Positions 1 through 58,405 of a stretch of 58,405 nucleotides of DNA are shown piece by piece. Within the stretch, counting starts at the first letter, position 1. Every line of letters starts with the position of its first letter. A program made the translations under genes and the position numbers. The stretch comes from Acidimicrobiales bacterium (GTDB lineage: Bacteria; Actinomycetota; Acidimicrobiia; Acidimicrobiales; RAAP-2). The stretch spans positions 1-58,405 of the forward strand of contig JADGOE010000013.1 in assembly GCA_017883135.1 (NCBI GenBank), given 5' to 3'. The notes beneath the pieces were generated by a model, which saw nothing but the letters and a program-made list of their open reading frames with translations, searched no databases and was not told where the DNA came from.

Positions 1-74
1 TCTGCACCGGTCTGCACCGGTCTGCCCCGGGCCAGCGCCGGGCCAGCGCCGGGCCTGTGTCGGGCTTGTGTCGG
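1..74. repeat. Short tandem repeats at the window edge
   Basis: The window opens with back-to-back short repeats. Two copies of TCTGCACCGG (1-10, 11-20) and a variant TCTGCCCCGG (21-30) are followed by 11-base units: GCCAGCGCCGG twice (31-41, 42-52), GCCTGTGTCGG (53-63) and GCTTGTGTCGG (64-74). No coding frame accounts for them. They lie upstream of the first gene's promoter and may continue outside the window. Confidence 0.7.
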
Positions 75-144
75 GCCTTCGCCTGGCCTTCCGCCCGAGC
101 CGGGTTTGTTCGGCACGGTCATGGGGAGGCCGTGATGCCCTGGC

Positions 145-150
145 TATAGT
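145..150 (+). promoter_or_regulatory. -10 box TATAGT, leaderless-type
   Basis: TATAGT ends six bases before the GTG at 157, so transcription should begin at or next to the start codon. No convincing -35 or ribosome-binding site is visible. This also supports the chosen start of the first gene. Confidence 0.5.
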
Positions 151-156
151 CACCGT

Positions 157-1287
157 GTGCCACCCGCGTCGCCCTCCACCCCCCCGGTGGCTCCCACCAA
201 GCCGAACCCGCCAGTCGCCACCGTCGATCTCGAGCCGGTCGATCGTGCCCGGTATCTGGACGAAGTGATGGCCGAGATCGACGCCGAGGTGAGGCGGAGG
301 CGGGCATCCGGCGATCTCCCTGCAGGGCTCGAGCGCGAGCTCGACGAGTTGTTCCTCGAGTTCTCGCCGGTGGGACTCCACGGCAAGGCACGGCTGCGCG
401 AGACGCTGGCCCTGGTGGACGGGTCCGCCTATGTGGACACGGCCGTGCCGGTCGCTTCTGAAAAGGCAGTGGGAAGTTACGTCAAGCGCCTGATCCGCAA
501 GGCCATGGGCTGGTACATCGGGTTCATCGTCCACCAGATCGTGAAGTTCGCCTGGGCGGTGTCCCGCATGTTCCACGTGGTCGTCGACCACGTGGAGGAC
601 CTCGAGGCCGCAGTCGAGTCCCAACGCACTCCCGAGCTGCCGGCCAGCGCGGTGCCGGCGCCCAGCCCGGGCCCGACCTGGTGGGCCGGCGCGGCAGTCG
701 ACGCTCTGTCCGGGGTCAAGGGCCGGGTGCTCCACGCCGAGTGCGGCGATGGGACCCTGCTCGACGCGCTGATCGCCGGCGGGGTCGATGCCTACGGGGT
801 GGACCCGACCGAGTCGGCCATCGGGCCGGCCATCGACCGAGGGCTGGACGTGCGGGCCGAATCGGTGCTCGGACACCTCGAGGTAGTCGCCGACGAGGCC
901 CTCTCCGGCATGGTGCTCTGCGGGTCGATCCAGTGGCTCCATCCCAACGAGCGCGACCGGCTGGTCCGGCTGGCCACCTCCCGGCTGGCCCTCGACGGTG
1001 CGCTGGTCCTCCATTCGGCGACACCGGAGTCGTGGACGGGCGGTTCCACCAACCTGGTCAGCGATCTTGCCCCGGGTCGCCCCCTGCATGCGGAGACCTG
1101 GAGCCACCTGCTGGCGGAGCGCGGGTTGCGCACCACGACCCTCGTGTTCGGAGGCGAGGATCGCCGGCTCGATCGGGTGGGCGGGTCGAACGCCGATGCC
1201 GATGCCATCAACGCGGCCATCGATGTCGTCAACACGCTATTGTTGGGACCGGGTGAGTACCTTCTGGTCGCAGTTCGGGAGCGGTGA
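157..1287 (+). CDS. Methyltransferase-like protein of the polysaccharide cluster
   Basis: 376 residues from a GTG placed six bases after a TATAGT box. The N-terminal half (about 1-165) is charged, with a helical stretch near 105-130 and a possible coiled coil around 140-155. From about 185 a Rossmann-like class I methyltransferase fold is suggested by the sequence HAECGDGTLL, an acidic end of beta-2 (GVDPTE), and a GRPLHAETW segment late in the domain. The usual glycine-rich motif I is degenerate. The same GRPLH-ETW segment occurs in the protein at 3627-4607, so the two are probably paralogues. Its stop overlaps the next glycosyltransferase start by four bases, so it belongs to the glycan operon. 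Methylating a sugar or capping a chain is plausible but not shown; it could be catalytically dead. Confidence 0.7.
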   Translation: MPPASPSTPPVAPTKPNPPVATVDLEPVDRARYLDEVMAEIDAEVRRRRASGDLPAGLERELDELFLEFSPVGLHGKARLRETLALVDGSAYVDTAVPVASEKAVGSYVKRLIRKAMGWYIGFIVHQIVKFAWAVSRMFHVVVDHVEDLEAAVESQRTPELPASAVPAPSPGPTWWAGAAVDALSGVKGRVLHAECGDGTLLDALIAGGVDAYGVDPTESAIGPAIDRGLDVRAESVLGHLEVVADEALSGMVLCGSIQWLHPNERDRLVRLATSRLALDGALVLHSATPESWTGGSTNLVSDLAPGRPLHAETWSHLLAERGLRTTTLVFGGEDRRLDRVGGSNADADAINAAIDVVNTLLLGPGEYLLVAVRER

Positions 1288-2378
1288 CCGCCGTCCACCA
1301 GTTCGTTCCGGCGCTGCTGCCCAGGGACGCGACGGGCGATCACACCCTGGCTCTGCGCGACGCCTTCCGGGGTGCAGGATGGGAGTCCGACATCTATGTC
1401 GAGGCGGCCCACGACGAGCTGATGGACCAGGCGTCCTACTTCGAGCGTTACCCCGGACGGGCCGAGCCGGGCGACATCCTGCTCTACCAGATGGGCACGG
1501 CATCACCGGTGGCGGAGTTTCTGATGGGTAGGTCCGAACCGCTGGTGCTCGACTACCACAACGTCACGCCCGCTTCGTTCTACGAGGGCTGGGAGGACCA
1601 CACCAGCGAGAAGGTGGCGCTGGCCCGGAGCCAGGTCACAGCACTGGCGCCCCTGGCCGTGCTGGGTATCGCCGACTCGGCGTTCAACGCTGCCGAGCTC
1701 CGGCGCCTGGGGTGCCCGGCCACCGCTGTGGTGCCCATCTTGGTCGGGACGGACGAGTGGGTCGCCGATGTCGACGAGCACGAGCTCGACCGCCTGTCGG
1801 CCGATCACGGGACGGCCACGGTGCTCCTCTTCGTGGGTCGGATCTCTCCCAACAAGGCCCAACACCGTCTGGTGGAGGCACTGTGGCTCTACCGTCGCTG
1901 GTACGACCCGAACGCCCGGCTCCACCTGGTCGGGTCGGCGGTCACTGCCTCCTATGCAGAGGCCGTCTTCGGGTTCGCGGCCGAGCTGGGGCTGCAAGGA
2001 GCGGTGCGCCACGGCGAGCACCTCACACCGGCGCAGCTGGCAGCGTGGTACGCCGATGCCGACGTCTTCGTTTGTCTGTCCGAGCACGAGGGATTCTGCA
2101 TCCCCCTGCTCGAAGCCATGCAGTCCGACCTCCCCGTGGTTGCCTACGCCGCGGGTGCGGTGCCCGAGACCTTGGGCGACGCGGGGGTGCTGCTCGACTC
2201 CGATCGACCGAGCATGGTGGCTTCAGCGGTCGCCCGCGTGCGGAACGACCCGGTACTGGCCGGCACCCTGATGGCCGCCGGACGCCGGCGGGTGGGCCAG
2301 TTCGCAGCGGCAGCCACCCGGGCCCGGTTCGTCGAGGTGCTGGGCGCCCTCGCCGCCGCACAAGGCGTGGACCGATGA
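1284..2378 (+). CDS. GT4-family glycosyltransferase (type A of this cluster)
   Basis: 364 residues, GT-B fold, CAZy GT4-like. The N-terminal domain opens with HQFVPALLPRDATGDH and carries a DYHNVTPASF segment. The C-terminal nucleotide-sugar domain begins at LLFVGRISPNKAQH, continues with ARLHLVGS, and has the E-x7-E donor-binding motif in EHEGFCIPLLEAM. Type-A paralogues lie at 4604-5713 and 8695-9783 and share the HQFVP/IDQVIP-like opening, the D/NYHN-S-ITP segment and the HEGF-VPL-EAM motif. The GTG start overlaps the upstream stop (GTGA) and the stop overlaps the next ATG (ATGA), so translation is coupled along the operon. It presumably adds a sugar in the cytoplasm to a lipid-linked glycan exported by the Wzm/Wzt pair. 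Donor and acceptor cannot be told. Confidence 0.88.
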   Translation: MTAVHQFVPALLPRDATGDHTLALRDAFRGAGWESDIYVEAAHDELMDQASYFERYPGRAEPGDILLYQMGTASPVAEFLMGRSEPLVLDYHNVTPASFYEGWEDHTSEKVALARSQVTALAPLAVLGIADSAFNAAELRRLGCPATAVVPILVGTDEWVADVDEHELDRLSADHGTATVLLFVGRISPNKAQHRLVEALWLYRRWYDPNARLHLVGSAVTASYAEAVFGFAAELGLQGAVRHGEHLTPAQLAAWYADADVFVCLSEHEGFCIPLLEAMQSDLPVVAYAAGAVPETLGDAGVLLDSDRPSMVASAVARVRNDPVLAGTLMAAGRRRVGQFAAAATRARFVEVLGALAAAQGVDR

Positions 2379-3622
2379 AGCTTGCCTTCGTGACACCGCG
2401 GTACGGGACCGAGGTGATCGGCGGAGCCGAGACCGCGGCCCGAATGGTGGCGGAGCGGTTGTGCCTCCGCCCCGATTGGGAGGTCGAGGTCCTGACCAGC
2501 TGTGCACTCGACCATCTGACCTGGGAGAACACGGAGCAGGCCGGCACGTCGGTGCTCAACGGGGTCACCGTTCACCGGTTCCCGACCGCCGGTCGACGCC
2601 TGCTCGACTACTTCGAGCTCGACGCCAGGCTCCGGGTGTCGCCGACGACCGCCACGTTGGCCGAGTCCCGCAGGTGGGTGGCCCTCAACGGACCGATGTG
2701 CCCGGGACTGGTCGACGCGGTGGCGAGCACCGATGCCGACGCCCTGGCCTGCTACCCCTACCTGTTCGCCACCACGGTGGATGCCATCGCCGTGTCCAAG
2801 GTCCCCACCGTGCTCCACCCCGCGGCCCACGACGAACCGGCCATCTACCTGTCGGCGTTCCGGCGGAGCTTCCGCGACATCGACGGGTTCGTCTACCACA
2901 CCCGGGCGGAGCGCGACCTGATGGAGGACGTCTTCGGGATCGGGGCCCGACCCCAGATCGTGCTCGGCCTTGGGGTCAACGACCCGGCAGGAACGGGACG
3001 GAAGGGAGGGGACGTCCTCGGCATCGGAGCGCGACCCTACCTCTGCTACCTCGGCCGGGTCGACGAGCACAAGGGGTGCGGGATGCTCGCCGGGTACTTC
3101 GGGCAGTACAAGGACCGCCACCCCGGTGATCTCGCCCTGGCCTTCGTCGGACCGGTCTCCGACAAGGCTCCCGATCACCCGGACATCGTGGTCACCGGCA
3201 CGGTGTCCGAGGCGGACAAGTGGGACATCTTGGCCGGCGCCCAGGTGATGGTCACCCCTTCGGCCTACGAATCGTTCTCGCTGGTGCTGTTGGAGGCGTG
3301 GACGCTGGGCGTACCGGTGATGGTCAACGCGTCGTGTGCTGCGACGATGGAGCACTGCCGACGATCAGGGGGAGGGCTGTGGTTCGACTCGTACCGGTCG
3401 TTCGAAGTGGCTGTCGATCGGCTGACGGCCGATGCGGGTCTCCGGTCCGCGCTCGGCCGTGCCGGCAACCGGTATACCGACCGGTACTACCGATGGCCGT
3501 CGATCATCGATCGGTACTCGGACTTCCTCGAAGGCGTGATCGACCGGGGCCACCGCAGCCCGATCAGTTACCCAAGGCTCGAGTTGCAGGCAGGCGGAGT
3601 CGAGTATGTCCGGAAGGGATGA
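2375..3622 (+). CDS. GT4-family glycosyltransferase (type B of this cluster)
   Basis: 415 residues. The start is the ATG of an ATGA overlap with the previous gene. It begins KLAFVTPRYGTEVIGGAE, whose GGAE is the glycine loop typical of the GT4 N-terminal domain. The C-terminal half has YLCYLGRVDEHKG and the donor-site stretch SAYESFSLVLLEAW. A conserved NASCAATMEHCRRSGGGL block near the C-terminus is shared almost word for word with the protein at 9815-11050, so these are type-B paralogues. In both places a type-B enzyme directly follows a type-A one, which suggests they act one after the other on the same chain. Substrate unknown. Confidence 0.87.
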   Translation: MKLAFVTPRYGTEVIGGAETAARMVAERLCLRPDWEVEVLTSCALDHLTWENTEQAGTSVLNGVTVHRFPTAGRRLLDYFELDARLRVSPTTATLAESRRWVALNGPMCPGLVDAVASTDADALACYPYLFATTVDAIAVSKVPTVLHPAAHDEPAIYLSAFRRSFRDIDGFVYHTRAERDLMEDVFGIGARPQIVLGLGVNDPAGTGRKGGDVLGIGARPYLCYLGRVDEHKGCGMLAGYFGQYKDRHPGDLALAFVGPVSDKAPDHPDIVVTGTVSEADKWDILAGAQVMVTPSAYESFSLVLLEAWTLGVPVMVNASCAATMEHCRRSGGGLWFDSYRSFEVAVDRLTADAGLRSALGRAGNRYTDRYYRWPSIIDRYSDFLEGVIDRGHRSPISYPRLELQAGGVEYVRKG

Positions 3623-3626
3623 GCGG

Positions 3627-4607
3627 GTGACCGACGACGACGAGGCTCCGAGGTCCGACGAGGAAGAGCTGCTGGCGGCATTCGACCGGTTGCGACCCCA
3701 AGGCAGCCTGCGGTGGGGCTTCGACGATGCCATGCGCCGGGTCGCCAATACGGATGGTCGGGCGGCCGCGAGTGCGGCCGTGTGGAAGGGCCTCCCCGAC
3801 GACTTGTGGGAGCGCGGGAGGTCGGCCCGCATCGGCCAGCGGTTCGTGGGCGACGTGGCCGGAGTCCTCGCCGACCTGCTGGCCGCCGACGCACGGCGGG
3901 CGGCCGACGCCGCGGTGGCGGCGGTCAACGCTGCCAACTGGGATGCACTTCGCTACCTGGCGGCCAGGGTGGAGCTGCTCGAGGCCCGTGTCGATCCGGC
4001 GGGGCTCGAGGTCGCCGAGCTCTCGGTGCCGGCGCCGGAATTGGGCGAGTGGGTGGACATCGTCGGGGAGTGGTTGGGCCCGACCGACCCGCAGTCGACG
4101 ATCGTGGTGGGCGAGTTGGGCGATGGAGCACTGGTGAACACCCTTCGGGGAGACGGGCGCGGGGTGCGCGGCGTGGACCCACGGGGAGCGTCGATATGGG
4201 AGGCCTATGCCGCGGACGGTATCGAAGGACGGTCTGACGACGCTCAGCTCGGCCCCGACTTGGTGTTCGGCGAGGTCGCCGATCATCTGGCTGCGCTCGA
4301 CGACGGCTGTGTCCGAGGTGTCGTGCTGTCGGGGTGCGTGGACCGTGTCGATCTGGCAGGGAAGGTGGGGCTGGTCCACCAGGCCCTCCGGGTGACCGAG
4401 GCAGGTGGGACCGTCGTCCTGTTGGTCACCGACCAGTCGGCGTGGGACCGATCCCTTCCCCTGCCGGCACGAGACCTCCTGGCGGGTCGACCGCTGCACC
4501 CCGAGACGTGGTGCCTGCTGCTCCGGCGGGCGGGCGTGGTCGATCCGGTGTGGCACCGGCCGGTGCACGGCACGGTCCATGCGGTGGTCGCAAGGTTGGG
4601 ACGATGA
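3627..4607 (+). CDS. Second methyltransferase-like protein of the cluster
   Basis: About 326 residues from GTG 3627, chosen because GGAAGGG lies eight bases upstream. An in-frame ATG at 3606 would add seven residues and overlap the previous gene by 17 bases. The N-terminal third is acidic and alpha-helical. From about residue 160 a Rossmann-like pattern (VVGELGDGAL, GVDPRGASIW) and the block GRPLHPETWCLLLRRAG resemble the C-terminal domain of the protein at 157-1287. Motif I is again degenerate. It sits between glycosyltransferases and ends in an ATGA overlap with the next one. A role in modifying the exported glycan is inferred from position; activity is uncertain. Confidence 0.65.
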   Translation: MTDDDEAPRSDEEELLAAFDRLRPQGSLRWGFDDAMRRVANTDGRAAASAAVWKGLPDDLWERGRSARIGQRFVGDVAGVLADLLAADARRAADAAVAAVNAANWDALRYLAARVELLEARVDPAGLEVAELSVPAPELGEWVDIVGEWLGPTDPQSTIVVGELGDGALVNTLRGDGRGVRGVDPRGASIWEAYAADGIEGRSDDAQLGPDLVFGEVADHLAALDDGCVRGVVLSGCVDRVDLAGKVGLVHQALRVTEAGGTVVLLVTDQSAWDRSLPLPARDLLAGRPLHPETWCLLLRRAGVVDPVWHRPVHGTVHAVVARLGR

Positions 4608-5713
4608 CGCCCGCGGCGATACAGGGGATCCACCAGTTCGTCCCGATGCTCCACCGACACGACGCAGTGGGGGACCACACCCGGTCGGTGCGCGACCTGC
4701 TGGTGGGAGCCGGGGTGTCTTCGAACATCTACACGGAGATCCCCGATCCGGCCACCAGAGCGGAGACACGCCACTACCTCCACTACGAAACCGAGGCCAA
4801 GGCCGGCGATGTGCTCGTCTACCAGTTCGCCACCGATTCGCCGATGGCCGAGTGGCTCCGGGCACGGCGTGAACCTCTCGTGATCAACTACCACAGCATC
4901 ACGCCGCCGGGGTTCTTCGGCCCGTGGAACGACAGGATCACCCGCTTGCAGGTGGGGGCCCAACTCGAGCTGGGCCGGCTTGCTCCGCGGGCGGCGCTGG
5001 GCATCGCCGTCTCCCATTTCGACGCGGAGGAGCTGCGTCACGCAGGCTGCACGCGGACCGCGGTCATCCCGGTGGTCAATGTTCGAGTGCCTCCCGTCGA
5101 GGCCGATCCGGCGGTCCTCGACGACCTGTCGGAGCGGTGGCGCGGCACCGGCACCGGATGGCTGTCGGTGGGTCGACTGGCGCCCAACAAGGCGCACCAG
5201 GAGACCATCGCCGCGCTCTTCGTCGCGCGGGCCACGGCCGACCCCGGTGCACACCTGACCCTGGTGGGGTCACCGTCGGAACCGGCCTACGCAGCGGCGC
5301 TCGAGCGCTACGCCGCCTCGCTCGGCCTGGCAGACGCCGTCGAGTTCGTGTCGGGTGTCAGCGAGGCCCGACTGGCCGCCCACTATCGGGCCGCCGACGT
5401 CCTGGTCATGCTGTCCGACCACGAGGGATTCGGGGTACCCCTGGTCGAGGCGATGGGGTACGGCCTGCCGATCGTGGCCTTCGATGCCGGCGCGGTGAGC
5501 GAGGTCCTCGATGATGCGGGAGTACTGCTGGAGGTGAAGACCCCCCGCCGTGTTGCCGGGGCGGTGTCTCGCCTGATGGCCGATCCCGGGGAGCGGGAGC
5601 GGTTGGTCGCGGCCGGCCTTGCCCGTTTGCACTCCCTCGACCTCGAAGCAGCCGGAAACCAGCTGGTCGAGGCGGTTCGCGGCGTGTCGGCCTCGGTCGG
5701 TGCCCGTTCGTGA
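4604..5713 (+). CDS. GT4-family glycosyltransferase (type A)
   Basis: 369 residues, starting at the ATG of an ATGA overlap. It is a type-A paralogue of the enzyme at 1284-2378: the N-terminus contains IHQFVPMLHRHDAVGDHT, then NYHSITPPGFF. The nucleotide-sugar domain has WLSVGRLAPNKAHQ, HLTLVGSPSEPAY and the donor-site motif DHEGFGVPLVEAM. It is the last gene of the first operon block. A 64-base gap and a new -10 box precede clpP. No type-B partner follows it, unlike the other two type-A genes. The specificity cannot be read from sequence. Confidence 0.87.
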   Translation: MTPAAIQGIHQFVPMLHRHDAVGDHTRSVRDLLVGAGVSSNIYTEIPDPATRAETRHYLHYETEAKAGDVLVYQFATDSPMAEWLRARREPLVINYHSITPPGFFGPWNDRITRLQVGAQLELGRLAPRAALGIAVSHFDAEELRHAGCTRTAVIPVVNVRVPPVEADPAVLDDLSERWRGTGTGWLSVGRLAPNKAHQETIAALFVARATADPGAHLTLVGSPSEPAYAAALERYAASLGLADAVEFVSGVSEARLAAHYRAADVLVMLSDHEGFGVPLVEAMGYGLPIVAFDAGAVSEVLDDAGVLLEVKTPRRVAGAVSRLMADPGERERLVAAGLARLHSLDLEAAGNQLVEAVRGVSASVGARS

Positions 5714-5763
5714 ACAGGGGTATCCAACCGCCGGGCCTGCGTCCGGCAGGAGGTCCGAGCAAG

Positions 5764-5769
5764 TAGGCT
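5764..5769 (+). promoter_or_regulatory. -10 box TAGGCT before clpP
   Basis: TAGGCT lies eight bases before the clpP ATG at 5778, where no ribosome-binding site is visible, so a leaderless transcript is likely. This gives clpP, and perhaps the ABC exporter behind it, a promoter separate from the upstream glycosyltransferases. Confidence 0.45.
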
Positions 5770-5777
5770 CTGGCCTC

Positions 5778-6443
5778 ATGGACGACACCCGTCATTCGAA
5801 TTTGCACGCCCCGATCACCGCCCTCGCCGACCAGAACGTGGAGATGAAGTCAGGAACCGAGGTCGGACCGGGGTCCGACATCTTCCAGCGCCTGCTGAAG
5901 GAGCGGATCGTCTTCATCGGCTCGGCCATCGACCAGAACACTGCCAACCTGGTCTGCTCCCAGCTGATCCTGCTCGAGGCCGAAAACCAGGAGCGGGACA
6001 TTTCGGTGTACATCAACTCGCCCGGTGGCTCGGTGACCGACGGCCTGGCAATCTACGACACCATGCAGTACGTGCGGTGCGACGTACGCACCATCTGCGT
6101 GGGCCTGGCCGCCTCGATGGGCCAGTTCCTGCTGTGCGCAGGCACCCCGGGGAAGCGGTTCGCCCTGCCCCACAGCCGGATCCTGATGCACCAGCCGTCC
6201 GGCCAGATGCAGGGCCAGGCGTCCGACATCGCGATCCAGGCCGAGCAGATCATCTACCTGAAGCGGATGATGGCCGAGCGGATCGCCTTCCACACCGGGC
6301 AGCCGGTGGAGCGGATCGAGGCCGACTCCGACCGTGACCGCTGGTTCACCGCCGAGGAGGCACGCGAGTACGGCTTCATCGACGAGGTCATCCAGAAGGA
6401 CGCGATGGAGGTCCCGACCGCCGGCGCGGGGGCTGCTAGCTAG
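5778..6443 (+). CDS. clpP: ATP-dependent Clp protease proteolytic subunit ClpP
   Basis: 221 residues, normal length for the serine peptidase subunit that forms tetradecameric barrels with ClpX or ClpC caps in the cytoplasm. The nucleophile is Ser113 in GLAASMGQ and the catalytic His138 is in SRILMHQPSG. INSPGGSV and the handle region after QAEQIIYLK are present, as is the C-terminal ARVY/AREYGFIDEVI-type block. The first 30 residues are an extension or propeptide. Unusually, the gene is embedded in a polysaccharide operon: its TAG shares its last base with the GTG of the wzm-like permease. It may be a specialised paralogue, since actinobacteria usually carry a clpP1-clpP2 pair next to clpX; whether another copy exists cannot be seen here. 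Confidence 0.95.
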   Translation: MDDTRHSNLHAPITALADQNVEMKSGTEVGPGSDIFQRLLKERIVFIGSAIDQNTANLVCSQLILLEAENQERDISVYINSPGGSVTDGLAIYDTMQYVRCDVRTICVGLAASMGQFLLCAGTPGKRFALPHSRILMHQPSGQMQGQASDIAIQAEQIIYLKRMMAERIAFHTGQPVERIEADSDRDRWFTAEEAREYGFIDEVIQKDAMEVPTAGAGAAS

Positions 6444-7423
6444 TGAACCTAAGCGTCGGGCCCGCACCTGCGGAACCCGAGCACGTCTCGACCATCGGAG
6501 GAAGTACCCGCTTCGTTCCGGGGCAGAGCAACGATCAGATCACCATCGTCAACGGCAAGGTCCAGCTGGGCCAGAGGCTCAAGGACCTCTGGCGCAACCG
6601 TGAGCTGCTGGTCCTGCTGACCCGTACCGAGCTCAAGGTCAAGTACAAGAACTCGGTCCTCGGCTACCTGTGGTCGATGCTCAACCCGGCGCTGGTGTTG
6701 GCCATCTACTACGTGGTCTTCAAGATCATCACCAAGAACGGTCAGCCCAACTTCGCCATCTGGCTGTTCGCCGGGTTGCTGGTGTGGAACCTCTTCAACG
6801 GCGCGGCGATGGGCGCGACCGGTGTGGTGGTGGGCAAAGCCAGCATCGTCAAGAAGGTGGCCTTCCCCCGCGAGCTGCTCGCCCTGTCGGTGGTGGGAGT
6901 CGCCATGGTGATGTTCGCCATCCAGGTGGTGGTGCTGGTCGCCGCCCTGCTCCTCTTCGGGATCACGCCGGACTTCACCTTCGTGACGCTCCTCCCTCTG
7001 GCCCTGGTCACTTTGGTCGTGTTCACCGGGGCGGTGTCGATCTTCCTGTCCGCGGTCAACGTCTATCTGCGCGACACCCAGCACCTGACCGAGGTGCTGT
7101 TGATGGCCTGGTTCTGGGGCACGCCGATCGTCTACTCGTTCGGGCAGATCTCGGGTCAGCTGGCAAAGTACCCGTCGCTGCTCTGGATGAAGTACGTCTA
7201 CCTGTGCAATCCGGTGACGCCGATCGTGATGACTTTCCAACGGGCCATCTACGGCCAGACCCAGTACACCTACATGGGGAACGTGACCCACGTCCTCCCC
7301 AACTGGGGGGTAGGGACCTATGCCGAGCTGGACGGCGTGGTCCTGGCGGTGAGCGTGGTGCTCTTCTTGTTGGCCCTGGTCGTCTTCGGCCGGCTCGAAG
7401 GCAACTTCGCCGAGGAGCTCTGA
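6443..7423 (+). CDS. wzm: ABC-2 type polysaccharide exporter permease (Wzm/TagG-like)
   Basis: 326 residues with a soluble N-terminus of about 65 residues that ends in the family signature LKVKYKNSVLGYLWSMLNP, the amphipathic entry to the first membrane helix. About six hydrophobic segments follow. The cytoplasmic FPRELLAL coupling motif sits between helices 2 and 3, and YLRDTQHLTEVLLM is the re-entrant block typical of O-antigen/teichoic-acid permeases. It pairs with the ATPase that follows three bases later to move an undecaprenyl-linked glycan across the membrane. The GTG start uses the last G of the clpP stop codon, so the two are translated together. Confidence 0.93.
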   Translation: MNLSVGPAPAEPEHVSTIGGSTRFVPGQSNDQITIVNGKVQLGQRLKDLWRNRELLVLLTRTELKVKYKNSVLGYLWSMLNPALVLAIYYVVFKIITKNGQPNFAIWLFAGLLVWNLFNGAAMGATGVVVGKASIVKKVAFPRELLALSVVGVAMVMFAIQVVVLVAALLLFGITPDFTFVTLLPLALVTLVVFTGAVSIFLSAVNVYLRDTQHLTEVLLMAWFWGTPIVYSFGQISGQLAKYPSLLWMKYVYLCNPVTPIVMTFQRAIYGQTQYTYMGNVTHVLPNWGVGTYAELDGVVLAVSVVLFLLALVVFGRLEGNFAEEL

Positions 7424-7426
7424 GTC

Positions 7427-8698
7427 GTGGCCGTCGCGATCGAGGTCACCGACATCTCCAAGCAGTTCCGGCTCTACAGCGAAAAGCACACGTCGCTGAA
7501 GGAGCGGGTGATCCACGGCGGCAAGATGCCGTTCACCCCGTTCTGGGCCCTGCGCGACGTGAACGTCGAGATCAACCAGGGGGAGACCTTCGGGATCCTC
7601 GGGCGCAACGGGTGCGGCAAGTCGACGCTGCTCAAGTGTGTGGCCGGCATCCTCAAACCGACCACCGGGGAGATCCGGGTGCGGGGGAGCCTTGCCGCCA
7701 TGCTCGAGCTCGGGGCCGGGTTCCAACCCGACCTCTCCGGCCGCGACAACATCTACCTCAACGGGTCGCTGCTCGGGCTGTCCCGGGCGGAGATCGAGAA
7801 ACGGTTCGACGACATCGTGGCCTTCGCCGAGCTCGAGGAGTTCATCGACAACCAGGTCAAGTTCTACTCGTCGGGCATGTACGTGCGCCTCGGGTTCGCG
7901 GTGGCGGTCAACGTGGAGCCCGACGTGCTGCTGGTCGACGAGGTGCTGGCCGTGGGCGACGCCGCCTTCCAGCGCAAGTGCATGGACCATGTGAAGAAGT
8001 TCCAGCGCGAGGGCCGCACCATCGTGGTGGTCAGCCACGGCACCGACACCATCCGCCAGAACTGCGAGCGGGTGATGGTGATGAACCACGGTCGGGTGAT
8101 CACCGTCGACGAGCCCGGCGAGGGGATCCGGGTCTACCTGGCCGACCTGCTCGGCGTGGGCACCCTCGAAGGGTCGGAGTCCGGCGGCGTCGAGGGCAAC
8201 GTGTTCGCCATCGGCACGGTGACCGCCGAGCACGGCGGCAACGGTGCACGGACCCACATGTACCCCGGCGAGTCGCTGACCGTCACCGCCGACCTGGACA
8301 GCCTCGCCGCGGTGCCCAGTGCCATGGCCACCATCGCCATCCACGACGACAGGAACGAGCTGGTCTTCGCCTCCGACCCCGACGATCCGGCATGCCAGAT
8401 GGAGATCCCGTTGGGAGGGGGCGTGGTCCGGTTCTTCTTCCCCGAGGTGCCCCTCCTCGACGGCACCTACTCGGTCAGCGTCGGGGTCCGCAGCGCCAAT
8501 CCCGCCGAGACGGCGATCTTCGACTGGAAGGACCAGGTGACCCGGTTCGAAGTGGCCAACCCCGGCCGGGCCACCGGCCGGATCCGCCTCCCCCTGGACG
8601 TCAGCTTCCGCCTGCGGTCCACCGGTCACACCGGGGAGGTGCCGGCGGTGGGTGCGGAGTTCGCGCCTCTGGCCGGCTGGGAAGAGTCCGCTTCGTGA
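7427..8698 (+). CDS. wzt: Polysaccharide exporter ATPase with C-terminal glycan-binding domain (Wzt-like)
   Basis: 423 residues. The N-terminal ABC ATPase (about 1-240) has Walker A GRNGCGKST, an ABC signature of the exporter type (FYSSGMYVRLGFA), Walker B VLLVDEVLAVGD and the H-loop VVSHG. After a linker, about 250-400 is a beta-rich domain like Wzt C-terminal domains, which recognise the glycan end before export (VGVRSANPAETAIFDWKD, TRFEV). This arrangement implies chain-end recognition, which fits the methyltransferase-like proteins at 157 and 3627 that could make a terminal cap. The GTG start follows the permease by three bases and the stop overlaps the next glycosyltransferase start (GTGA). 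Confidence 0.93.
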   Translation: MAVAIEVTDISKQFRLYSEKHTSLKERVIHGGKMPFTPFWALRDVNVEINQGETFGILGRNGCGKSTLLKCVAGILKPTTGEIRVRGSLAAMLELGAGFQPDLSGRDNIYLNGSLLGLSRAEIEKRFDDIVAFAELEEFIDNQVKFYSSGMYVRLGFAVAVNVEPDVLLVDEVLAVGDAAFQRKCMDHVKKFQREGRTIVVVSHGTDTIRQNCERVMVMNHGRVITVDEPGEGIRVYLADLLGVGTLEGSESGGVEGNVFAIGTVTAEHGGNGARTHMYPGESLTVTADLDSLAAVPSAMATIAIHDDRNELVFASDPDDPACQMEIPLGGGVVRFFFPEVPLLDGTYSVSVGVRSANPAETAIFDWKDQVTRFEVANPGRATGRIRLPLDVSFRLRSTGHTGEVPAVGAEFAPLAGWEESAS

Positions 8699-9783
8699 CG
8701 GTCAGCCGCATCGACCAGGTCATCCCCTCACTGGCCAGCCGGGACGCCATCGGCGGGCACGTGGTGCAGCTCCGGGACCTGCTGCGGTCGAGGGGCTACC
8801 AGTCGGACATCTACTACGGCAACGCCACCCCCGACCTGCTCGACCACGGGTTTCCGGTGAGCCGGCTCGGCGACCGTTCGTCGGTGGGTCGGGTGCTGTT
8901 GTACCAGCTGTCGATCGGCAGCGGAGTGGCCGATATCTTCCGCGAACGGAGCGAGCGGAAGTTCGTCAACTACCACAACATCACCCCGGCCGATCTGCTC
9001 GAGGCATGGGTGCCAGCGGTGGGCGAGGAGGTCCGTTGGGGGCGGGCCCAACTGCGTGACCTGGCCCCGATCACCGAGTTCGCCATCGCCGACTCCCTCT
9101 ACAACGAGCGGGAGCTGCAGGCCGCCGGATACCGCTCGACCACCACGGTGCCGTTGCTCATCGATCTGGACGGGTTCGCAGGAACGCCCGACCCCGTCCT
9201 GTCCGCCCGGCTGTCCGAGGAGAAGACGAAGGGTGGAGCCGACCTGCTGTTCGTGGGGAAGGTCTCCCCACACAAGGGCCAGCACGATCTGGTCAAGGCG
9301 CTGGCCGCCTACCGCCGGCTCTACGACCCGAACGCGCGCCTCCACCTGGTCGGGGGAGCGATCAGTGACGAGTACCGTCTGGCTGTCGAGCGCTTCGCCG
9401 AGGAACTGGATCTGTCGGGGGCCGTGGACATCGCCGGATCGGTGACCCACGAGGAGTTGATCTCCTACTACGCGGCATCCGACGCTTTCGTGTGCTTGTC
9501 CAACCACGAGGGGTTCTGCGTCCCCCTGCTCGAGGCGATGTACCACCGGGTGCCGATCGTGGCCTACACCAACACTGCGGTTCCCGAGACGGTACAGAGT
9601 GCGGGGCTGATCCTTCCCAACAAGGAGCCGGTGCGGGTGGCGGCGGCCATCGATCGGGTGGTGAGGGACAGCCGGCTCCGCTCCGCCCTGGCCGAGGCGG
9701 CATCGGAGCGGGTCGCCTCGTTTTCCCTCCCTCGGGTACAAGAGGGGTTCGCCTCGGCCCTCGAGGCCGCTTGCGCCGCGTGA
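8695..9783 (+). CDS. GT4-family glycosyltransferase (type A)
   Basis: 362 residues from the GTG of a GTGA overlap with wzt. It is the third type-A enzyme: RIDQVIPSLASRDAIGGH at the N-terminus, NYHNITPADLLEAW, then LLFVGKVSPHKGQH, ARLHLVGGAISDEY and NHEGFCVPLLEAM. It is closer to the protein at 1284-2378 than to 4604-5713, judged by the shared RLYDPNARLHLVG block. A type-B enzyme follows after 31 bases, reproducing the A-B order of the first block. Confidence 0.88.
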   Translation: MTVSRIDQVIPSLASRDAIGGHVVQLRDLLRSRGYQSDIYYGNATPDLLDHGFPVSRLGDRSSVGRVLLYQLSIGSGVADIFRERSERKFVNYHNITPADLLEAWVPAVGEEVRWGRAQLRDLAPITEFAIADSLYNERELQAAGYRSTTTVPLLIDLDGFAGTPDPVLSARLSEEKTKGGADLLFVGKVSPHKGQHDLVKALAAYRRLYDPNARLHLVGGAISDEYRLAVERFAEELDLSGAVDIAGSVTHEELISYYAASDAFVCLSNHEGFCVPLLEAMYHRVPIVAYTNTAVPETVQSAGLILPNKEPVRVAAAIDRVVRDSRLRSALAEAASERVASFSLPRVQEGFASALEAACAA

Positions 9784-9814
9784 GGCCGGTGCCGGGACCA
9801 TTCCGCCGGGTCCG

Positions 9815-11050
9815 ATGAGGTTGACCTTCGTCGTGCCCCGCTACGGCTCGGACATCATCGGCGGGGCAGAGACCGCAGCCCGGGTGCTGGCCGAGCACCT
9901 GGTGGCACTGAAGGGCTGGGAGGTCGGCGTCCTAACCAGCTGTGCAGCCGACTTCGTCACCTGGTCCGACGTCTACCCCGAGGGGACCGAGATGATCAAC
10001 GGTGTCCGGGTGGAGCGGTTCGCCTCTGCTGCCGGCCGACATCCTTCGTTCCATCCCCTGTCGGCTTTGCTGCTGGCCGACTCCGGCCGGGCATCGCTCG
10101 AGGATGCCGAGCGATGGATCGACCTGCAGGGACCGGTGACGCCGGCGGTGGCCGACGCCGCCGTCAACAGCGATGCCGACGCCCTCGTCTTCTACCCGTA
10201 CCTCTACTACCCGACCGTCAGGGTCATCGACCGGGTATCGGTCCCGACCATTCTCCATCCCGCCGCCCACGACGAGCCCGCCTTGCGGCTTCCGGTCTTC
10301 CCTCGGGTCTTCGAGGCCGCCGACGGGCTGGTGTTCCAGACGGTGGCCGAGCGCGACCTGGTGCAGAGGATGTTCCCGGTGGCGACCCACCATCAGTTAC
10401 TCCTCGGACTGGGTGTGGACGACCCGGAGCTGCTCGTTGGCGACCGGGGCCCCATGCCTGCACCGGGCGCTGTTCCCGTGGCGCTCCACCCACTGGCCCA
10501 CCCACCGGGCCAGCCGCGGATCGAGGCTCCCTACCTGCTCTGCCTCGGACGGGTCGACCCGCACAAGGGCACCTCGCTGCTGGCTGCCCTGTTCTCCCGC
10601 TACAAGGAGAGGCATCCCGGGCCCCTCCGCCTGGTCCTCGCCGGCCCGGTGGTCGAGGCCCCCGGGGCGCACCCGGAGATCGACGTGGTCGGACCGGTGT
10701 CCGACCACGAGAAATGGGCGCTCCTCGGAGGTGCGGTTGCTCTGGTGTCGCCGTCCTCGTGGGAGGCGTTCTCGCTGGTGGTCGCCGAATCGTGGAGTGC
10801 GCGCACGCCGGTGGTGGTCAATGCCAACTGTGCGGCAACGGTCGAGCACTGTCGCCGGTCCGGGGGAGGGCTGAGCTTCGCCGGTTTCGGCGAGTTCGAG
10901 GTTGTGGTGGAGCTCCTGTGCCGCGACCCGCTGGTTGGCGAGGAGCTCGGAGCGCGCGGCCGTGCCTATGTCGACCAGCGGTTCCGTTGGCCGTTGGTCA
11001 TCGATCGGTATGCAGCCTTTGTGGAGTCGGTGGCGGCCGCGGCCGGTTAG
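9815..11050 (+). CDS. GT4-family glycosyltransferase (type B)
   Basis: 411 residues. It starts RLTFVVPRYGSDIIGGAETAA and shares its whole architecture with 2375-3622: VLTSCA-D--TW near residue 45, FYPYLYYPT, ILHPAAHDEPA, YLLCLGRVDPHKG, a donor-site segment SSWEAFSLVVAESW and the NANCAATVEHCRRSGGGL block. A short insertion around residue 220 separates the two domains. It is the last gene of the glycan operon. Its TAG ends exactly where the stop codon of the convergent minus-strand gene begins, so no space is left for a terminator. Confidence 0.88.
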   Translation: MRLTFVVPRYGSDIIGGAETAARVLAEHLVALKGWEVGVLTSCAADFVTWSDVYPEGTEMINGVRVERFASAAGRHPSFHPLSALLLADSGRASLEDAERWIDLQGPVTPAVADAAVNSDADALVFYPYLYYPTVRVIDRVSVPTILHPAAHDEPALRLPVFPRVFEAADGLVFQTVAERDLVQRMFPVATHHQLLLGLGVDDPELLVGDRGPMPAPGAVPVALHPLAHPPGQPRIEAPYLLCLGRVDPHKGTSLLAALFSRYKERHPGPLRLVLAGPVVEAPGAHPEIDVVGPVSDHEKWALLGGAVALVSPSSWEAFSLVVAESWSARTPVVVNANCAATVEHCRRSGGGLSFAGFGEFEVVVELLCRDPLVGEELGARGRAYVDQRFRWPLVIDRYAAFVESVAAAAG

Positions 11051-12841
11051 TCAGATCCCGTGTCCGAGGGGGCGGGGGCCGGCCTGCTCCACCACCCGCA
11101 CGCCCAGGATGGCCACGCCGGGGAGGACCTGCCACACCCGGTACCCGCCGATGAGCTGCGGAGTGTCGATCGGCAGTGCATATCCCTGTGCCGTCAGTGA
11201 GGCCAGGCCGGGCAGTGCAGGTGACGCCACCAGCAACACGGAACCGGACGGGCCTACTGCGACTGTCGCCCCCGAGGCGTAGTACAGCGCACCGTGCTGC
11301 TCGTTGTAGAGGACCCGCCCGGGGGTGACGAGGGCGATCCGGTCGAAGGGAAGTGCCCATCCGGCATTCCGATAGATGGTGCTCCCGCCGTCGACCGTAT
11401 CGAAGACGACCACATCGGGGCCGGGCCGGATGGAGTGCCCGAGGGCGACCAACGCGTCGTCGATGGCGTCGGCGGTACGAATCGCGGTCCGTGTGTCGGA
11501 GTACGGCGCCTGGTAGCGCGGCTGTTGGAGCCACAGTGCGCCGGTGCTCCGGACGAACCGCTGGGGGAGCACCCCGTTTCCGCTTAGGTAGCGCTGTGCC
11601 CCGAGGAGGACGACCAGCGCCACCCCGATCGATGTGACGATCAGCCAGAACGGCGATGACCTGGGGCTGCCCGTCGACGGTCGGGCGAGCGCGGCCACCG
11701 GTAGGAGCAGTGCGATGACCGCTGCCGAGAGGTAGGCGAGCAGATAGCCACCCTTTGCGAACTGGACCAACGCGACCTCCGCCACCGGTGGCACGATGGC
11801 TGCACCGAGTATGGATGCTCGCGACTGATACCACGGTCGAACCCACTCAGGGGTTGCGGTCGGGCCCGGCCTGTCGGTTGTGGAGAGTCCATGGGCCGAG
11901 CCGGGGGTGGGCCGGACCAGGTAGCGGACCAGACGGCGGGCGAGCAGGGCCAGCCCGGCCAGCCCGGCCAGCACCGCGAGGGGTGCGAGGGCCACCGCGG
12001 TGAACGCGGCAAATGTGCCGAGGTTGGTGGCCCCGCCGGCTGCGTGGTCGAGTATCGAAGTAGCCCGAGCGGCACCGGCTGCCTCGGCCCGTGTGGCCCG
12101 AAGCCAGGTGCCGGCGCCGCCGGGCTGGTCGAGTGCCATGGGTAGGAACCAGATCCCCACCGCGACGGCACCGGCGAGCGCGGTCAGTGCGAGCTGTCCC
12201 CATCGACGGGTCGCACCGACGACGGCGATCAGCGCGAGTAGGGCGAACGACTGGATGATCGACTGACGAAAGCCGACGAGCACTCCGAGGGCACCGATGG
12301 CGGCCACACCGTGCCAGCTGCCCGGACGCGCCCTCCGCGCAAGGATGATCAACGATGAGCAGGCGACCACGTCGAAGGAGTAGGTGGCGGCGATCGACCC
12401 GTTGAACCAGGCGAATGGTGACGCGGCCACGACGGAGCCTGCGGCCAGGCCGACCCACCATCCTCCGAGGTCGCGACCTGCTGCGGCCGTCAGACCTGCG
12501 CCGAGCGCAGAGGCAAGTGCGGCGACCAGGACGAGCGAGTGGATGACGCTGAGCCCGGTCAGGTGGGTGACCCATCGCCCGGACTCGACGTAGAGCCAGT
12601 AGCCCGGGGGTTGGGGTTGCCCGTGGGTGACGTCGAAGTGGGTGACCGCCGCCGCGTACTGGGCCGAGTCCCAGTCGGTGGGGCCGTTCGCCGCCGTCGC
12701 CAGGCGCAGCACGAGGGCGGCCACCCCGACGAGCCAGGGCATGGCGGCCGAACCCGCTCGACGTCGGGCATGGCGGCGCAGTTCTTTGCGGCTGTTGTCG
12801 TCGGACGGCCCCGCTGCAGCGTCGGAGCGGTCCAAGTCCAT
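11051..12841 (-). CDS. Multi-pass membrane protein, GT-C glycosyltransferase-like
   Basis: 596 residues with many hydrophobic segments (first near 33-50) and a C-terminal soluble part of about 150 residues. After the first helix an exposed loop carries GPTDWDSAQYAAAV, an acidic D-D-containing loop in the position used by GT-C lipid-linked-sugar transferases (PMT/ArnT-like). The PPGYWLYVESGRW stretch after it also fits that class. A TACCCT -10 box lies five bases upstream of the ATG, suggesting a leaderless message. It is divergent from another membrane protein at 13011 and convergent with the glycan operon, so use of lipid-linked sugars outside the membrane is a reasonable guess. The exact family is not recognised. 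Confidence 0.72.
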   Translation of the reverse strand: MDLDRSDAAAGPSDDNSRKELRRHARRRAGSAAMPWLVGVAALVLRLATAANGPTDWDSAQYAAAVTHFDVTHGQPQPPGYWLYVESGRWVTHLTGLSVIHSLVLVAALASALGAGLTAAAGRDLGGWWVGLAAGSVVAASPFAWFNGSIAATYSFDVVACSSLIILARRARPGSWHGVAAIGALGVLVGFRQSIIQSFALLALIAVVGATRRWGQLALTALAGAVAVGIWFLPMALDQPGGAGTWLRATRAEAAGAARATSILDHAAGGATNLGTFAAFTAVALAPLAVLAGLAGLALLARRLVRYLVRPTPGSAHGLSTTDRPGPTATPEWVRPWYQSRASILGAAIVPPVAEVALVQFAKGGYLLAYLSAAVIALLLPVAALARPSTGSPRSSPFWLIVTSIGVALVVLLGAQRYLSGNGVLPQRFVRSTGALWLQQPRYQAPYSDTRTAIRTADAIDDALVALGHSIRPGPDVVVFDTVDGGSTIYRNAGWALPFDRIALVTPGRVLYNEQHGALYYASGATVAVGPSGSVLLVASPALPGLASLTAQGYALPIDTPQLIGGYRVWQVLPGVAILGVRVVEQAGPRPLGHGI

Positions 12842-12846
12842 GGCTC

Positions 12847-12852
12847 AGGGTA
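12847..12852 (-). promoter_or_regulatory. -10 box TACCCT, leaderless-type, minus strand
   Basis: Read on the minus strand, TACCCT lies five bases before the ATG at 12841. It is the only promoter-like element seen for the membrane protein at 11051-12841. Confidence 0.4.
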
Positions 12853-13010
12853 CCGAGCGTGGCGTGATCGCAAGGGTATGCCCGAGGTGCCGTCGGAAAG
12901 GTGCGGTGCGTCCGACGTCGACCCTGGGTGTCGCCGATCGCCCGGTCGGTCGCCAGGGCCGTGGGAGGCTGAGCGCCGATGCTGTCCTTCGACCCGCCCC
13001 GCGCCTGGCG

Positions 13011-14762
13011 ATGAGCGTTCTCTCCCAACGGCTCGATTCTCCCGGCCCGGGTGTTGCTGAGTCGCCCGACTGCGGCCATGACCCGCCCTCGGGCCCAATG
13101 CCACTCGATGCCGCCGTCCTCGTCGCGGTGGTGCTGGCCGCCGCCTTCGGCGCGCTCGAACGCATCTGGCTCTTGTTCCATCTTCCGCTCTTCGGCGATG
13201 AGGCGGTGGTCGGCCTCATGACCAGACAGATCGGGCAGGGCCATGTCTCGGCCTTCTACTGGGGCCAGCAGTACGGCGGGGTCGAACCCTACGTCGCGGC
13301 ACTCCTCGGTCAAGTCGTCGCCGGTCCGATCGGCCTGAACGCCACCGCGGCCCTCCTGTCGGGTGCCGCCGCCGTGCTGGTCGGCCTTGTGGTTGCCGAC
13401 ATCACCGGTGATCGTCGGACCGGCCTGTTGGCCGGTGCCCTGGCCTGGGTCTGGCCCTACGCATTGGTGTGGAACTCGTCGCGCGAACTCGGCTTCCACT
13501 TCGCCACGCTCACCCTGGGGCTCGGGCTCTTCTACCTCGCGGTACGGCTCAGCCACGGGCATCGGAGCCCGATGACGCTCGTAGCCTTCGGGATCTGTGC
13601 CGGCGCCGGGTGGTGGTCGTCGCCGGAGATCGTCTACTTCGCCGTGCCCGCCGGGGCGCTTCTGGTCGGATCGTGGCGGAGATGGACGGACGGGTGGCGC
13701 GTTCGGGTGGATTCGTGGCCCCCTGTGCTGGTGGGGGCCGGAACAGTCCTCGGGGCGTTGCCATGGCTGATCGCCAACGTGCGAACCGGATTTGCCTCCC
13801 TCTCCCCGGCGTCGGCGCCGACCGGGTCGACGAGCTACGCCGGCCGGTTGGTCATCTTCTTCGACAAGGTACTTCCCACCGAATTGGGCCTCAAGACGCT
13901 GTTCGCGGGCAACTGGGTCGGCGGACGCTTCGTCGGTGGGCTGCTCTTCTGCGCAGCTCTCGTTGTCCTCGGCGGGTGCATCGTCCTCGGAGCCGGTGCC
14001 CTCCGACGCGGGAGGGGCGGCGTCCCGTTGTTCGCCTGCGCCGCCGGCGTCGCGGCCTTTCCGTTCCTGATGGCCGCCGATCCGGGTGCGGGGTACTGGC
14101 TGGACGGTCGCTACGGCGTCGACCTCAGCTTCCTGATCGTCGCCCTCGCGTTCTCCGTACTGGTCGAGTCGGGCGCGGCCCGGGTCCGGTCTCACCGACA
14201 CTTGGGGGGTGTCGCAGGCCCGGGAGATCCTTCGGCCACGGCCCCCCGGTCCGCCGCCAGGCTGGTGGCAGGCATCGGCATGGCGGTCGTGGCCGGTGGG
14301 GCGGCACTCACTGCCGTCGGGGCGCACGATGCCTCGGGCACGCCCGACACCAGTGCGATCGCATTCGTGTCGGGATGGCACAATCCGAACGCCGTCATCG
14401 AGGAGGTGGCGCGTTCGATGGAGGCCGCCGGCATCCGCCATGCCTACGGCGACTACTGGACCTCGTATACCCTTGATTACGTCGACCCTGCTTTGACGGT
14501 GAGCCCGTCGCCGATGGACCCGGTGCGTTCGAGTTCGATCGCCGGCGCGGTCGCCGGCGCCGGACGGCCGGCCTGGCTCTTCTTCGCTCCGGGACACGAG
14601 ACGGCTGCCGCCCGGGCCTTCGCCAACCCAGAGCCAGGGGCCGCCAACTACAGCGAGGGTGCATTCCTGGCGCTGCTCGCCCGACGGGGTGTGGGATACA
14701 AGGTGGTCAACCTGGGGGTTCTCGATGCGGTCATCCCCGATCGTCCGGTCACCCTCCCCTGA
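13011..14762 (+). CDS. Multi-pass membrane protein, GT-C/ArnT-like
   Basis: 583 residues if the ATG at 13011 is used. The frame is open further upstream but the extra part overlaps the divergent gene and looks non-coding. A membrane helix begins near residue 31, and straight after it comes LFGDEAVVGLMTRQIGQGH, the DEA-containing first loop typical of GT-C enzymes of the ArnT/PMT superfamily. WGQQYGGVEPY follows, then about ten more hydrophobic segments and a soluble C-terminus (GDYWTSYTLDYVDP). Together with the divergent neighbour it may modify the exported glycan or envelope proteins from the outer face of the membrane. Start site uncertain; an internal ATG at 13099 is possible. Confidence 0.72.
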   Translation: MSVLSQRLDSPGPGVAESPDCGHDPPSGPMPLDAAVLVAVVLAAAFGALERIWLLFHLPLFGDEAVVGLMTRQIGQGHVSAFYWGQQYGGVEPYVAALLGQVVAGPIGLNATAALLSGAAAVLVGLVVADITGDRRTGLLAGALAWVWPYALVWNSSRELGFHFATLTLGLGLFYLAVRLSHGHRSPMTLVAFGICAGAGWWSSPEIVYFAVPAGALLVGSWRRWTDGWRVRVDSWPPVLVGAGTVLGALPWLIANVRTGFASLSPASAPTGSTSYAGRLVIFFDKVLPTELGLKTLFAGNWVGGRFVGGLLFCAALVVLGGCIVLGAGALRRGRGGVPLFACAAGVAAFPFLMAADPGAGYWLDGRYGVDLSFLIVALAFSVLVESGAARVRSHRHLGGVAGPGDPSATAPRSAARLVAGIGMAVVAGGAALTAVGAHDASGTPDTSAIAFVSGWHNPNAVIEEVARSMEAAGIRHAYGDYWTSYTLDYVDPALTVSPSPMDPVRSSSIAGAVAGAGRPAWLFFAPGHETAAARAFANPEPGAANYSEGAFLALLARRGVGYKVVNLGVLDAVIPDRPVTLP

Positions 14763-14959
14763 GCCGGCTTGGCCGCGTCGAGACGACGATCGCGACCCGG
14801 CGTCGGTCCCGGTTGGATCCCGGGTTCAGTTCAGGCCCCCATCGGCCGATAGGGAGGCATATCGGGGTATGCACGCGCCGTGAGGCGCAGCACCGACCGA
14901 GGACCAGTCGGAAACGAGGCCGGGCACACGATTCGTGGGGCCCGAGGAGGAGCAGACGG
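14763..14959 (+). promoter_or_regulatory. Leader region of the secreted repeat protein, with GTGA-loop hairpin
   Basis: This 197-base gap precedes the propeller gene. It contains a five-base-pair hairpin GCGCC-GTGA-GGCGC (14875-14888), whose loop is of GNRA type, then a CCGAC...GTCGG inverted repeat (14893-14911). It ends with a clear ribosome-binding site GAGGAGG (14944-14950). A structured 5' leader is possible. I could not match it to a known riboswitch consensus. Confidence 0.3.
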
Positions 14960-17107
14960 ATGGGTGAAGCACAGGTTGGACGGGCGAGCGCGGGTGGCGG
15001 GCGGGGCAGATGGAGCGTCGGGCGTGCGGGCACCGTCGGTGGGGTGGTCGCCCTCGGCATGGCGGGCGGGTTGGCGGCCGTTCCAGTGTCGCCTACGGCC
15101 GCCGCACCTGTCGTTGCGCACGTCGGCATGGCTACGTCGCTGGTCTGGCAGCAGGTGCTCCCCGATGCCGGTTCCCCGATCGGCCAGGGCTCACCCTCGG
15201 TGGCAACGCTCGACGGTGGCGGTTCCTCGGTGGTGGTGGGGGACCGGGCCGGCAGCCTGTGGGCCTTCCATCTGAACGACGGGTCCGGCGTCAAGGGATG
15301 GCCGGCCCATACCAACGGAGCACCGATCGACTCGACTCCCTCGGTGACCCCCGACGGGTCGGGCACCGACACCGTCTTCGTGGGTGCCGGCAATGCCGCC
15401 CAGCCCAGGGTCGGTGGCTACTACGCCTTCAACCGCTCGGGGGCCGAGATCTGGGGCCGCAACGCCCAGGACCCGAACGGCCTGTACGGCGTGCAGGCCT
15501 CGATGGCGGTGGGGTCGCTCAACGAGGTGAACTCGGTGGTGGCGCCGTCGCTCGGGCAGGACGAGTACGCCTTCGATGCCTCCAGCGGCTCCGTGCTTCC
15601 GGGGTGGCCGTTCTTCACCGCCGACAGTGATTTCACCACGCCGGCCCTGGCCGACCTCTACGGAAACGGGCAGACCGAGGTGGTCGAAGGAGGCGACTCG
15701 TCACCCGGCCTGGCCTACGGGCAGACCTACACCGCCGGAGGCCACCTCCGGGTGGTCGGCGCGAGCGGCAACCTGATCTGCAGCCACGACACCAACCAGA
15801 CGGTCGATTCGTCGCCGGCGGTGGGCAACTTCCTTGCCGGCGGCCAGGTCGGCATTGCCTTCGGCACCGGCTCCTACTACCCGGGGGCCTCGGACTCCAA
15901 CACCGTGTTCGGATCGGACTCCCACTGCAACATCGTGTGGCGCACCAACCTCGGGGGGAACACCATGTCCAGCCCCGCAATCGGAGACCTCCAAGGCGAC
16001 GGCACCGTCGAGGTGGTCGCCGGGGCCGACACCGGCTCGGGCGGGATGGTGTGGGCACTGAACGGGGCCACCGGCGGCCCGATGCCTGGCTGGCCGCAGT
16101 CGACCTCGGGCCGCATCATCGGCGGGATCACCACCGCGGATCTCACCGGGGCGGGTTACAACGACGTCCTGGTCCCGACCACCGATGGCCTGGTGATCTA
16201 CGACGGCCGGAGCGCTCAGGTGGTGGCCACACTCGGTGCTGGTTCCATCGGGCTCCAGAACTCGCCGATGGTCACCATCGATCCCAACGGATCCATCGGG
16301 ATCACCATCGCTGGCTACAACGCGCAGAATGCGGGCTTCATCCAACACTACGAGGTGGCCGGATCGAACGGCCGCTCGCTGGGCAAGCGATCGTGGCCCA
16401 TGTTCCACCAGAACCCGCAGCTGACCGGTTGGCTGAGCCAGTCGGCACCGGGCCATCTCAACCAGCCCATCAACGGGATGGCTTTGACCGGTGACGGCAA
16501 GGGCTACTGGGAAGTGGCCTCCGACGGCGGGCTGTTCGCGTTCGGCGACGCCGGCTTCCACGGGTCGATGGGCGGTCAGCCACTCAACCGGCCGGTCGTG
16601 GGCATGGCCACGACTCCCGATGGAAAGGGCTACTGGGAAGTCGCATCCGACGGCGGGCTGTTCACGTTCGGCGATGCCGGGTTCTACGGGTCCACCGGGG
16701 CGATCACCTTGAACAGGCCGGTGGTGGGCATGGCGGCCACAGCGGACGGCAAGGGCTACTGGCTGGTGGCCTCCGACGGCGGGCTGTTCGCGTTCGGCGA
16801 CGCCGGCTTCTTCGGCTCGATGGGCGGACAGCCGCTCAACCGCCCCATCGTGGGCATGGCGGCGAACGGGAGGCTCGGCTACTGGCTGGTGGCCTCCGAC
16901 GGCGGCATCTTCGCCTTCGGCGGTGCACCGTTCTACGGATCGACCGGCGGAATCGATCTGGTGTTGCCCGTGGTCAGCCTGGCCCCTGTGCCCGGCGGCG
17001 GTGGGTACTGGATGGCCGCGGCAGACGGTGGGCTGTTCGCCTTCAACGCTGCCTTCTACGGCTCGATCCCCCAACTGTTCGCCGCAGCCGTCACGGGAGC
17101 CGACTGA
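14960..17107 (+). CDS. Secreted FG-GAP/PQQ-like protein with five C-terminal 42-residue repeats
   Basis: 715 residues. The ATG at 14960 has GAGGAGG nine bases upstream and gives a signal peptide: basic start, hydrophobic GTVGGVVALGMAGGLAAV, then an AAAP-like cleavage area. Residues about 55-490 form a beta-propeller-like domain of blades such as GSPSVATLDGGG and SPAIGDLQGDGTVEVVAG, resembling FG-GAP/VCBS and PQQ-like repeats. From about 503 to the end there are five repeats of 42 residues with the core GYW-VASDGGLFAFGDAGF-GS. The next gene ends in the same repeats behind a SpoIID domain. Function unknown; an extracellular adhesion or cell-wall binding role is a guess from architecture. Confidence 0.8.
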   Translation: MGEAQVGRASAGGGRGRWSVGRAGTVGGVVALGMAGGLAAVPVSPTAAAPVVAHVGMATSLVWQQVLPDAGSPIGQGSPSVATLDGGGSSVVVGDRAGSLWAFHLNDGSGVKGWPAHTNGAPIDSTPSVTPDGSGTDTVFVGAGNAAQPRVGGYYAFNRSGAEIWGRNAQDPNGLYGVQASMAVGSLNEVNSVVAPSLGQDEYAFDASSGSVLPGWPFFTADSDFTTPALADLYGNGQTEVVEGGDSSPGLAYGQTYTAGGHLRVVGASGNLICSHDTNQTVDSSPAVGNFLAGGQVGIAFGTGSYYPGASDSNTVFGSDSHCNIVWRTNLGGNTMSSPAIGDLQGDGTVEVVAGADTGSGGMVWALNGATGGPMPGWPQSTSGRIIGGITTADLTGAGYNDVLVPTTDGLVIYDGRSAQVVATLGAGSIGLQNSPMVTIDPNGSIGITIAGYNAQNAGFIQHYEVAGSNGRSLGKRSWPMFHQNPQLTGWLSQSAPGHLNQPINGMALTGDGKGYWEVASDGGLFAFGDAGFHGSMGGQPLNRPVVGMATTPDGKGYWEVASDGGLFTFGDAGFYGSTGAITLNRPVVGMAATADGKGYWLVASDGGLFAFGDAGFFGSMGGQPLNRPIVGMAANGRLGYWLVASDGGIFAFGGAPFYGSTGGIDLVLPVVSLAPVPGGGGYWMAAADGGLFAFNAAFYGSIPQLFAAAVTGAD
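16466..17090 (+). repeat. Five tandem 126-base repeats (42 residues each) in the FG-GAP-like gene
   Basis: Repeats start at 16466 and 16592 and continue at a 126-base period to about 17090. Each unit has the pattern P-VGMA---DGKGYW-VASDGGLF-FGDAGF-GS. The third unit resembles the first more than the second, because GSMGGQPLNR recurs in alternate units. Five 42-residue units are the right size for a five-bladed propeller. Confidence 0.85.
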
Positions 17108-17230
17108 GCCGCGGGACGGACGCACCGGCCGCCCACCACTCCGGATCTCGATCCCCAGGACGACCTGGAGCTTCCGGGCGAGCTGACCCCGTCGTCGTGG
17201 GGAGTCCGCGTCGCACGTGGCCACGGCCGG

Positions 17231-17236
17231 TACTGT
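17231..17236 (+). promoter_or_regulatory. -10 box TACTGT before the SpoIID-like gene
   Basis: TACTGT lies ten bases before the GTG at 17247 and sixteen before the in-frame GTG at 17253. No ribosome-binding site is seen, so it probably directs a leaderless or near-leaderless transcript. Confidence 0.4.
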
Positions 17237-17246
17237 GGGACCCGAG

Positions 17247-19169
17247 GTGCATGTGGGACGGAAGTGGGCACGCCCGAACAGAGCCGGTCTCCGGCGTGGA
17301 GTGAGAGCAGCGGCGATGTCGTCAGCGGTGGTGCTCGCCTCCGCCATCGCGGTGGTGTCGCTCTCCTCGCCGGCATCGGCGTACTCCTCGTCCTCGGTGT
17401 CCCTGACCGGCCACGGCCACGGCCACGGCCACGGGATGGGCCAATGGGGCGCTCTCGGCTATGCACTTGCCCAGACGAGCTACCAGTCGATCGTCGGTCA
17501 CTACTACGGCGGGTCCACGCTGACCGGGCTGACCGCCGGGCAGGAAGCCACCCAGGTGAAGGTCGCACTGACCGAGAACAACGGGAACTCGGTGATCGTG
17601 ACGTCGGGAGCCCCGTTCGCCATCACCGGGACCTCGATCAGCGCGTCCGCGGGTCAAGCCGTGTTGATGAGCCCGACGGGATCGGGTCGGTGGGACCTGT
17701 CGGTCGGTCCGGGTTGTGGAGGGCCGTGGCCGAACCCGCCCACGCTCACCGGTGTGAGCAGCCCCACCGCCGCCCCGGCCGCCAACCCCGGGCTCGGGGA
17801 CCCGAACACCGCGACCAAGGCGCTCCAGCTGTGCCAGGGCGGCGGCAACCTCACCGTGCGGGGTTCGATCGAGGGCACCTACGCATCCACCGGAGCGGCA
17901 CGCACGGTCAACATCGTTCCACTCGAGCAGTACGTGTCGGGCGTGGTCCCCGACGAATCGTCTGCAGGCTGGGGGACCTTGGGGACAGCCGGTCCTCAGG
18001 GCCAGCCCTGGGGCTTCCAGGAACTTGAGGCCCAGGCGGTGGCGGCCCGGTCGTACGTCATGGCCGGGATCGGGTCCTACGGTGGCTACGCCGACATCTG
18101 CGACCTCTCCTGCCAGGCCTACCGAGGAACGCTCAACGAGAGCCCGGTCAGCGACCTGGCGGTGACCGACACCCTCGGGATGGTGATGGAGTCCGGGGGA
18201 GTGGTCGAAGCCACCCAGTACTCGGCCTCGACCGGCGGGTACACCGCTCCGGGAGCATTCCCCGCGGTGCCCGACACCGGCGATTCGATCTGCATCCCCG
18301 GGGCGTGCAATCCCAACCACACCTGGACTGCGTCGATCGCCGTCTCGACGGTTCAGTCCACCTGGCCGCAGCTGGGCACGCTCGAGGCGATCAACGTGAC
18401 CGGAAGGAACGGATACGGGGAGTGGGGCGGAAGGGTGGTGACGATGACCCTGGTCGGGTCCGGGCAGGACGTGTCACTGAGCGGGGACGCCTTTGCGGGC
18501 GCCCTGGGCCTGAACTCGGACTGGTTCACCGTGACCAACTCACTCGACAGCCCGGCAGTGGGGATGGCGGCCACCCCCGACGGCAAGGGTTACTGGGCGG
18601 TGGCCAGCAAAGGCTCGGTTGCCGGCTTCGGCGACGCGTCGTTCCACGGATCGGCCGACAGCCTGTCGCTGCCCCGGCCCATCGTCGGTGTCAGCGCCAC
18701 TCCCGACGGCAAGGGCTACTGGCTGGTGGCCAGTGACGGCGGGATCTTCAGTTTCGGCAGCGCAGAGTTCTTCGGGTCCACCGGTGCGATGAGGTTGAAC
18801 CAGCCGGTGGTGGGGATGGCAGCCACACCCGACGGCAAGGGCTACTGGCTGGTGGCCAGTGACGGCGGCGTCTTCTCCTTCGGGGACGCCACGTTCCACG
18901 GATCGATGGGTGGACAACCCTTGAACAAGCCGGTCGTGGGAATGGCGGCGGCGTCCCAGGGCAGTGGGTACTGGCTGGTGGCCAGCGACGGCGGTGTCTT
19001 CTCCTTCGGTGGCGCCGTATTCCATGGATCGACCGGGTCGCTGTCCCTTGCACAGCCGATGGTGGGGATGGCCGGTACCGCGGACAGCAGGGGGTACTGG
19101 ATGGTGGCCGCCGACGGTGGGATCTTCAGCTTCGGCGATGCCGGCTTCTACGGCTCAGCGGTCGGTTAG
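17247..19169 (+). CDS. Secreted SpoIID/LytB-domain protein with five C-terminal 42-residue repeats
   Basis: About 640 residues from GTG 17247 (GTG 17253 is the alternative); the frame opens earlier at 17217, but the -10 box argues against that. A signal peptide (MSSAVVLASAIAVVSLSS core, cut near SPASAY) is followed by the glycine/histidine motif GHGHGHGHGMGQWGALGYA that marks actinobacterial SpoIID/LytB proteins. The SpoIID core is at about 215-330 (VNIVPLEQYVSGVVPDE, EAQAVAARSYVMA, Y-ASTGGYT). SpoIID-type proteins act on denuded peptidoglycan glycan strands as lytic transglycosylases. The C-terminus has five 42-residue repeats like those of the preceding gene, so both may bind the same envelope ligand. 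Confidence 0.85.
   Translation: MHVGRKWARPNRAGLRRGVRAAAMSSAVVLASAIAVVSLSSPASAYSSSSVSLTGHGHGHGHGMGQWGALGYALAQTSYQSIVGHYYGGSTLTGLTAGQEATQVKVALTENNGNSVIVTSGAPFAITGTSISASAGQAVLMSPTGSGRWDLSVGPGCGGPWPNPPTLTGVSSPTAAPAANPGLGDPNTATKALQLCQGGGNLTVRGSIEGTYASTGAARTVNIVPLEQYVSGVVPDESSAGWGTLGTAGPQGQPWGFQELEAQAVAARSYVMAGIGSYGGYADICDLSCQAYRGTLNESPVSDLAVTDTLGMVMESGGVVEATQYSASTGGYTAPGAFPAVPDTGDSICIPGACNPNHTWTASIAVSTVQSTWPQLGTLEAINVTGRNGYGEWGGRVVTMTLVGSGQDVSLSGDAFAGALGLNSDWFTVTNSLDSPAVGMAATPDGKGYWAVASKGSVAGFGDASFHGSADSLSLPRPIVGVSATPDGKGYWLVASDGGIFSFGSAEFFGSTGAMRLNQPVVGMAATPDGKGYWLVASDGGVFSFGDATFHGSMGGQPLNKPVVGMAAASQGSGYWLVASDGGVFSFGGAVFHGSTGSLSLAQPMVGMAGTADSRGYWMVAADGGIFSFGDAGFYGSAVG
18552..19166 (+). repeat. 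Five tandem 126-base repeats in the SpoIID-like gene
   Basis: Five 42-residue units follow the SpoIID domain, each with GYW-VASDGGIFSFGDA-F-GS. The first unit is the most divergent (GYWAVASKGSVAGFGDASF) and the last is cut short by the stop codon. They match the units of the upstream gene, indicating duplication or domain shuffling between neighbours. Confidence 0.85.
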
Positions 19170-19184
19170 CGCCCCCGAGGGGCG
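19170..19184 (+). terminator. Hairpin directly after the SpoIID-like gene
   Basis: CGCCCC-CGA-GGGGCG forms a six-base-pair GC stem with a three-base loop immediately after the TAG at 19167-19169. There is no T-tract, so if it terminates transcription it is not a textbook intrinsic terminator. Confidence 0.45.
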
Positions 19185-19220
19185 TCGGGACGGTCACCAC
19201 CTCGGGCAGGTGTCCGGCCG

Positions 19221-19226
19221 TAGTGT
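19221..19226 (+). promoter_or_regulatory. -10 box TAGTGT
   Basis: TAGTGT lies nine bases before the ATG at 19236 of the large membrane protein, with no ribosome-binding site between them; leaderless-type promoter. Confidence 0.45.
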
Positions 19227-19235
19227 TCGAACTCG

Positions 19236-21812
19236 ATGCCTCACCATGCCGACGGCGACGATGCAGCGCAGGACACCATGGACCGGGTAGCCGGAGGGCC
19301 GGGCCCGGTGGAGGCCCCGCGACCCGATGCCCATACCGGGCACCACCGACTGGCGCGGTGGCAGAGCGGCCGCTCCTGGCGGGCCACCTTCTTTGCTCCG
19401 GTCGGCGACGGACAGACCCGTCGACGGGGGTCCGATGCCATCCGACTGGGCCTGGCGGTGCTGGTGGTCCTGCTGTGCTGGCTCTTCACCCGGGCAAACT
19501 CCAACGCCGAGCACTCCATCGCCTCGGTGCTCTCCTCACCGCCGAACGGCCTTCGTTGGTTGGTCACCGCCGTCTGGTGGGCCGGACCGGTGGGTCTCAT
19601 CGTGGCCATCTCCGTCCTCGCCTTGTTGTCGGGACGGCGGTCGGTGATCCGCGACGCCGGACTGTCCGGACTTGGCGCCTGGCTCCTGTGCATCGTCTCG
19701 TCGGCGGTCTTCGGCGGCACCGGCGGACGTCCACCGAGCTCGTCGCTCCACCACTTCGACCTGTCGTTTCCAGTGGCGCGGGTGGCGGCGACCGTCGGCG
19801 TGGTGACCGCAGCCCTTCCCTACTTCAGCCGCTGGATGCAGCTGACCATCGAGACGGCCATCGGACTGTTGGCCGTGGCCACCGTGGCGCACGGCTCGGG
19901 ACTACCGGTGGCCGTGCTCGCGAGCTTGGCCGTCGGGTGGGGGGTGACTGCCCTGGTCCACCTCGTCTTCGGTTCGCCGCTGGGCCTTCCGTCGATCGAG
20001 GAGGTGGCGCTGCTCCTGAGCGACCTGAAGATCGCCGCCACCGATGTCGTGGCCAACGCCCGCCAAGAGTGGGGGGTGGGCCGATTTGCCGGTCGGGTCG
20101 ATGGAAGGGAGATCGACGTGTCGGTGTACGGCCGCGATGCCTCTGACGCTCAACTGCTGGCCAAGACGGTCCGGTTCCTCTTCTATCGCGATTCGGGGCC
20201 GACCCTGGCCCTCACCAGACGACAGGAAGTCGAGCACCAGGCGTACCTGACGCTGATGGCCGAACGGGCCGGGGCCAGGGTGCCGGTGGTGTTGGCGGCC
20301 GGCCCGGCCGGGCCGGCCCGCGATGCACTGCTGGTTACCCGCCCGCCCGAGGGTCCACTGCTGTCCAGCTTCCCCCCCGTACGTGCTGACGCCCGGGCCG
20401 GTTGCCTCCGGTGGGGACCAGGCTCGAGCCGATCCCGCACCTTCGTTCCACGAGGACGTGCTCGAGGACGTGTTCCGCCAGGTGATGGCCCTCCGTGAGG
20501 CAGGGATCGCACATGGTTCCTTGTCCACCGAGACCATCGTCGTCGGAGCGGACGGCTCCACCGGGATCGTCGATTTTCGAGCCGCCTCCACTGTGGCCAA
20601 CCGCGACCAGCTCAGCAGTGACCTGGCTGCCGCCCTGGCCGCCCTTTCGGTGGCGGCGGGACCGGAGCGCACGGTCGCTGCCGCGGCCCGCACCGTGCCG
20701 ACCGAGGCCCTGGTCGAGTCGCTTCCGTTCCTGCAACGTGCAGCGCTGGACCCCGTGGCGGCCAAGACGTTGCGCGGCAAGAAGGCCATCCTCAACGAAC
20801 TGCGGGAACTGGGAGCTGCCGCCGCCGGCGTGGAGGTGCCCAAGCTCATCGAGCCTCGTCGCATCAGTTGGGTCAATCTGGCCCTGGTGGCGGGCACCCT
20901 CATCGGCGGGTGGGCTCTCATCGGTGTGCTGGTCCATGTGACCCAGTCGTGGAGCACCATCACCGGCGCCAAGTGGGGCTGGGTGGCGCTGGTCTTCGTG
21001 CTGGCCCAGGCGGCCTACCCGGCCATCGCCGTCACCACCGTGGGCTCGGTGACCAGTCCGCTCCCCTATGGCAGGACGGTCGCCCTCGAGCTGTCGGACA
21101 CCTTCGTCGGGTTGGCCGGTGGATCGATGGCCGTGCTGGCCACGAGGGTCCGCTTCTTCCAGCAGGAGGGGTACGACGCCACGACGGCGGTGACTTCCGG
21201 CGTACTGGTGAGCACGGCCAGTTGGATCGTCAAAGGCGGTCTCTTCCTCATCGCGCTGCCACTTGCGATCGGCAGCCTCAACTTCACGTCGTCGCCCACC
21301 ACCAGCAGCGGCAGCGGGAGCTCGCACCTGGTCTGGCTCATCGTGATCGCCGTTGTGGTGGTCGGCATCGCCCTCGGCCTGGTCTTCGCCGTCCCCCGGT
21401 GGCGCCGCCTGGCTGCCGAAAAGCTGCGCCCCAAGGCCTCGGAGGTATGGGCGCACCTCAAGGTGCTTGCCGTCCACCCCCGCAACCTGGTCGAGATCTT
21501 CGGCGGAAACATCGCCGCCCAGCTCTTCGTGGCCATGGCCCTCGGGGCCTCGTTGCACGCGTTCGGCGACCGTCTCGACCTGTCCGTGCTGATCGTGGGC
21601 TCACGCTGGGATCGATGCTCGGCGGCATCTCGCCGGTGCCGGGAGGGATGGGGGTGGTCGAGGCCGGCATGATCCTGGGGCTGACCGCGGCCGGTATCGG
21701 CGAGTCCGACGCGGTCGCCGCCGTCTTCGTCCAACGACTGTTCACCGCCTACCTTCCCCCGATCTGGGGCTGGTTCGTGCTGGTGTGGATGCGCAAGAAG
21801 GAGTACCTCTGA
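19236..21812 (+). pseudogene. Large membrane protein with degenerate kinase domain and LPG-synthase/flippase domain, two frameshifts
   Basis: Conceptually about 858 residues in three pieces: 19236 to about 20378 in one frame, about 20379-21600 one frame on, then back to the first frame to 21812. The N-terminal part has several membrane helices (about 70-225). Next comes a kinase-like region: GRFAGRVDGREIDVSVYG as a poor glycine loop, a possible AK lysine, EHQAYLTLMAE as helix C, then HGSLSTETIVV where HRDLK--N is expected and IVDFRAA where DFG is expected. The catalytic Asp is missing, so it looks like a pseudokinase. The C-terminal domain is an LPG-synthase-like/flippase membrane domain (GGSMAVLATRVRFFQQEG, GGISPVPGGMGVVEAGM). 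The first shift sits in a run of seven C (20372-20378), and the second is a missing base at 21598-21602. Recent mutation or sequencing error fits best. Confidence 0.75.
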
Positions 21813-21827
21813 GCCACGGCCGGGGGA

Positions 21828-22499
21828 TCATCGCCGGTGAGCGCCCGGCCGGGTCCGCTCGAGCCCGGGGAAGGTGCGGAGGCGGCCGATCGGACCAAGA
21901 CGCCCCACGTTGACCCCGATGTCGGCCGCCTCCAACATCCGAAGATCACCGCGGCTGTTCCCGTAGGCCCACACCTTCCCCGGATCCGTGCCGGATCCGT
22001 CGATCCACTGTCGCAGGCGGCGGAGCTTCTCCTCGCCACGGCAGTTGGCCCCTTCGTACCGACCGGTCATCCTGCCATCGGCACCCACCTCCAGCCGGGT
22101 CGCGATGACCGCGTCGGCGGCGAGCCGGTCTCCGGCGACGGCGACGTAGGCCTCGGGCGACGCCGACACGATGACCACCGTGTCGCCGCGGCCCCGGTGC
22201 CAGTCCAGCCGGTCGCGCACATCGGCCCGGAGGTTGCCGGCCAGGTGCTCCTCGGCGAACGCGGTCGCAACCCGCTGGAGGCGCTCGGCATCGACGCCGG
22301 CCAGGACCCGCTCGAACAGGAGCTGCTTGGTCGCATCGGCGGCGGTGCCGCCGACCAGGGCCGCGTGGGCCAGGCGGGGGGCAAGGGCCAAGGTGGCAGA
22401 CAGCACGGATCGGCGGCCGGCAACGGCAGCGAGGAAGTCGAAGACGCTGCCGCCGTTGGTCAGGGTGCCGTCGAAGTCGAACGCAGCCACATCAGGCAT
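21828..22499 (-). CDS. HAD-IB family phosphatase (SerB-like)
   Basis: 223 residues. HAD motif I is FDFDGTLT at residues 7-14, motif II is VVIVSASPE, and motif III/IV are a late lysine (GEEKLRRL) with YGNSRGDLRML. The helical cap between motifs I and II is of the C1 type seen in subfamily IB, which includes phosphoserine phosphatase and lipid-phosphate phosphatases. It starts 14 bases after the crotonase gene on the same strand, with a CGGAG-like ribosome-binding site, so the two form an operon. The substrate is not determined; the C-terminal tail after GVNVG is variable and basic. Confidence 0.88.
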   Translation of the reverse strand: MPDVAAFDFDGTLTNGGSVFDFLAAVAGRRSVLSATLALAPRLAHAALVGGTAADATKQLLFERVLAGVDAERLQRVATAFAEEHLAGNLRADVRDRLDWHRGRGDTVVIVSASPEAYVAVAGDRLAADAVIATRLEVGADGRMTGRYEGANCRGEEKLRRLRQWIDGSGTDPGKVWAYGNSRGDLRMLEAADIGVNVGRLGPIGRLRTFPGLERTRPGAHRR

Positions 22500-22513
22500 C
22501 GGTGGTGCTCCGC

Positions 22514-23299
22514 TCAGCCGATGGCCGGGTCGATGGTCGACCCGCTGCGGCCGGCACCGGCCGCAAACCTGGTGGCGCCGGCCGCAGCCTCGGACGAGGC
22601 CAGGCTGTCGAGGCCGAAGCGGGTCTCGGCCTGCATGGCAGCCGAGGTGGAGAGCCCCCACTGGGCCATGACCGAACGCCGGTCGTTGCGCAGACAGGTC
22701 TGGGGGAGTGCGGCCAGCTGCTGGCCCCACTCGACGGCCGCCGCCCTGGTCGTTCCGGCAGGCACCACCCGGTTGACCAGCCCGACGGCCAGGGCCTCGT
22801 CGGCGTCGACCTCGCGTCCGCTAAGGATCAGGTCGAGTGCGCGGCCGTGGCCGATCAACCGGGGGAGCCGAACCGTGCCCCCGTCGATCAGCGGTACGCC
22901 GAAGCGCCGGCAGAACACACCGAAGGTGGCCTCGGACGACGCCACCCGCAGATCGCACCAGATGGCCAGTTCCAGGCCACCGGCCACGGCGTATCCCTCG
23001 ACGGCGGCGATGACCGGTTTGGACAGCTGCATTCGGGTCGGTCCCATCGGCCCCGGGCCGTCCTCGGTCAGCCGGCGGTACTCGCCGCCAGCCAGGGCCT
23101 TGAGGTCGGCACCTGCGCAGAAGGTGTCCCCGCTGCCGGTCAACACCGCCACCGACGACGACGCGTCGGCGTCGAACCGGGTGAACGCCCCGTACAGCGC
23201 GGCAGCGGTGGCCGGGTCGACCGCATTGCGCCTTTCGGGTCGATCGATGGTCACCACGGTGACCGGCCCGTCCTTGTCCACCCGCACTGCTGAGCTCAT
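22514..23299 (-). CDS. Enoyl-CoA hydratase/isomerase family protein (crotonase)
   Basis: 261 residues, the normal crotonase length. The oxyanion-hole motifs are FCAGADLKAL and AVEGYAVAGGLELAIWCDLRVA. The catalytic loop reads VPLIDGGTVRLPRLIG, a subtype in which the second glutamate of classical enoyl-CoA hydratases is not obvious, so hydratase activity is not certain. The ATG at 23299 was chosen because it matches the family N-terminus (AVRVDKDGPVTVVTIDRPERRNA). It is the first gene of a two-gene minus-strand unit with the HAD phosphatase and diverges from the peroxiredoxin gene. Confidence 0.87.
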   Translation of the reverse strand: MSSAVRVDKDGPVTVVTIDRPERRNAVDPATAAALYGAFTRFDADASSSVAVLTGSGDTFCAGADLKALAGGEYRRLTEDGPGPMGPTRMQLSKPVIAAVEGYAVAGGLELAIWCDLRVASSEATFGVFCRRFGVPLIDGGTVRLPRLIGHGRALDLILSGREVDADEALAVGLVNRVVPAGTTRAAAVEWGQQLAALPQTCLRNDRRSVMAQWGLSTSAAMQAETRFGLDSLASSEAAAGATRFAAGAGRSGSTIDPAIG

Positions 23300-23397
23300 T
23301 CCTTCAGCATGGTGGATTTGCGAGACGGAGGCCAGACGCCCGGTGGTCGTCGCATGCAGGCCCCCGCGACCCGCGACCGAAACTCGACCAACTGGGT

Positions 23398-23425
23398 CGA
23401 CAATTGCCGCGACGCCGTCTATCCT
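23398..23425 (+). promoter_or_regulatory. Possible peroxiredoxin promoter
   Basis: TCGACA (23398-23403) and TATCCT (23420-23425) are separated by 16 bases in the gap before the peroxiredoxin gene. This would give a 5' leader of about 70 bases. The rest of the gap shows nothing else recognisable. Confidence 0.35.
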
Positions 23426-23504
23426 GATCGGGCAACGAGGCCGCGGCCATCGCCGGGTCACGAATGCGACATCGACTGACAGCACACCGACAAAGGAGCA
23501 ACGC

Positions 23505-24140
23505 ATGGCAATCCGTCTGGGCGACACCGCCCCCGACTTCACTGCGGAGACCACCGAAGGCACGATCAACTTCCACGAGTACCTCGGGGACAGTTGGGGC
23601 GTGCTGTTCTCCCATCCCAAGGACTTCACCCCGGTGTGCACCACCGAGCTGGGCGCCTTCTCCAAGGCCAGGCCCGAGTTCGACAAGCGGAACACCAAGC
23701 TGATCGGCCTCTCCGTCGACGACGTCACCTCCCACGCGAAGTGGGCCGGAGACATCGAGGAGACCCAGGGGCAGGCTCTCAACTTCCCGCTCATCGGTGA
23801 CGAGGACCGAAAGGTTGCCGATCTGTACGACATGATCCACCCGAACGCCGACAACACCCTCACCGTGCGGTCGGTGTTCATCATCGGCCCCGACAAGTTG
23901 GTCAAGCTCACCTTGACCTATCCGGCTTCCACCGGCCGCAACGTGGACGAGGTCCTGCGCGTCCTCGACTCGTTGCAACTCACCGCCGACTACAAGGTGG
24001 CCACACCGGTCAATTGGAAGGAAGGCGAGGACGTGATCATCGTGCCCGCACTGTCCGACGAGGAGGCGACGGAGCGGTTCCCCAGGGGGTTCAAGGCGCT
24101 GAAGCCCTACCTGCGGGTCACTCCCCAGCCCAACAGGTAG
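23505..24140 (+). CDS. 1-Cys peroxiredoxin (Prx6-type)
   Basis: 211 residues. The peroxidatic site is Thr42-Pro-Val-Cys45 in HPKDFTPVCTTELG, and the conserved arginine lies in TVRSVFIIGPD. The extended C-terminal domain (residues about 150-211, with VATPVNWKEGEDVIIVP) and overall length fit the Prx6/1-Cys subfamily rather than the shorter 2-Cys enzymes. It reduces hydrogen peroxide and organic or lipid hydroperoxides in the cytoplasm. The ATG at 23505 has AAAGGAG seven bases upstream. It is monocistronic, with a strong inverted repeat 30 bases after the stop. Confidence 0.95.
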   Translation: MAIRLGDTAPDFTAETTEGTINFHEYLGDSWGVLFSHPKDFTPVCTTELGAFSKARPEFDKRNTKLIGLSVDDVTSHAKWAGDIEETQGQALNFPLIGDEDRKVADLYDMIHPNADNTLTVRSVFIIGPDKLVKLTLTYPASTGRNVDEVLRVLDSLQLTADYKVATPVNWKEGEDVIIVPALSDEEATERFPRGFKALKPYLRVTPQPNR

Positions 24141-24169
24141 TCCATCCACCTGCGTTCGGCGCAGTCCAC

Positions 24170-24212
24170 GGAACGATCGGATCCGGCCCCACCGGCCAGA
24201 TCCGATCGTTCC
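24170..24212 (+). terminator. Large inverted repeat after the peroxiredoxin gene
   Basis: GGAACGATCGGATC (24170-24183) and GATCCGATCGTTCC (24199-24212) are perfect 14-base complements around a 15-base loop in which GGCC (24185-24188) can pair with GGCC (24194-24197). No T-tract follows. It is placed as a terminator for the peroxiredoxin gene, although as DNA it could also be a protein-binding palindrome. Confidence 0.65.
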
Positions 24213-24333
24213 TGCGGCCCCGGGGACTGTGGTGGCCCCGACGGCTTGTGGCCGCATCGCCGACCTCGGGCACGGTAGCCGGTCCCGTCGAGGCCATTCC
24301 GCCCGAATGAGGACCTGCGACCTGCGATCCTGC

Positions 24334-24339
24334 TAGCAT
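24334..24339 (+). promoter_or_regulatory. -10 box TAGCAT of rpsO
   Basis: TAGCAT lies 61 bases before the rpsO ATG, leaving a 5' leader of roughly 55 bases. S15 often represses its own translation through such a leader, but no pseudoknot could be assigned by eye. Confidence 0.4.
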
Positions 24340-24400
24340 CGTTGGGCTGGCGTGTTCCGTCCGTCGGCCGTCACGAAGATTCCAGAGGTCGATTCCCCAC

Positions 24401-24658
24401 ATGCCAGACAAGCAGGCCACCATCTCCGAGTACCGTCTCCATGAGACGGATACCGGGTCACCCGAGGTGCAGATCGCCATCCTGAGCGAGCGCATCGTCC
24501 ACCTGACCGAGCATCTCAAAGTGCACAAGGGCGACCATCACACCCGGCGCGGCCTCCTGAAACTGATCGGCCGCCGCCGCCGCCTCCTGGACTATGTCCG
24601 GAACAACGATGTCGAGCGTTACCGCGAGATCATCGGTCGCCTCGGCCTCCGCCGCTAG
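24401..24658 (+). CDS. rpsO: 30S ribosomal protein S15
   Basis: 85 residues, slightly shorter than the usual 89. It has the universal S15 pattern: [22 protein letters not shown] for helices 1-2, the 16S-contact segment [24 protein letters not shown], and the C-terminal [14 protein letters not shown]15 is an early binder of the 16S central domain. The next gene is pnp, the classic rpsO-pnp pair, but here the two are separated by a hairpin and 264 bases, so pnp may also have its own expression signals. Confidence 0.98.
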
Positions 24659-24673
24659 GCGGCACCCTTCGCT

Positions 24674-24695
24674 CCGCCCGGCTTCGGCCGGGCGG
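24674..24695 (+). terminator. rpsO terminator-like hairpin with TTCG tetraloop
   Basis: CCGCCCGGC-TTCG-GCCGGGCGG is a perfect nine-base-pair stem closed by a TTCG tetraloop, 15 bases after the rpsO stop. It has no clear T-tract (TCGCAATT follows). It may terminate rpsO transcription or act as a processing and stability element between rpsO and pnp. Confidence 0.65.
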
Positions 24696-24890
24696 TCGCA
24701 ATTCCTCCATCGACCCCCGGTCGATGGACCGCAGGTCGGCGCAGTGCCGGCCCGCAGCAGCAGCGGGCGACCACACCGGTGGCCGACCGTGGAAACACCA
24801 CACAGATTGGGCTCCCATCGAGGTCAGTCACCAGTTGCCGATCACCCGGTCCCGATGATGCGGATGGAGTGCTCGACAACTGGGAACTGG

Positions 24891-24907
24891 CTCGGGGAGT
24901 CCCCGAG
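24891..24907 (+). promoter_or_regulatory. Hairpin just upstream of the pnp ribosome-binding site
   Basis: CTCGGGG-AGT-CCCCGAG is a perfect seven-base-pair stem with a three-base loop that ends six bases before AAGGAG (24913-24918) and sixteen bases before the pnp ATG. In enterobacteria pnp is autoregulated through a cleaved 5' stem. A comparable role here is only suggested by position. Confidence 0.4.
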
Positions 24908-24922
24908 CAACCAAGGAGCGTC

Positions 24923-27391
24923 ATGTCAGACGCCATAACCGTTTCGGCGCCCATCGGTGGCACCGACAGGACACTTACATTCGAAGCCGGCAAGCTGGCC
25001 CAACTGGCCGACGGCGCCGTCGTGGGGCGCATCGGCGACACCGTGCTGCTCGCCACTGCGACCGCCGCCCGTTCGGTGCGGGCAGGAGCGGACTTCTTCC
25101 CGCTCACCGTGGACATCGAGGAGCGCACCTACGCCGCGGGGAAGATCCCCGGATCCTTCTTCCGTCGGGAGGGCAAGTCCTCCGACCAGGCGATTCTCAC
25201 GTGCCGTCTCATCGACCGGCCGCTGCGTCCTTCGTTCCCCAAGGGATTCCGCAACGAAGTCCATGTCGTGGGCACCATCTTCGGGGCAGACCAGGTCAAT
25301 CCCCACGACGTCCTGGCCATCAACAGCGCCTCGGCGGCACTGATGCTGTCCGGCATCCCCTTCGAGGGTCCGATCGGCGCGGTGCGGGTGGCCTACTCGA
25401 CCGATGGCCAGTGGATCCCGCACCCCAGCTTCCAAGAGGGTGACGACTCCACTTTCGAGCTGGTCGTCGCCGGGCGCGCGCTGAGCGACGCAGACGATAC
25501 CGACATCGCCATCATGATGGTGGAGGCCGGCGGCTCCGAGCGTTCCTTCCAGTACTACGACGAAGGTGCTCCGAAGGTCACCGAGGAAGTGCTGGCTGGC
25601 GGCCTCGAGGCCGCCAAGCAGTGGATCCGCGAGTCCATCGTCCTCCAGCGCCAGCTGGTGGCGGCCTACACGGCCGCACGCGGGCCCATCGAGGCCATCG
25701 AGTACTCCACGTTGTCCGACTACGGCGACGACGTGTGGGGCCGGGTGGAAGCAGTGGGCACCGATCAGGTGGCTTCCGCCAACACCATCACCGCCAAGGC
25801 GGACCGCAACGCCGCGCTGGCCGAGGCCACGGCGGCGATCGTGTCGACGGTGTCCGACGAGTTCCCCGATCGCGAGGGAGAGATCAAGGCGGCGGTGAGG
25901 AGCCTCACCAAGAAGCTGGTGCGCAAGCGGATCGTGGACGAGGGCCTACGGATCGACGGTCGGACCACCACGGACATCCGGCCACTCTCGGCCGAGGTGG
26001 ACCTCTTCCCCACGGCCCACGGCTCAGCGCTCTTCCAGCGTGGCGAGACCCAGGTGCTCAATGTCACGACATTGGGCATGCCCCGGATGAACCAATTGCT
26101 CGACACCATCACGCCCGATGTCTCGAAGCGCTACATGCACCACTACAACTTCCCCCCCTTCTCCACCGGTGAGACCGGGTTCATGCGGGGTCCGAAGCGC
26201 CGTGAGATCGGGCACGGGCTGCTGGCCGAGCGGGCACTGCTGCCGGTGGTTCCCTACGAGGAGGACTTCCCTTACACGTTCCGCCTGGTGTCCGATGTTC
26301 TCTCTTCCAACGGCTCGACGTCCATGGCGTCGGTCTGTGGATCGTCACTCTCGATGATGGCGGCCGGTGTGCCCCTGAAGGCTCCGGTTGCCGGAATCGC
26401 CATGGGACTCGTCTACGAGGGCGGCACCTATGTCACCCTCACCGACATCCTGGGTGCCGAGGATGCGTTCGGCGACATGGACTTCAAGGTGGCGGGCACG
26501 AGGGACGTGGTCACCGCCCTGCAGCTCGACACGAAGATCGACGGTCTGCCCCTGGACGTGCTGACCAAGGCGCTCCTGCAGGCCAAGGACGCCCGTCTGA
26601 TCATCCTCGACGTGATGGCCGGGGCGATCTCCGAGCCACGGCCAGAGGTGGCCGCGTCGGCCCCGAAGATCATCTCCTTCGAGATCCCCATGGACAAGAT
26701 CGGTGAGGTCATCGGGCCCAAGGGCAAAGTGATCAACGCTCTCCAGCAGGAGACCGGTGCCGACATCGCCGTCGACGACGACGGCATGGTGGGCACGGTC
26801 ACCATCGGGGCCAAGGACGGCACCGCGGTGGAGGAGGCCCGTCGTCGGATCGCCACGATCCTCGATCCGCCGCTGGCCGAGGTGGGCGCCACCTATCAGG
26901 GCAAGGTGGTCAACATCACCAAGTTCGGCGCATTCGTCAACATCCTCCCCGGCCGCGACGGACTGCTCCACATCTCGAAGATCGGGCAGGGCAAGCGGGT
27001 CGAACGCGTCGAGGACGTGCTCGAACTCGGCCAGCCGGTCGAGGTGAGGGTCGACGACATCGATCCGCAGGGCAAGGTGTCCCTCTCACTGGCGGGCGAA
27101 GCACCGGCTGCTGCGGCATCCGGTGGCGGCGATCGACCCGCTCGCAGCGAGGGTGGAGGACGCGCCAGCTCTGGCCGAGGCGATCACGCAGATCCCGACA
27201 GCCGGCCCGATCGGGGTGGTCGCCGACCGGAGCCGGCAAGTGCCGCTCCTGCCGGTGCCGCCTCCTTCGAGGAGACCTTCGAGGTCGAGCTCGTCCAGGA
27301 GTTCGGCGACCTGGGACCGGCAGCGGCCGAGTCGTCCGATCGACCGGGCGGTGGTGGCGGAGGCGGCCGAGGTGGTCGCCGACGCCGTTGA
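24923..27391 (+). CDS. pnp: Polyribonucleotide nucleotidyltransferase (PNPase)
   Basis: 822 residues, from an ATG with AAGGAG five bases upstream. It contains two RNase PH-like domains (about 1-220 and 310-540) joined by the all-alpha linker, a KH domain (IISFEIPMDKIGEVIGPKGK) and an S1 domain (GKVVNITKFGAFVNILPGRDG). Catalytic-core features include FPPFSTGETGFMRGPKRREIGHG and TLGMPRMNQ. PNPase degrades RNA from the 3' end with phosphate and, in actinobacteria, also makes tails. A C-terminal tail of about 95 residues, rich in Gly, Ser, Asp and Arg and ending in poly-Gly/Arg, is longer than in E. coli. A strong hairpin follows the stop. Confidence 0.97.
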   Translation: MSDAITVSAPIGGTDRTLTFEAGKLAQLADGAVVGRIGDTVLLATATAARSVRAGADFFPLTVDIEERTYAAGKIPGSFFRREGKSSDQAILTCRLIDRPLRPSFPKGFRNEVHVVGTIFGADQVNPHDVLAINSASAALMLSGIPFEGPIGAVRVAYSTDGQWIPHPSFQEGDDSTFELVVAGRALSDADDTDIAIMMVEAGGSERSFQYYDEGAPKVTEEVLAGGLEAAKQWIRESIVLQRQLVAAYTAARGPIEAIEYSTLSDYGDDVWGRVEAVGTDQVASANTITAKADRNAALAEATAAIVSTVSDEFPDREGEIKAAVRSLTKKLVRKRIVDEGLRIDGRTTTDIRPLSAEVDLFPTAHGSALFQRGETQVLNVTTLGMPRMNQLLDTITPDVSKRYMHHYNFPPFSTGETGFMRGPKRREIGHGLLAERALLPVVPYEEDFPYTFRLVSDVLSSNGSTSMASVCGSSLSMMAAGVPLKAPVAGIAMGLVYEGGTYVTLTDILGAEDAFGDMDFKVAGTRDVVTALQLDTKIDGLPLDVLTKALLQAKDARLIILDVMAGAISEPRPEVAASAPKIISFEIPMDKIGEVIGPKGKVINALQQETGADIAVDDDGMVGTVTIGAKDGTAVEEARRRIATILDPPLAEVGATYQGKVVNITKFGAFVNILPGRDGLLHISKIGQGKRVERVEDVLELGQPVEVRVDDIDPQGKVSLSLAGEAPAAAASGGGDRPARSEGGGRASSGRGDHADPDSRPDRGGRRPEPASAAPAGAASFEETFEVELVQEFGDLGPAAAESSDRPGGGGGGGRGGRRRR

Positions 27392-27401
27392 GAACGTTCC
27401 C

Positions 27402-27440
27402 CTGGTGGGTGGTGGTCCTGGGGGGGCCGCCACCCACCGG
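27402..27440 (+). terminator. pnp terminator-like hairpin
   Basis: GGTGGGTGG (27404-27412) pairs perfectly with CCACCCACC (27430-27438), and the stem can extend inward by three pairs (one of them G-T) and outward by two. It begins 13 bases after the pnp stop. No T-run follows. The M16 peptidase gene starts 36 bases later. Confidence 0.55.
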
Positions 27441-27475
27441 CAAGACGTTCCGATGGTGTTGACTACCGGACGCCT

Positions 27476-28732
27476 GTGATCCAGACCGAGGTGCTGGCGT
27501 CGGGCCTGTCCCTCGCGACCGAACGGATGGACGATGCGCGATCGGTATGCATCGGGTTCTGGGTCGGCACCGGGTCGCGCGACGAGGACCCGGGTCACGC
27601 CGGAGCATCCCATGTGCTCGAGCACCTGCTCTTCAAGGGAACCGCGGATCGTTCGCCCTCTGCCATAGCAGAGACGGTCGATGAGGTCGGTGGCGACTTC
27701 AACGCCTTCACCACCAAGGAGTACACCTCCTTCTACATCCGCCTGTTGGCCGAGCACCTGCCCCTCGGGCTCGACATCCTGTCCGACATCATGTGGCGGC
27801 CGGCGCTCCGTCCGACCGACCTCGATGCCGAGCGCCAGGTGATCCTCGACGAGATCCTGATGCACGCCGACGAGCCGGCCGACGAGGCTTCGGAGCAGAG
27901 CTCGGCGGCACTGTTCCCCGACCATTCGCTGGGCCGCGAGGTGCTCGGCAGCGAGGAGTCGGTTTCGGCGATGACCGCCGAGCGGATCCGTGGGTTCTTC
28001 GAGGAGCACTACCGGCCCCGGAACATGGTGGCAGCGGTGGCCGGCGATTTCGACCACGGCGAAGTGGTCGCGGGACTCGAAGCCGGGTTCGCCGGGCCCG
28101 ACGGCGGCGCCACGCCGAAGCGTCTCGCTCCCGGCGACTGGGTGGTGCCACTGCGTGTGACCCGGCGTTCGACCGAGCAGGCACATCTGGTGCTGGCGGC
28201 GCGCTCGGTCAACAGGTCGGACCCTCGGCGCTATGCCTTGGCGGTACTCAACCACGTCCTGGGCGGAGGACTGTCCAGCCGGCTGTTCCAAGAGATCAGG
28301 GAGCGACGCGGGCTGGCCTACTCGGTGTGGTCCGAACGAGTGGCGTACCACGACGCCGGGGCTGTGAGCGTGGGGTTGGGGACTGCTCCCGAGCATGTGG
28401 CTGAGGTGCTCGACATCGTCTCGAACGAGCTGGCGGCGTTGGGAGCGGAAGGCATCACCGAACGGGAGCTGGCCATCGCCAAGGGGAACCTACGGGCCGA
28501 AACGCTGCTTGCCTGCGAGGACTCCGGGGCGCGGATGAGCCGTATCGGGGCCGGTCTGCTGCTCCACGGGGAGGTCCTCACCGTCGACGAGGTGCTGGCC
28601 CGGGTCGAGGCACTCACACTCGAGGACGTGCACACCGTGGCCGCCGAGGTGGTCGCTGCGCCGCGCACCCTGTCGGTGGTTGGCCCGTTCGACGAGTCCG
28701 ACTTCGATGTCGGGGCGCTCCAACTGGGTTGA
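27476..28732 (+). CDS. M16 family zinc metallopeptidase (pitrilysin/MPP-like)
   Basis: 418 residues. The inverted zinc motif HxxEH is in ASHVLEHLLFKGT, and the downstream glutamate ligand lies about 75 residues further on (ERQVILDEILMHADEP). The second, inactive M16 half starts near 185, with the substrate-binding R/Y pair in LSSRLFQEIRERRGLAYSV. The protein equals one half of pitrilysin and resembles bacterial processing-peptidase-like proteins such as mycobacterial PepR. The position directly after pnp and before dapB is the same as in mycobacteria. Its natural substrate is not established. Confidence 0.93.
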   Translation: MIQTEVLASGLSLATERMDDARSVCIGFWVGTGSRDEDPGHAGASHVLEHLLFKGTADRSPSAIAETVDEVGGDFNAFTTKEYTSFYIRLLAEHLPLGLDILSDIMWRPALRPTDLDAERQVILDEILMHADEPADEASEQSSAALFPDHSLGREVLGSEESVSAMTAERIRGFFEEHYRPRNMVAAVAGDFDHGEVVAGLEAGFAGPDGGATPKRLAPGDWVVPLRVTRRSTEQAHLVLAARSVNRSDPRRYALAVLNHVLGGGLSSRLFQEIRERRGLAYSVWSERVAYHDAGAVSVGLGTAPEHVAEVLDIVSNELAALGAEGITERELAIAKGNLRAETLLACEDSGARMSRIGAGLLLHGEVLTVDEVLARVEALTLEDVHTVAAEVVAAPRTLSVVGPFDESDFDVGALQLG

Positions 28733-28829
28733 GGTCGGGTGGTGGGGAACCCGGATCGGCGTGGCGGTCCGGTGAAGTCCGAAACCGGGGTGGCATCGGA
28801 GATCGCGGGGGGACACCACGTGCCGACGG

Positions 28830-28835
28830 TAGGGT
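28830..28835 (+). promoter_or_regulatory. -10 box TAGGGT of dapB
   Basis: TAGGGT lies seven bases before the dapB ATG at 28843. No ribosome-binding site is present, so the message is probably leaderless. The preceding 97 bases after the peptidase gene hold no other recognisable element. Confidence 0.5.
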
Positions 28836-28842
28836 GACCGGC

Positions 28843-29658
28843 ATGCGAGTCGGAGTAGCCGGGGCCGGGGGGAAGATGGGCCGTGAGGTGTGCCGCACCG
28901 TGGTGGCCCGACCAGATCTTGAGCTGGTGGCGGCGCTCGACCCGTTGCACAGCGGAGCGGACCTGGCCCAGTTGATCGGCGTCGACGCCGACGGGCTGCA
29001 AGTTTCGGGCGAGCTCGATGCGTTGACCGCCGCAGGGGCCGAGGTGGTGGTCGACTTCTCGCGGCTGGAGGCGGCTCGCCAGACGTTGGCGTTCTGCGCG
29101 GAGGCCGGCATCCATGCGGTCGTGGGGACCACCGGATTCACTGCCGAGGATCTCGAGGATCTGGGCCGCCGATTTGCCGGTCCGGCGGCCGGCGCTCCCA
29201 ACTGCATCGTGGCCGCCAACTTCGCGATCGGCGCGGTCCTGCTGATGCGGTTCGCGGAGATGGCCGCCCCGTGGTTCGACGGAGCGGAGATCGTGGAGCT
29301 CCACCACGACGGCAAGCTCGATGCGCCTTCGGGAACTGCCATGGTGACCGCCGAGCGCATCGCCGCCGGACGCGCCGCCACCGGCTCCGGTGAGTTTCCG
29401 CCTGATCGCACGGTCACCTCGCTACTTGACGGAGCGCGCGGTGGGGTAGGCCCCGCCGGCGTCCATCTGCACTCGGTGCGCCTGCCCGGTCTGGTCGCCC
29501 ATCAGGAAGTCATCTTCGGCGCAGTGGGTCAGAGCCTGACCATTCGCCACGACTCCTATGACCGGGCATCGTTCATGGACGGCGTGGTGCTGGCGATCGG
29601 AATGGTGGCCGCGCGACCCGGTCTCACCATCGGCCTCGAGCACCTACTCGGTCTCTGA
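28843..29658 (+). CDS. dapB: 4-hydroxy-tetrahydrodipicolinate reductase
   Basis: 271 residues. The N-terminal Rossmann domain has the dinucleotide motif GVAGAGGKMGRE. The tetrahydrodipicolinate-binding and catalytic signature is ELHHDGKLDAPSGTA, with its His-His and Lys. The C-terminal GHDSYDR-like segment (RHDSYDRASFMDGV) contributes to tetramer contacts. It uses NAD(P)H to reduce the DapA product on the way to meso-diaminopimelate and lysine. The start follows a leaderless-type -10 box. Five more dap genes lie further along the window (dapA, dapF, dapC, dapD, dapE). Confidence 0.97.
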   Translation: MRVGVAGAGGKMGREVCRTVVARPDLELVAALDPLHSGADLAQLIGVDADGLQVSGELDALTAAGAEVVVDFSRLEAARQTLAFCAEAGIHAVVGTTGFTAEDLEDLGRRFAGPAAGAPNCIVAANFAIGAVLLMRFAEMAAPWFDGAEIVELHHDGKLDAPSGTAMVTAERIAAGRAATGSGEFPPDRTVTSLLDGARGGVGPAGVHLHSVRLPGLVAHQEVIFGAVGQSLTIRHDSYDRASFMDGVVLAIGMVAARPGLTIGLEHLLGL

Positions 29659-29674
29659 GGTACCGGGAATCGCG

Positions 29675-30250
29675 ATGGACGACACCCGTCAGCGGATCCT
29701 CGAGGCTGCGTATGCCTGCGTGGCCCGATGGGGACTGGCCAAGACGACGGTCGAGGACGCGGCCCGCGAGGCCAAGGTCTCCAGGGCGACCGTCTACCGC
29801 ACCTTCCCAGGTGGCAGGGACGAGCTGATCAATGCGGCGGTGGGATGGGCGACCTACGAGTTCTTCGTCCGTCTCTACGAACAGGTGCAGGGGGCGGACA
29901 GCCTCGAAGAAGTGATGGAGCGCGGGATCGTGTTCGCCCACCGGTCGATCCTCGAGCACGAGGTCCTGCAGCGTGTGATGCAGACCGAACCGGAGAAGCT
30001 CCTGCCGATCCTGACCGTGGAGAGCAACCGGATCCGGGAGGGGATCGCCGGGTTCCTCGTTCCCTACCTCGAAGAGCGCGGCGTCGCGGAGGGGGTGGAC
30101 CCGAAGGAGGCCTCCGACTTCCTGGCCCGGATGGTGATCTCCTACATGAGCGGTACGGGACGCTGGGACCTCGAGGACCCGGTCCAGGTGGCCCAGCTGG
30201 TCCGGGCAGAGTTGCTGGCCGGTGTCGTCGCCGGACCAGAACCCGGCTGA
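29675..30250 (+). CDS. TetR/AcrR family transcriptional regulator
   Basis: 191 residues. The N-terminal HTH is clear: RQRILEAAYACVARWGLAKTTVEDAAREAKVSRATVYRTFPGG, printed here only as its ends RQRIL...RTFPGG at residues 5-47. The remaining helical domain would bind a ligand and dimerise. It starts 16 bases after dapB and shares an almost identical recognition-helix region (SRATVYR-FPGGRDE) with the next gene, so the two are tandem paralogues and may recognise similar operators. Ligand unknown; a link to the diiron protein downstream is inferred only from order. Confidence 0.9.
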   Translation: MDDTRQRILEAAYACVARWGLAKTTVEDAAREAKVSRATVYRTFPGGRDELINAAVGWATYEFFVRLYEQVQGADSLEEVMERGIVFAHRSILEHEVLQRVMQTEPEKLLPILTVESNRIREGIAGFLVPYLEERGVAEGVDPKEASDFLARMVISYMSGTGRWDLEDPVQVAQLVRAELLAGVVAGPEPG

Positions 30251-30284
30251 CCGGGTACGCCAGGCGGCTCCGCCGGGCGTGTCG

Positions 30285-30314
30285 TTGACAATGAAACAAT
30301 TCCCGATCTAGTGT
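30285..30314 (+). promoter_or_regulatory. Promoter TTGACA-18-TAGTGT
   Basis: TTGACA (30285-30290) and TAGTGT (30309-30314) are 18 bases apart, and the GTG start at 30322 comes seven bases after the -10 box. It is one of the best promoters in the window, driving the second TetR gene and the diiron gene as a leaderless message. The spacer contains ATGAAACAATT, the most AT-rich stretch nearby. Confidence 0.65.
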
Positions 30315-30321
30315 TCCAGGC

Positions 30322-31158
30322 GTGCCGGCTCCGGGGGTGGTAGGGCGCGTGTCCGGTGAGGGCCATGCCCGCGCGGACGTCGCCGCCCAGGCCTCGCCGA
30401 ACCGAGTTCGCATCATCGACGCCACCTTGGCATGCCTGGCCCAGCACGGGACGCTCAAGACGACCGTGGACGACATCGCGCGGCAGGCCGGGTTGTCCCG
30501 GGCCACCGTCTACCGGGCGTTCCCCGGTGGAAGAGACGAGGTGTTGGCCGCGGTGGTCGATACCGAAGTCGCCCGCTTGTTCTCGGCGCTCGGGGTCTGC
30601 CTGGGCGAGGCCCGTGACCTGACCGAGGCCCTGGTCGCGGGGATCGTCGAGGCATCGACCCGCCTGCGCGAGCACGCGGCGCTCGCCTATCTGGTGGAGC
30701 ACGAGCCCGAGATGGTGCTCGGACACCTGGCCTTCGACGAAGCTGACCGGCTGCTGGCCACCGCTTCGCGGTTCACGGCTCCGTTTCTTGCCCGTTGGAT
30801 GAGCCCGACGGAGGCCGGACGGGTGGCAGAGTGGGCGGCTCGGATCGTGCTCTCGTACGCCATCTCGCCTTCGGAGTTCACCGACCTGACCGACCCGGGC
30901 CAGGCCACCCGCCTGGTGGAGACATTCGTGGTACCCGGGATCAGGGCCCTCAATGCCGGAGGTGCGGTCCCACTGATCGACATCACTCCGTTCGGATTCG
31001 GGCGGGACATGGGCGCTCGACCTCCCGAACCTGTGATTCGCCTCCCGAAGTCCGCCGATCCGCCGACCGACCGCCTCACGACCGACCGACACACCAACAA
31101 ACGCCACGCCGGCCAACATTCGACCAGCACCGTTCATCCAAAGGGAGACAGGACATGA
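30322..31158 (+). CDS. TetR/AcrR family transcriptional regulator, with long C-terminal tail
   Basis: 278 residues, longer than a typical TetR protein. The HTH occupies about residues 28-72 (RVRIIDATLACLAQHG, then LSRATVYRAFPGGRDE). The ligand domain runs to about 225. The last 50 residues are Pro/Asp/His/Lys-rich (PPTDRLTTDRHTNKRHAGQH) and look unstructured. The stop overlaps the ATG of the diiron protein gene (ATGA), so regulator and enzyme are co-translated; autoregulation of this pair is a fair inference. It is a paralogue of the gene just upstream. Confidence 0.9.
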   Translation: MPAPGVVGRVSGEGHARADVAAQASPNRVRIIDATLACLAQHGTLKTTVDDIARQAGLSRATVYRAFPGGRDEVLAAVVDTEVARLFSALGVCLGEARDLTEALVAGIVEASTRLREHAALAYLVEHEPEMVLGHLAFDEADRLLATASRFTAPFLARWMSPTEAGRVAEWAARIVLSYAISPSEFTDLTDPGQATRLVETFVVPGIRALNAGGAVPLIDITPFGFGRDMGARPPEPVIRLPKSADPPTDRLTTDRHTNKRHAGQHSTSTVHPKGDRT

Positions 31159-32276
31159 CCACCGAAATGAGTAGCACCGAGGACATCATCGGTCGCGCCG
31201 AGATCGACGATTTCGAGGCGATTCTCTCGGTGGTCGGCACCGAGGAGGCCGACGGCCGCCACATCGTCCACTCCAACTACGACTCCATCTTCACCTGGGA
31301 CTACGAGAAGGGTGCCCGTCCCCGGCTGGCCAAGCTCTACGAGAAGGCGAAGAACGCCCAGTGGAACGGCGAGACCGACCTGCCCTGGGAGACCGAGGTC
31401 GACCAGGAGCGCATGGTGATCGAGCAGGCCGAGGCCGCCGGTGGGTTCGGGGCCGGCTTCGACCTCTCCGGCACGCCGGTCGAGAAGTGGGCGGACAAGG
31501 AGTGGATCGCGTTCGGCGTCGAGAGCCAGAACTGGACCCTGTCCCAGTTCCTCCACGGCGAGCAGGGCGCCCTGATCTGCACGGCGAAGATCGTGGAGTC
31601 GGTGCCGTGGGTCGATGCCAAGTACTACGCGTCTACCCAGGTGATGGACGAGGCCCGCCACGTCGAGGTCTTCGCCAAGTACCTCGACGACAAGCTGTCC
31701 GGCCACTACCCGATCAACGCCCATCTGAGGATGCTGCTCGACGACATCATTGCCGACTCCCGCTGGGACATGACCTACCTGGGGATGCAGATCATGGTCG
31801 AGGGCCTGGCTCTCGCCGCATTCGGGCTCATGCATCAGATGACCACCGACCCGCTCCTCAAGCAGTTGCTGCGCTACGTGATGGCGGACGAGGCCCGCCA
31901 CGTCGCCTTCGGGGTCCTGAGCCTGCAGGAGTACTACCAGGACCTTTCGGCGAAAGAGCTTCGCGAGCGCCAGGAGTTCGCATTCGAGGCTGCGGTGAGG
32001 ATGCGCGACCGGTTCCTCCAGCAAGAGGTGTGGGACCGGATGGGCGTCGACCCCAAGGCAATCGTGCCGGTGGTCCAGCAGGCCCCCGAACGCGCCGAGT
32101 TCCAGGCTCTCCTGTTCTCGAAGATCGTCCCGAACTGCAAGAAATTGGGTCTCCTGGACGGTGCCGACGGTTGGCTGCGCACCAAGTTCACCGAGTTGGG
32201 CGTGATCGAGTTCGAGTCGTGGGTGGACACCTCCGAGGAGTACGAGGCCATGGCCGCGGTTCCGCCCAAGGGCTGA
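31155..32276 (+). CDS. Diiron ferritin-like carboxylate protein
   Basis: 373 residues from the ATG of an ATGA overlap, with AAGGGAG seven bases upstream. It carries the six ligands of a bacterial multicomponent-monooxygenase or RNR-like diiron centre: Glu136 in LHGEQGAL, Glu166 and His169 in MDEARHVE, Glu216 in IMVEGLAL, and Glu246 and His249 in ADEARHVA. The spacing of two E-x2-H motifs 80 residues apart is right for a four-helix bundle. It could be an N-oxygenase, a desaturase-like or an R2-like oxidase; I cannot choose. The co-translated TetR gene suggests induction by a substrate. Confidence 0.88.
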   Translation: MTTEMSSTEDIIGRAEIDDFEAILSVVGTEEADGRHIVHSNYDSIFTWDYEKGARPRLAKLYEKAKNAQWNGETDLPWETEVDQERMVIEQAEAAGGFGAGFDLSGTPVEKWADKEWIAFGVESQNWTLSQFLHGEQGALICTAKIVESVPWVDAKYYASTQVMDEARHVEVFAKYLDDKLSGHYPINAHLRMLLDDIIADSRWDMTYLGMQIMVEGLALAAFGLMHQMTTDPLLKQLLRYVMADEARHVAFGVLSLQEYYQDLSAKELRERQEFAFEAAVRMRDRFLQQEVWDRMGVDPKAIVPVVQQAPERAEFQALLFSKIVPNCKKLGLLDGADGWLRTKFTELGVIEFESWVDTSEEYEAMAAVPPKG

Positions 32277-32374
32277 CGCCGGTCCGAAATCGAAGCTGTT
32301 ACCCACGGTCGCCCGAGCAGCGCCGCCTACCCGGGCGACGGCTACGGCCCAGCGGTGTGACCGGTGGCTGCTGG

Positions 32375-32380
32375 TAACCT
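32375..32380 (+). promoter_or_regulatory. -10 box TAACCT upstream of dapA
   Basis: TAACCT lies 57 bases before dapA. Eight bases downstream a GTG (32389) opens a 13-codon reading frame, so the transcript may begin as a leaderless leader peptide before reaching dapA. Confidence 0.45.
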
Positions 32381-32388
32381 GCGTCGTT

Positions 32389-32430
32389 GTGACCTGCCCC
32401 CGGAATCTGCGCTCCCTGACGAGAGGCTGA
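32389..32430 (+). CDS. Possible 13-residue leader peptide before dapA
   Basis: GTG at 32389, eight bases after a TAACCT box, reads V-T-C-P-R-N-L-R-S-L-T-R-G and stops with TGA at 32428-32430, seven bases before the dapA GTG. The frame covers the GAGAGG sequence (32421-32426) that would be the dapA ribosome-binding site, so translating it could expose or hide that site. It has three Arg codons but no Lys codon, so classic lysine attenuation is not supported. Too short to judge by codon use; it may be chance. Confidence 0.3.
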   Translation: MTCPRNLRSLTRG

Positions 32431-32436
32431 GAGAAG

Positions 32437-33345
32437 GTGCCCCGCTTCGGCTCGGTGCTCACCGCCATGATCACGCCCTTCGGTCCCGACGGGGAGCTCG
32501 ACCTGGACGGTGCCGTGGCCGTGGCCCGGCACCTGGCCGACTCCGGGAGCGACGGACTGGTGGTGGCCGGCACCACCGGTGAGGGTCCGGTCCTGACCGA
32601 CGAGGAGAGGATCGAGCTCTTCCGTGCGGTGATCGGGGCGGTCGGCGTGCCGGTGATCGCGTCTACGGGCACCAACGACACGGCACACTCGGTGATGCTG
32701 ACCAGGGAGGCCAAGGCCAGCGGCGCCGACGGTGTTCTCGTGGTGACGCCGTACTACAACCGTCCCTCGCCGGCAGGCCTCTCGGCCCATTTCCGCGCGG
32801 TGGCGGCAGCAACCGATCTGCCGGTCGTGCTGTATGACATTCCGGCGAGGTCCGGAAGGCGGATCGGTCCGGACCTGACGATCGAGCTGGCGAGGGAGGT
32901 TCCGACCATCGTGGCCGTCAAGGACGCCACCGGCGACGTGGCGGCGGCCGCAACGGTGGTGGCCGAGAGCCCTGCAGGGTTCGAGGTCTACTGCGGCGAC
33001 GATTCGTTGACGCTGCCGTTTCTGTCCATCGGGGGAGTCGGGGTGATCAGCGTGGCCTCCCATTGGGCCGGCCGGCTCTTCGGCGAGATGATCGGATCCC
33101 ACCGCTCCGGTGACGTCGACGGGGCCAAGACGGCCAACCAGAAACTGGTCGAGTCCTACCGCTTCGAATCGACCGACGAGTATCCCAATCCGGTGCCGGC
33201 CAAGGCCGCGTGCCGGGCACTGGGGCTGCCGTCGGGGCAGTGCCGGCTGCCCAATGCACCGGCCCCCGTGGCCCTGGACGACCAGGCCCGGACGGTCATC
33301 TCGAAGCTGGGCCGGTTGGACCCGGCGCACCAGTCGGTTGCCTGA
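32437..33345 (+). CDS. dapA: 4-hydroxy-tetrahydrodipicolinate synthase
   Basis: 302 residues, a TIM-barrel class I aldolase of the DapA family. The Schiff-base Lys162 is in VAVKDATGDV. The family signatures GTTGEGPVLTDEE and VTPYYNRPSPAGL are present, and LYDIPARSGRRIG holds the active-site Tyr. It condenses pyruvate with aspartate semialdehyde, the first committed step to DAP. The GTG at 32437 is preceded by GAGAGG at a ten-base distance. RNase J follows 64 bases later, the same order as mycobacterial dapA-rnj. Confidence 0.97.
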   Translation: MPRFGSVLTAMITPFGPDGELDLDGAVAVARHLADSGSDGLVVAGTTGEGPVLTDEERIELFRAVIGAVGVPVIASTGTNDTAHSVMLTREAKASGADGVLVVTPYYNRPSPAGLSAHFRAVAAATDLPVVLYDIPARSGRRIGPDLTIELAREVPTIVAVKDATGDVAAAATVVAESPAGFEVYCGDDSLTLPFLSIGGVGVISVASHWAGRLFGEMIGSHRSGDVDGAKTANQKLVESYRFESTDEYPNPVPAKAACRALGLPSGQCRLPNAPAPVALDDQARTVISKLGRLDPAHQSVA

Positions 33346-33409
33346 CCCGGATCGGACCGGTCGGTCCAATCAGCGCCGCAGTGGCGCAGACACGAACAGG
33401 AAGGCATCG

Positions 33410-35281
33410 GTGAAGAGCGAACGTCAGTCACGCGATCCCGGCAAAGGTGGCGGCTCGACCAGGTCCGCTGCTCCATCCAAGGGCTCGGGCAAGGGCTCGG
33501 CCAAGGCACAGCCCAAACCCCAGGCCAAGGCACAGTCCAAACCCCAGGCCAAGGCACAGCCCAAACCCCAGGCCAAGGCACAGTCCAAACCCCAAGCCAA
33601 GGCAACGGGCAAAGGGTCCCACGATGCCGTTCGCATCGTCTTCCTCGGCGGGCTCGGCGAAATCGGCCGCAACTGCGCCTGCATCGAGGTCAACGGTCGA
33701 ATCCTCGTCCTCGACGTGGGGATCATGTTTCCGGACCCCGACATGCCCGGCGTCGACCTGGTTCTGCCCGACTTCACCTACCTGCGTGAGAACGCAGACC
33801 GGGTCGACGGGATCATCCTGACCCACGGGCACGAGGACCACACCGGTGGGCTCGCCTATCTGCTGCGCGACTTCTCGGCGCCGATCTTCGGCTCCGAGCT
33901 CACCTTGGCATTGGCCCGGAACCGGGTGGACGAGGCCGGCATGGCCGATCGGGCGCAGTTCATCCCGGTCAGGGATGGCGAACGCAGGAGGATCGGGCCG
34001 TGCGACGTGGAGTTCATCCCGGTAACCCACTCGGTGCCCCACGCGTTCGCGACGGCCTTCCACACCCCCCAGGGCATCATCTTGCATTCCGGCGACTTCA
34101 AGATCGACCTGCACCCGGTCGACGGTCGGCGGACCGACTTGGCCCGGATGGGTGCCTTGGCATCCGACCCGGGGATCCGCCTCCTTCTGATCGACTCGAC
34201 CAATGCCGAAGAGCCGGGATTCACCGAGTCGGAGTCATCCGTCGGGGCGACGCTGGAGAAGGTCTTCCTCGCCCGCCCCGACCGGCGTTTCATCGTGACC
34301 TGCTTCGCCAGCCACATCCACCGGGTCCAGCAGGTCGCCGACGCGGCCATCGCCGGCGGCCGGTCGGTGGCCACGCTCGGCCGTTCCATGCAGAAGAACG
34401 TGGCTCTGGCCCGGCGCCTCGGCCTGTTGCACATCCCCGACCAGTCGCTCGTCGACATCGAGGACATTGACGACCTCGATCCGGGTCGGGTCTGCGTCAT
34501 CTCCACCGGCTCCCAAGGGGAGCCCATGTCGGCCCTGTCCCGCCTGGCCTCAGGTGAGAACCGGTTCTTCCGCCTGCAGGAGAACGACGTCGTGGTCATC
34601 AGCGCCCATCCAATCCCGGGCAACGAATGGTCGGTGGGCCGGGTCATCGACAGCCTGCATCGGAGGGGGGTGGAGGTCATCCACTCGGGAGTGGACACCG
34701 TCCACGTCAGCGGCCATGCCAAACAGGGCGAACTGGCCATGTTGATGTCGGTCACCAGCCCCGAGTTCCTCATCCCGGTGCACGGTGAGTACCGGCACAT
34801 GGCCAACCAGGTGCGCCTGGCCGGATCGATGGGAATCGCCGGCGACCGGGTGCTGCTCTGCGAGGACGGCGATACTGTGCGGCTCGACGGTGCCGGCCTG
34901 CACCGTGACGGAACGGTGCCGGGTGGCTATCTCTTCGTCGATGGAAGCTCGGTCGGCGACATCGGCCATGGCGTGTTGCGTGATCGGATGGTGCTGGCCG
35001 AAGAGGGTGTGGTGATGGCCGTGGCCACGGTCGACCTGAAGCGGGGCGAAGTGGTGGGAACACCCCAGATCGTCACCCGGGGATGGGCCTACGACCACGA
35101 TACCGAGTCGTTGCTCGATGAGGCTCGAGCCCAGGTCACCAAGGCTCTGGAACAGGCGTTGTCCAGCGGCAGCAATGACCACGAGACGCTCAACCGGGTG
35201 GCCCGCAAGGCCCTCGGTCGCTTGGTGGGCGATCGCACCCGCCAGCGCCCGATGATCGTGCCGGTGATCGTCACCGTCTAG
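33410..35281 (+). CDS. rnj: Ribonuclease J
   Basis: 623 residues from a GTG with AGGAAGG upstream. The metallo-beta-lactamase/beta-CASP core starts near residue 75: GGLGEIGRN, the zinc motif LTHGHEDHTGG, HSVPHAF, LHSGDFKID, the beta-CASP block and the C-terminal HVSGHAKQGEL. It is a 5'-3' exonuclease and endonuclease for mRNA and rRNA. The unusual part is the N-terminus: about 70 residues rich in Lys, Ser, Gln and Pro, containing four 8-residue repeats of the type KAQ(P/S)KPQA. The core alone would be about 550 residues, the normal family size. The basic tail may bind RNA or a partner; that is inference. Confidence 0.96.
   Translation: MKSERQSRDPGKGGGSTRSAAPSKGSGKGSAKAQPKPQAKAQSKPQAKAQPKPQAKAQSKPQAKATGKGSHDAVRIVFLGGLGEIGRNCACIEVNGRILVLDVGIMFPDPDMPGVDLVLPDFTYLRENADRVDGIILTHGHEDHTGGLAYLLRDFSAPIFGSELTLALARNRVDEAGMADRAQFIPVRDGERRRIGPCDVEFIPVTHSVPHAFATAFHTPQGIILHSGDFKIDLHPVDGRRTDLARMGALASDPGIRLLLIDSTNAEEPGFTESESSVGATLEKVFLARPDRRFIVTCFASHIHRVQQVADAAIAGGRSVATLGRSMQKNVALARRLGLLHIPDQSLVDIEDIDDLDPGRVCVISTGSQGEPMSALSRLASGENRFFRLQENDVVVISAHPIPGNEWSVGRVIDSLHRRGVEVIHSGVDTVHVSGHAKQGELAMLMSVTSPEFLIPVHGEYRHMANQVRLAGSMGIAGDRVLLCEDGDTVRLDGAGLHRDGTVPGGYLFVDGSSVGDIGHGVLRDRMVLAEEGVVMAVATVDLKRGEVVGTPQIVTRGWAYDHDTESLLDEARAQVTKALEQALSSGSNDHETLNRVARKALGRLVGDRTRQRPMIVPVIVTV
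33503..33598 (+). repeat. Four 24-base tandem repeats in the RNase J N-terminus
   Basis: Units of 24 bases start at 33503, 33527, 33551 and 33575. Units 1 and 3 contain CAGCCC and units 2 and 4 CAGTCC, so the true period is 48 bases duplicated once. They encode KAQPKPQA and KAQSKPQA alternately. The near-identity of the copies implies recent expansion and possible copy-number variation by slippage. Confidence 0.9.
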
Positions 35282-35314
35282 CTCGGTGTCCCCGTGATGC
35301 CGGTGCTGACCGGG

Positions 35315-35320
35315 TAGCCT
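35315..35320 (+). promoter_or_regulatory. -10 box TAGCCT of ftsK
   Basis: TAGCCT ends ten bases before the ftsK GTG at 35331, in the 49-base gap after RNase J. No ribosome-binding site is seen; leaderless-type promoter. Confidence 0.4.
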
Positions 35321-35330
35321 GTTTCGCACT

Positions 35331-37799
35331 GTGACGACCGCCACCAAGCGACCGGCGGGTCGATCCGGGGCTTCGCGGTCCAAGGGCAGGCCTGCGGCCT
35401 CGTCTCGATCGCGCTCGGGATCCCGGACATCGCGCAAGAGGAACCGGGGCCGTCCCGGCAAGGGTGGCTCGAGGACCACCAGGGGCCGTGGCTCACGTGA
35501 GGCCACCGGGCTCCTCGCGTCGATCTGGGCCGTTGTGGCCGGCCACTCCAGCGATCTGTGGGGTGTGGTGCTGGTCACCGTGGGCGTGCTGGCCGCTCTT
35601 GCCTTCTACGCCGATTCGTTGAACCCGGCCGGGCACGACGCCCGGCTCTTCGTCGGTGATCTTCTGGGCTGGGGCAGGTTCCTGGTACCGCTGGCGGCAG
35701 TGGCCGTCGGCCTCCGACTGCTGATCGGGCGTGGTGAGGACGACGAGGAGCACACGACCCGCGAGCCGGCGCGTGCGGTGATCGGAGCCACCCTCGCGCT
35801 CCTGGCCGTCGCCGGATTGGCCGCGCTCGCCGGCGGATCACCAGCGTTGGGAGGATCGACGGCTCGCCTGGCCGCCGCCGGCGGGTGGGTCGGAGCGGTC
35901 ATCGGGAACCCCCTGCGGGCCGCCCTCGGAGGATTCGGTGCCGCGACCGTGCTGGTGGCGGTGATCGTGGTGGACCTGGTCCTCTTCACCGGCGTTTCGA
36001 TCAGGTCGGCCGCCGGTGCGGTGGTGCGAATGGCCCGGTGGGCCGCCGATCTGGCGCGCGGCGGGCCGGACCGAGTCGAGGACGCAGCGGTGGTGGTCGA
36101 CGACCCGACCGATCCGTTCGGCCGAGCGGTGACGGTGGGGGACGGAGCCCAGCCGGCGCTCGCGCTTGGCCTAGTCGATCCCATCGTGGACGACCCCGAG
36201 CCACCCGAGCCGACCCTCCTCCTCCCCGAGGCAGCCACCCGGCCGGGCAAGGGGGAGCAGTTGGAGATGAAGTTGGGGCCGGCAATCGGCGATTGGCGGC
36301 TCCCGCCCTCCGATCTGTTGAAGCGGGCCAAGCCTCAGGTGGTCGATGAGCAAGAGGTGGATGCCGGAGGAGTTGCCCTGGTCGCCGCGCTGGCCGCCCA
36401 TGGGGTGGAGACGCGACTGGTGGCACGGACGGTCGGGCCATCGGTCACCCGGTACGAGCTTGAGCTGGGGGCAGGGGTGAAGGTCGCCCGGGTGACGTCC
36501 CTGTCCAAGGACATCGCCTATGCGATGGCATCCCCCGACGTGCGCATCCTCGCCCCGATCCCCGGCAAGTCGGCCATCGGGGTGGAGGTACCCAATCGCC
36601 GACGGCAGTTGGTCGCCCTGGGCGACATCCTGGCCTCCCCCGAAGCGGCCAAGGCCGTGCACCCGCTCGAGGTGGCACTCGGCCGGGACATCGCGGGCAG
36701 GTCGGTGATGGTCAACCTGGCGGAGATGCCCCACATTCTGGTGTCGGGTGCCACCGGTTCGGGCAAGTCCTCGTGCATCAACTCGATCCTCACCTCGATC
36801 CTGACCCGGGCCACGCCCGACCAGGTCCGGCTCATCCTGGTGGACCCCAAGCGGGTGGAACTGGGCCAGTACAACGATCTTCCCCATCTGTTGACCCAGG
36901 TCGTGGTGGACCCGAAGAAGGCCGCCAACGCTCTGAGCTGGGCGGTGACGGAGATGGAACGCCGGTACGACCTGCTTGCCGAGGTCGGCATGCGAGACAT
37001 CACCGGGTACAACACGGCCTTCGACACCGGTGGCCTCGCCGAGCTCGAAGAGGCCCATCGATTCCGGATGCGGGGGGCCGATCCCGACCCCGAGGCGGGG
37101 CCCGACACCGACGAAGCCGAGGCCGAGTTGCGTTACGAACGACTTCCGTTCATCGTCATCGTCGTCGACGAATTGAACGATCTGATGATGGTGGCGGCGC
37201 GAGATGTCGAGGAGTCGGTGTGCCGGATCGCCCAGATGGCCCGGGCGGTCGGCATCCATCTCGTGCTGGCCACGCAGCGTCCGTCGGTCGATGTCATCAC
37301 CGGCGTGATCAAGGCCAACATCCCTTCTCGCCTAGCGTTTTCCGTCTCCTCTCTGGCCGACAGCCGGGTGATCCTGGATCAGCCCGGCGCGGAGCGATTG
37401 ATCGGCAAGGGCGACATGTTGTTGCTGTCGGCATCCTCGTCCAATCCTCAGCGCCTGCAAGGTCCCTGGGTCAGCGAGGAGGAGGTCAGGGGGGTGGTCG
37501 CCCACTGGAAGCGGCAACGCCCGATGGAAGTCGTGTCAGCGATCGAAGAGGTCGTCGGGTCCGGCGGGCCCAAGGTTGGCGGTGACGATGGCGACGATGA
37601 GCTGCTCGAGCAGGCGATGGAGTTGGTGGTGCGCTCCCAGTTGGGTTCGACCTCCATGCTCCAGCGGAAGTTGCGGGTCGGGTTCGCCCGTGCCGGCAGA
37701 TTGATGGATCTGATGGAGCGTCGCGGTGTGGTGGGACCATCGGAGGGATCCAAGGCACGGAACGTGCTGATGACCCCCGAGGAATTGGACGCCCGCTGA
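35331..37799 (+). CDS. ftsK: DNA translocase FtsK/SpoIIIE
   Basis: 822 residues. A very basic N-terminus (about 1-60) is followed by four membrane helices (about 60-220) and a short linker, shorter than in E. coli FtsK. The motor has Walker A GATGSGKSS at residues 473-481, Walker B FIVIVVDELNDLM, and ATQRPSVDVITGVIKANIPS. The C-terminal gamma domain (SQLGSTSMLQRKLRVGFARAG) reads DNA polarity sequences. FtsK pumps chromosome DNA at the septum and helps resolve dimers. The stop overlaps a probable CTG start of the next gene by four bases, coupling it to a peptidoglycan carboxypeptidase. Confidence 0.97.
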   Translation: MTTATKRPAGRSGASRSKGRPAASSRSRSGSRTSRKRNRGRPGKGGSRTTRGRGSREATGLLASIWAVVAGHSSDLWGVVLVTVGVLAALAFYADSLNPAGHDARLFVGDLLGWGRFLVPLAAVAVGLRLLIGRGEDDEEHTTREPARAVIGATLALLAVAGLAALAGGSPALGGSTARLAAAGGWVGAVIGNPLRAALGGFGAATVLVAVIVVDLVLFTGVSIRSAAGAVVRMARWAADLARGGPDRVEDAAVVVDDPTDPFGRAVTVGDGAQPALALGLVDPIVDDPEPPEPTLLLPEAATRPGKGEQLEMKLGPAIGDWRLPPSDLLKRAKPQVVDEQEVDAGGVALVAALAAHGVETRLVARTVGPSVTRYELELGAGVKVARVTSLSKDIAYAMASPDVRILAPIPGKSAIGVEVPNRRRQLVALGDILASPEAAKAVHPLEVALGRDIAGRSVMVNLAEMPHILVSGATGSGKSSCINSILTSILTRATPDQVRLILVDPKRVELGQYNDLPHLLTQVVVDPKKAANALSWAVTEMERRYDLLAEVGMRDITGYNTAFDTGGLAELEEAHRFRMRGADPDPEAGPDTDEAEAELRYERLPFIVIVVDELNDLMMVAARDVEESVCRIAQMARAVGIHLVLATQRPSVDVITGVIKANIPSRLAFSVSSLADSRVILDQPGAERLIGKGDMLLLSASSSNPQRLQGPWVSEEEVRGVVAHWKRQRPMEVVSAIEEVVGSGGPKVGGDDGDDELLEQAMELVVRSQLGSTSMLQRKLRVGFARAGRLMDLMERRGVVGPSEGSKARNVLMTPEELDAR

Positions 37800-39472
37800 G
37801 CGACAGTAATCTCGAAGAAGTCGGTACCGAGCCGCCACCCGACACCGGAAAGGCTGTCCCCCCGTCGGTCGAGGAGTCTGTCGACAGCGCTGTCACCCTG
37901 CCCGGTGGTGGAAGGACGCCCCTTCCGGCGCCGACCACTGTCGACATCACCGCGCCGGAGGCACCCCTGCCAGCTGCCCCTCGTGTCGACCTGCCCGAGG
38001 CGGCTCCGGCCCAGGAGCGGTCGCGGCGGACCCGACGGAAGAGGACCCACCCGCGGCTCACCTGGTCGTTGGTGGTGCTCGTCGTGGTGGTGGCTGTGAT
38101 CAGCGGTTGGGCGGCCGCCCAACGCATCAACCGCCCATTGGCCCAACCGACGCTGCACGCGGGCCTGGCTACGGCCCAGGCGGTCGCCGGCTCGACTCCT
38201 TTGCTGCCGTGGCCGGCTAAGGGCCAAGGCGCGGTGGTCGTGCCGGCACTCGGCTACGCCCAGCAGTCGGGACCGGAGCTGCCGGTCTCCATCGCCTCGT
38301 TGACCAAGATGGCCAATGCGGTGGTGATCCTGCACGACCATCCGGTGCCGGCCGGCGCCAGTGGCCCGGCGATCACCGTCACTGCGGACGATGTGGCCGA
38401 GTACGACAACGAACTACACAACGACGAGTCGGCCGTGGCAATCCAGCTGGGTGAGGTGCTCACCGAACGCCAGATGCTCGAGGCACTGCTCACCCAGTCG
38501 GCCAACGACATCGCCTACAGCCTGGCCGTCTGGGATGCCGGAAGTGTGCCGGCCTTCGTGGCGAAGATGAACGCGATGGCGGCGTTCCTCGGCGCGACGT
38601 CCACCCACTACGTCGACGCTAGTGGCTACGACCCCCACTCGGTGTCGACGGCCGCGGACTGCCTGCTGATGGCCTCGGCAGGCATGCGCGATCCGACGTT
38701 TGCCGAGGTGGTGGCCATGTCCTCGGTCTCCGTGCCGTTGGTCGGAACGCTCCACAACATCGTGTCGGAGATCGGCGCCTTCGGTGTGGTCGGCATCAAA
38801 TCGGGGTACACGTCCCAGGCGGGCGGCTGTCTGGTGCTGGCCGGCGACCGGGTGGTCCAAGGGCGCACGGTCCTGGTGCTGGTTGCGGTCCTCGGGCAGC
38901 CGGTCCCGCCACCGATCATTCCCCCCCCGCCCCCCACCACGGCCCCGCCCACCACGGGGGCCCCACCCACAACCCCTCCCACTACGGCACCTCCACCCGG
39001 CTCGACCGCGCCCACCACCGCGCCTCCACCCACCACTGCACCACCGACCACCACGGCGCCACCCCCCCCGCCGACGACCACCACCGTGCCGCTGAACGAT
39101 CTCGTCGTGCCCGATCCGTTGCGCTACACCAGACCGGTGACCGAGGCGTTGCTGGTTGCATCGGAGAACGCAGTGGTGCCGGTCACCGTCGCCACCGCCG
39201 GACAGGTGGTCGGCGTGGTGACTGCGACGTGGGGGGGTGCACCTCACAAGGTGTCGATGGTCACCTCACGGCGAGCATGGCTGCTGGCGTGGCCGGGCCA
39301 GACGGTGGCTTCGGGCACCGCACTACGTCCCGTGGGACCGGGTAGCTCGAATGGGAGCCATGTCGGCACCGCAGCGTTCTCCCTCGGAACGCAGTCCGAG
39401 TACGTCCCGTTGAGGTTGGCACGCACCGTGCCGGAACCGTCGTGGTGGTGGCGGCTCGTCCACGGACGCTGA
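37796..39472 (+). CDS. D-alanyl-D-alanine carboxypeptidase-like protein (S11 family), probable CTG start
   Basis: 558 residues if translation begins at CTG 37796, which overlaps the ftsK TGA (CTGA) and has GAGGAA eleven bases upstream. No ATG, GTG or TTG exists in frame until TTG 38069, which lies inside the membrane helix and would remove the anchor's basic flank. The product then has an acidic, Pro-rich cytoplasmic tail, RRTRRKR, one membrane helix (about 89-109) and an extracellular S11 domain: Ser168-L-T-Lys171, Ser235-A-Asn237 and Lys335-Ser-Gly. A Pro/Thr-rich linker (about 380-440) leads to a C-terminal domain of about 120 residues. It would trim pentapeptides at the septum. Confidence 0.85.
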   Translation: MSDSNLEEVGTEPPPDTGKAVPPSVEESVDSAVTLPGGGRTPLPAPTTVDITAPEAPLPAAPRVDLPEAAPAQERSRRTRRKRTHPRLTWSLVVLVVVVAVISGWAAAQRINRPLAQPTLHAGLATAQAVAGSTPLLPWPAKGQGAVVVPALGYAQQSGPELPVSIASLTKMANAVVILHDHPVPAGASGPAITVTADDVAEYDNELHNDESAVAIQLGEVLTERQMLEALLTQSANDIAYSLAVWDAGSVPAFVAKMNAMAAFLGATSTHYVDASGYDPHSVSTAADCLLMASAGMRDPTFAEVVAMSSVSVPLVGTLHNIVSEIGAFGVVGIKSGYTSQAGGCLVLAGDRVVQGRTVLVLVAVLGQPVPPPIIPPPPPTTAPPTTGAPPTTPPTTAPPPGSTAPTTAPPPTTAPPTTTAPPPPPTTTTVPLNDLVVPDPLRYTRPVTEALLVASENAVVPVTVATAGQVVGVVTATWGGAPHKVSMVTSRRAWLLAWPGQTVASGTALRPVGPGSSNGSHVGTAAFSLGTQSEYVPLRLARTVPEPSWWWRLVHGR

Positions 39473-39521
39473 CCGGGGGCCGGCGAACCGGACGATCCCG
39501 CCAAGGGCACACCGTGCGGAG

Positions 39522-39527
39522 TACCGT
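39522..39527 (+). promoter_or_regulatory. -10 box TACCGT of thrB
   Basis: TACCGT lies six bases before the thrB GTG at 39534, with no ribosome-binding site; leaderless-type promoter inside the 61-base gap after the carboxypeptidase gene. Confidence 0.45.
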
Positions 39528-39533
39528 GTCGGT

Positions 39534-40421
39534 GTGCGCGCACGTGCCCCGGCGTCCTCTGCCAACCTCGGACCCGGCTTCGACACGTTGGCGATCGCCC
39601 TCGATCGATACGTCGAGGTCGAAGTCGAGCCGGCATCGCGGCTCATCGTCCGTTCCGAGGGCGAAGGAGCTGGGCTTTCCGACGATCCATCGCATCTGGC
39701 GGCCCGTGTGGCCATCGACGTTGCCGGTACTGACCGCCTGGCTATCACCGTGCGGTCGCAGATACCCATTGCCAGGGGCCTCGGCTCCTCGGCGGCCCTC
39801 GCTGTCGCGGCAGCAGCAGCAGCAGGCGCCAAGGACCCGTTGGCGGTGGCCGCCGCCATGGACGGCCACCCCGACAACGCGGCGGCCTCCATGGTCGGCG
39901 GTCTGGTGGCCGCCGCCCGGGTGAAAGGCGGAGTCCATGCGGTCCGGCTCTCACTGGACGTGAGCCTTGCCTTCGTGGTCATCGTCCCCGACGTCTCCTT
40001 GTCGACGGCCCGGGCCCGTCAGGTGCTGCCCACCGAGGTGAGCCGCGAGAGTGCCGCCTTCAACCTGTCGAGGATGGCCCTGTTGATCGCCGGCCTGGCC
40101 GACAGCCGGGTGCTGCTCAGCGAGGCCACCGAGGATCGACTTCACCAGGACTACCGGAGCCCGCTCTTTCCGGCTGCCCCCATGTTGATGGCCGGCATGT
40201 CCGCCGGGGGGGCCCTGGCGGTGTGCTGGTCGGGAGCGGGGCCCTCCCTCCTCGGCATCTGCCGCGGGACCGAGGCCACCGAGGTGCAGTCCGCGGCGGA
40301 GACCGCCCTGGCCGAGGCCGACGTTCCGGGCCAGGTCCTGATCCTCCATCCGGACATGCACGGGTTGATCCTCGACAGTGACAGCACAGCCGACGTCTAC
40401 GATTTCAACGCCGCCCAGTAG
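39534..40421 (+). CDS. thrB: Homoserine kinase
   Basis: 295 residues, GHMP kinase superfamily. The N-terminus [22 protein letters not shown] is the homoserine-kinase form of motif 1, the ATP loop is [17 protein letters not shown], and motif 3 is a late glycine block ([14 protein letters not shown]). [14 protein letters not shown] is also diagnostic for ThrB. It phosphorylates homoserine for threonine synthesis. It stands apart from hom and thrC, which are usual neighbours, and shares the aspartate-semialdehyde branch point with the many dap genes here. queF follows after 17 bases. Confidence 0.95.
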
Positions 40422-40438
40422 TCGGGCGTACGCCTTCC

Positions 40439-40789
40439 ATGCCCAGCCAGCCGACCAAAGAGCTCGTTGCCGTGGCCAACACCCACCTCGGACGCGATTA
40501 CGTGGTGCGTTGCGATGCACCCGAGTTCACCTGCCTGTGCCCCCTGACCGGCCAGCCGGACTTCGCCACGGTCTCGGTGAGCTATGTCCCGGATCGCTCC
40601 CTGGTCGAGCTCAAGTCCCTCAAGCTCTACCTCTGGAGCTACCGGAACGAGGGCGGGTTCCACGAGGACATGACCAACCGGATCCTTGACGACCTGGTGG
40701 CCGCCATCGCACCCCGTCGGATGACGGTGACCACGGACTGGTTGGTCCGCGGGGGGATCCACACCGTGGTGGAGGCGTCCCACCCCTGA
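40439..40789 (+). CDS. queF: preQ0 reductase QueF (NADPH-dependent 7-cyano-7-deazaguanine reductase)
   Basis: 116 residues, the short unimodular QueF of the tunnelling-fold (T-fold) superfamily. The substrate-linking Cys34 and Asp41 are in [13 protein letters not shown]; the QueF-specific block is [20 protein letters not shown]. It reduces preQ0 to preQ1 for queuosine in tRNA. The other queuosine genes (queC, queD, queE, tgt, queA) are not in the window, so supply of preQ0 must come from elsewhere. It sits directly before miaB, so two tRNA-modification genes are neighbours. Confidence 0.94.
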
Positions 40790-40797
40790 GGTGGTCG

Positions 40798-40803
40798 TAT
40801 CCT
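40798..40803 (+). promoter_or_regulatory. -10 box TATCCT of the miaB operon
   Basis: TATCCT lies seven bases before the miaB GTG at 40811, with no ribosome-binding site. It would start a leaderless transcript through miaB, miaA, dapF, hflX and dapC, all joined by four-base overlaps. Confidence 0.5.
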
Positions 40804-40810
40804 GGGGCAG

Positions 40811-42271
40811 GTGACCGCCGACGCCTCCTCTCCAGCCGACCGACCCGTTCCGGGTGCATCGGCTGCCTCTCCCCGGACGTTCCACATCCGGACCTTCGGA
40901 TGCCAGATGAACGACCACGACTCCGAGCGCCTGGCCGGGGCCCTGCTGGCGGACGGGCTGGTGGCCGCACCCGATCTCGAAACTGCCGATGTGGTGGTCT
41001 TCAACACGTGCTGCATCCGCGAGAACGCCGACAACAAGTTCTACGGGCACCTGGGGAACCTCAAGACTCTTCGGGAGAGCCGTCCGGGGATGCAGATTGC
41101 CGTCGGCGGGTGCCTGGCCCAGATGGACAAAGAGCGGATCCGCCAGCGGGCGCCGCATGTCGACGTGGTGTTCGGCACACACAATCTCGCTCGGGCTCCC
41201 GAGCTGCTGCGCCAGGCGGCGGAACAGGGGCCGGTGGTGGAGATCTTCGCCGAGCCACTTCCGCCGACCGATTCGTCGATCGGCGACCAGCGGTCAGCGG
41301 CCCTCGCAGCGGTGCGGGACCTCCCGTATGCGGCGTGGGTGACCATCCAGACCGGATGCGACAACTCCTGCGCTTTCTGCATCGTCCCGTCGGTGCGCGG
41401 CCCCGAGGTGTCGCGCCCGAAGGTCGAGCTGGTGGCCGAGGTGGAGGCATTGGCCCGTCGCGGTGTGAGCGAGGTCACACTGCTCGGCCAGAACGTGAAC
41501 TCCTACGGCCGGGACCTGACTCGCCGCCGACCGCTCTTCGACGAGCTGCTGCGCGCTACCGGCGCGGTGGAGGGGATCCGCCGGGTCCGGTTCACCAGTC
41601 CCCACCCGAAGGACCTCCGACCCGAGACGATCGCCGCCATGGCCGAGACGGTGGAGGTCTGCAATCATCTCCACCTGCCTCTGCAGTCGGGCAGTGATGC
41701 CACCCTGGCCGCCATGCGGCGGGGCTACACCGCCGAGCGCTATCTGCGGTGTTTGGCCGAAGCCCGGCTGGCCATCCCCGACCTGGCTGTGACCACCGAT
41801 CTGATCGTGGGATTCCCCGGCGAGACCGAGGACGATTTCGAGCGCACCCTGGAGGTCGCGGCCGAGGCCTCCTACGACAGTGCGTACACCTTCATCTTCT
41901 CGCCCCGACCCGGGACCCGGGCGGCAGCCATGGAGGAGTGCTTCGTGCCGGCGGACGTTGTGGTCGAACGCCTGGAGCGGCTCCGGGTGGTAGTGGAACG
42001 CTCTGCTCTGGCCCGGCATCGCGACCGGATCGGGCGGGTGGAGGAAGTGGTGGTCGAAGGGCCATCCAAGAGGGACCCAGAGGTGATGACTGGCAGAACC
42101 GGCCAGAACAAGCTGGTGCACTTCGAGCCCATCGGAGGAACGGGCATCGCCAGTGGCTCCTTCGCCGAGGTCACCATCACCGGGGCCGCGCGGCACCACC
42201 TGTCCGGCGAGCTGCTCGAGGTGACCGCGCGGCCCTCGCACCGGGTCCGCATCCCGGTGAGCGCCGGTTGA
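40811..42271 (+). CDS. miaB: tRNA-2-methylthio-N6-dimethylallyladenosine synthase
   Basis: 486 residues. The N-terminal domain binds the auxiliary 4Fe-4S cluster through Cys31 (RTFGCQMN), the NTCCIREN and VGGCLAQ cysteines. The radical-SAM motif is Cys183-x3-Cys187-x2-Cys190 in GCDNSCAFC. LLGQNVNSYG, TSPHPKD and LPLQSGSD are typical of MiaB. The C-terminal TRAM domain (EEVVVEGPSKRDPEVMTGRT) distinguishes it from MtaB/RimO types. It adds methylthio groups to i6A37 of tRNA made by MiaA, the next gene, which overlaps it by four bases. Confidence 0.97.
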   Translation: MTADASSPADRPVPGASAASPRTFHIRTFGCQMNDHDSERLAGALLADGLVAAPDLETADVVVFNTCCIRENADNKFYGHLGNLKTLRESRPGMQIAVGGCLAQMDKERIRQRAPHVDVVFGTHNLARAPELLRQAAEQGPVVEIFAEPLPPTDSSIGDQRSAALAAVRDLPYAAWVTIQTGCDNSCAFCIVPSVRGPEVSRPKVELVAEVEALARRGVSEVTLLGQNVNSYGRDLTRRRPLFDELLRATGAVEGIRRVRFTSPHPKDLRPETIAAMAETVEVCNHLHLPLQSGSDATLAAMRRGYTAERYLRCLAEARLAIPDLAVTTDLIVGFPGETEDDFERTLEVAAEASYDSAYTFIFSPRPGTRAAAMEECFVPADVVVERLERLRVVVERSALARHRDRIGRVEEVVVEGPSKRDPEVMTGRTGQNKLVHFEPIGGTGIASGSFAEVTITGAARHHLSGELLEVTARPSHRVRIPVSAG

Positions 42272-43320
42272 GCAGTCTCAGCCAGGTGCCCGGCAGCGCC
42301 GCCCCGGCGCCAGTCGTCGCGCTGGTCGGACCCACCGCGTCGGGGAAGTCGGAACTGGCCCTGAGGGTCGCGGTGGCCTCGGCGGCATCGACCACAACGG
42401 GCTGCAGCGCCGACCACCCTCGGGTCGAACTGGTGTCGGTCGATTCGATGGCGGTGTACCGCGGCATGGACATCGGGACCGCCAAACCCTCAGCCGAGGA
42501 GCGCGTCCGTGCCCGCTATCACCTGGTGGACCTGGTCGAGCCGTGGGAGGAGTTCACCGTGCAGCAATTCCAGAGCGCGGCGCGTCGAGCCCTCGAGGAT
42601 GTGGCCGGACGGCACCATGCGGCGCTGCTGGTGGGGGGCACCGGCCTGTACCTCAGGTCGGTCATCGACGATCTCACGTTCCCCGGGCGCTATCCCGAGG
42701 CCGCCGCCGCCCTGGCCGCCGAGGTGGACGGAGCAGGTCCGGCCGGCAGTGACGAGCAACGGCTTGCGGTGGAGGACCTCCACCGCCGCGTGGCCCTCGT
42801 CGACCCGGTGGCCTCCGAGCGGATCGACCCGTCGAATCGGCGTCGGGTGCTGCGGGCGCTGGAGGTGACCATCGGATCGGGTCACCGGTTCTCCTCCTTC
42901 GGCCCCGGTCTCGATCGGTACCCCCCCACCGATGTTCCTCTGGTCGGTATCCGCCACGATCCGGCCGCTCTGGACCGGCGCATCACCGAGCGGTTCGAAC
43001 TCCTCATGGAGTTGGGGTTCCTCGAGGAGGTCCGAGCCCTGGCCGATCACCCGGAGGGGGTGTCGAGGACTGCCCGACAGGCCCTTGGCTACCGTGAACT
43101 CCTCAGCCACGTCGAAGAAGGCGTACCGCTGGACGACGCGATCGCCGAGGCGGTCAGGAGGACGCGGGCATTCTCACGTCGGCAGTGGGCATGGTTCCGG
43201 CGTGATCCCCGTATCGTGTGGTTGGACCCGGACGACGATCCGGTGCGAACCATCCTGGGTCTGTTCCGGGGGATGCCCGGAACAGCCGCCGCGGTGGGAG
43301 ACTGGAAGGGAACACGATGA
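42268..43320 (+). CDS. miaA: tRNA dimethylallyltransferase
   Basis: 350 residues from a TTG start that overlaps the miaB stop (TTGA). The P-loop is LVGPTASGKSELA. SVDSMAVYRGMDIGTAKP and the central GGTGLYLRSVIDDL are family signatures, and QALGYRELL and RRTRAFSRRQWAWFRRD close the protein. It transfers a dimethylallyl group to A37 of UNN-reading tRNAs. A short insertion with no family counterpart (about residues 26-44, with STTTGCSADHP) lies between the P-loop and the DSMQ-like motif. Coupled upstream to miaB and downstream to dapF (ATGA). Confidence 0.96.
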   Translation: MSSLSQVPGSAAPAPVVALVGPTASGKSELALRVAVASAASTTTGCSADHPRVELVSVDSMAVYRGMDIGTAKPSAEERVRARYHLVDLVEPWEEFTVQQFQSAARRALEDVAGRHHAALLVGGTGLYLRSVIDDLTFPGRYPEAAAALAAEVDGAGPAGSDEQRLAVEDLHRRVALVDPVASERIDPSNRRRVLRALEVTIGSGHRFSSFGPGLDRYPPTDVPLVGIRHDPAALDRRITERFELLMELGFLEEVRALADHPEGVSRTARQALGYRELLSHVEEGVPLDDAIAEAVRRTRAFSRRQWAWFRRDPRIVWLDPDDDPVRTILGLFRGMPGTAAAVGDWKGTR

Positions 43321-44159
43321 ATCCACCGATGCCCGACCTCGCTCCGCTCCGGCTCACCAAGCACCACGGCGCAGGCAACGATTTTCTGGTGCTGGTGGAC
43401 GTCGGGAACGCTGCTCCGCTCGACACCGACCTGATACGTGCCCTCTGCGACCGGAGGTTCGGCATCGGCGCCGATGGCATGATCCGGATTCTCGACGGTG
43501 GGAGCGAGGCCGACTTGGCCATGGACCTCCACAATGCCGATGGGAGCCAGGCGGAGATGAGCGGGAACGGCATGCGCTGCCTGGCCCAGGCCGCCGTGGG
43601 CGCGGGGCTGGTCAGCCCGTCGACCTTCACGGTGTCCACCCTCGCCGGTGTGAAGACCGTGGAGTACTGCCCGAGCGAACGCGCCGACACGGCTGTGGCC
43701 TCGGTCGATATGGGTGTGGCCGCCCTGGGCCCCGACCAGCCCCAGCAGTTCGCCGAGCAGAGGGCCCGGCAGGTCGACCTGGGGAACCCGCATCTGGTGT
43801 TGCTCGGTCCGGACCCGAGGGAGGTGGATGTGCGCGAGCTCGGGAGCCGTCTCCAAGGTGTGCACCCCGGCGGAATCAACGTCGAGTTCGTCGCGGTGGG
43901 CCCCGGCCCGGATGCGATCACGCTCCGGGTCTGGGAGCGCGGCGTCGGCGAGACCGAAGCCTGCGGAACCGGCAGTGCAGCAGCAGCAGCAGCGGTACGC
44001 AGCTGGGGTCTGGTCGGTGACTCGGTGGAAGTGCACAACCCGGGCGGCACCCTTCAGGTGGACTTCGTCGGTGATCGGCTGCGGTTGAGCGGACCGGTGC
44101 GCAAGGTGGCGGATCTCGTCATCGACCCCCGATCCGTGTTGGACGCGGCCCGGCCGTGA
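43317..44159 (+). CDS. dapF: Diaminopimelate epimerase, with Ser in place of one catalytic Cys
   Basis: 280 residues. The start is the ATG of an ATGA overlap, with GGAAGGG six bases upstream. Family signatures include KHHGAGNDFLV, RRFGIGADGMI and HNADGSQAEMSGNGMRCLA. In well-studied DapF enzymes the last motif reads CGNG, with Cys as one of the two acid/base residues; here it is Ser82, with Cys88 six residues later. The second catalytic cysteine is intact (Cys216 in TEACGTGSAA). DapF interconverts LL- and meso-DAP. The surrounding dap genes support the assignment, but activity with Ser82 needs proof. The stop overlaps hflX (GTGA). Confidence 0.92.
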   Translation: MNPPMPDLAPLRLTKHHGAGNDFLVLVDVGNAAPLDTDLIRALCDRRFGIGADGMIRILDGGSEADLAMDLHNADGSQAEMSGNGMRCLAQAAVGAGLVSPSTFTVSTLAGVKTVEYCPSERADTAVASVDMGVAALGPDQPQQFAEQRARQVDLGNPHLVLLGPDPREVDVRELGSRLQGVHPGGINVEFVAVGPGPDAITLRVWERGVGETEACGTGSAAAAAAVRSWGLVGDSVEVHNPGGTLQVDFVGDRLRLSGPVRKVADLVIDPRSVLDAARP

Positions 44160-45466
44160 CACCCACCGATTCGGCCTTCACCGACACCCTGATCTCCCGA
44201 TCGGTCCGGGAGCGCATCGTCTTGGTGGGTGTGACCTTCCCGCACTCGACCCTGGCCGACACCGAGGCGGGCCTCGACGAGCTGGCCCTCTTGGTGGACA
44301 CGGCCGGCGCCGATGTGATGGAACGGATCGTGCAGCGGAGGAACGTGCCCGACCCTGCGACCTACGTGGGGAGGGGAAAGGCCGAGGAGCTCCTGTCGGT
44401 GTGCCTGGCCGTCGACGCCGACACCGTGGTGTTCGATGATGATCTTTCGCCGGCCCAGCAACGGAACCTCGAGAAGATCCTCGGGCGGACTGCAATCGAC
44501 CGGACCGCGGTGATCCTCGACATCTTCGCTCAGAACGCGCGGACCCCCGAGGGACGGGCCCAGGTGGAGTTGGCGCTCCTCCGCTACCGGTTGCCGCGAT
44601 TGCGGGGCAGGGGCCGGTCGCTGAGCCAGCAGGCCGGCGGCATCGGCACCCGTGGCCCGGGCGAGACGAAGCTCGAGGTCGACCGGCGCCGCCTGGTGCA
44701 GCGGATGAGTCGGCTCGAGGCCGACCTCCGCCAGCTCGATCGGACCCGACGCACCCAACGGAGGGGCCGGATCCGGTCGCGGCAGCGGACGGTGTCGCTC
44801 GTCGGTTACACCAACGCCGGAAAGTCGACGTTGCTGAACCGGCTGTGCGGATCGGACGTCCTGGTCGAGAACCGTCTGTTCTCCACCCTCGATCCCCGCA
44901 CTCGCCAGCTCGACCTTCCGGGCGGGGAGACGGTGCTCCTGACCGACACGGTGGGATTCGTGCGGAAGCTTCCCCACCAGGTCGTCGAGGCGTTCCGCTC
45001 CACGCTCGAGGTGGTGTGCGAGTCGGACCTGATCATCCATGTGGTCGATGGCTCGGCACCCGACCTCGAAGGGCAGGTCCGTGCGGTCCGGACGGTGCTC
45101 GCGGAAATCGGAGCAGACGGGCTGCCCGAGCTGCTGGTGGTGAACAAGGCCGACGCGGTGGCGACCCTCGGTTCGGAGTCCGCCGAGGAGGCCCGGCGGT
45201 TGATGGCCGCCCACGAGGGCTCGGTGATGGTGTCGGCCAGGTCCGGCGAGGGGGTCGACGAGCTGTTGGTGGCGGTGGGCGACCGCCTCCGTGTCGGCGA
45301 CCGGGTGGTCGAGCTGGTCATCCCTTGGGCCAGGGGCGACGTGCTGGCCGCGGTCCACCGGGAAGGCGAGATCGTGGGCGAGGTGGCCGGCGAGGAGTCG
45401 ACGCGCATCCAGGTGGTCCTCGACGACGTGGGGAAGTCGCGGTTCGCGGAGTTCCTGGCGTCATGA
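44156..45466 (+). CDS. hflX: Ribosome-associated GTPase HflX
   Basis: 436 residues. The N-terminal HflX domain includes NVPDPATYVGRGKAEEL, then a coiled-coil linker with the signature GIGTRGPGETKLEVDRR. The G domain has G1 GYTNAGKST at residues 217-225, G3 DTVGFVRKLP and G4 VNKAD. HflX binds the 50S E-site area and can split stalled or heat-damaged ribosomes. The place next to miaA echoes the E. coli miaA-hfq-hflX order and the mycobacterial miaA-dapF-hflX order. The start is a GTGA overlap with dapF, and the stop overlaps dapC (ATGA). Confidence 0.97.
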   Translation: MTPTDSAFTDTLISRSVRERIVLVGVTFPHSTLADTEAGLDELALLVDTAGADVMERIVQRRNVPDPATYVGRGKAEELLSVCLAVDADTVVFDDDLSPAQQRNLEKILGRTAIDRTAVILDIFAQNARTPEGRAQVELALLRYRLPRLRGRGRSLSQQAGGIGTRGPGETKLEVDRRRLVQRMSRLEADLRQLDRTRRTQRRGRIRSRQRTVSLVGYTNAGKSTLLNRLCGSDVLVENRLFSTLDPRTRQLDLPGGETVLLTDTVGFVRKLPHQVVEAFRSTLEVVCESDLIIHVVDGSAPDLEGQVRAVRTVLAEIGADGLPELLVVNKADAVATLGSESAEEARRLMAAHEGSVMVSARSGEGVDELLVAVGDRLRVGDRVVELVIPWARGDVLAAVHREGEIVGEVAGEESTRIQVVLDDVGKSRFAEFLAS

Positions 45467-46671
45467 CCGCGGGTCCGGGCGCGCAAGCGGGTGACACCCC
45501 GGTTGGATTCGCCCCGCCGCCGTATCCCTACGACCGCCTGACCGATCTGAAGGCGAACGCGATCGAGCGATTCGATCGGGGCGGTGCCGGGGGAGATCAT
45601 GGTGGAGTGGTGGACTGCTCGATCGGCACTCCGTGCGACCCTCCGCCGGCCTCGGTGCTCGACGCGATGGCCCGTTCCGACACCGAGCGGGGGTACCCGA
45701 CCTCGCAGGGTTCGCCGGCCTACCGGGCCGCTGCCGCCGGCTGGATCCGACGGAGGTTCGGGGTATCGGTGGATCCCGACCGCGAGCTTGCTGCATGCGT
45801 GGGCACCAAGGAGTTCGTTGCCTCAACGGCCCAGTACCTCCGTCTCCGCAACCCCCTCCGCGACACCGTCCTCTATCCGGCGGTCTCCTACCCCACCTAT
45901 GCGATGGGGGCGGCACTTGGTGGTTGCCGGTCCGTACCGGTACGGGAATTGGCCGGGGGCGGCCTCGACCTGGCCTCTGTGGCCGGAGCAGATCTGGAGC
46001 GGGCGTTGCTGCTCTGGACGAATTCGCCGTCCAACCCCACCGGGCTGCTGACCGACCTGGATGCCGCGGCCCGGTGGGGGAGGGAGCACGGGGTACCGGT
46101 GTTCTCCGACGAGTGCTACGCGGAGTTCACCTGGGAGGGACCACCGCGCACCGTTCTGTCGAGCGGGGTGGAGGGGGTGGTGGCGGTGCACTCGCTGTCC
46201 AAGCGGTCCAACCTGGCCGGCGTACGGGCCGGCTTCTATGCGGGGGACCCCACGCTGGTCGGCTACCTGCTCGACGTTCGACGCCACGCCGGGCTGATGG
46301 TCGCCGGCCCGGTACAGGCCGGTTCGGTGGTGGCCTTCGACGACGATGCCCATGTGCTCGAGCAGCGCCGACGGTACGAGGAACGATTGGGGTACCTGCA
46401 CGGTGTCCTCGCGAAGGTGGGTCTCCCGACCGCGGTACCGGCCGGCGGGTTCTACCTGTGGGTGCCGGTACCCGCAGGGGTGGGCGGTGGGTGGGAGCTG
46501 GCCGGGGTGCTCGCCCACGAGGGTGGGCTCCTGGTGAGCCCTGGGGGGCTCTACGGCCCCGGTGGCACCGGCTTCGTGCGGATCGCGGTGGTGCAGCCGA
46601 TGGAACGGCTCGAACTGGTGGCCGAGCGCCTGTACCGGAGCGCGCTGGCCGACACGATCCGAGGGTCCTGA
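45463..46671 (+). CDS. dapC: N-succinyldiaminopimelate aminotransferase
   Basis: 402 residues, fold-type I PLP aminotransferase. The PLP lysine is in HSLSKRSNLAGVRAGF, the NPTG motif is TNSPSNPTGLL, the phosphate-binding side is YPAVSYPTY, and the C-terminal arginine lies in FVRIAVVQP. The N-terminal FAPPPYPYDRLTDLK and C-DPPPASV blocks are like actinobacterial DapC proteins. The enzyme converts N-succinyl-2-amino-6-oxopimelate to N-succinyl-LL-DAP. dapD and dapE lie just downstream, which supports this over other aminotransferases. Last gene of the overlapping miaB chain. Confidence 0.92.
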   Translation: MTAGPGAQAGDTPVGFAPPPYPYDRLTDLKANAIERFDRGGAGGDHGGVVDCSIGTPCDPPPASVLDAMARSDTERGYPTSQGSPAYRAAAAGWIRRRFGVSVDPDRELAACVGTKEFVASTAQYLRLRNPLRDTVLYPAVSYPTYAMGAALGGCRSVPVRELAGGGLDLASVAGADLERALLLWTNSPSNPTGLLTDLDAAARWGREHGVPVFSDECYAEFTWEGPPRTVLSSGVEGVVAVHSLSKRSNLAGVRAGFYAGDPTLVGYLLDVRRHAGLMVAGPVQAGSVVAFDDDAHVLEQRRRYEERLGYLHGVLAKVGLPTAVPAGGFYLWVPVPAGVGGGWELAGVLAHEGGLLVSPGGLYGPGGTGFVRIAVVQPMERLELVAERLYRSALADTIRGS

Positions 46672-46686
46672 CCCGCCACTGCTTCG

Positions 46687-46735
46687 CCGCCGGCTTCCAC
46701 CTGGCCGACACCTGGGAATACCGGAGCGCCGGCGG
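46687..46735. terminator. Possible bidirectional terminator between convergent genes
   Basis: CCGCCGGC (46687-46694) and GCCGGCGG (46728-46735) are perfect complements in the 96-base gap between dapC and the convergent minus-strand gene. The loop is large (33 bases), so support is moderate. Confidence 0.35.
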
Positions 46736-46767
46736 AGTGGAGGACCACCCGGCCACCGGCCGGTACC

Positions 46768-47571
46768 TCAGCAGGTCGGGTAGTACGTGGGGCTTCCGGG
46801 TCCGGACTGCGGGTCGTCGACCTGGCCGACACCGCCCGAGCGCAGGACAGCGCCCAGATGGATGACGTACCATCCGCCCCGCCACGAGACCATCGAAGCG
46901 ATCCCGAACGAACTCACCTGCCCATTGACGGAGTAGACGACGCGGGAGTTCGGTACTTCGAAGTAGCCGACGTCGTTGTAACAGGCGCCGGCTGGGACCC
47001 AGTGGGCATATGCCGAGTTGACGTCCACCCTGACCAATTCAGCAGTTGCGGCAGCCCCACCAAGGAGCTGATGTGCAGCAATCAGGTCCTGTGCGTACTC
47101 GGCTTCGAGTCTCACGACGAAGTCACCCTGTGCATTCGGGACTGCCTTCAGCTGTACGTACGCCGCCTCAGGGAAGAATGCGGGGAGTGCATCCTGCACC
47201 GCACCGGTCGACACGCCGTGCCACAGGGCTGCCATCTCGGCGGTGAAGATCGGATCGGAGGTGGAGGGAAACGCTCCGGTTTGCGGCAGCACTCCCGGAT
47301 CGGTCGTGCTGGTGGTCGGAGGCGAAACGGTGGTGGTCGTCGTCGCCCGAACTGTGGAGGCGATCTTGCCGGCGTGATCCGGTGCGGGAGCGGAACCGGC
47401 CCGTCCCTCCGTGGCGGTAGGGGCGACCATCGCACCGGTTGCGCCGGCCACGACCACAGATGCCAACACCAGTACGGTGATCCGCCGCCGACGGTGTGCC
47501 CGCCACCGGGGTCGGGACGAGCCGCGTGCGGATCGGTTCAGTGCCCACGCATCCGGCGGCCTCATCATCAC
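46768..47571 (-). CDS. Membrane-anchored protein with Thr-rich linker, unknown function
   Basis: Up to 267 residues; the ATG at 47565 or 47568 may be the true start, since a TACCGT box lies at 47573-47578 on this strand. A basic stretch RRRR is followed by one membrane helix (about 31-52), making it a type II anchor or uncleaved signal. Then comes a Thr/Pro linker (TTTTTVSPPTTSTTDPG) and an extracellular domain of about 165 residues (SDPIFTAEMAALWHGVSTGA, LEAEYAQDLIAAHQLLGG, CYNDVGYFEVP). The domain is not recognised. The same Thr/Pro linker style is seen in the carboxypeptidase at 37796. Divergent from dapD. Confidence 0.7.
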   Translation of the reverse strand: MMMRPPDAWALNRSARGSSRPRWRAHRRRRITVLVLASVVVAGATGAMVAPTATEGRAGSAPAPDHAGKIASTVRATTTTTVSPPTTSTTDPGVLPQTGAFPSTSDPIFTAEMAALWHGVSTGAVQDALPAFFPEAAYVQLKAVPNAQGDFVVRLEAEYAQDLIAAHQLLGGAAATAELVRVDVNSAYAHWVPAGACYNDVGYFEVPNSRVVYSVNGQVSSFGIASMVSWRGGWYVIHLGAVLRSGGVGQVDDPQSGPGSPTYYPTC

Positions 47572-47689
47572 AACGGTAGACGCCGCTGCGCCGTGCCGAC
47601 CTCGCTGCGACCGTGCGAGCCGAGGCCGCCCACCGCCACGCCTGACCCGGCCCGTGGGTAGCCAGCGCCGACCCCCGGCGTGCCAGGAC

Positions 47690-47695
47690 TAGCGT
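47690..47695 (+). promoter_or_regulatory. -10 box TAGCGT of dapD
   Basis: TAGCGT lies eight bases before the dapD ATG at 47704, with no ribosome-binding site; leaderless-type promoter for dapD-dapE. The rest of the 132-base divergent region shows nothing else recognisable. Confidence 0.45.
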
Positions 47696-47703
47696 CTGTG
47701 CCC

Positions 47704-48531
47704 ATGGCAGACCTCCAGTCCCAGATCGAGGAATTGTGGAGTCGGGCGGGCGAGTTGGGTCCGACCGACGTCGACGCACTGGCCCTGGTCACCGAGGCGA
47801 TCGACCTGCTCGACACCGGCGAGGCGCGGGTGGCAGAGGTCGATCCAGCGACCGGCCAGGTGGTCGTCCATCAGTGGCTCAAGCAGGCGATCCTCTTGCT
47901 GTTCCGGCTGTGCTCGATGGAGACCATCGAGGTGGGTCCGTTCGAATTCGCCGACAAGCTCCCCCTCAAGCGCGGCTATGCCGCATCAGGCGTCCGGGTG
48001 GTGCCCGGCGCCTCGGCGCGCTGGGGCTCGTACCTGGGGAACGGAGTGGTCTGCATGCCGAGCTACGTCAACATCGGTGCCCGGGTCGGTGCGGGCACCA
48101 TGGTCGACACCTGGGCGACCGTCGGGTCATGTGCCCAGATCGGCGAGCGGGTGCACCTTTCAGGTGGGGTCGGCATCGGTGGGGTGCTCGAACCCGCGCA
48201 GGCGGCACCCGTGGTCATCGAAGACGATGTCTACATCGGGAGCCGGTGCATGGTGGTCGAGGGGGCACGTGTCGGCGAGGGGTCCGTCCTCGGTGCCGGC
48301 TCCATCCTCAATCCTTCCATCCCGGTCATCGATGGGGAGACCGGGGAGGAGCTCAGCCGGGGGCACGTCCCGCCGTGGTGCGTGGCCGTCCAGGCCTCCC
48401 GCCGGCGTGAGTTCTCAGGTGGTGAGTTCTTCCTCCCCTGCGTGCTGGTGATCAAGCGCCTGACCGAGGGCCAGCGGCACGGCAAGGCGCAGTTGAACGA
48501 CATCCTCCGCCAGCACGGGGTGTCCATGTGA
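47704..48531 (+). CDS. dapD: Tetrahydrodipicolinate N-succinyltransferase, E. coli type
   Basis: 275 residues, the size of E. coli DapD (274). The left-handed beta-helix of hexapeptide repeats includes MPSYVNIGARVGAGTMVDTW, ATVGSCAQIGERVHLSGGVG and IGGVLEPAQAAPVVIEDD, which resemble the proteobacterial enzyme closely. Mycobacterial DapD is longer (about 317) and belongs to a different subfamily. The N-terminal globular domain has VVVHQWLKQAILL, again as in E. coli. It succinylates tetrahydrodipicolinate with succinyl-CoA. The stop overlaps dapE (GTGA). Confidence 0.95.
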   Translation: MADLQSQIEELWSRAGELGPTDVDALALVTEAIDLLDTGEARVAEVDPATGQVVVHQWLKQAILLLFRLCSMETIEVGPFEFADKLPLKRGYAASGVRVVPGASARWGSYLGNGVVCMPSYVNIGARVGAGTMVDTWATVGSCAQIGERVHLSGGVGIGGVLEPAQAAPVVIEDDVYIGSRCMVVEGARVGEGSVLGAGSILNPSIPVIDGETGEELSRGHVPPWCVAVQASRRREFSGGEFFLPCVLVIKRLTEGQRHGKAQLNDILRQHGVSM

Positions 48532-49610
48532 TCGAGGGTGCTCCCGATGGCCTGTTCGGACTGGCCACCGCCCTGGTGGGCGTGCCGTCGGTCAGCCACC
48601 ACGAAGGCCCGATGGCCGACGCAGTGGAGGCGGCCCTGGGCCTGTGCTCGTGGTTGTCGGTCGACAGGGTCGGCAACAACGTGGTGGCCCGCACCGACTT
48701 CGACCGGGGACGCCGGGTGCTGATGGCCGGCCACCTCGATACGGTTCCACCGGCCGAGGGGAACGACGAGCCCCGCATCGTCGACTCGAGCCTCTTCGGC
48801 GTGGGTGCCGCAGACATGAAGGGCGGCCTGGCCGTCTTTCTCCACCTTGCCGGAAGCATCCCCGAGCCCGCCGTGGATGTGACCTGGTGCTTCTACGCGT
48901 GCGAAGAGGTGGAGGCGCGATTTAACGGGCTGTACCATCTCTGGGACCAGCGGCCCGAGTTGCTGGAGGCCGACGTGGCCATCCTCGGGGAGCCCACTGG
49001 AGGTGTCGTCGAGGCCGGTTGCCAGGGCACCCTTCGTGTCAGGATCGAGATGGAGGGCGCCCGGGCACACACCGCCCGACCGTGGGCCGGTCGCAACGCG
49101 ATCCACCGGCTTGCGCCAGTGCTGTCGACGGTGGTCGGCTATGAGGGCAGGCACCCGGTGCTCGACGGATGCGAGTACGCGGAGCAACTCCAGGCCGTAG
49201 GGGTCGCCGGTGGCGTGGCTGGCAACGTCGTTCCGGACGAGTCGTCGATCGTGCTCAACCACCGGTTCGCTCCGGATCGCACGGCGGCGGAGGCCGAGAC
49301 GTCGATCAGGGACCTGCTGGGCCGGCACCTGGGGCCGGGGGACCGTTGGGAGTTGATCGACCATGCCGCCGGAGCCCCTCCCTCCCTCGATCATCCGTTG
49401 CTTGCCGAGCTGGTCGCCGCAACCGGCGCGCCGCCACGGGCGAAACTCGGTTGGACCGACGTGGCGTCCTTTTGGTCTCACGGCATTCCCGCTGCGAATT
49501 TCGGGCCGGGCGATCCGATGGTCGCCCACACGCCCGGCGAGTACGTGAGCCAGGCCCAGCTCGAGCGTGCAGCCACTGTGCTCGGGGCACTCCTCGGCAG
49601 TGGCGGGTAG
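48528..49610 (+). CDS. dapE: Succinyl-diaminopimelate desuccinylase
   Basis: 360 residues, M20 zinc peptidase family. The metal ligands are visible: His in [10 protein letters not shown], the bridging Asp in [12 protein letters not shown], the Glu-Glu pair in [10 protein letters not shown], and a late His in [11 protein letters not shown]. The lid/dimerisation domain lies at about 170-285 ([17 protein letters not shown]). It removes succinate from N-succinyl-LL-DAP to give LL-DAP, the substrate of DapF. The GTG start overlaps dapD by four bases. With dapC and dapD next to it, this fixes the succinylase variant of the pathway. Confidence 0.95.
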
Positions 49611-49620
49611 GCCCGGGCGG

Positions 49621-49626
49621 TAAGGT
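49621..49626 (+). promoter_or_regulatory. -10 box TAAGGT of the aldo/keto reductase gene
   Basis: TAAGGT lies seven bases before the ATG at 49634 and ten bases after the dapE stop; leaderless-type promoter. Confidence 0.45.
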
Positions 49627-49633
49627 CGGCGCG

Positions 49634-50635
49634 ATGACCACTCCCACCCGCGTGCTCGGTTCCGGAGGTCTGGTGGTCTCCGCAGTGGGCCTCGGATGCA
49701 TGGGAATGAGCGAGTTCTATGGCCGGGGCGACGACGACGAGTCGGTTGCGACGATCCACCGCGCCCTCGACCTGGGCGTGACATTTCTGGACACCGCCGA
49801 CATGTACGGCCCCCATCTCAACGAGGAGCTGGTCGGCCGGGCAATCGCCGGTCGCCGGCACGAGGTGGTGCTGGCCACCAAGTTCGGCATCGTCCGTGGC
49901 TCGGATCCGGCGGTGCGCTCCGTCCGGGGTGACGCCGCTTACGTGAAGCAGGCCTGCATCGGCTCGCTGGGTCGTCTGGGAGTGGACCACATCGACCTCT
50001 ACTACCAGCACCGATCCGACAGAACGGTGCCCATCGAGGAGACCGTCGGCGCCATGGCCGAGCTGGTGGCCGAAGGCAAGGTCCGTTACATCGGTCTGTC
50101 CGAGGCTTCGCCCGACACGCTCCGCCGGGCCCAGGCGGTGCATCCCATCGCCGCACTCCAGAGCGAATGGTCACTGTGGAGCCGTGACATCGAGGGGGAG
50201 GTGATCGCCACGGCTCGCCAGCTCGGCGTCGGTATCGTCGCCTACAGTCCGCTCGGCAGGGGATTCCTCACCGGTCAGATCGTGTCGCCCGAGGGTCTCC
50301 CCGACGGAGACTTCCGTCAGTACCTCCCGAGGTTCACCGGCGAGAACCTCCGACACAACCTCGCGCTGGTCGACAGGGTGCGCTCGCTGGCCGACCAGAA
50401 GGGCTGTACGCCGGGCCAGCTGGCACTGGCCTGGGTCCTCTCGCGGGGCGACGACGTGGTGCCCATCCCAGGGACCAAGCGCCGCAGCTACCTCGAAGAG
50501 AACATCGCCGCCTTGCAGATCGACCTCACCGAGGCGGACCTCGCCACCATCGAGGAGGTGTTTCCCCCCGGCACCGTGGTCGGTGAGCGGTATCCCGACA
50601 TGAGCTCGATCGGCGTCACCACCCCGAAGGGCTGA
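49634..50635 (+). CDS. Aldo/keto reductase
   Basis: 333 residues, a TIM-barrel NADPH-dependent oxidoreductase. The catalytic tetrad can be read as Asp and Tyr in [10 protein letters not shown], Lys in VLATKFGIV and His in DLYYQHRSD. The cofactor-binding C-terminal loop has [18 protein letters not shown]. The start [21 protein letters not shown] and overall length match the AKR11/AKR13-type subgroup of general stress aldehyde reductases. Convergent with lexA, 23 bases apart. Substrate not predictable. Confidence 0.93.
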
Positions 50636-50658
50636 ACCGGACCGGCAGTCGGCACCGA

Positions 50659-51288
50659 TCAGAGGCGACGGAGCACGGTGACCACTTTGCCGTAGATGGT
50701 GACCTGCGAAGGGTCGAACTCCATAGGGGAGAGGCGCTCGTTGGCCGGTGTCAGCACGACGAGGTCTCCTTTTCTGGAGAACCGTTTGACGGTGGCTTCC
50801 TCGTCGGGAATCCCAGCTACCACCACGTCGCCGAGCTCCGCGTCGGGCTGCTGGCGGACCACCACGAAATCGCCGTCGACGATGCCCGCGTCGACCATCG
50901 AGTCGCCCCGAACCTTCAACATGAACAGCGAACCGGTGCCGGTGAAGTCCTCGGGTAGCGGGTAGAGCTCCTCGATGTTCTCCTGGGCGAGGACTCCGGT
51001 GCCGGCGGCGACATCCCCGACGAGCGGAACGTGGCGGATCGGACGTGCGTCCATGATCACCTTGGACGACGGGTCGAAGCAGACCTCGATTGCCCGTGGC
51101 TTGGTCGGGTCCCGCCGGAGGTATCCCTCCCGTTGGAGCACGGCCAGGTGGGCGTGGACCGTCGACGACGAGGTCAGCCCCACCGACTCGCCGATCTCGC
51201 GTACCGACGGCGGGTAGCCGCGATCCTTCACCGATTCGGAGATGCAGTCCAGAATCTGCCTGCGTTTGGTGCTCAGTACCTGGGCCAT
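50659..51288 (-). CDS. lexA: SOS repressor LexA
   Basis: 209 residues from the ATG at 51288, preceded by GGGGAG. The winged HTH is at about 28-58 (VREIGESVGLTSSSTVHAHL). The autocleavage site is Ala95-Gly96 in GDVAAGTGV, with the Ser130 nucleophile in VRGDSMVDAGI and Lys168 in TVKRF. RecA-stimulated cleavage would derepress SOS genes. Upstream frames could extend the protein but run through the LexA operator region, so the shorter form is preferred. Divergent from a LysM protein, as in mycobacteria (lexA-Rv2719c) and bacilli (lexA-yneA). Four LexA-box-like palindromes occupy the shared promoter region. Confidence 0.97.
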   Translation of the reverse strand: MAQVLSTKRRQILDCISESVKDRGYPPSVREIGESVGLTSSSTVHAHLAVLQREGYLRRDPTKPRAIEVCFDPSSKVIMDARPIRHVPLVGDVAAGTGVLAQENIEELYPLPEDFTGTGSLFMLKVRGDSMVDAGIVDGDFVVVRQQPDAELGDVVVAGIPDEEATVKRFSRKGDLVVLTPANERLSPMEFDPSQVTIYGKVVTVLRRL

Positions 51289-51321
51289 GGCTCCCCTTGC
51301 TCTGGTCGGCTGCGCCGTAGA

Positions 51322-51335
51322 CGAACGTCTGTTTG
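51322..51335. promoter_or_regulatory. LexA box 1 (imperfect), nearest lexA
   Basis: CGAACGTCTGTTTG, against the Gram-positive/actinobacterial SOS box CGAACRNRYGTTCG, has two mismatches. It lies 34 bases upstream of the lexA start. On the minus strand it falls just downstream of a TACCGT -10-like element, a good place for autorepression. Confidence 0.55.
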
Positions 51336-51365
51336 CACGACGGTAGTGGTCCATCGGGGCAAAAG

Positions 51366-51379
51366 CAAACACCCGTTCG
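51366..51379. promoter_or_regulatory. LexA box 2 (imperfect)
   Basis: CAAACACCCGTTCG has one intact half-site (GTTCG) and a one-base change in the other (CAAAC for CGAAC), with the correct four-base spacing. On its own it would be weak; its interest comes from the three neighbours. Confidence 0.4.
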
Positions 51380-51388
51380 ACAAATTGC

Positions 51389-51418
51389 TTGACAACGAAC
51401 AGGTGTTCGTGATGAGAT
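51389..51418 (+). promoter_or_regulatory. SOS-controlled promoter of the LysM protein gene
   Basis: A perfect TTGACA -35 (51389-51394) is followed, 18 bases on, by TGAGAT (51413-51418) as a weak -10. The spacer holds the perfect LexA box 51396-51409, so bound LexA would block RNA polymerase directly. Transcription would begin near 51425, about 90 bases before the chosen start. Confidence 0.6.
51396..51409. promoter_or_regulatory. LexA box 3 (perfect)
   Basis: CGAACAGGTGTTCG matches CGAACRNRYGTTCG at every position and is flanked by A and T to extend the palindrome. It lies between the -35 and -10 of the LysM gene promoter. Confidence 0.85.
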
Positions 51419-51428
51419 GTCGCCATGA

Positions 51429-51442
51429 CGAACACAGGTTCG
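51429..51442. promoter_or_regulatory. LexA box 4 (near-perfect)
   Basis: CGAACACAGGTTCG has both half-sites intact and one mismatch in the central four bases. It lies just downstream of the predicted transcription start of the LysM gene, a position suited to repression. Confidence 0.7.
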
Positions 51443-51516
51443 ATGGGCGCACGCCCGGACACGGCGGCACGGCCGGATTCGTCCGCACTGGCGGAACGGA
51501 GTCGGAGGCCCGCCAG

Positions 51517-52002
51517 ATGACGACCCTCCTGATGGACTCGCTGCCATGGGCCGTGGAGCCGATGCTGCCCGAGGAGCGACCCGCGCTACGTCTGGTGGGC
51601 AGGGCCGTCCGTCCGCGGCGGTCCGCCGATGGCCTGGCCGACGGTGCTGCGGAGCCCGCTGTCCCGGTGACGCTGGTGCCGATCCGATTCACCGCTGCCG
51701 GCCAGAAGCGCAGTGTCTCGCCGGCTGTCCGGCGCCGACGGACTCTGGTGGCGTTCACCGGCCTGCTGTTGATCGGACTTGGTCTTCCGCTGGGCGGAGC
51801 CGGTGGCAACTCCCACGCCGCCGGCTCCGCTCTGGCGGGGAATGGCCGACCGGCCGAGTACACCGTGCAGCCCGGTGACTCCCTGTGGTCGATCGCCGAA
51901 CGTGTGGATCCCACCGCGGACCCCCGCCCCCTGGTGGCCCGGTTGGCCTCACAGACGGGATCGGAGTCGGTGGTCCCCGGCGAACGGATAAGCCTCCCCT
52001 GA
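51517..52002 (+). CDS. LysM-domain membrane protein, probable SOS-induced cell division inhibitor
   Basis: 161 residues from the ATG at 51517, which has GGAGG eight bases upstream; an earlier in-frame ATG at 51412 overlaps the promoter. A basic RRRR segment precedes a single membrane helix (about 72-92, LVAFTGLLLIGLGLPLGG), and the C-terminal 50 residues form one LysM domain (YTVQPGDSLWSIAERVD), here outside the cell. Small LysM proteins divergent from lexA are SOS division inhibitors or wall-active proteins in several Gram-positives (YneA, DivS region, Rv2719c). The LexA box inside the promoter supports that role. Sequence similarity beyond LysM is not claimed. Confidence 0.82.
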   Translation: MTTLLMDSLPWAVEPMLPEERPALRLVGRAVRPRRSADGLADGAAEPAVPVTLVPIRFTAAGQKRSVSPAVRRRRTLVAFTGLLLIGLGLPLGGAGGNSHAAGSALAGNGRPAEYTVQPGDSLWSIAERVDPTADPRPLVARLASQTGSESVVPGERISLP

Positions 52003-52026
52003 CCCGACCGGTTCGGGGCGCGGATC

Positions 52027-52044
52027 GGCTCGGTCGACCGAGCC
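52027..52044. terminator. Perfect 18-base palindrome after the LysM gene
   Basis: GGCTCGGTCGACCGAGCC is a perfect palindrome 24 bases after the LysM gene stop and 40 bases before nrdR. As RNA it folds to a seven-pair stem with a TCGA loop, without a T-tract. It may terminate transcription or bind a regulator. Confidence 0.45.
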
Positions 52045-52072
52045 CGACAGCGTCACCGGATGCCATGGGCGC

Positions 52073-52078
52073 TAGCCT
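52073..52078 (+). promoter_or_regulatory. -10 box TAGCCT of nrdR
   Basis: TAGCCT lies six bases before the nrdR GTG at 52085, with no ribosome-binding site; leaderless-type promoter. Confidence 0.5.
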
Positions 52079-52084
52079 CGTGCT

Positions 52085-52558
52085 GTGCGTTGTCCATGGT
52101 GCCTGGCTGACGACGACCGAGTCGTCGATTCCCGGGTGGCCGAGGACGCCACGGCCATCAGGCGGCGGCGGGAGTGCGCTGGCTGCGGCCATCGCTACAC
52201 CACGTTCGAGCGGATCGACGAGGTCCCCTTGATGGTGGTCAAGCGGTCCGGCAGCAGGCAGGCGTTCGATCGCGGAAAGGTGATCGACGGGCTCCGCTCG
52301 GCAACGAAGAACCGGCCGGTCACCGAAGATCAGCTCGAAGCGTTGGCCCAACAAGTGGAGGATGCATTGCGAGAGGACGGGTCGGAACCCACCTCCGAGC
52401 AGGTGGGCCTCGCGGTGCTCGAGCGCCTGCGGTTCGTCGACGAAGTCGCGTACCTGCGTTTCGCCAGCGTCTACAAGGGGTTCGAAGGAGTGGACGACTT
52501 CCGCCGCGAGGTGGGCCTTCTCACCAAGACCACCGCCCCCAAGCGGCCTGAGGGTTGA
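52085..52558 (+). CDS. nrdR: Transcriptional repressor NrdR
   Basis: 157 residues. The N-terminal zinc ribbon has Cys pairs in RCPWC and ECAGCGHRYTTFER. The ATP-cone domain follows (VVKRSGSRQAFDRGKVIDGL, then VGLAVLERLRFVDEVAYLRFASVYKGF). NrdR senses ATP/dATP and represses ribonucleotide reductase operons by binding NrdR boxes; none of those operons is in the window. It starts with MRCPWC, the standard N-terminus, right after a leaderless-type -10 box. The place after lexA and the LysM gene matches mycobacteria. Confidence 0.97.
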   Translation: MRCPWCLADDDRVVDSRVAEDATAIRRRRECAGCGHRYTTFERIDEVPLMVVKRSGSRQAFDRGKVIDGLRSATKNRPVTEDQLEALAQQVEDALREDGSEPTSEQVGLAVLERLRFVDEVAYLRFASVYKGFEGVDDFRREVGLLTKTTAPKRPEG

Positions 52559-52561
52559 GGC

Positions 52562-53272
52562 GTGGCGGAGCTCGTCGACGGGGTACCGACCAGGGCGCTT
52601 GCGATCTACGCGCACCCCGACGATCCCGATGTTTCGTGCGGAGGAACGCTGGCAGTATGGGCCAGAGCCGGGTGCGAGGTGCGGGTCGTGCTGTGCACGG
52701 ACGGCGGCAAGGGCACCACGGATCCCCAGTTGGATCAGCGGAGGCTGGCGGTGCAGCGGGCGGCCGAAGCCGCTGAGGCAGGCGCGCTGATCGGTCTGGC
52801 GGGTCAGGAGTTCCTCGGCATTGCCGACGGCGAGCTGACCGACGATCGGGAGTTCCGCGAGGTACTGGTGGCGGCAGTCCGTCGGTTCCGACCGGACGTC
52901 GTACTGTGCCCCGATCCCACTGCGATCTTCTTCGGTCAGGAGTACTTCAATCACCGTGACCACCGGGTCCTCGGCCTGGCGGCCCTCGACGCCGTCGCTC
53001 CGGCTGCGGCACTGCCGCACTACTTTCCGGGTGCGGGACCTGCTCACCAGGTTTCCACGGTTCTTCTGTCGGGAACGCTCGAACCCGATGTGTGGGTGGA
53101 CATCTCGGAAACGGTAGATCTCAAGGGTGAGGCGGTCGGTTGCCATCGGAGCCAGTTCCCCGACGGAGTCGAATGGGCCGCCGCAGCGGTCCGGCTGGGC
53201 GCCGAGGAAGCCGGCCGGCAGGCCGGCGTGCCCTTTGCCGAGGGTTTCCGGAGGCTGCGCCTCGGTGGGTGA
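52562..53272 (+). CDS. PIG-L/LmbE family deacetylase
   Basis: 236 residues. The zinc site is the AHPDD motif in AIYAHPDDPDVSCGG plus the later NHRDHR. The general base is the first Asp of HPDD. The family includes MshB and Mca of mycothiol metabolism and GlcNAc-PI deacetylases, but the protein is shorter than MshB, so mycothiol activity is not assumed. The GTG start lies three bases after the nrdR stop, and dinB overlaps its end by eight bases, so nrdR, this gene and dinB look like one transcription unit. Confidence 0.9.
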   Translation: MAELVDGVPTRALAIYAHPDDPDVSCGGTLAVWARAGCEVRVVLCTDGGKGTTDPQLDQRRLAVQRAAEAAEAGALIGLAGQEFLGIADGELTDDREFREVLVAAVRRFRPDVVLCPDPTAIFFGQEYFNHRDHRVLGLAALDAVAPAAALPHYFPGAGPAHQVSTVLLSGTLEPDVWVDISETVDLKGEAVGCHRSQFPDGVEWAAAAVRLGAEEAGRQAGVPFAEGFRRLRLGG

Positions 53273-54767
53273 GGACCTCGGGGTAGGACCCGTGGATCGC
53301 AGCCGCACCGGGCCTGCCCGGAGCGGCGGCCCCACGGACCGGGTGATTCTCCATGTCGACATGGACGCTTTCTTCGCCTCGGTCGAGGTACTCGACGATC
53401 CCTCGCTGGTAGGGCTGCCGGTGATCGTGGGGGGGAGCGGCCGCCGTGGGGTGGTGGCCGCCTGCACCTACGAGGCCCGGATGTTCGGCGTCCACTCCGC
53501 AATGCCGTCGTCGGTGGCCCGTCGGCTCTGTCCGTCGGCGGTGTTCGTCGATGGTCGGTTCCACCGCTACGTCGAGGAGAGCGCCAAGCTGCACGCCATC
53601 TTCGAATCGGTGACGCCGCTGGTGGAGGGAATCTCGCTCGACGAGGCGTTCCTCGACGTGACCGGTTCGCGCCAACTGCTCGGGGACGGTCCGTCGATTG
53701 CCGCCGCCATTCGCCGCAGAGTCAGCGACGAGTTGGGATTGACCTGCTCGGTGGGGGTGGGGCGGTCCAAGTTGATGGCCAAGCTGGCCTCCAAGGCGGC
53801 CAAACCGGCCGCATCGAGGTCCGGAATCGAGGCCGGAGCAGGTGTGGTGGTGGTCCCCGGGGCGGATGAGTTGGAGTTCCTCCACCCACTGCCCGTACGG
53901 GCGCTTTGGGGTGTGGGGCCGGTTACAGGGCGTCGGCTCAACGCCCTGGGCGTGCAGACCGTGGGTGAGATCGCCGCACTCCCACCCAGAACCTTGGAGC
54001 GCTACCTGGGCGTGGCGGCCGGGGTCCACCTGGCCGCACTCTCCCGAGGGGAGGACCGGTCCCCGGTGGTTGCGGACCACGCAGCCAAATCGATCGGCCA
54101 CGAGGAGACCTTCGCGTCGGACGTCTGGGACCGTGACGACTTGCGTCGCCATCTCCTGGGGATGGTGGACGCGTCGGCTACCACGCTCCGAAGCTCCGAG
54201 CTTGCAGCCCGCACCATCACCGTCAAGCTCCGGTTCGCCGACTTCTCGCTGATCACGAGGTCCCACTCGATGGGGCTGGCGATCGACGCCTCGCCGGCGA
54301 TCGACGCCGTGGCCTCGGCGCTCCTGGACTCAGTGGAGCTGGACCAAGGTGTTCGGCTGCTCGGGGTCGGCCTTTCGGGGTTCGCCGACCCCGAGGCAGG
54401 GACGCAGCTGAGCCTCGATCTGGATGGCTGTGAGGCTGGAAGCGTGCACGTTGCCCGATCGGGAGATCCGGCTCCCGAGGGGAGCGGCTCCGGTGCCGCG
54501 GCCGGTAAGGGATCACCGGGCCACGGCCCACCCGGGGCGGAGGCGCTGCTGGTCCGGGCCCACGACGAGGCGGAGCGGCTCCAGGAGTCGTGGGGTTCGG
54601 TCACCGCCGCGGTCGACGCCATCCGGGCCCGCTACGGAGGAGCGTCGGTAGGGCCGGCGTCGCTGGTCGGGGCCGATGGATTGCGGGTCCGGCACCGGGG
54701 GGAGGCCCAGTGGGGTCCGACCGCACCGAACTCGCCGGAATCCGATGGTCGGAGCCCGGGCGCCTAG
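53265..54767 (+). CDS. dinB: DNA polymerase IV (Y family)
   Basis: About 500 residues from GTG 53265 (GGAGG ten bases upstream); GTG 53292 or 53343 would remove the unconserved N-terminal 10-26 residues. The catalytic acidic residues are in ILHVDMDAFFASVE and GISLDEAFLDV. The fingers and thumb motifs YEARMFGVHSAM and SVGVGRSKLMAKLASK are clear. QLSLDL near residue 385 is a beta-clamp binding motif. The C-terminal extension of about 110 residues (AVDAIRARYGGASVGPASL) occurs in actinobacterial Pol IV proteins. No LexA box was found directly upstream, so SOS control is not evident even though lexA is close. Confidence 0.94.
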   Translation: MGEDLGVGPVDRSRTGPARSGGPTDRVILHVDMDAFFASVEVLDDPSLVGLPVIVGGSGRRGVVAACTYEARMFGVHSAMPSSVARRLCPSAVFVDGRFHRYVEESAKLHAIFESVTPLVEGISLDEAFLDVTGSRQLLGDGPSIAAAIRRRVSDELGLTCSVGVGRSKLMAKLASKAAKPAASRSGIEAGAGVVVVPGADELEFLHPLPVRALWGVGPVTGRRLNALGVQTVGEIAALPPRTLERYLGVAAGVHLAALSRGEDRSPVVADHAAKSIGHEETFASDVWDRDDLRRHLLGMVDASATTLRSSELAARTITVKLRFADFSLITRSHSMGLAIDASPAIDAVASALLDSVELDQGVRLLGVGLSGFADPEAGTQLSLDLDGCEAGSVHVARSGDPAPEGSGSGAAAGKGSPGHGPPGAEALLVRAHDEAERLQESWGSVTAAVDAIRARYGGASVGPASLVGADGLRVRHRGEAQWGPTAPNSPESDGRSPGA

Positions 54768-54770
54768 TAA

Positions 54771-54776
54771 TATGAT
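54771..54776 (+). promoter_or_regulatory. Strong -10 box TATGAT
   Basis: TATGAT, one base from the TATAAT consensus, starts four bases after the dinB stop in an unusually AT-rich gap. It would produce a 5' leader of about 125 bases for the DUF3040 gene. No good -35 is present. Confidence 0.5.
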
Positions 54777-54798
54777 CTGTGTGTCTGATCAAGTATTT

Positions 54799-54836
54799 CC
54801 CACTACGTCCCGATGCTTCGGGTGTGGGCTGCTTTT
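54799..54836 (+). terminator. Two-part hairpin followed by TTTT in the DUF3040 leader
   Basis: CCCAC (54799-54803) pairs with GTGGG (54824-54828) and encloses CCCGA-TGCT-TCGGG (54809-54822). Four T follow at 54833-54836. It is the only hairpin in the window with a T-run. It could terminate dinB transcription, or attenuate the message that starts at TATGAT 54771. Confidence 0.5.
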
Positions 54837-54907
54837 GGGTGGAGGTTGCGCGAGGATGACATCGGCGATCACCGCTGGATTTAATGACGGGTGGAGGGAA
54901 CGAGCCT

Positions 54908-55282
54908 TTGCCGCTCTCTGAGCACGAACAGCGCATACTGCACGAATTGGAGCAGTCCCTCTATCAGGAGGACCCCGACTTCGCGGAACGGGTGCGTTCG
55001 GAGACGGTCTACCGGCATGCAGGGCGGTACTGCGTCTGGTCGGCACTCGTGTTCGTGGCCGCATTGGTCTTCATGTTCTTCACCTTCTCGACGTCCGTTG
55101 TCCTCGGATTCGTGGGTGTCGTGGTGATGTTCCTCTCGGGCGTGGTGTTCGCCAACAACGCCCGCCGGATGGGCAAGGCCGGAATCGACGACATCTCCAG
55201 ATCGCTCCACAGCCACAATCTGAGCAGCACCGTCCACGATCCTCGCGACTGGATCCGTGGTCGCTTCCACCGCGACGACTGA
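54908..55282 (+). CDS. DUF3040 membrane protein
   Basis: 124 residues from TTG 54908, chosen because it gives MPLSEHEQRILHELEQSL, the standard beginning of this family, and has GGAGGG ten bases upstream. An ATG at 54884 would add eight residues. After about 40 residues there are two membrane helices (WSALVFVAALVFMFF and VLGFVGVVVMFLSGVVF), then a charged tail ending near GRFHRDD. DUF3040 proteins are small actinobacterial membrane proteins without an assigned function, often near division or cell wall genes, which fits the mraZ end of this window. Confidence 0.85.
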   Translation: MPLSEHEQRILHELEQSLYQEDPDFAERVRSETVYRHAGRYCVWSALVFVAALVFMFFTFSTSVVLGFVGVVVMFLSGVVFANNARRMGKAGIDDISRSLHSHNLSSTVHDPRDWIRGRFHRDD

Positions 55283-55328
55283 CACTTCGGCCGCGGCAAT
55301 GCCTCCCAGGGGAGCTATCGGTCCGGAC

Positions 55329-56243
55329 ATGAGCGCGGCGCTCCACGCCGAAGGACCACCCGTCGTGTTGGCGGTGGACATCGGCGGCACGAAGATGGCG
55401 GCGGCGGTGGTGGACGGTTCCGGCCGCCTGATCGATCAGGCACGGGTTCCCACGCCGGTCTCCGATGATCCGGAGGCGGCGTTCGAGACGCTGGCCGCTC
55501 TCATCGACCGGGTCCGATCGGCGGTGCCGCTCCAGCCGGTCGTCTGCGGTGTGGGATGTGGCGGGCCGATGGAGTGGGGCGGCGAGGCCGTCACCCCGCT
55601 GAACATCCGGGCCTGGAAGGGCTTTCCGCTCCGGAGCCGCCTGGCCGAAGTGGTGGGTCTGCCGGTGGCGGTGGACAACGACGCCAAAGCGTTGGCCCTG
55701 GGCGAGGGCTGGCTCGGTGCAGCGCGGGGCGTTCCCGACTATCTGGCGATGGTGGTGTCCACCGGGGTCGGAGGCGGAATCGTGCTCGACAACCGGCTAC
55801 TGGACGGTGTGGCCGGCAACGCCGGACACATCGGGCACGTGGTGGTCGAGCCGGACGGCCGGACGTGCGTGTGCGGGGGCCGGGGATGCCTCGAGGCCGA
55901 GGCATCCGGAACGTCGATCGAGGCGACGACCGGTCGCCCGGCATCGGAAGCGTCCGAGGAGGTGCGCCGCCGGACCGGAACGTTGGTCGGGCGGGCCGTG
56001 GCGTCGGTGGCCAACCTGCTGGATCTCGAACTGGCCGTGGTGGCGGGCTCGGTGGCCCTCGGATTCGGCTCGGTGTTCTTCGAGGCCGCCCAGAGGGAGA
56101 TCGGGCTCCGCTGCCGCCTCGACTTCTCACGGGCCACTCGGATCGTTCCGGCGGGGCTCGGTGCCGATGGGCCGTTGGTCGGAGCGGCGGCAGTCGGTCG
56201 GCGGGCCCTGGCCCCGGCGCGACTGGGCGGTGAGGCGGCGTGA
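55329..56243 (+). CDS. ROK family sugar kinase (glucokinase-like)
   Basis: 304 residues from ATG 55329; GTG 55257 and ATG 55299 are in-frame alternatives but the conserved part begins at VVLAVDIGGTKMAAAVV. That is the phosphate-1 loop of the actin-like ATPase fold. Sugar-binding and catalytic residues lie in AVDNDAKALALGE. The ROK zinc and glucose motif is GNAGHIGHVVVEP followed by CVCGGRGCLEAEASG, with its Cys cluster. Phosphate-2 is MVVSTGVGGGIV. It probably phosphorylates glucose or N-acetylated hexoses with ATP. The next small gene overlaps its stop (GTGA). Confidence 0.93.
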   Translation: MSAALHAEGPPVVLAVDIGGTKMAAAVVDGSGRLIDQARVPTPVSDDPEAAFETLAALIDRVRSAVPLQPVVCGVGCGGPMEWGGEAVTPLNIRAWKGFPLRSRLAEVVGLPVAVDNDAKALALGEGWLGAARGVPDYLAMVVSTGVGGGIVLDNRLLDGVAGNAGHIGHVVVEPDGRTCVCGGRGCLEAEASGTSIEATTGRPASEASEEVRRRTGTLVGRAVASVANLLDLELAVVAGSVALGFGSVFFEAAQREIGLRCRLDFSRATRIVPAGLGADGPLVGAAAVGRRALAPARLGGEAA

Positions 56244-56539
56244 GCCGGCCCCCGACCGGTGACCGGTCCGGGAGCGCCCTGCCAGCGGTGGTGTGGGCGG
56301 TGGCCCGGCGACCCGACCTGTGGTGGTCGGCATTCGGCGTCGTCCGCCGGCTGGCCCCGCCCGGTTGGTGGCGAGCCAGCCCCCGCCTGCCGCTTCCCGA
56401 CCGCCGGCTGTGGGAGTTCCGGATGGTCACTGCCTACGGGAGCCCCGACGCCGCCCCCCGAGCCCCGGACGTCATCTCCTACCTCGAGTGGTGCCGCACC
56501 ACCGGGCGATCCGACCGGAGGTGCGGGAGGCGATCGTGA
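56240..56539 (+). CDS. Small conserved protein, unknown function
   Basis: 99 residues from the GTG of a GTGA overlap with the ROK kinase. It is rich in Trp, Pro and Arg: ARRPDLWWSAFGVVRRLAP, PGWWRASPRLPLPDRRLWEF and RMVTAYGSPDAAP. The sequence ends with a segment EWCRTTGRSDRR. I recall short actinobacterial proteins with this WW...PLPD...YG pattern but no function for them. The overlap with the kinase argues that it is real and co-expressed. Confidence 0.75.
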   Translation: MSRPPTGDRSGSALPAVVWAVARRPDLWWSAFGVVRRLAPPGWWRASPRLPLPDRRLWEFRMVTAYGSPDAAPRAPDVISYLEWCRTTGRSDRRCGRRS

Positions 56540-56580
56540 CCCAAAAGTGCCAGAACCCCTCCGACCCGGCCCGGCCGGGC

Positions 56581-56586
56581 TAATTT
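56581..56586 (+). promoter_or_regulatory. -10 box TAATTT of the HNH gene
   Basis: TAATTT lies eight bases before the ATG at 56595, with no ribosome-binding site; leaderless-type promoter in a 55-base gap. Confidence 0.45.
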
Positions 56587-56594
56587 CCGCACCC

Positions 56595-57209
56595 ATGGAG
56601 CGACGGTCGAACGTCGGGGGGAAGACGGCGTCGGCCAAGGGCGCCGCGGCCGGAATCGACGAGCCTGTCCGCTCTCCGATGTCCCCGTCCCGAAGGGCCC
56701 TGGTGCTCAACGCCACCTTCGAGCCACTGGGCATCGTCTCGTCCCGAAGGGCGGTGCTGTTGGTGCTCGACACCAAGGCCGAGCTGGTGCACACGACCGA
56801 GCGGGTGTTCCGGGCCGAGCGGTTGAGCGTGCCGGAGCCGTCGGTGGTCCGCCTGGTCCGCTACGTCCAGATCCCTCGCCACTATCGGGTGGCGGTCAAC
56901 CGCCGAACGGTATTTGCCCGCGATGGATCCCGCTGCCAGTACTGCGGCTCTGCGGCCGAAAACCTCGACCACGTCATTCCGAGGAGCAAGGGAGGCCCCC
57001 ACACCTGGGAGAACGTGGTGGCGGCCTGTCGGCGCTGCAATACCCGCAAGGAGGACCGGCTGCCCCATGAAGTCGGGATGGTCCTGCGCAGCACACCGGT
57101 GGCACCGCGGCATCGGGTCCAGCTGCTGGCCCTGTGCGGAGGTGGCAGTGAGGACTGGAACACCTACCTCCGGACCGGCGCCCCCCTCCGGGTCCAACTC
57201 ACTGCGTGA
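56595..57209 (+). CDS. HNH endonuclease family protein
   Basis: 204 residues. A variable N-terminus is followed by RRALVLNATFEPLGIVSSRRAV, the usual opening of a widespread actinobacterial group. The HNH/zinc module is at about 115-160: RDGSRCQYCGSAAENLDHVIPRSKGGPH, given here as CQYC and LDHVIPRSKGG, then NVVAACRRCNTRK. Both zinc Cys pairs and the catalytic His are present. The group is chromosomal and not clearly linked to restriction or phage; its role is not known to me. ATG 56679 is a possible shorter start. Confidence 0.9.
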   Translation: MERRSNVGGKTASAKGAAAGIDEPVRSPMSPSRRALVLNATFEPLGIVSSRRAVLLVLDTKAELVHTTERVFRAERLSVPEPSVVRLVRYVQIPRHYRVAVNRRTVFARDGSRCQYCGSAAENLDHVIPRSKGGPHTWENVVAACRRCNTRKEDRLPHEVGMVLRSTPVAPRHRVQLLALCGGGSEDWNTYLRTGAPLRVQLTA

Positions 57210-57272
57210 GGATCGGGAACCACCGACCGAGGATAGAGCCGGCCGGCGGGCTCGACAGGCCGAACCGGTCGG

Positions 57273-57278
57273 TACCAT
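57273..57278 (+). promoter_or_regulatory. -10-like box TACCAT
   Basis: TACCAT lies 13 bases before the GTG at 57292, slightly far for a leaderless start. Low-confidence promoter for the ligase-like gene. Confidence 0.3.
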
Positions 57279-57291
57279 TCGGTCGTCGGCA

Positions 57292-58029
57292 GTGAGCCGA
57301 CGGGAGCGTGGCGTCGTGGCCGGTGGATGGAGGGTCGAGGAGCGGGCGGGGACGGCATCGGAGCTTCACGGTTCGTGGCCGGGCGTCGAGACCGAGCCGG
57401 GGGTTCGCGCAGTGGCGGTATGCCGGGTGACGGCACCTGCAGTGGTGCTCGGCTCGACGCAGCCGGAGGGGGTCGTCGACCTCCGTCGGGCCGGTGCCGC
57501 GGGTATCACGGTGGCCCGGCGCAGGTCGGGCGGCGGTGCCGTGCTGGTCGCCGAGGACGACCCGGTGTGGGTCGACGTCTGGGTCCCCTCCGGCGATGAG
57601 CTGTGGCATGCAGATGTCGGTCGCGCCTTCGACTGGCTCGGCGCGGCGTGGGCACGCGCCCTCGGTCGGATCGGCGTGCCGGGGTTGTCCGTCCATCGGA
57701 AGGGTCCTGTTGCGCCTACCCGGTGGGCGAAGCTGGTCTGCTTCGGGGGAGTCGGATCCGGCGAGGTGATCACCCCTGAGGGTCGGAAGGTGGTGGGCCT
57801 CGCCCAACGCCGGAATCGCGAGGGGGTCTGGTTCCATGGGGCCTGCGTGATCCGGTGGGACCCGGTGCCGCTCGTCACCGTGTTGGATATTCCCGAAGGT
57901 GAACGCCACGAGGCTGCATCGGCGCTCGCCGTGGCCGCAGTCGGCGTAGCCGACCTGGCCGAGCGGGACGGCGGCACCGCTCCGGATGCCACGAGCATCG
58001 TCTCCAGGTTGATCGCCGAACTGCCCTGA
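57292..58029 (+). CDS. Lipoate/biotin protein ligase-like protein
   Basis: About 245 residues from GTG 57292; GTG 57316 is possible. The fold of the LplA/BirA/LipB superfamily is suggested by VCRVTAPAVVLGSTQ, then VARRRSGGGAVLVAEDDPVWVDVWVP, in which RRSGGGAV is the ligase loop that binds the acyl/biotinyl-AMP. GRKVVGLAQRRNREGVWFHGACVI is the counterpart of the lysine-bearing strand in LplA (here Lys in GRKVVG). The protein is smaller than E. coli LplA. Substrate could be lipoate or octanoate; no lipA or other lipoate gene is near. Confidence 0.85.
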   Translation: MSRRERGVVAGGWRVEERAGTASELHGSWPGVETEPGVRAVAVCRVTAPAVVLGSTQPEGVVDLRRAGAAGITVARRRSGGGAVLVAEDDPVWVDVWVPSGDELWHADVGRAFDWLGAAWARALGRIGVPGLSVHRKGPVAPTRWAKLVCFGGVGSGEVITPEGRKVVGLAQRRNREGVWFHGACVIRWDPVPLVTVLDIPEGERHEAASALAVAAVGVADLAERDGGTAPDATSIVSRLIAELP

Positions 58030-58220
58030 TCGCGGCCGACCGGCCGGGCGGGGCCTGACCCACGCTCGGGCAAATTCCGCATTCCCACCGTGGCCGGCGC
58101 GGGTTGGTGGGATCGGGGCCCGCCGAGGTCACCCAGCCGAGTCCCCCTCCCGTGAGGACCGGTAAGGCGTCGTGCTTGTCACGTCCCGGTTTCCCGGCCC
58201 ATGCCCTGCGCGACCGGATC
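58030..58220. other. Non-coding stretch upstream of the mraZ promoter
   Basis: Part of a 323-base gap. It starts with a small stem CGGCC-GACC-GGCCG (58033-58046) after the ligase gene, which may terminate that transcript. The rest is GC-rich and shows no reading frame with coding character, no tRNA and no recognised RNA motif. Confidence 0.5.
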
Positions 58221-58226
58221 GGTCGA

Positions 58227-58294
58227 AAAGTGTGTCGAAGTGGTTGACGGGTGGGGCCATGGGGCATAAAGTGGCGCAAAGTGGTGTGAAAGGG
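58227..58294 (+). promoter_or_regulatory. Five MraZ boxes with ten-base spacing
   Basis: Two blocks of direct repeats: AAAGTGT at 58227 and GAAGTGG at 58237, then AAAGTGG at 58268, AAAGTGG at 58278 and GAAAGGG at 58288. Within each block the starts are ten bases apart, and the blocks are 31 bases apart, about three helical turns. They match the AAAGTG(T/G)-N3 form of MraZ binding repeat described in Mollicutes and are analogous to the TGGGN repeats of E. coli. They frame and overlap the promoter, which implies MraZ autoregulation of the dcw cluster. Confidence 0.75.
58244..58272 (+). promoter_or_regulatory. mraZ promoter TTGACG-17-TAAAGT
   Basis: TTGACG (58244-58249) and TAAAGT (58267-58272) have the optimal 17-base spacer. 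Transcription would begin near 58279, leaving a 5' leader of about 74 bases to the mraZ GTG. The -10 box overlaps the third MraZ box. Confidence 0.7.
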
Positions 58295-58352
58295 AGGAAT
58301 CTGAACAGTCAGGTTCTGGGCACTGCGGGGAGCATTGTGGGAGCAATCACCA

Positions 58353-58405
58353 GTGGCACGGTTCTTCGGCAGGTACGAGCACTCGCTCGACGACAAGGGA
58401 AGAGT
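58353..58405 (+). CDS. mraZ: Transcriptional regulator MraZ (5' end only)
   Basis: The first 17 codons read ARFFGRYEHSLDDKGR after the GTG, the nearly invariant MraZ N-terminus (FFGEYEHSLDDKGR in textbook members). GGGAG lies nine bases upstream. MraZ is an AbrB-fold, ring-forming DNA-binding protein that controls the division and cell wall cluster; rsmH, ftsL/ftsI and mur genes are expected beyond the window. The gene is cut by the window end at 58405. Confidence 0.93.
   Translation, partial: MARFFGRYEHSLDDKGR

Follow-up and report, generated by a model that had tools for sequence, protein, structure and literature searches.

The DNA directly upstream of mraZ in an Acidimicrobiales bacterium carries a series of short G-rich repeats around a promoter. 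Is this array an operator from which MraZ controls its own gene, and how is it laid out over the promoter? We analyzed the whole stretch of DNA that holds it, here called the window, which is the 58,405 nucleotides of contig C124 of a 2.96-Mb assembly. The contig end cuts mraZ. The end of a second contig, C122, repeats window positions 58310 to 58405 (96 shared bases, from a computed overlap), and the assembly break falls inside mraZ. The complete gene on C122 gave two PF02381 matches (E values of 2.8e-12 and 2.0e-10). We submitted nine hand-picked open reading frames of C122 to a Pfam check, and one of them had no match. The matches after mraZ corresponded to the rsmH/mraW methylase, a penicillin-binding protein (PBP), a Mur ligase, an MraY-type transferase, a MurG-type transferase, a second Mur ligase, MurB, and FtsQ. 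Therefore, the array sits in the promoter of the division and cell wall (dcw) cluster. Upstream of it, the plus strand of the window carries genes for NrdR, a PIG-L deacetylase, a DinB-type polymerase, DUF3040, ROK, and HNH proteins, and an LplA/B-type ligase (52085 to 58029). Among named records, the closest relatives carry the labels Acidimicrobiaceae or Acidimicrobiales (best identity of 93%), and many of these are genomes from bog and palsa metagenomes.

The original prediction, made from the letters of this DNA, had placed five boxes around a promoter of the form TTGACG-17-TAAAGT. All of these elements were found where they had been placed, directly upstream of mraZ. Three of the boxes fit the claimed AAAGTG[T/G] exactly, a fourth (GAAGTGG) differs from it at one base, and the fifth (GAAAGGG) is degenerate. 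Two further positions had been missed. The features are listed below. For each box, we give the start of its four-base core with the offset from the -10 element, the score against a weight matrix (PWM) built from boxes 5 and 6 of relatives, and the percentage of 57 relatives with a 17-base spacer that have an [AG][TG]GG core at that offset.

58227 to 58233, plus strand: box 1, AAAGTGT, the outermost; core GTGT at 58230 (-37); PWM 7.4; 47%.
58237 to 58243, plus strand: box 2, GAAGTGG, abutting the -35 element; core GTGG at 58240 (-27); PWM 8.6; 40% at the exact offset.
58244 to 58249, plus strand: -35 hexamer TTGACG; TTGHNN-16..18-TANNGT upstream of mraZ in 57 of 87 regions, window included.
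58248 to 58254, plus strand: box 3, CGGGTGG, in the spacer between the -35 and -10 elements; core GTGG at 58251 (-16); PWM 0.9; 81%.
58258 to 58264, plus strand: box 4, CATGGGG, in the spacer; core GGGG at 58261 (-6); PWM -1.9, the lowest of the seven; 86%.
58267 to 58272, plus strand: -10 hexamer TAAAGT, fused to box 5 (TAAAGTGG); fifth base G in 57 of 58 regions.
58268 to 58274, plus strand: box 5, AAAGTGG, overlapping the -10 element; core GTGG at 58271 (+4); PWM 11.1; 96%, partly forced by the search pattern.
58278 to 58284, plus strand: box 6, AAAGTGG, at the likely start site; core GTGG at 58281 (+14); PWM 11.1; 93%.
58288 to 58294, plus strand: box 7, GAAAGGG, in the leader; core AGGG at 58291 (+24); PWM 0.6; 95%; consensus of relatives gAAgGGGAG.
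58339 to 58343, plus strand: likely ribosome-binding site GGGAG, read from the sequence.
58353 to 58405, plus strand: start of mraZ (GTG), VARFFGRYEHSLDDKGR..., with the start as in the translation of C122, the overlapping contig, which holds the complete gene.

Read in this way, the array forms a lattice of seven cores that is nearly continuous, with steps of 10, 11, 10, 10, 10, and 10 bp. The lattice begins upstream of the -35 element, runs through the 17-base spacer (58250 to 58266) and the -10 element, and stops some 15 bp beyond the likely start site, which is expected near 58279. With about one box per helical turn, the seven positions occupy roughly one face of 68 bp of DNA. The -35 element lies between consecutive lattice positions, not in free space, and the -10 element belongs to a box. 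At box 2, the aligned columns of relatives suggest two possible registers that differ by one base. Boxes 3, 4, and 7 of the window are weak by sequence compared to boxes 5 and 6, and they are outscored by several off-lattice sites: CCAGTGG at 58350 (5.0), ATTGTGG at 58334 (4.7), ACCGTGG at 58087 (4.2), and AGTGTGT at 58229 (1.3). The claim for these three positions rests on conservation.

The original prediction had named an alignment of the mraZ upstream regions of related genomes as its check. MraZ was found in 58 of 61 genomes of the same family. Upstream regions were taken from the loci of this family and from 79 of 80 named loci (L139 was dropped, as its gene start lies off the contig). 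This gave 137 regions, of which 132 were usable; L011, L021, L025, L080, and L100 were removed for short or masked upstream DNA. After removal of redundancy, 87 regions remained, namely, the window and 86 relatives. The repeats proved to be conserved across this set. Pairs of GTGG peaked at distances of 10 bp (113 pairs versus 4.2 in shuffled sequences), 20 bp (87 versus 3.7), and 30 bp (70 versus 3.6), with further peaks at 40 and 41 bp (38 pairs each) and at 51 and 52 bp (26 and 23 pairs). A control stretch 260 to 400 nt upstream yielded 0 to 3 pairs at the peak distances, and its own maximum was 10 pairs at 14 bp. Chains of at least five cores were present in 55 of the 86 relatives (5 to 9 cores), versus about 0.07% of shuffles. 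For the window itself, 5000 dinucleotide shuffles were made from the 150 bases that precede mraZ, and none reached a seven-core chain ([AG][TG]G[GT], with steps of 10 or 11). Together, the shuffles and the control stretch from -400 to -260 rule out chance periodicity or G-richness.

The promoter is conserved along with the boxes. TTGHNN-16..18-TANNGT was detected within the 140 nt before mraZ in 57 of the 87 non-redundant regions, window included, versus none of 86 control stretches. When the fifth base of the -10 element was left free (TTGHNN-16..18-TANNNT), 58 of the 87 regions matched, window again included, and that base was G in all but one of the 58. Three of 61 promoters, which have an 18-base spacer, were excluded from the column counts that underlie the percentages in the list. 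The search pattern itself fixes the letters TTG and TANNGT, and hence offset +4, but not offsets -37, -27, -16, -6, +14, and +24; the off-lattice background for the [AG][TG]GG core has a mean of 6.5% and a maximum of 26%. Judged by these columns, the weak-looking positions inside the promoter are conserved better than the obvious outer boxes. Twenty-six of the 87 regions lack the TTG-17-TANNGT layout; 15 of them have a chain of at least three cores, and 11 have no chain beyond two. A natural long-array variant was seen at L055, where nine cores (ATGG, AGGG, and GTGG mixed) follow each other at exact 10-bp steps with no clear -35 element at 17 bp.

To follow the array further, we used R1, a sequence-only profile of 71 positions built from 51 sequences, including the window. 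Of the 58 promoters whose spacer is 17 bases long, 51 entered its alignment (A2); L032, L051, L060, L125, L126, L127, and L128 were left out by choice as divergent. In the organism's own genome the array was the sole match (62.3 bits, with the window included in the profile), and no second match was found at E ≤ 10. The exact box-pair pattern AAGTGKNNNVAAGTGK had two forward matches and no reverse match in the whole assembly, both at the array, and the reversed-pattern control had no forward match and one reverse match. As neither R1 (E ≤ 10) nor the exact pair pattern pointed to another place in the assembly, a wider regulon of long arrays was rejected. The promoter pattern TTGAC-17-TANNNT occurred 16 times in the genome (7 times for the reversed-pattern control), and by eye only the site at mraZ has the box lattice.

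Across the phylum, R1 matched 94 of 198 genomes, own included (E ≤ 0.1 and stricter filters), and 104 were without a match; MraZ was found in 189 of the 198. All of the 30 best matches, own included, were on the strand of MraZ and ended 1 to 97 bp before its start. With mraZ immediately downstream, conserved boxes, and 30 of 30 best matches at mraZ, the proposal that a good actinobacterial promoter is surrounded by an MraZ-type AAAGTG[T/G]-N3 operator is well supported. Among 68 lower-ranked matches, 49 could be checked against a listed MraZ position: 41 were directly upstream of MraZ and 8 were elsewhere, including 4 that were second hits in genomes also matched at mraZ. Outside these 49, G236 has MraZ just downstream of its match, by positions. 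Matches were present in 93 of the 189 genomes with MraZ and in 1 of the 9 without it (Fisher P = 0.037), namely weakly in G230 (E of 0.006); this co-occurrence is modest evidence, as the group without MraZ comprises just nine genomes, seven from a single genus. The latter seven (G083, G167, G188, G221, G230, G241, and G252, genus g56) are large genomes of 7.1 to 9.9 Mb in which no MraZ match was found.

The layout was also seen beyond the closest relatives. Twenty-nine other loci came from the R1 search, and 24 of them have the promoter layout; among the 12 with a 17-base spacer, a core was present at -16 in 7 and at -6 in 11. In some other families the spacer positions hold good boxes (L170, L172, L144, and L160 are examples): in L170 and L172, three successive RAAGTGG-like boxes occupy -16, -6, and +4, and the -6 position of L144 reads AAAGTGT. 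We also picked 25 genomes by hand, 23 of them without an R1 match. A putative mraZ start was located by motif in 16, and 12 of the 16 have a chain of at least three cores, against a baseline of about 10% of shuffles that were made on 150 rather than 170 nt.

MraZ assembles into rings in which each subunit contacts DNA through two loops. The MraZ of this genome is related to the MraZ chains of solved PDB structures (E of about 1e-14). In 18 aligned MraZ sequences, D13, K15, G16, and R17 and Q86, G87, and R88 are invariant and D84 is nearly so, and both motifs of the D-x-K/Q-G-R type are kept. We take the conserved residues of these motifs to be the DNA contacts.

An operator of mraZ in Escherichia coli was reportedly described by Eraso and colleagues in 2014. 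In the E. coli sequence (NC_000913), the cores GTGG, GTGG, GTGG, and AGGG precede mraZ at steps of 10, 10, and 9 bp, so core type and spacing are shared with the array studied here. Unlike here, the E. coli boxes start 13 bases downstream of the base that opens the apparent -10 element, with none in the spacer between the -35 and -10 elements (promoter elements picked by eye). Counted from that same base, the cores of E. coli K-12 (L173) are at roughly +13, +23, and +33, in a helical phase near that of +14 and +24 in our array. According to passages of PMC5282649, MraZ of Mycoplasma gallisepticum binds (AAAGTGKN3)3. This Mollicutes operator (Fisunov et al. 2016, via PMC5282649 and PMC8475190) shares with our array the 7-base box, the 3-base spacer, the 10-bp period, and the place upstream of mraZ. 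However, it has three boxes, whereas here there are seven lattice positions, three of them weak, threaded through the -35 and -10 elements. In Burkholderia cenocepacia, MraZ binds an operator fragment in electrophoretic mobility shift assays (EMSA); as excerpts of that report describe it, the operator likewise has seven-nucleotide repeats with 3-nt spacers but consists of four repeats that lie downstream of the -10 element over the start site (PMC7761207). The kind of operator is thus already known, and the array here is longer than the published ones with which we compared it, as far as the available passages of those papers describe them. Among the literature matches listed, none described an actinobacterial MraZ box array running through a promoter, and we do not claim the layout as unreported. 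The G-rich tract downstream of the mraZ promoter of Staphylococcus aureus, called a G-quadruplex in passages of PMC11796246, might be an MraZ box array read differently.

Together, these observations suggest that the array is an autoregulatory MraZ operator at the head of the dcw cluster of this Acidimicrobiales bacterium and that it acts in negative feedback, a reading to which we assign a probability of roughly 0.88. The analysis establishes the boxes, their spacing, conservation, and uniqueness in the assembly, and the link to mraZ and dcw; from these we infer that MraZ probably binds, may use all seven positions, and probably represses. MraZ would read one RAAGTGG-like box per helical turn, and one or more rings on neighboring boxes would cover both promoter elements and exclude RNA polymerase. 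As MraZ rises, mraZ, rsmH, the PBP gene, and the genes behind them would be shut off. Boxes lie on both core promoter elements and on the likely start site, and the simplest reading is therefore that RNA polymerase is blocked and mraZ negatively autoregulated. Operators reported elsewhere have three or four positions and this one has seven, so several rings or alternative registers may be involved. In Mycoplasma genitalium, excerpts of PMC8475190 report raised dcw transcripts in an mraZ mutant and a motif that occurs once in the genome, as does the array here. The same source describes more FtsZ upon MraZ overexpression in M. gallisepticum, which indicates that repression is not universal. Moreover, MtrA represses mraZ in the actinobacterium Dietzia by binding to the mraZ promoter, according to passages of PMC9602371; therefore, MraZ need not be the sole regulator at the array.

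The effects of MraZ differ between mycoplasmas, as passages of PMC8475190 indicate, and this is one point in favor of an account in which MraZ, once bound here, would chiefly activate or fine-tune: boxes 1 and 2 would assist the polymerase, and those downstream would serve as a brake when MraZ is abundant. Boxes 1 and 2 are upstream of the -35 element, a common location for activators. However, positions 1 and 2 are the least conserved, and positions 3 to 7 over the core promoter are the most conserved (position 5 partly by force of the pattern). We consider this account unlikely.

The original prediction had divided the boxes into two separate blocks, of two and three boxes, with a gap that leaves room for the -35 element and one ring that contacts both. 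Its "31-base gap" is the start-to-start distance of the second and third of its five boxes, and 24 bases lie between them. RNA polymerase would use this gap as an empty place, and the single ring would bridge it via looped DNA. The -35 element does lie within the gap, and in the window all but one of the five boxes outside it score 7.4 to 11.1, compared to the low scores of the two inside. However, the gap holds the two positions that had been missed, boxes 3 and 4, which are conserved in relatives: cores at -16 and -6 are found in 81% and 86% of the 57, versus 47% and 40% for the upstream block, and in some other families good boxes occupy these places. Lattice conservation inside the gap disfavors the two-block arrangement, which we regard as quite improbable.

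It is very improbable that the G-rich repeats are not protein boxes but act as a G-quadruplex in the mraZ promoter, along the lines proposed for S. aureus: G-rich mraZ promoters and a functional quadruplex have been reported (in passages of PMC11796246), and a motif of four G-runs of at least three with loops of 1 to 7 is somewhat commoner upstream of mraZ (8 of 87 regions) than in the control stretch (1 of 86), but the motif is absent from the window's 140 nt and from 79 of the 87 regions, and a quadruplex has no need of the A and T conserved at fixed places of the 10-bp lattice.

The reading of the array as an MraZ operator extends the MraZ box grammar, by statistics and not by eye, to a GC-rich and largely uncultured actinobacterial class. 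Natural arrays of 2 to 9 cores offer a series for testing how a ring-shaped regulator reads a periodic operator. More tentatively, in Acidimicrobiia and in part of the phylum, the dcw promoter might be written inside a continuous MraZ lattice, in which the -10 element doubles as a box and two more boxes occupy the spacer, with several rings, or one opened and spreading ring, coating the entire promoter. If this proposal, which we hold as possible rather than probable, is true, the number and quality of the boxes would set the MraZ dose at which the division genes are shut off, and the operator would work as a graded counter, not as a simple switch.
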